Positions 1 through 10,616 of a stretch of DNA of 10,616 bases are shown piece after piece. Both the position numbers and the translations under genes were made by a program. Every line of letters starts with the position of its first letter. Within the stretch, counting starts at the first letter, position 1. The stretch lies in contig LKNC01000075.1 in the NCBI GenBank assembly GCA_001564255.1, positions 1-10,616 on the forward strand. Direction: 5' to 3'. The stretch is from Natrialbaceae archaeon Tc-Br11_E2g1. Lineage in GTDB: Archaea > Halobacteriota > Halobacteria > Halobacteriales > Natrialbaceae. The notes below the pieces were generated by a model that worked only from the letters and a program-made list of their open reading frames with translations, did no database searches and was not told the origin of the DNA.

Positions 1-134
1 CCGACGGGGCCGAGGACGGCGACGTCGTCGAGATCAGCCTCGGGACGGGGTGGGACGACGACTCGATCGTCGTCGTGATCGAGGACGACGAAGCGGACGA
101 CGACGGAACGGACGACGAGGACGGAACCGATTGA
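1..134 (+). CDS. 3' end of an unidentified acidic protein (partial)
   Basis: The frame read from base 3 is open from the window edge to a TGA at 132-134 and gives about 43 residues. The segment begins with a plausible beta-strand pattern (VVEISLGTGW, then SIVVVIE). It ends in a tail made almost entirely of Asp, Glu, Gly and Thr (EADDDGTDDEDGTD). Such acidic, flexible tails are common on haloarchaeal proteins. The family cannot be named because the main body lies outside the window. It converges on rpl40e, with a 217-base gap between the two stop codons. The reading frame is supported mainly by its acidic composition, which fits a haloarchaeal protein, whereas the overlapping frame starting at 50 is arginine-rich and looks like a shadow. 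Confidence 0.6.
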   Translation, partial: DGAEDGDVVEISLGTGWDDDSIVVVIEDDEADDDGTDDEDGTD

Positions 135-351
135 GCCCTCCGATCGAGCTCACGGCGGTCTCAACCGAAGATCAGCAGCGCCGGGGCCACCACCGCGACG
201 TCGGCGAGGAGGTGTTCGGGCGGAACGCCGCCGATCCGTTCGCCGGCCGACCCCTCCGTTCGTCGGCCGACCCGCCCGTCCGTCGGCCGACCCGTCGAGG
301 TGGGTGCTCGTCGTGGTTTCGGTCGGCACCGCGACTCCGCCGGCGGACCGA
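135..351. other. Tail-to-tail intergenic region
   Basis: These 217 bases lie between the stop codon of the acidic protein (+) and the stop codon of rpl40e (-). No convincing gene was found in them. They hold three copies of a 20-bp tandem repeat (234-293). No T-rich terminator tract is visible on either strand. Confidence 0.6.
234..293. repeat. Three tandem 20-bp repeats with a palindromic core
   Basis: Units lie at 234-253, 254-273 and 274-293. All end in CGGCCGACCC and differ from each other at a few positions near the left end. Units 2 and 3 contain the perfect 10-bp palindrome GTCGGCCGAC (262-271 and 282-291). Unit 1 has the near match GCCGGCCGAC (242-251). The period of 20 is not a multiple of three, so a protein repeat is unlikely. 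Confidence 0.8.
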
Positions 352-501
352 TCAGGCGCTCCGGGCTTCTTTCGCCTTCGGCCGGAGCTTGTCGTAGCCA
401 CACTTCCGGCAGCGGTCGGCCCGCTGTGGGTTGCGGGCGTTACAGCGCATACAGATGAGCTTCTCCAGGGTGCGTCGCTCCGCGGCGTCGAATCTGGCCA
501 T
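352..501 (-). CDS. rpl40e: 50S ribosomal protein L40e
   Basis: A 49-residue basic zinc-ribbon protein of the large ribosomal subunit. The translation starts [20 protein letters not shown] and carries four cysteines in a C-x2-C-x10-C-x2-C pattern (residues 17, 20, 31, 34), which would bind one zinc ion. The core [10 protein letters not shown]...[12 protein letters not shown] is diagnostic of archaeal L40e, the counterpart of the ribosomal part of the eukaryotic ubiquitin-L40 fusion. The length matches the family. The ATG is at 499-501 and the TGA reads on the minus strand at 352-354. It lies 24 bases downstream of tsr3 on the same strand, so the two are probably cotranscribed. The pairing makes sense because Tsr3 modifies small-subunit rRNA during ribosome biogenesis. 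Confidence 0.97.
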
Positions 502-525
502 GGCGTCCGTTGGCCGGTGGAGCAT

Positions 526-1095
526 TTAACGGCTGTGATCGCCGTCGTCACCGCCGGAACGCTCGGCGTCGTCGCCACCGTCGGGCGACGAGCCGGCCGG
601 ATCCTCGAGGTAGTCCTCCTGGACGGCGACGACCGCCGTCGAGTCCGCACAGTCGGCGTACCGCCGGAGGGGCTCCTCGTTGAGCGTCAGGAACGTCTCC
701 CCCCAGCGGAACGGCTCGAGCAGGTCGGCGGCGGCGTCCGGCTCCCCGAGGATCCACAGCCCGGCGGCGAGCGCTTCGGCCGTCGTCAGCCGGAACGGCC
801 GGCCGTAGTTCACCGGATTGGCGGCGACGAGGAAGGGCAACGCCCGGTGGACCCCTCGCATCGAGAAGGCGGCCTCCTCGGCCGATTCCCACGAGCAGTC
901 GAGGGCGACGAGCGTCCCGAGGGCGTCCGCGGCGTCGGCCGGCGAGAGTGCCCGATCGGCGTGGGGATTGAGAACGACGCCGTACGGCACCCCCTGCATT
1001 CGCCGGTGGAGAATCGCCCGGTCGAACCGCTCGAGCCGGCGGGCCGTACACTTCTTCGGGTCGTCGTCACCCTCGTAGTAGACGTGGACCTCCAC
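526..1095 (-). CDS. tsr3: rRNA aminocarboxypropyltransferase Tsr3 (DUF367 family)
   Basis: Tsr3 transfers an aminocarboxypropyl group from S-adenosylmethionine to a hypermodified uridine (N1-methylpseudouridine) in the small-subunit rRNA decoding region. Family hallmarks are visible: [13 protein letters not shown] (residues 9-21), LDCSWE (65-70), [13 protein letters not shown] (86-98), [15 protein letters not shown] (103-117) and [16 protein letters not shown] (131-146). Residues after about 165 form an acidic, low-complexity tail. I chose a GTG start at 1095, giving 189 residues and the usual family opening ([16 protein letters not shown]). The same frame could start nine residues earlier at a TTG (1122). 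The GTG is preferred because a TTTT tract lies 26-29 bases upstream, where a leaderless haloarchaeal transcript would have its TATA box. rpl40e follows 24 bases downstream. Confidence 0.95.
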
Positions 1096-1118
1096 GCCGT
1101 GGCGGAGTCGCCGGAGGG

Positions 1119-1126
1119 CCAAAAGC
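1119..1126 (-). promoter_or_regulatory. Likely TATA box of tsr3
   Basis: On the minus strand this reads GCTTTTGG. The TTTT tract (1121-1124) is centred about 27 bases upstream of the GTG at 1095. That spacing fits leaderless transcription in haloarchaea and supports the GTG start over the TTG at 1122. The assignment rests on composition and spacing only. Confidence 0.45.
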
Positions 1127-1243
1127 GATCGGGATCGGGCGGTGGACTCCCGGCAGCTCGCGTCGCGAGGTCACCGCTATCGCCGCTGGCAACCGATCGT
1201 GACGACCGCGGGGGGAAGTCGCACCGGGCCGCACGACTGGGTG

Positions 1244-1251
1244 GTTTTATA
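1244..1251 (+). promoter_or_regulatory. Second possible TATA box upstream of the transporter operon
   Basis: The sequence GTTTTATA lies in the AT-rich part of the divergent region and is close to the haloarchaeal TATA consensus (TTTWWW). A start about 27 bases downstream (around 1275) would give the operon mRNA a leader of roughly 65-70 bases before the ATG at 1343. It is followed directly by an inverted repeat (1249-1269). Confidence 0.4.
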
Positions 1252-1269
1252 CGCTCGTTGCCAACGTAT
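1249..1269. promoter_or_regulatory. Inverted repeat, possible operator of the transporter operon
   Basis: The core CGTTGCCAACG (1256-1266) is a palindrome around a central C. A second pair of arms, ATACG (1249-1253) and CGTAT (1265-1269), partly overlaps it. It lies just downstream of the TATA-like sequence at 1244-1251, where a bound repressor could block initiation. No regulator gene is present in the window. Confidence 0.35.
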
Positions 1270-1311
1270 GTTTCACAAATGACGTCTTTTCCCTTTCAGC
1301 TAATACGAAAG

Positions 1312-1320
1312 CTACTTATT
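1312..1320 (+). promoter_or_regulatory. Likely promoter TATA box of the transporter operon
   Basis: The sequence CTACTTATT is preceded by a purine-rich BRE-like CGAAAG (1306-1311). It is centred about 27 bases upstream of the ATG at 1343, which predicts a leaderless mRNA beginning at that codon. The absence of a Shine-Dalgarno sequence before 1343 fits this. The perfect palindrome TCACGTGA (1320-1327) touches its downstream edge and could be a regulator site. Confidence 0.5.
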
Positions 1321-1342
1321 CACGTGATTCATGAGCCGATCT

Positions 1343-3004
1343 ATGTCTGATGAAAGCGTGAAGCGACGAGACGTGATGAAAGGTGTAGCGACGGTTGCCG
1401 CCGTCGCTCCGGTCGCGACGGCCGGTTGTCTCGGCGACGACGACACTGGAGTCGATGGCGAACCGGTCGAGGAGATCGAACTGATCGTCACCACGGCGGA
1501 TTACGATCCGGTCCGTTACGAGTTCGGTCAGCTGATCGCCGACAACTGGCGCGAGCTCGGGTTCGACGTCGACGTCAACCCGACGGCGTGGAACACGATC
1601 GTCGACACGGCGATGGATCAACAGGACTTCGACGCGTTTACGCTCAACTGGGGCGGCCGTGCCGAGCGGATCGACCCGGACATCTTCTGTTACGATCTCC
1701 ACCACTCCTCCCAGACCGAACTCGGCGCACGCAATCAGGTCAACTTCGAAAACGAGGAGTACGACGAGGCCGCGGAAGCTCAGCGTCGCCTCTACGACGA
1801 CGAGGAACGCCGCGAGCAGGTCTATCGCTGTCAGGAGATCTTCGCTGAAGAACAGCCCCGGACCCCGATCGCCAACCAGGAGCAGATCATGCCCTACCTC
1901 GCCGATGCTTTCGACGAGGTCGTCACGATGATGGGTGAGGGGCTGATGTCTTTCTGGACGGCGGTCGACTCCGAACCCGCCGGCGGCAACTCCGAACTTC
2001 GACTGGGGTATCCCTCCGAGGTCAACAATCTCAACCCTGCGGACGGCCAGGCGACCCACGACCAGCAGACGATGCGCCTGATCTACGACCGGCTGATGCG
2101 GATCAACACGGACGGCGTCGCCGAGGAGTGGCTTGCCGAATCCGTCGAAGAGGTAGACGACACGACGATCGAGGTGACGATTCGAGACGGCCAGTCCTGG
2201 CACGACGGCGAGGAGCTGACGGTCGAGGACGTGAAGTTCTCCTTCGAGTATCTCGGCGAACACTCGCCGGTGCTCGATGCCGCCACCGACCCGGTCGAGG
2301 ACATCGAGATCGTCGGCGACCGGACGCTCCGGTTCGATCTAGACGAGCCGTTCGCTCCCTTCCTCGCGGTCTCACTCGGCCAGGTGTTCATCATCCCGGA
2401 ACACATCTGGGCGGAGATTCCGGACGGGATGGACGACGTCAACTCGCCGCTCGACTTCGACAACCCCGAACCGGTCGGCAGCGGTCCGTTCCAGTTCGTC
2501 GACTGGCAACGCGACGAACAGATGGTACTCGAGGCGAACGAGGACCACTTCAACACGCCGAACGTCGAGACGATGATCAAGGTTCCCGGCGCGGACATGT
2601 CCACGCTCGTTCGACTCCTCGAAGACGAGGAGATCAACATGATCGGCTGGGTGCCCGGACCCGACACGGTCAACAGACTGGAAGAGGACGTCGATCACGT
2701 CGAGAACAGCTCGATCGAGGACCACGGCTGGTACCACATCAACTACCAGCTCGAGCGGCCGCCGTTCGACGACAAGGACGTCCGCCACGCGCTGGCTCAC
2801 GCGATCCCCAAACAGGACATCGTCGACGTAGTGATGGACGGGATGGGAACGGTCACCCACTCACAAATCGCCGAGGTCAACGAGTTCTGGCACAACCCGG
2901 ACGTAATGGAGTTCGGTGACGACATAGATCGAGCACGGGACGTACTCGAGGAAGCGGGCTACCAGTGGGACGACGACGGTCGGATACATTACCCAGCCGA
3001 ATAA
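1343..3004 (+). CDS. Peptide/nickel-type ABC transporter substrate-binding lipoprotein, circularly permuted
   Basis: Extracellular binding protein (553 residues) that delivers substrate to the downstream permeases. A twin-arginine signal (KRRDVMK, residues 7-13) and a lipobox (TAGC, Cys29) predict a membrane-anchored lipoprotein, followed by a short acidic linker. The domain order is unusual. Residues about 44-208 match the C-terminal part of family 5 solute-binding proteins: LIADNWRELGFDVDV, DFDAFTLNWGGRAERIDPD, then YDEAAEAQRRLYDDEERREQ and QEIFAEEQPRTPI. Residues about 217-553 match the N-terminal part: ELRLGYPSEVNNLNPAD, the family signature around TIRDGQSWHDGEELTVEDV (279-297), GSGPFQFVDW, and RARDVLEEAGY (530-540), where the canonical C-terminal part would normally begin. 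The total length is normal for one protein. ATG 1343 is preferred over the in-frame ATG at 1331 because of promoter spacing. It is the first gene of the operon; the permease follows after 24 bases. Confidence 0.93.
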   Translation: MSDESVKRRDVMKGVATVAAVAPVATAGCLGDDDTGVDGEPVEEIELIVTTADYDPVRYEFGQLIADNWRELGFDVDVNPTAWNTIVDTAMDQQDFDAFTLNWGGRAERIDPDIFCYDLHHSSQTELGARNQVNFENEEYDEAAEAQRRLYDDEERREQVYRCQEIFAEEQPRTPIANQEQIMPYLADAFDEVVTMMGEGLMSFWTAVDSEPAGGNSELRLGYPSEVNNLNPADGQATHDQQTMRLIYDRLMRINTDGVAEEWLAESVEEVDDTTIEVTIRDGQSWHDGEELTVEDVKFSFEYLGEHSPVLDAATDPVEDIEIVGDRTLRFDLDEPFAPFLAVSLGQVFIIPEHIWAEIPDGMDDVNSPLDFDNPEPVGSGPFQFVDWQRDEQMVLEANEDHFNTPNVETMIKVPGADMSTLVRLLEDEEINMIGWVPGPDTVNRLEEDVDHVENSSIEDHGWYHINYQLERPPFDDKDVRHALAHAIPKQDIVDVVMDGMGTVTHSQIAEVNEFWHNPDVMEFGDDIDRARDVLEEAGYQWDDDGRIHYPAE

Positions 3005-3028
3005 CGACACTCCACGAACCTCCGCTAT

Positions 3029-4009
3029 ATGGGACTCAGAGAGTACGTCGTTCGAAGGATATTCCAGCTGGTCATCACCTACTGGGCGTTTATCACCCTG
3101 TTGTTCGTGCTGTTTCGGGCAGCTCCGGGGGACCCGACGTCGATGTTCGTGATGGACGGTATGGACGAGGAGAGCCGTCAGGAGATCATCGCCGACCTCG
3201 GCCTCGACCAGCCGCTTTACCTCCAGTACGTCGATTACATGGGGCAGCTGTTGTCGGGCTCGTTCGGAGTCTCGTTCCGGTACAGAGAGCCCGTCTGGGA
3301 CGTTTTGGTTATCAAGTTCTGGAACACTATCTTCCTGATGGGCGCGGCCGTGATCTGTGCGTACGTTATCGGTGTACTCGCCGGAGCTCTGCTCGGCTGG
3401 TGGCGTGGCAAACGTGCCGAACGGGTCGGGATCGTCGCCGGGCTCATGGCCAGATCCTCCCCGGAGTTCTGGACCAGCATAATCGTGCTGTCGGTCTTTG
3501 CGTTCTGGCTCGGCTGGTTACCCTCCGGTGGGATGCGGTCGATCGGCGCGGAGATGGCGCCTTCTTTCTCCGCGCGATATCTCTCGACGGACTTCGTCTA
3601 CCACCTCGTGTTGCCCGTGATGGCGGCGACGATCTACTACATGGCGACGCCGCTTTTGTTGATGCGCAACACGATGCTCGACGTCCTCAAAGCCGACTTC
3701 ATCGAGATAAAGAAGGCAGAGGGGTTATCCGAACTGACGATCCTGTACAAACACGCCGCCAGAAACTCCATCCTGCCGGTCGTCACGATGGCCGCGATCG
3801 TGACCGGCACGGCGATGGGCGGCTCGCTGGTCATCGAAACCGTGTTCAACTGGCCCGGAATGGGACGTGAGATGGTCGAGGCGATAAACTACAACGACTA
3901 CCCCATGGCGATGGGTGCGTTCTTTCTCATGGGGTCGGTCGTGATCATCATGAACTTCGTCGCCGACCTGCTCTACGTCTACCTCGATCCGAGGGTGGAG
4001 TACAAATGA
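3029..4009 (+). CDS. dppB: Peptide ABC transporter permease, DppB/OppB type
   Basis: One of two membrane subunits that form the translocation channel of the importer (326 residues, normal length). It opens with the typical short cytoplasmic start and first helix (YVVRRIFQLVITYWAFITLLFVLFR, about residues 6-30), followed by the family motif APGDP (32-36) and a large external segment. Further hydrophobic segments lie near residues 100-124, 148-165, 190-212 and 294-318. The cytoplasmic coupling loop that contacts the ATPases is clear at 224-250 (FIEIKKAEGLSELTILYKHA and onward), followed by VFNWPGMGR (272-280). It starts 24 bases after the binding protein with no strong ribosome-binding site. 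Its stop codon overlaps the next gene by 4 bases, indicating translational coupling. The substrate class is inferred from family only. Confidence 0.96.
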   Translation: MGLREYVVRRIFQLVITYWAFITLLFVLFRAAPGDPTSMFVMDGMDEESRQEIIADLGLDQPLYLQYVDYMGQLLSGSFGVSFRYREPVWDVLVIKFWNTIFLMGAAVICAYVIGVLAGALLGWWRGKRAERVGIVAGLMARSSPEFWTSIIVLSVFAFWLGWLPSGGMRSIGAEMAPSFSARYLSTDFVYHLVLPVMAATIYYMATPLLLMRNTMLDVLKADFIEIKKAEGLSELTILYKHAARNSILPVVTMAAIVTGTAMGGSLVIETVFNWPGMGREMVEAINYNDYPMAMGAFFLMGSVVIIMNFVADLLYVYLDPRVEYK

Positions 4010-4944
4010 GCCGGGAGACCCAAGGCATCGACTCCATGGCGTCGGACGACGGCGCTACCGAGCGGATCCGGGCTCTCGCCGTCCGCACGTGGCGGACGTT
4101 CGTCGACGTGTTCGAGGGCGATCGGATGGGACAGATCGGGCTGGCGTTGCTCCTGATTTTCGCCCTGATGGGGATGTTCGGCCCCTGGATCACACCCCAC
4201 GACCCCACGGAGATAAATCGGGACGACGACGGCTCCGCGCTCCGGCTCGAGGCGCCGTCGACGGATCACTACTTCGGGACGACGAACATGGGCCGTGACG
4301 TCTTCTCCCAGGTCATCGTCGGCGCGCGCGCTTCGCTGATCGTCGGCACCATCGCGGCGCTGATCGCCGTCACGATCGGAACCAACATCGGGCTGATAAG
4401 TGCCTACTACGGCGGGTGGACGGAGGACGTGCTGATGCGGATCACCGACATCGCCTACGCCCTGCCGTTTCTCCCGTTCGTGATCGTACTGGTGTTCCTG
4501 CTCGGACCGAGTATCTGGAGTATCATCATCGTCATCGCGCTGTTGCTGTGGCGATCGACCGCCAGGGTCGTCCGTTCGCAGGTACTCTCACACAAAGAGC
4601 GGCCGTACGTCGAGTCGGCCAGGGCGGTCGGCGCCAGCGATCTGCGGATCATGTACCTCCACATCCTGCCCAACGTGTTGCCCCTGGCGTTTCTCTACGC
4701 GGCGTTCTCCGTCGCCTGGGCCGTGATCGCGGAGGCCAACGTCTCTTTTCTCGGCTTCGGGGATCCGACGATGATCTCCTGGGGCCAGATGTTGTTCGAG
4801 GCGTACACCGCCGATGCGATCCGGTTTGCCTGGTGGTGGGTCGTTCCCCCGGGAGTGTCGATTATGCTGTTGGTGATGGCTGCGTTCTTCATCGGCCGGA
4901 CCTTAGAGCGGGTGACGAACCCCGAACTACGACACGCTGAGTGA
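4006..4944 (+). CDS. dppC: Peptide ABC transporter permease, DppC/OppC type
   Basis: Second channel subunit (312 residues), partner of the preceding permease. A hydrophilic N-terminus of about 40 residues leads to a first helix (about 43-60), ending in GPWITPHDP. The family motif GTTNMGRDVFSQVIVGARAS lies at 91-110. Further helices lie near 110-134, 150-167, 169-183, 228-247 and 276-297. The ATPase coupling loop is at 201-224 (YVESARAVGASDLRIMYLHI and onward), followed by FLGFGDP (248-254). The ATG overlaps the previous stop codon, and a GGAG ribosome-binding site (3997-4000) lies 5 bases before it. An internal ATG at 4036 is possible but lacks such support. The first ATPase gene starts 3 bases after the stop. 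Confidence 0.96.
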   Translation: MSRETQGIDSMASDDGATERIRALAVRTWRTFVDVFEGDRMGQIGLALLLIFALMGMFGPWITPHDPTEINRDDDGSALRLEAPSTDHYFGTTNMGRDVFSQVIVGARASLIVGTIAALIAVTIGTNIGLISAYYGGWTEDVLMRITDIAYALPFLPFVIVLVFLLGPSIWSIIIVIALLLWRSTARVVRSQVLSHKERPYVESARAVGASDLRIMYLHILPNVLPLAFLYAAFSVAWAVIAEANVSFLGFGDPTMISWGQMLFEAYTADAIRFAWWWVVPPGVSIMLLVMAAFFIGRTLERVTNPELRHAE

Positions 4945-4947
4945 TAC

Positions 4948-5964
4948 ATGTCCAAACTAGAACTAGACGACCTCCGGACGTACTATCGGATGGAAGAGGG
5001 CTGGATAGAGGCCGCCGACGGTGTTTCGCTTTCGCTCGAGGCAAACGAGACGCTCGGTCTGGTCGGCGAGAGCGGCAGCGGAAAGTCGACGGTCGCGAAG
5101 TCGATCATCCGTCTGTTGCCGGACAACGGCGAGATCGTCGACGGCTCGATCCGGTTCGACGGCGAGGACATAACCGAGCTCAGCAAGCGGGAGCTGCGAA
5201 GACGGATCCGGTGGAAAGAGATCTCGATGATCCCCCAGTCGGCGATGAACGGGTTCGATCCGGTTTACACCGTCGGCGAACAGATCGTTCAGGCGATCCG
5301 CACCCACGAGTCCGACGTCTCGAAAGCCGAGGCCCGAGAACGGACGAAAGAGCTGTTCGACGATCTCGGCCTCGACGAGGAGCGCGTCGACGACTATCCC
5401 CACCAGTTCTCGGGGGGGATGGCCCAGCGGGCGATGATCGCACTCGCGCTCGCGGTCGACCCGTCGGTGATTCTGGCCGACGAGCCGACGACGGCGCTCG
5501 ACGTCGTCATCCAGGATCGAATCCTCGGGACGATAAAGGAGATGCAAGACGAGCTCGGGACGGCGATGGTCCTCATCACCCACGACATGTCCGTCGTCTC
5601 CGAGACCTGTGATACGATCGCGGTGATGTACGGTGGCCGCGTCGTCGAGCGTGCCGACGCCGAAACCATCATCAAACGTCCGAAACATCCGTACACGCTC
5701 GGGCTTCGGAACGCGTTTCCGGACATCACTGCCGACTCCCAGGAACTCGTCTCCATCCCCGGTTCGCCGCCGGATCTGCTCGAACCGGGGGAGGGGTGTC
5801 GGTTCGCTCCCCGGTGTCCGTTCGCCGAGGATCGCTGCTGGGAGGAGACGCCACAGCCCGAAACACACGGCGACGGTCACGTGGTAGAGTGTCACAGAGC
5901 CGACGAGGCGGAATACCTCCGGAAGGAGGCAAACCGTCCCGAAACGTGGAGGACCGATGACTGA
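4948..5964 (+). CDS. dppD: Peptide ABC transporter ATP-binding protein, DppD/OppD type
   Basis: Cytoplasmic ATPase subunit (338 residues) of the importer. All ATPase motifs are intact: Walker A GESGSGKST (40-48), Q-loop Gln97, signature FSGGMAQR (154-161), Walker B VILADEPTTALD (174-185) and switch His212. The oligopeptide-family C-terminal extension is present (HPYTLGLRNAFPD, then IPGSPPDL). It carries four cysteines at 284, 290, 297 and 315 (C-x5-C-x6-C-x17-C), the arrangement linked to a 4Fe-4S cluster in characterised Opp/Dpp ATPases. It follows the dppC-type gene by 3 bases and overlaps the next ATPase by 8 bases. It would pair with that protein as an asymmetric heterodimer. Confidence 0.97.
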   Translation: MSKLELDDLRTYYRMEEGWIEAADGVSLSLEANETLGLVGESGSGKSTVAKSIIRLLPDNGEIVDGSIRFDGEDITELSKRELRRRIRWKEISMIPQSAMNGFDPVYTVGEQIVQAIRTHESDVSKAEARERTKELFDDLGLDEERVDDYPHQFSGGMAQRAMIALALAVDPSVILADEPTTALDVVIQDRILGTIKEMQDELGTAMVLITHDMSVVSETCDTIAVMYGGRVVERADAETIIKRPKHPYTLGLRNAFPDITADSQELVSIPGSPPDLLEPGEGCRFAPRCPFAEDRCWEETPQPETHGDGHVVECHRADEAEYLRKEANRPETWRTDD

Positions 5965-6958
5965 GCCGAAACTCGAACTCGACGGGGTCGAGAAACACTT
6001 TCCCGTCGACCGGGGGCTCGTCGCCCGGCTGTTGAACCGAGGGGATCGCGATTTCGTCCACGCTGCCGACGGCGTCTCCTTCTCCATCGAGGAGGGGGAG
6101 GTGTTCGGACTCGCGGGCGAGAGCGGCTGTGGGAAGACGACCATCGGGAAGACGGCTATCAGGCTCCACGATCCGACGTCGGGTCGGATCAGGTTCGACG
6201 GCGAGGACATCACCGAACTCGACGGTACCGAACTGATGAAGTTCCGTCGCGAGGCCCAGGTCATCCACCAGGACCCCTACCAGTCGATCAACCCCCGGTG
6301 GAAAGTCTCCCGGTGGGTCAGGGAGCCACTCGCCATCCACGACATCGGCACGCGAGACGAGCGAACCGACAGGGTCCACGAGACGCTCGAACGCGTCGGC
6401 CTACGCCCGGCATCGGCGTTCGCCGACGAGTACGCTTCCGAGCTCTCCGGCGGCGAGCGCCAGCGTCTCGGCATCGCCCGGGCGCTCGTCTTGGATCCGT
6501 CGTTTCTGCTCGCCGACGAACCTGCGAGCATGCTCGACGTCAGCATCCGGGCTAGCATCCTCGATCTCTTCCGGGAGCTCCAGCGGGATTTCGGCCTCAC
6601 GGGGCTGTACATCAGCCACGACCTGTCGTTGCTAAAACACATGTGCGACCGGATCGGCGTGATGTACTCCGGAAAGCTCGTCGAGGTCGGAACGGCAGAG
6701 CAGATCATCCGCGATCCGAAACACCCGTACACGCAGGCGCTGGTCGGTTCGATGCCGATCATCGACCCCGACGTCGATCGGGAGCCGGTTACGTTGAGCG
6801 GCAATGTGCCTGACCTCGTCGACGTGCCGGACCACTGCCGCTTCTACAACCGCTGTCCGGAGGCGTCCGAGGAGTGCACCTACGAGGAACCGCCGCTGTA
6901 CGAGGTCGGCGACGGACAACGGGCACGGTGTATCCTTCACGAACCGGAGGACCGATGA
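5957..6958 (+). CDS. dppF: Peptide ABC transporter ATP-binding protein, DppF/OppF type
   Basis: Second ATPase subunit (333 residues). Walker A is GESGCGKTT (54-62), Q-loop Gln105, signature LSGGERQR (163-170), Walker B FLLADEPASMLD (183-194) and switch His221. The segment DPYQSINPRW after the Q-loop is typical of the F subunit. The C-terminal extension has HPYTQALVGSMP and cysteines at 294, 300, 307 and 325, with the same spacing as the D subunit. The ATG lies within the end of the previous gene, 8 bases overlapping, behind a GGAGG at 5948-5952. The stop codon overlaps an ATG at 6955 that opens a 31-codon ORF. The next recognisable enzyme gene begins 88 bases downstream. Confidence 0.97.
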   Translation: MTEPKLELDGVEKHFPVDRGLVARLLNRGDRDFVHAADGVSFSIEEGEVFGLAGESGCGKTTIGKTAIRLHDPTSGRIRFDGEDITELDGTELMKFRREAQVIHQDPYQSINPRWKVSRWVREPLAIHDIGTRDERTDRVHETLERVGLRPASAFADEYASELSGGERQRLGIARALVLDPSFLLADEPASMLDVSIRASILDLFRELQRDFGLTGLYISHDLSLLKHMCDRIGVMYSGKLVEVGTAEQIIRDPKHPYTQALVGSMPIIDPDVDREPVTLSGNVPDLVDVPDHCRFYNRCPEASEECTYEEPPLYEVGDGQRARCILHEPEDR

Positions 6959-6982
6959 TGGCACCGCCACGCCTCCGGCGAG

Positions 6983-7013
6983 CCGGCGGTTTCCGGACGG
7001 CGAAACCGACCGG
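6983..7013 (+). promoter_or_regulatory. RNA hairpin between importer and hydrolase genes
   Basis: CCGG plus CGGTTTC (6983-6993) can pair with GAAACCG plus CCGG (7002-7008 and 7010-7013). This gives an 11-bp stem with one bulged A (7009) and an 8-base loop. No T tract follows, so it is not an obvious terminator. It could protect or end processed mRNA segments, setting different levels for the transporter and the enzymes. Confidence 0.4.
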
Positions 7014-7031
7014 GCGGGGTTCGGCTGGACC

Positions 7032-7039
7032 GGGGGTGA
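7032..7039 (+). promoter_or_regulatory. Shine-Dalgarno sequence that fixes the start of the creatininase-family gene
   Basis: GGGGGTGA matches the archaeal ribosome-binding consensus (GGAGGTGA) at seven of eight positions and lies 7 bases before the GTG at 7047. It supports that start over the upstream in-frame ATG at 6804, which lies deep inside the ATPase gene. Confidence 0.65.
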
Positions 7040-7046
7040 AAGAGCG

Positions 7047-7808
7047 GTGACCGAACCGCGGTCGGTGTATCTCGAACGGCTGAGCTGGAAGGAGATTCGG
7101 GGAGCGATCGACGCTGGTTTCGACACCGTTCTGGTGCCCGGAGGGTCGGTCGAACAGCACGGCCCGCACCTCGGGATACTCAAAGACGCCGCCTGGGCCG
7201 AGGCGATCGGCGCCGAGGTCGCCCACGAGCTCGGTGAGACACTCGTCGCGCCGGTGATCAGGCCGGGAACGTCCGACCACCACATGGGGTTTGCAGGCAC
7301 GATCAGCTACCGACCGGAGACGCTGATGGCCGTCGTCGAGGATTACTGTCACAGCCTCGCGAGCCACGGGTTCGATACGATCGTCCTGTTCTCGATGCAC
7401 GGTGGAAACTTCCCCGCGATGAACGCCGTCCTCCCGCGGATCGCCACGGAGGTCGACGCGAAGGTCGTCACGCTACTCGACAGGGAGCTACTGATCGACC
7501 CCCTCCTGGAGAGCCTCGACGCGTTCGGCGTGCCACGGGAGGCCAGAGGCCACGGTGGCGCGGCCGTCACCGCGTCGATGTTACACCTCCGTCCGGAGCT
7601 CGTCCTCGAGGAGGAGTGCCGGCCGGGATACCGGGGTGAGGTTCCGACTTCGACGCTTACCACCCGCGGGCTCGACGCCGTCAGCGAGATGGGCCATATG
7701 GGAGATCCGACACGCGCGACCGAGGAGCTCGGCCGCGAGGTCACGGGGCGGTTGGTCGACGCGTTCGTCGATCGAATACAAACGGAACGAGGGAACTGTC
7801 ATGAGTGA
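7047..7808 (+). CDS. Creatininase-family amidohydrolase
   Basis: Predicted cytoplasmic metal-dependent hydrolase of cyclic or linear amide bonds (253 residues, normal for the family). The family opening LVPGGSVEQHGPHL supplies the expected metal ligands Glu36 and His38. Asp47 lies in LKDAAWAEAIG, and His118 in MHGGN. The C-terminal motif MGHMGDPTRATEELGR (215-230) is typical. One feature is odd: where many relatives have HAGE-x-ETS, this protein reads HGGAAVTAS (169-177), so neither glutamate is present. That could mean altered metal binding or another substrate class. Family members include creatininase, FAPy deformylase and the peptidase MftE, and the sequence does not decide among these. 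The stop overlaps the M20 gene by 8 bases. Confidence 0.92.
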   Translation: MTEPRSVYLERLSWKEIRGAIDAGFDTVLVPGGSVEQHGPHLGILKDAAWAEAIGAEVAHELGETLVAPVIRPGTSDHHMGFAGTISYRPETLMAVVEDYCHSLASHGFDTIVLFSMHGGNFPAMNAVLPRIATEVDAKVVTLLDRELLIDPLLESLDAFGVPREARGHGGAAVTASMLHLRPELVLEEECRPGYRGEVPTSTLTTRGLDAVSEMGHMGDPTRATEELGREVTGRLVDAFVDRIQTERGNCHE

Positions 7809-9150
7809 TACTATAGAGTACATACAGGAGAACCGAGACGCGTACCTAGAGGAGCTGTTCGAGCTGCTGGCCGTGCCGAGTGTGAGTACGACCGGCGATC
7901 GCCTCGACGGCTGTGCGAAGCTCGTCGCCGACGTCTGCCGACGACACGGCCTCGAAGCGACCCTCGTCGAGACCGTCGGGAACCCGATCGTCTACGCCGA
8001 GCGGATCGTAGACGAGTCGAAGCCGACCGTGGTGTTCTACGGCCACTACGACGTCCAGCCGCCCGGCGCCGAGGAGCTGTGGGACTCCCCGCCGTTCGAT
8101 CCGACGATCCGGGACGGGTCGATCTACGCCCGTGGTAGCGGTGACAACAAAGGGCAGTTTCTCACGCACGTGTTCGCTACCGGGGCGGTCCTCGAAACGG
8201 AGGGTGAGCCATCGGTCAACGTCAAGCTACTGATCGAGGGCGAGGAGGAAAGCGGCAGCACGGGGTTGATCGAGTACCTCGAGGACGACCCGTCGCTCGT
8301 TGCCGACGCCGACCTCGTGTACGTGGCCGACGGTCCGGCCCACCAGTCGGGTCGGCCGACCCTCATCTACGGCAATCGCGGCATCCTCTCGGTCGAGATC
8401 CGCCTCCGAGAGGCGAACACCGACCTCCACTCCGGGAACTTCGGTGGGCCGATCCCGAACGCGGCGTGGTCGATGGTCGAGTTGCTCGGAACGATGCGGG
8501 ATTCGGCCGGCGGGATCGCCATAGAGGGCTTTCACGAGGACGTCGACATCCCCAAACGGGCCCGAGAGATGGTGGCGAAGATCCCGGTCGACGCCGCGGG
8601 ACTGAAAACGGAACTCGACCTGGCTGAGCTGCGCGTCGATCCGGACCGCTACTACGAGTCCTTGCTGCTCGAGCCGACGCTGACGATAAACGGCCTCGAG
8701 AGCGGTTACACCGGCCGTGGGAAGAAAACGATCGTTCCACACGAGGCGACCGCGAAACTCGACATGCGGCTCGTTCCCGATCAGAGCCCCGAGACCGTCT
8801 TCGAACGCGTCCGGGAACACGTGCTCGCGCACAGAGCCGACGCCGACGTCGAGATACACGGCACCTTCCCACCGATGAGCACGTCCCTCGACACTCCCTT
8901 CGCGGAGACGGTGTACGGTGCACTCTCCGACGTGTGGTCCGCCGAACCGGTAGAGCTGCCGCTGCTCGGCGGAAGCCTTCCGGCCGCCTATCTCCAGCGG
9001 GAACTCGGGACGCCGGTGCTCGTCGTCCCCTACGCGAACCCCGACCAGGGAAACCACTCCCCGAACGAACACCTCGATGTCGACTGGTTCGAGAACGGTA
9101 TTGGGACGACGGCGATGGTACTGAAACGGCTCGGTCGAGTCGATCGATGA
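7801..9150 (+). CDS. M20 family metallopeptidase (dipeptidase/carnosinase-like)
   Basis: Cytoplasmic zinc aminoacyl- or dipeptidase-type hydrolase (449 residues). The M20 catalytic set is visible: His82 and Asp84 in GHYDVQPP, the bridging Asp115 in RGSGDNKGQ, Glu149 and Glu150 in EGEEESGS, Asp177 in VADG, and His419 in NHSPNE. His210 in DLHSG belongs to the dimerisation (lid) domain inserted between the two catalytic halves. The sequence most resembles the carnosinase/DUG1-like branch. The ATG at 7801 is 6 bases after a GAGGGA ribosome-binding site (7789-7794) and lies inside the end of the previous gene, so translation is coupled. It is the last gene of the importer operon and probably cleaves the imported compound or a product of the amidohydrolase. 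Confidence 0.95.
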   Translation: MSDTIEYIQENRDAYLEELFELLAVPSVSTTGDRLDGCAKLVADVCRRHGLEATLVETVGNPIVYAERIVDESKPTVVFYGHYDVQPPGAEELWDSPPFDPTIRDGSIYARGSGDNKGQFLTHVFATGAVLETEGEPSVNVKLLIEGEEESGSTGLIEYLEDDPSLVADADLVYVADGPAHQSGRPTLIYGNRGILSVEIRLREANTDLHSGNFGGPIPNAAWSMVELLGTMRDSAGGIAIEGFHEDVDIPKRAREMVAKIPVDAAGLKTELDLAELRVDPDRYYESLLLEPTLTINGLESGYTGRGKKTIVPHEATAKLDMRLVPDQSPETVFERVREHVLAHRADADVEIHGTFPPMSTSLDTPFAETVYGALSDVWSAEPVELPLLGGSLPAAYLQRELGTPVLVVPYANPDQGNHSPNEHLDVDWFENGIGTTAMVLKRLGRVDR

Positions 9151-9159
9151 TCGTCCGTC

Positions 9160-9169
9160 GTCGGCCGAC
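9160..9169. promoter_or_regulatory. Palindrome adjoining the peroxiredoxin promoter
   Basis: GTCGGCCGAC is a perfect 10-bp palindrome lying directly before the TATA-like AAGAATA (9170-9176). The same ten bases occur twice in the repeat block at 262-291. It may be a regulator site, or chance in GC-rich DNA. Confidence 0.3.
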
Positions 9170-9176
9170 AAGAATA
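9170..9176 (+). promoter_or_regulatory. Likely TATA box of the peroxiredoxin gene
   Basis: AAGAATA is the only AT-rich stretch between the M20 stop (9150) and the ATG at 9202. Its AATA is centred about 27 bases before that ATG, the spacing expected for a leaderless transcript. No Shine-Dalgarno sequence is seen before 9202. Confidence 0.45.
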
Positions 9177-9201
9177 GGTCGACGAAGCCACGACCCCCGA
9201 T

Positions 9202-10104
9202 ATGATCGAGACGGGCGATCGAGCCCCGGCGTTCGAGCTGCCCGGCGTGGTCGAGGGGGAGTTGCGTTCGGTCGCGCTGTCGGCGTACGCCGACGACGTC
9301 GTCGTCGTCGCCTTCTACCCCGCCGATTTCAGCCCGGCGTGTACTGAGGAGCTGTGCTCGTTGCGTGATTTCGAGCTGTTCGACCTCCGGCAGGACGTGA
9401 GCTTGCTCGCGGTCTCGACGGACACGGCCTACAGCCACCGGGAGTTCGCCGACAGACACGGGCTGGGGTTCCCGCTGCTTTCGGACAACGACGGCACGGT
9501 CGCCGAAGCCTACGGCGTCGTGGCGTCCGAGGGACCGCTCGGCCACCGCCGGCTCGCGAAGCGGTCGGTGTTCGTCCTCGACCATGATCGGATCGTCCGA
9601 TACGCGTGGTCGACCGACGACCCGGAGGTGCTCCCGGAGCTGCCGACGATCCGGACGGCCATCGAGGACGCCACCGACGGCGCCCTCGGGTACGATCGGT
9701 ACGCCGTCGGCTACGGCCGCTACGAGGAGGGAGATCTGGCGCTCGATCGTGGCGACGCGGCCGGGGAGGAAGACGACTGGCTCGCCGCGGCCGACGCGTT
9801 CGAGGAGGCGACGGAGACGCTGACGGCGGCCGTCGATGCGTTCGACGCCGCCCGACGGTACGCGGAGGACGACGCGCTGGCCGAGGCCGCCGCGCGGGCG
9901 AACGAGCTGGCGACGCTGCGGCGAAACGCCGCGAAGTGGGACGCCCGTGCCGCCAGACGGTACGCCGTCGGCGACGACGAGGGCGGGGACGACTACCGCC
10001 GTGACGCGAATCGATCCCGCGAACGCCTCGACGGACGACGACCCACGGCCCCCGAGACGCTCGTGGACGACCGATCCGTCGACTCCCGGGACGACCGCGG
10101 ATGA
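9202..10104 (+). CDS. Peroxiredoxin (AhpC/TSA, Bcp-like) with a long helical C-terminal extension
   Basis: Thiol peroxidase expected to reduce hydrogen peroxide or organic peroxides (300 residues). The thioredoxin-fold domain covers about residues 1-155. The active site is FYPADFSPACTEELC: peroxidatic Cys47, and Cys52 five residues on, placed like the resolving cysteine of Bcp-type enzymes. Ser44 stands where many relatives have threonine. Arg121 (KRSVFVLD) is the conserved active-site arginine. Residues about 160-300 are an extra region, strongly charged and alanine-rich, with TPR-like helical stretches (DDWLAAADAFEEATETLTAA). The motif RYAVG appears twice (166-170 and 253-257). The tail beyond 270 is probably disordered. 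Typical Bcp-like proteins end near residue 150-160, so the extension is notable. The gene has its own promoter and stands apart from the transporter operon. Confidence 0.92.
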   Translation: MIETGDRAPAFELPGVVEGELRSVALSAYADDVVVVAFYPADFSPACTEELCSLRDFELFDLRQDVSLLAVSTDTAYSHREFADRHGLGFPLLSDNDGTVAEAYGVVASEGPLGHRRLAKRSVFVLDHDRIVRYAWSTDDPEVLPELPTIRTAIEDATDGALGYDRYAVGYGRYEEGDLALDRGDAAGEEDDWLAAADAFEEATETLTAAVDAFDAARRYAEDDALAEAAARANELATLRRNAAKWDARAARRYAVGDDEGGDDYRRDANRSRERLDGRRPTAPETLVDDRSVDSRDDRG

Positions 10105-10141
10105 TCGATCCGATCGGTGGTCGACGGGGCGTGGGGGCCAG

Positions 10142-10148
10142 GCTTTTC
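10142..10148 (+). promoter_or_regulatory. Likely TATA box of the SnoaL-like gene
   Basis: GCTTTTC is the only AT-rich tract in the 67-base gap after the peroxiredoxin stop. Its TTTT (10144-10147) is centred about 27 bases before the ATG at 10172, consistent with a leaderless transcript. Confidence 0.45.
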
Positions 10149-10171
10149 CCCCCGCGTCGCACTCTTCGGGT

Positions 10172-10498
10172 ATGGACGCCGAGACGCTCATCCGGGAGTA
10201 CTACCGGACGATCGACGGGGAGGAGTACGAGGAGCTGGCGGCCGTTCTCTCCGAGGAGTTCGTCCAGTACCGGCCGGACCGCAGCCTCGTCGGTCGCGCG
10301 GAGTTTCTCAGGTTCATGCGCGAGGACCGCCCGAACCGATCGACGACCCACGAGCTCCGGGACGTGGTCGTCGACGACGGCCTCGCCGTGGCCCGCGGAC
10401 GGCTGCTCGACGCCGGCGGCGGGGAGCTGTTCGCGTTCGTCGACGTCTTCGAGGTCGACGACGGGGAGCTCTCGGCGCTGGAAACGTACACGCGTTGA
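10172..10498 (+). CDS. SnoaL-like / NTF2-fold small protein
   Basis: A 108-residue acidic protein with the layout of the SnoaL-like NTF2 superfamily. It has an N-terminal helix (ETLIREYYRTIDGEEYEEL, residues 4-22), a segment LSEEFVQYRPDRSLVGRAEF (26-45) like the usual start of the curved sheet, and then alternating strands (RDVVVDDGLAVARGRLL, ELFAFVDVFEVDDGELSALE). Members include ketosteroid isomerase-like enzymes, polyketide cyclases and many ligand-binding proteins. No catalytic residue set is clear enough to name a reaction. The ATG at 10172 is chosen because it fits the fold and the promoter spacing; the same frame continues upstream but there overlaps the peroxiredoxin gene. Tandem repeats start 12 bases after the stop. 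Confidence 0.85.
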   Translation: MDAETLIREYYRTIDGEEYEELAAVLSEEFVQYRPDRSLVGRAEFLRFMREDRPNRSTTHELRDVVVDDGLAVARGRLLDAGGGELFAFVDVFEVDDGELSALETYTR

Positions 10499-10510
10499 AG
10501 AGGGGTCGGC

Positions 10511-10616
10511 GACCGACGCGATACGGTGATCGGTGACCGACGCGATACGGTGATCGGTGACCGACGCGATACGGTGATCGGTGACCGACGCGATACGGTG
10601 ATCGGTGACCGACGCG
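10511..10616. repeat. Perfect 24-bp tandem repeat array, running off the window
   Basis: Four identical 24-bp units lie at 10511-10534, 10535-10558, 10559-10582 and 10583-10606, followed by the first 10 bases of a fifth. Each unit contains GACCGACGCGATACGG followed by TGATCGGT. Across each junction the sequence TCGGTGACCGA forms an 11-base palindrome with a central G. Bases 10503-10510 look like the end of a degenerate earlier unit. There are no unique spacers, so this is not a CRISPR array. The true copy number cannot be seen. Confidence 0.95.

What the first reader, a model, noticed from the sequence alone, without database searches (positions are those of the whole stretch)
1343..3004. Circularly permuted substrate-binding protein in a peptide ABC importer
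The segment normally forming the C-terminal part of family 5 solute-binding proteins (residues about 44-208) comes first after the Tat lipobox. The normal N-terminal part (about 217-553) follows and ends at RARDVLEEAGY...GRIHYP, close to the point where the first segment would begin. The halves are complementary and not duplicated, and the length fits one protein, so this looks like a true permutation rather than a fusion or broken gene. It would move the lipid anchor from the usual N-terminal lobe to the other lobe, which could change how the protein presents substrate to the permeases. Such permutation could arise by tandem duplication followed by loss of the outer halves. Close relatives may already exist in databases without the permutation having been described.
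Basis: partly seen in the sequence, partly recalled or inferred. Interest (0 to 1): 0.82.

Follow-up and report, generated by a model that had tools for sequence, protein, structure and literature searches.

The report
Naturally circularly permuted transporter binding protein
A nutrient-binding protein of a salt-loving archaeon has its two parts in swapped order, and relatives show that this swap happened more than once at the same spot, even in matching genes of related species.

Summary
ORF 1343-3004 (553 aa) is a circular permutant of a family 5 (Opp/Dpp-type, PF00496) solute-binding protein. After the Tat lipobox, residues 47-122 match the end of the profile (290-363); residues 262-547 match its beginning (4-285). 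It sits in an intact DppBCDF operon, and AlphaFold models it confidently (pLDDT 92, pTM 0.88). It is no artefact: 120 of 121 proteins in the set (query and its own database copy included) have this order, and permuted loci come from at least seven phyla. The window's genome holds two more permuted genes, one of another origin. Across 73 chosen representatives a single origin is rejected (p 3e-43), and in each family examined the break falls in the same loop. Two haloarchaea share the same operon with permeases 86-90% identical, yet the binding protein is permuted in one and normal in the other. I found no report for family 5 in open-licence papers. A permuted binding protein of another class (TpMglB-2, 2016) is known, so this is a new variant of a known kind. 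Moving the lipid anchor is unlikely to be the general reason: 17 of 18 permuted Pseudomonadota genes lack a lipobox by my pattern. No experiment supports function yet.

The parts
1343..3004 (+). circularly permuted family 5 solute-binding protein gene (553 aa)
1343..1429 (+). Tat-type signal peptide (KRR) with lipobox TAGC, Cys29
   Evidence: read by eye from the translation; Pfam TAT_signal is hit in 9 of 69 members of A1, not in this one; NCBIfam TAT model hits here are below cut-off
1472..1966 (+). segment A, residues 44-208: the C-terminal part of ordinary family 5 proteins
   Evidence: PF00496 290-363 at residues 47-122; DppA 356-495 at residues 53-196
1967..1990 (+). fusion linker, about residues 209-216, joining the old C-terminus to the old mature N-terminus
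   Evidence: variable columns
1991..3001 (+). segment B, residues 217-553: the N-terminal part of ordinary family 5 proteins; ends in the interrupted loop AGYQWDDDGRIHYPAE
   Evidence: PF00496 4-285 at residues 262-547; AppA 28-346 at residues 220-542
3029..4009 (+). DppB/OppB-type permease (BPD_transp_1)
4006..4944 (+). DppC/OppC-type permease (OppC_N, BPD_transp_1)
4948..5964 (+). DppD-type ATPase (ABC_tran, oligo_HPY)
5957..6958 (+). DppF-type ATPase (ABC_tran, oligo_HPY)
7044..7808 (+). creatininase-family amidohydrolase (PF02633), possibly co-transcribed (inferred from spacing)
   Evidence: kept in the same place in relatives L226 and L227
7795..9150 (+). M20 family peptidase/hydrolase, possibly co-transcribed (inferred from overlap)
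   Evidence: kept in L226 and L227

Best explanation
The gene encodes a working lipid-anchored solute-binding protein of a Dpp/Opp-type ABC importer whose chain has been circularly permuted. The old N- and C-termini are fused by a short linker, and new termini were opened in one loop, between the helix ending in 'AGY' and the next strand. The fold, the cleft and the closing movement are inferred to be kept. The protein captures its ligand and delivers it to the DppBC permeases encoded next to it; the lipid anchor now leaves from the lobe that normally has no terminus. The rearrangement is tolerated because that loop varies in length and the old termini can be joined. This would explain why it has happened more than once at the same place in the family, and why nearly identical permeases occur beside either order. 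Shown by sequence: the permuted order, the intact operon, the recurrence, the shared break site. Inferred: closed fold (model only), transport, docking, near-neutrality, which lobe carries the new termini (recalled DppA lobe limits). The way it arises (tandem duplication with loss of outer parts, or another rearrangement) is not shown.
Against: No experiment. No solved structure of a permuted member seen: in the 60 of 109 PDB hits shown the best stretch starts at profile position 214 or later. The structure aligners are sequential, so residues 1-210 were barely tested against known folds. Ligand unknown; the DppA ligand-binding charge pair is not kept in the alignment. In 6 of 16 permuted loci not all importer genes were found nearby by similarity to the window's; some of these stretches end at a contig end. 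A-only and B-only trees disagree in one subgroup, which points to recombination between genes of different order, so the number of flips is uncertain. Within the Bacillota family one origin is not rejected (p 0.25).
Confidence: 0.87

Rival explanations
1. One ancient permutation, inherited and spread by horizontal transfer, explains every permuted family 5 protein.
For: The window's clade (65 rows, 20) is one branch (94 SH-aLRT; 91/97) and spans several phyla, so for this clade one old event plus transfer is the best reading.
Against: All 36 permuted representatives as one clade is rejected with p 3e-43. Permuted genes of the own-genome C66 type and of the Bacillota type sit among normal-order relatives, as do Thermoproteota ones with lower support (89/92 and 97/92).
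Confidence: 0.03
2. The permutation is an adaptation that moves the membrane anchor to the other lobe, as was suggested for TpMglB-2.
For: A lipobox by my pattern is present in 14 of 18 haloarchaeal and 5 of 7 Bacillota rows and in 21 of 21 permuted C66-type loci; six Thermoproteota permutants carry a C-terminal membrane segment, i.e. an anchor at a new terminus (read by eye). Independent events use the same loop.
Against: 17 of 18 permuted Pseudomonadota genes and 8 of 17 permuted Bacillota-family rows have no lipobox by my pattern. The G105/G087 pair keeps permeases 86-90% identical with either order, and both proteins have a lipobox.
Confidence: 0.2
3. Assembly or gene-calling artefact, or a fusion/pseudogene of two truncated copies.
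For: The window is a contig of a 210-contig, 68% complete genome.
Against: Same order on records titled complete chromosomes or genomes (L017, L048, L050, L080) and many independent contigs; halves complementary, one length, conserved columns across 69 members; intact operon.
Confidence: 0.01
4. Inside the haloarchaeal C66-type family, order changes spread mainly by recombination between normal and permuted copies rather than by repeated new permutation.
For: In the P0166/P0221 subgroup the A-only and B-only trees differ; P0221 and P0223 share an identical A-half in the 178 columns used but not B. Tandem SBP pairs exist (L048, L061-L063).
Against: Exchange of single halves does not by itself swap their order; each half alone still rejects one clade of the permuted rows among 21 chosen rows (p 2e-5 for B, 0.006 for A). 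Other families (Bacillota, Thermoproteota) are too distant to be explained so.
Confidence: 0.25

Closest known systems
TpMglB-2 (Tp0684) of Treponema pallidum, proposed 'Type Ic / Cluster Bc' (PMC4990184; abstract, outline and passages seen)
   Same: Naturally circularly permuted ABC-transporter binding protein, lipid-tethered, with relatives in treponemes and Gram-positives; authors raise anchoring as a possible reason.
   Different: Cluster B (sugar) fold with the N-lobe strands permuted. Ours is family 5 (cluster C), has a different break, spans archaea and bacteria, and recurs.
E. coli DppA and DppABCDF (PMC12136057, passages seen; PDB 1dpp, 8z1z)
   Same: Same family, same operon type; two-lobed protein docking on DppB/DppC.
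   Different: Normal order; the ligand-binding R383 and D436 align with A52 and R106 here.
B. subtilis AppA (1xoc) and other solved family 5 proteins
   Same: AppA matches the sequence in two pieces and is the best fold match for residues 213-553.
   Different: Normal order of the two segments.
DNA methyltransferases and other circularly permuted families (PMC3320104, passages seen)
   Same: Natural permutation within one family; duplication or fission-fusion proposed.
   Different: The paper mentions documented intermediates for methyltransferases; none seen here. Here permuted and normal proteins are as close as 88% identical.

Membership tests
Family 5 solute-binding protein (PF00496, cluster C) | Profile match over the curated cut-off | tested here: met
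   230.1 bits, cut-off 32.4
Family 5 solute-binding protein (PF00496, cluster C) | Profile matched in its normal N-to-C order | tested here: not met
   End of the profile comes first, start second
Family 5 solute-binding protein (PF00496, cluster C) | Operon with OppB/C permeases and D/F ATPases | tested here: met
Family 5 solute-binding protein (PF00496, cluster C) | Complete two-lobed cluster C fold | tested here: inconclusive
Family 5 solute-binding protein (PF00496, cluster C) | Binds and delivers a ligand | not testable with these tools
   needs a binding or transport assay
Dipeptide-binding DppA | Ligand salt-bridge residues R383 and D436 (named in PMC12136057) | tested here: not met
   Aligned positions are A52 (A in 32 of 69) and R106 (R in 42 of 69); alignment with the variant chain 8z1z_F; R383 lies one residue before the aligned stretch, so that pairing is extrapolated
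Circularly permuted protein (general) | Two complementary segments in swapped order, none duplicated, full length kept | tested here: met
TpMglB-2-like 'Cluster Bc' proteins | Cluster B (Type I) sugar-binding fold | tested here: not met
   PF00496 is the only Pfam match up to E 1; that PF00496 means cluster C is recalled (peptide SBPs are called cluster C in PMC12136057)

The most novel reading that the evidence does not exclude
Family 5 binding proteins are a natural system of repeated, possibly reversible, circular permutation at one fixed loop. The order has changed at least four times across archaea and bacteria and more than once inside one haloarchaeal family, in place within the same operon and with little-changed permeases. 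In one subgroup normal-order genes lie inside a permuted group and have new junctions, as if the order had flipped back. Closely related proteins of both orders (73% identical in the syntenic pair, up to 88% elsewhere) therefore offer ready-made pairs for testing what chain order does to folding, export, anchoring and transport.
Probability: 0.55. Interest if true: 0.88.

Novelty: new variant of a known kind. Interest (0 to 1): 0.8.

Why it matters
Natural circular permutations are usually inferred from distant pairs (recalled). Here the two orders occur in the same operon at 72-73% identity, and at up to 88% identity in metagenome proteins, so how permutation arises and what it costs becomes directly testable. 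Profile annotation hides it: Pfam files both orders under PF00496, and the source names seen are ordinary ones such as 'ABC transporter substrate-binding protein'. In the 15 haloarchaeal genomes scanned with the whole profile (the window's own among them), at least 20 of about 106 family 5 places are permuted, so lobe assignments, anchor predictions and template models for them need care. It also bears on the idea that anchoring drives permutation, raised for TpMglB-2, which the members without a lipobox speak against.

Tried and rejected
Single origin of all permuted genes: rejected for 36 permuted of 73 chosen rows. Single origin within the C66-type haloarchaeal family: rejected, p 4.6e-6, 21 permuted of 30 rows; within the Bacillota family: not rejected, p 0.25, 17 of 31 rows. 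The tests were run after trees had been seen. Gene fission as an intermediate: two B-only hits (L170, L171) proved to be cut by the ends of the stretch held. Remnants of a tandem duplication: none in 201 flanks (up to 1500 bases) of 103 permuted entries, which are 95 distinct genes; the 12 entries with hits showed whole neighbouring SBP genes (8) or leader-like and weak hits of 24-41% identity (4). Long intermediates: none among the 120 listed of 340 hits of a search that admits proteins up to 1.75 times 643 aa; longest listed 684 aa. Literature: listings (open-licence PMC only; one search listed 20 of 236) gave no natural permutation in family 5; one search gave TpMglB-2. Foldseek and VIA-align gave matches to part of the chain only, 213-553 or so in VIA-align, as expected of sequential aligners. 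Limits: the homology searches started from permuted proteins, so other break points would be under-sampled; only (15 genomes) is free of that. The claim of a lobe change rests on recalled DppA lobe limits. Rows dropped: one search left out ORFs under 480 aa or lacking a recognisable half and repeats of the own-genome loci; one search left out L170, L171 and the window-clade gene of L015; the 73-row tree uses representatives. One permuted Bacillota row (L157) has a stop inside and one (L162) a masked run.

Full report
What is there. ORF 1343-3004 encodes 553 residues: a twin-arginine signal with lipobox (Cys29, by reading), a short linker, segment A (44-208), a fusion linker (about 209-216) and segment B (217-553). 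PF00496 positions 290-363 lie at residues 47-122 and 4-285 at residues 262-547. NCBIfam models and solved family 5 structures extend this to nearly the whole of both segments; in E. coli DppA numbering the chain is opened between 341 and 356. Nothing is duplicated. The downstream genes are DppB, DppC, DppD, DppF, a creatininase-family amidohydrolase and an M20 hydrolase; the last two stay with the operon in the two closest relatives examined (L226, L227).

How common. Of 121 proteins (query and its own database copy included; 512 passed the threshold, 120 were listed), 120 have A before B. A genome scan kept the best 80 of 524 loci: 47 permuted, 28 normal, 5 with only one half recognisable. 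Permuted loci come from haloarchaea, Thermoproteota, Bacillota, Pseudomonadota, Thermodesulfobacteriota, Atribacterota and Deinococcota. In the window's order, 34 of 59 genomes have at least one match that runs through the permuted profile (my hand count, from <=51 to >=520, of the listed rows; the list was cut). The window's own genome has three permuted genes (C64, C66, C77), one normal (C47, one-piece PF00496 match), and a contig-end fragment that begins in normal order (C113). A whole-profile PF00496 scan of 15 haloarchaeal genomes gave 126 matches; 20 genes appear as two pieces and all 20 are in permuted order, with B ending at profile 259-302 (by hand). So at least 20 of about 106 places are permuted there; weak first halves are missed.

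More than one origin. With halves put into one register, 65 permuted proteins including the window's form one branch (94), but L003 (own C66), L051 (Symbiobacterium MAG) and L056 (Thermoprotei MAG) fall among normal ones. Each was followed. C66 type: of the 30 best loci from 194 genomes of the class, 21 are permuted and 9 normal; of 120 listed proteins (340 hits) 70 are permuted and 50 normal. Bacillota type: 17 permuted and 14 normal rows in the tree, three of the normal ones from other phyla. Thermoproteota: of 30 loci from 250 genomes, six are permuted, the query's own among them (L182-L186, L193). The combined tree (73 rows) needs at least 8 changes of order, starred branches force 6; one clade of permuted rows is rejected with p 3e-43. 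Pfam on separate halves: the A-half of L051 (37.9 bits) and of the normal L169 (36.1) pass the 32.4-bit cut-off, those of L056 (27.6) and L127 (15.3) match the same profile end below it, and the A-half of L146 gives no match, so its order rests on comparison with P0124.

The syntenic pair. G105 (normal) and G087 (permuted) share gene families in the same order, five upstream and five downstream of the SBP. DppB is 86% identical, DppC 90%, the ATPases 86% and 71%, the gene just upstream 86%; the more distant genes are 51-59% identical; the binding protein is 72-73% identical in each half but the halves are swapped. Both halves separately pair the two as sisters (A 97/92, B 100/100). Both keep nearly the same signal peptide and Cys. 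So the order changed at this locus, and nearly the same permeases stand beside either order; that both work is inferred from conservation. The closest permuted/normal pair found is 87.9% identical over 594 columns (P0166/P0221, metagenome proteins). In that subgroup normal genes sit inside a permuted group (a 'quick' tree), but A-only and B-only trees differ, so recombination is likely and a true reversal is not proven.

Same loop each time. In the families aligned, the break lies between the 'AGY'-type helix and the next strand, where normal proteins differ in loop length. By my pattern a lipobox is present in 14 of 18 haloarchaeal and 5 of 7 Bacillota permuted rows, 21 of 21 permuted and 9 of 9 normal C66-type loci, 9 of 17 permuted and 9 of 14 normal rows of the Bacillota family, but in only 1 of 18 Pseudomonadota rows. 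The six Thermoproteota permutants carry a C-terminal membrane segment after B (by eye; in L193 after a further stretch); L032 of the same phylum shows neither anchor by my patterns. I therefore prefer near-neutral tolerance of one loop over selection for the anchor. That the loop lies in the C-lobe is recalled, not computed. In the DppABCDF structure the DppB scoop motif touches both lobes of DppA (PMC12136057, passages).

Ligand. DppA R383 and D436 hold the dipeptide (PMC12136057). The aligned positions here are A52 (extrapolated by one residue) and R106, and R106 is common in the clade (42 of 69). With creatininase and M20 genes behind the importer, the ligand may not be a plain dipeptide; this is only a lead.

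Known or new. A circularly permuted binding protein of the cluster B class, TpMglB-2, was reported in 2016, with anchoring offered as a reason (PMC4990184; abstract, outline, passages). I found no report for family 5 in the listings, which cover open-licence PMC papers only. General models of permutation are duplication and fission-fusion (PMC3320104, passages); I found direct evidence for neither. Verdict: observation confirmed, interpretation supported and widened; a new variant of a known kind.

Noticed in passing
L015:8485-10173, L016:3617-5350, L017:8575-10443, L032:8566-10332: In one branch of the permuted clade the DppC permease beside the SBP has an insert of roughly 250 or more residues after the first membrane segment, beta-propeller-like in L015 (HVO_0234-like beta propeller, just over cut-off) and L017 (weak, below cut-off), similar by eye in L016; no Pfam match for the insert in L032. 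The window's DppC (312 aa) lacks it.
   Followed up: partly
L193:1072-3246: A Thermoproteota permuted SBP has an extra, possibly Ig-like, stretch between segment B and its C-terminal membrane segment, as if a stalk (read by eye).
   Followed up: no
L048, L061, L062, L063: Two permuted SBP genes side by side in haloarchaea, about 47-54% identical over the matched parts: tandem copies of these genes do occur.
   Followed up: partly
window 7044-9150: Creatininase-family amidohydrolase and M20 hydrolase follow the importer, as in close relatives L226 and L227; a creatininase-like gene (28% identity) is also behind the operon in L018. May point to the ligand.
   Followed up: partly
window ~10500-10616: Tandem 24-bp repeats at the window's end (read as repeated ASVTDHRI in a minus frame), perhaps where the assembly stopped.
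   Followed up: no
P0166, P0175, P0191 against P0211, P0214, P0218, P0221, P0223: Half-specific trees disagree among permuted and normal genes, suggesting recombination of single halves between genes of different order.
   Followed up: partly
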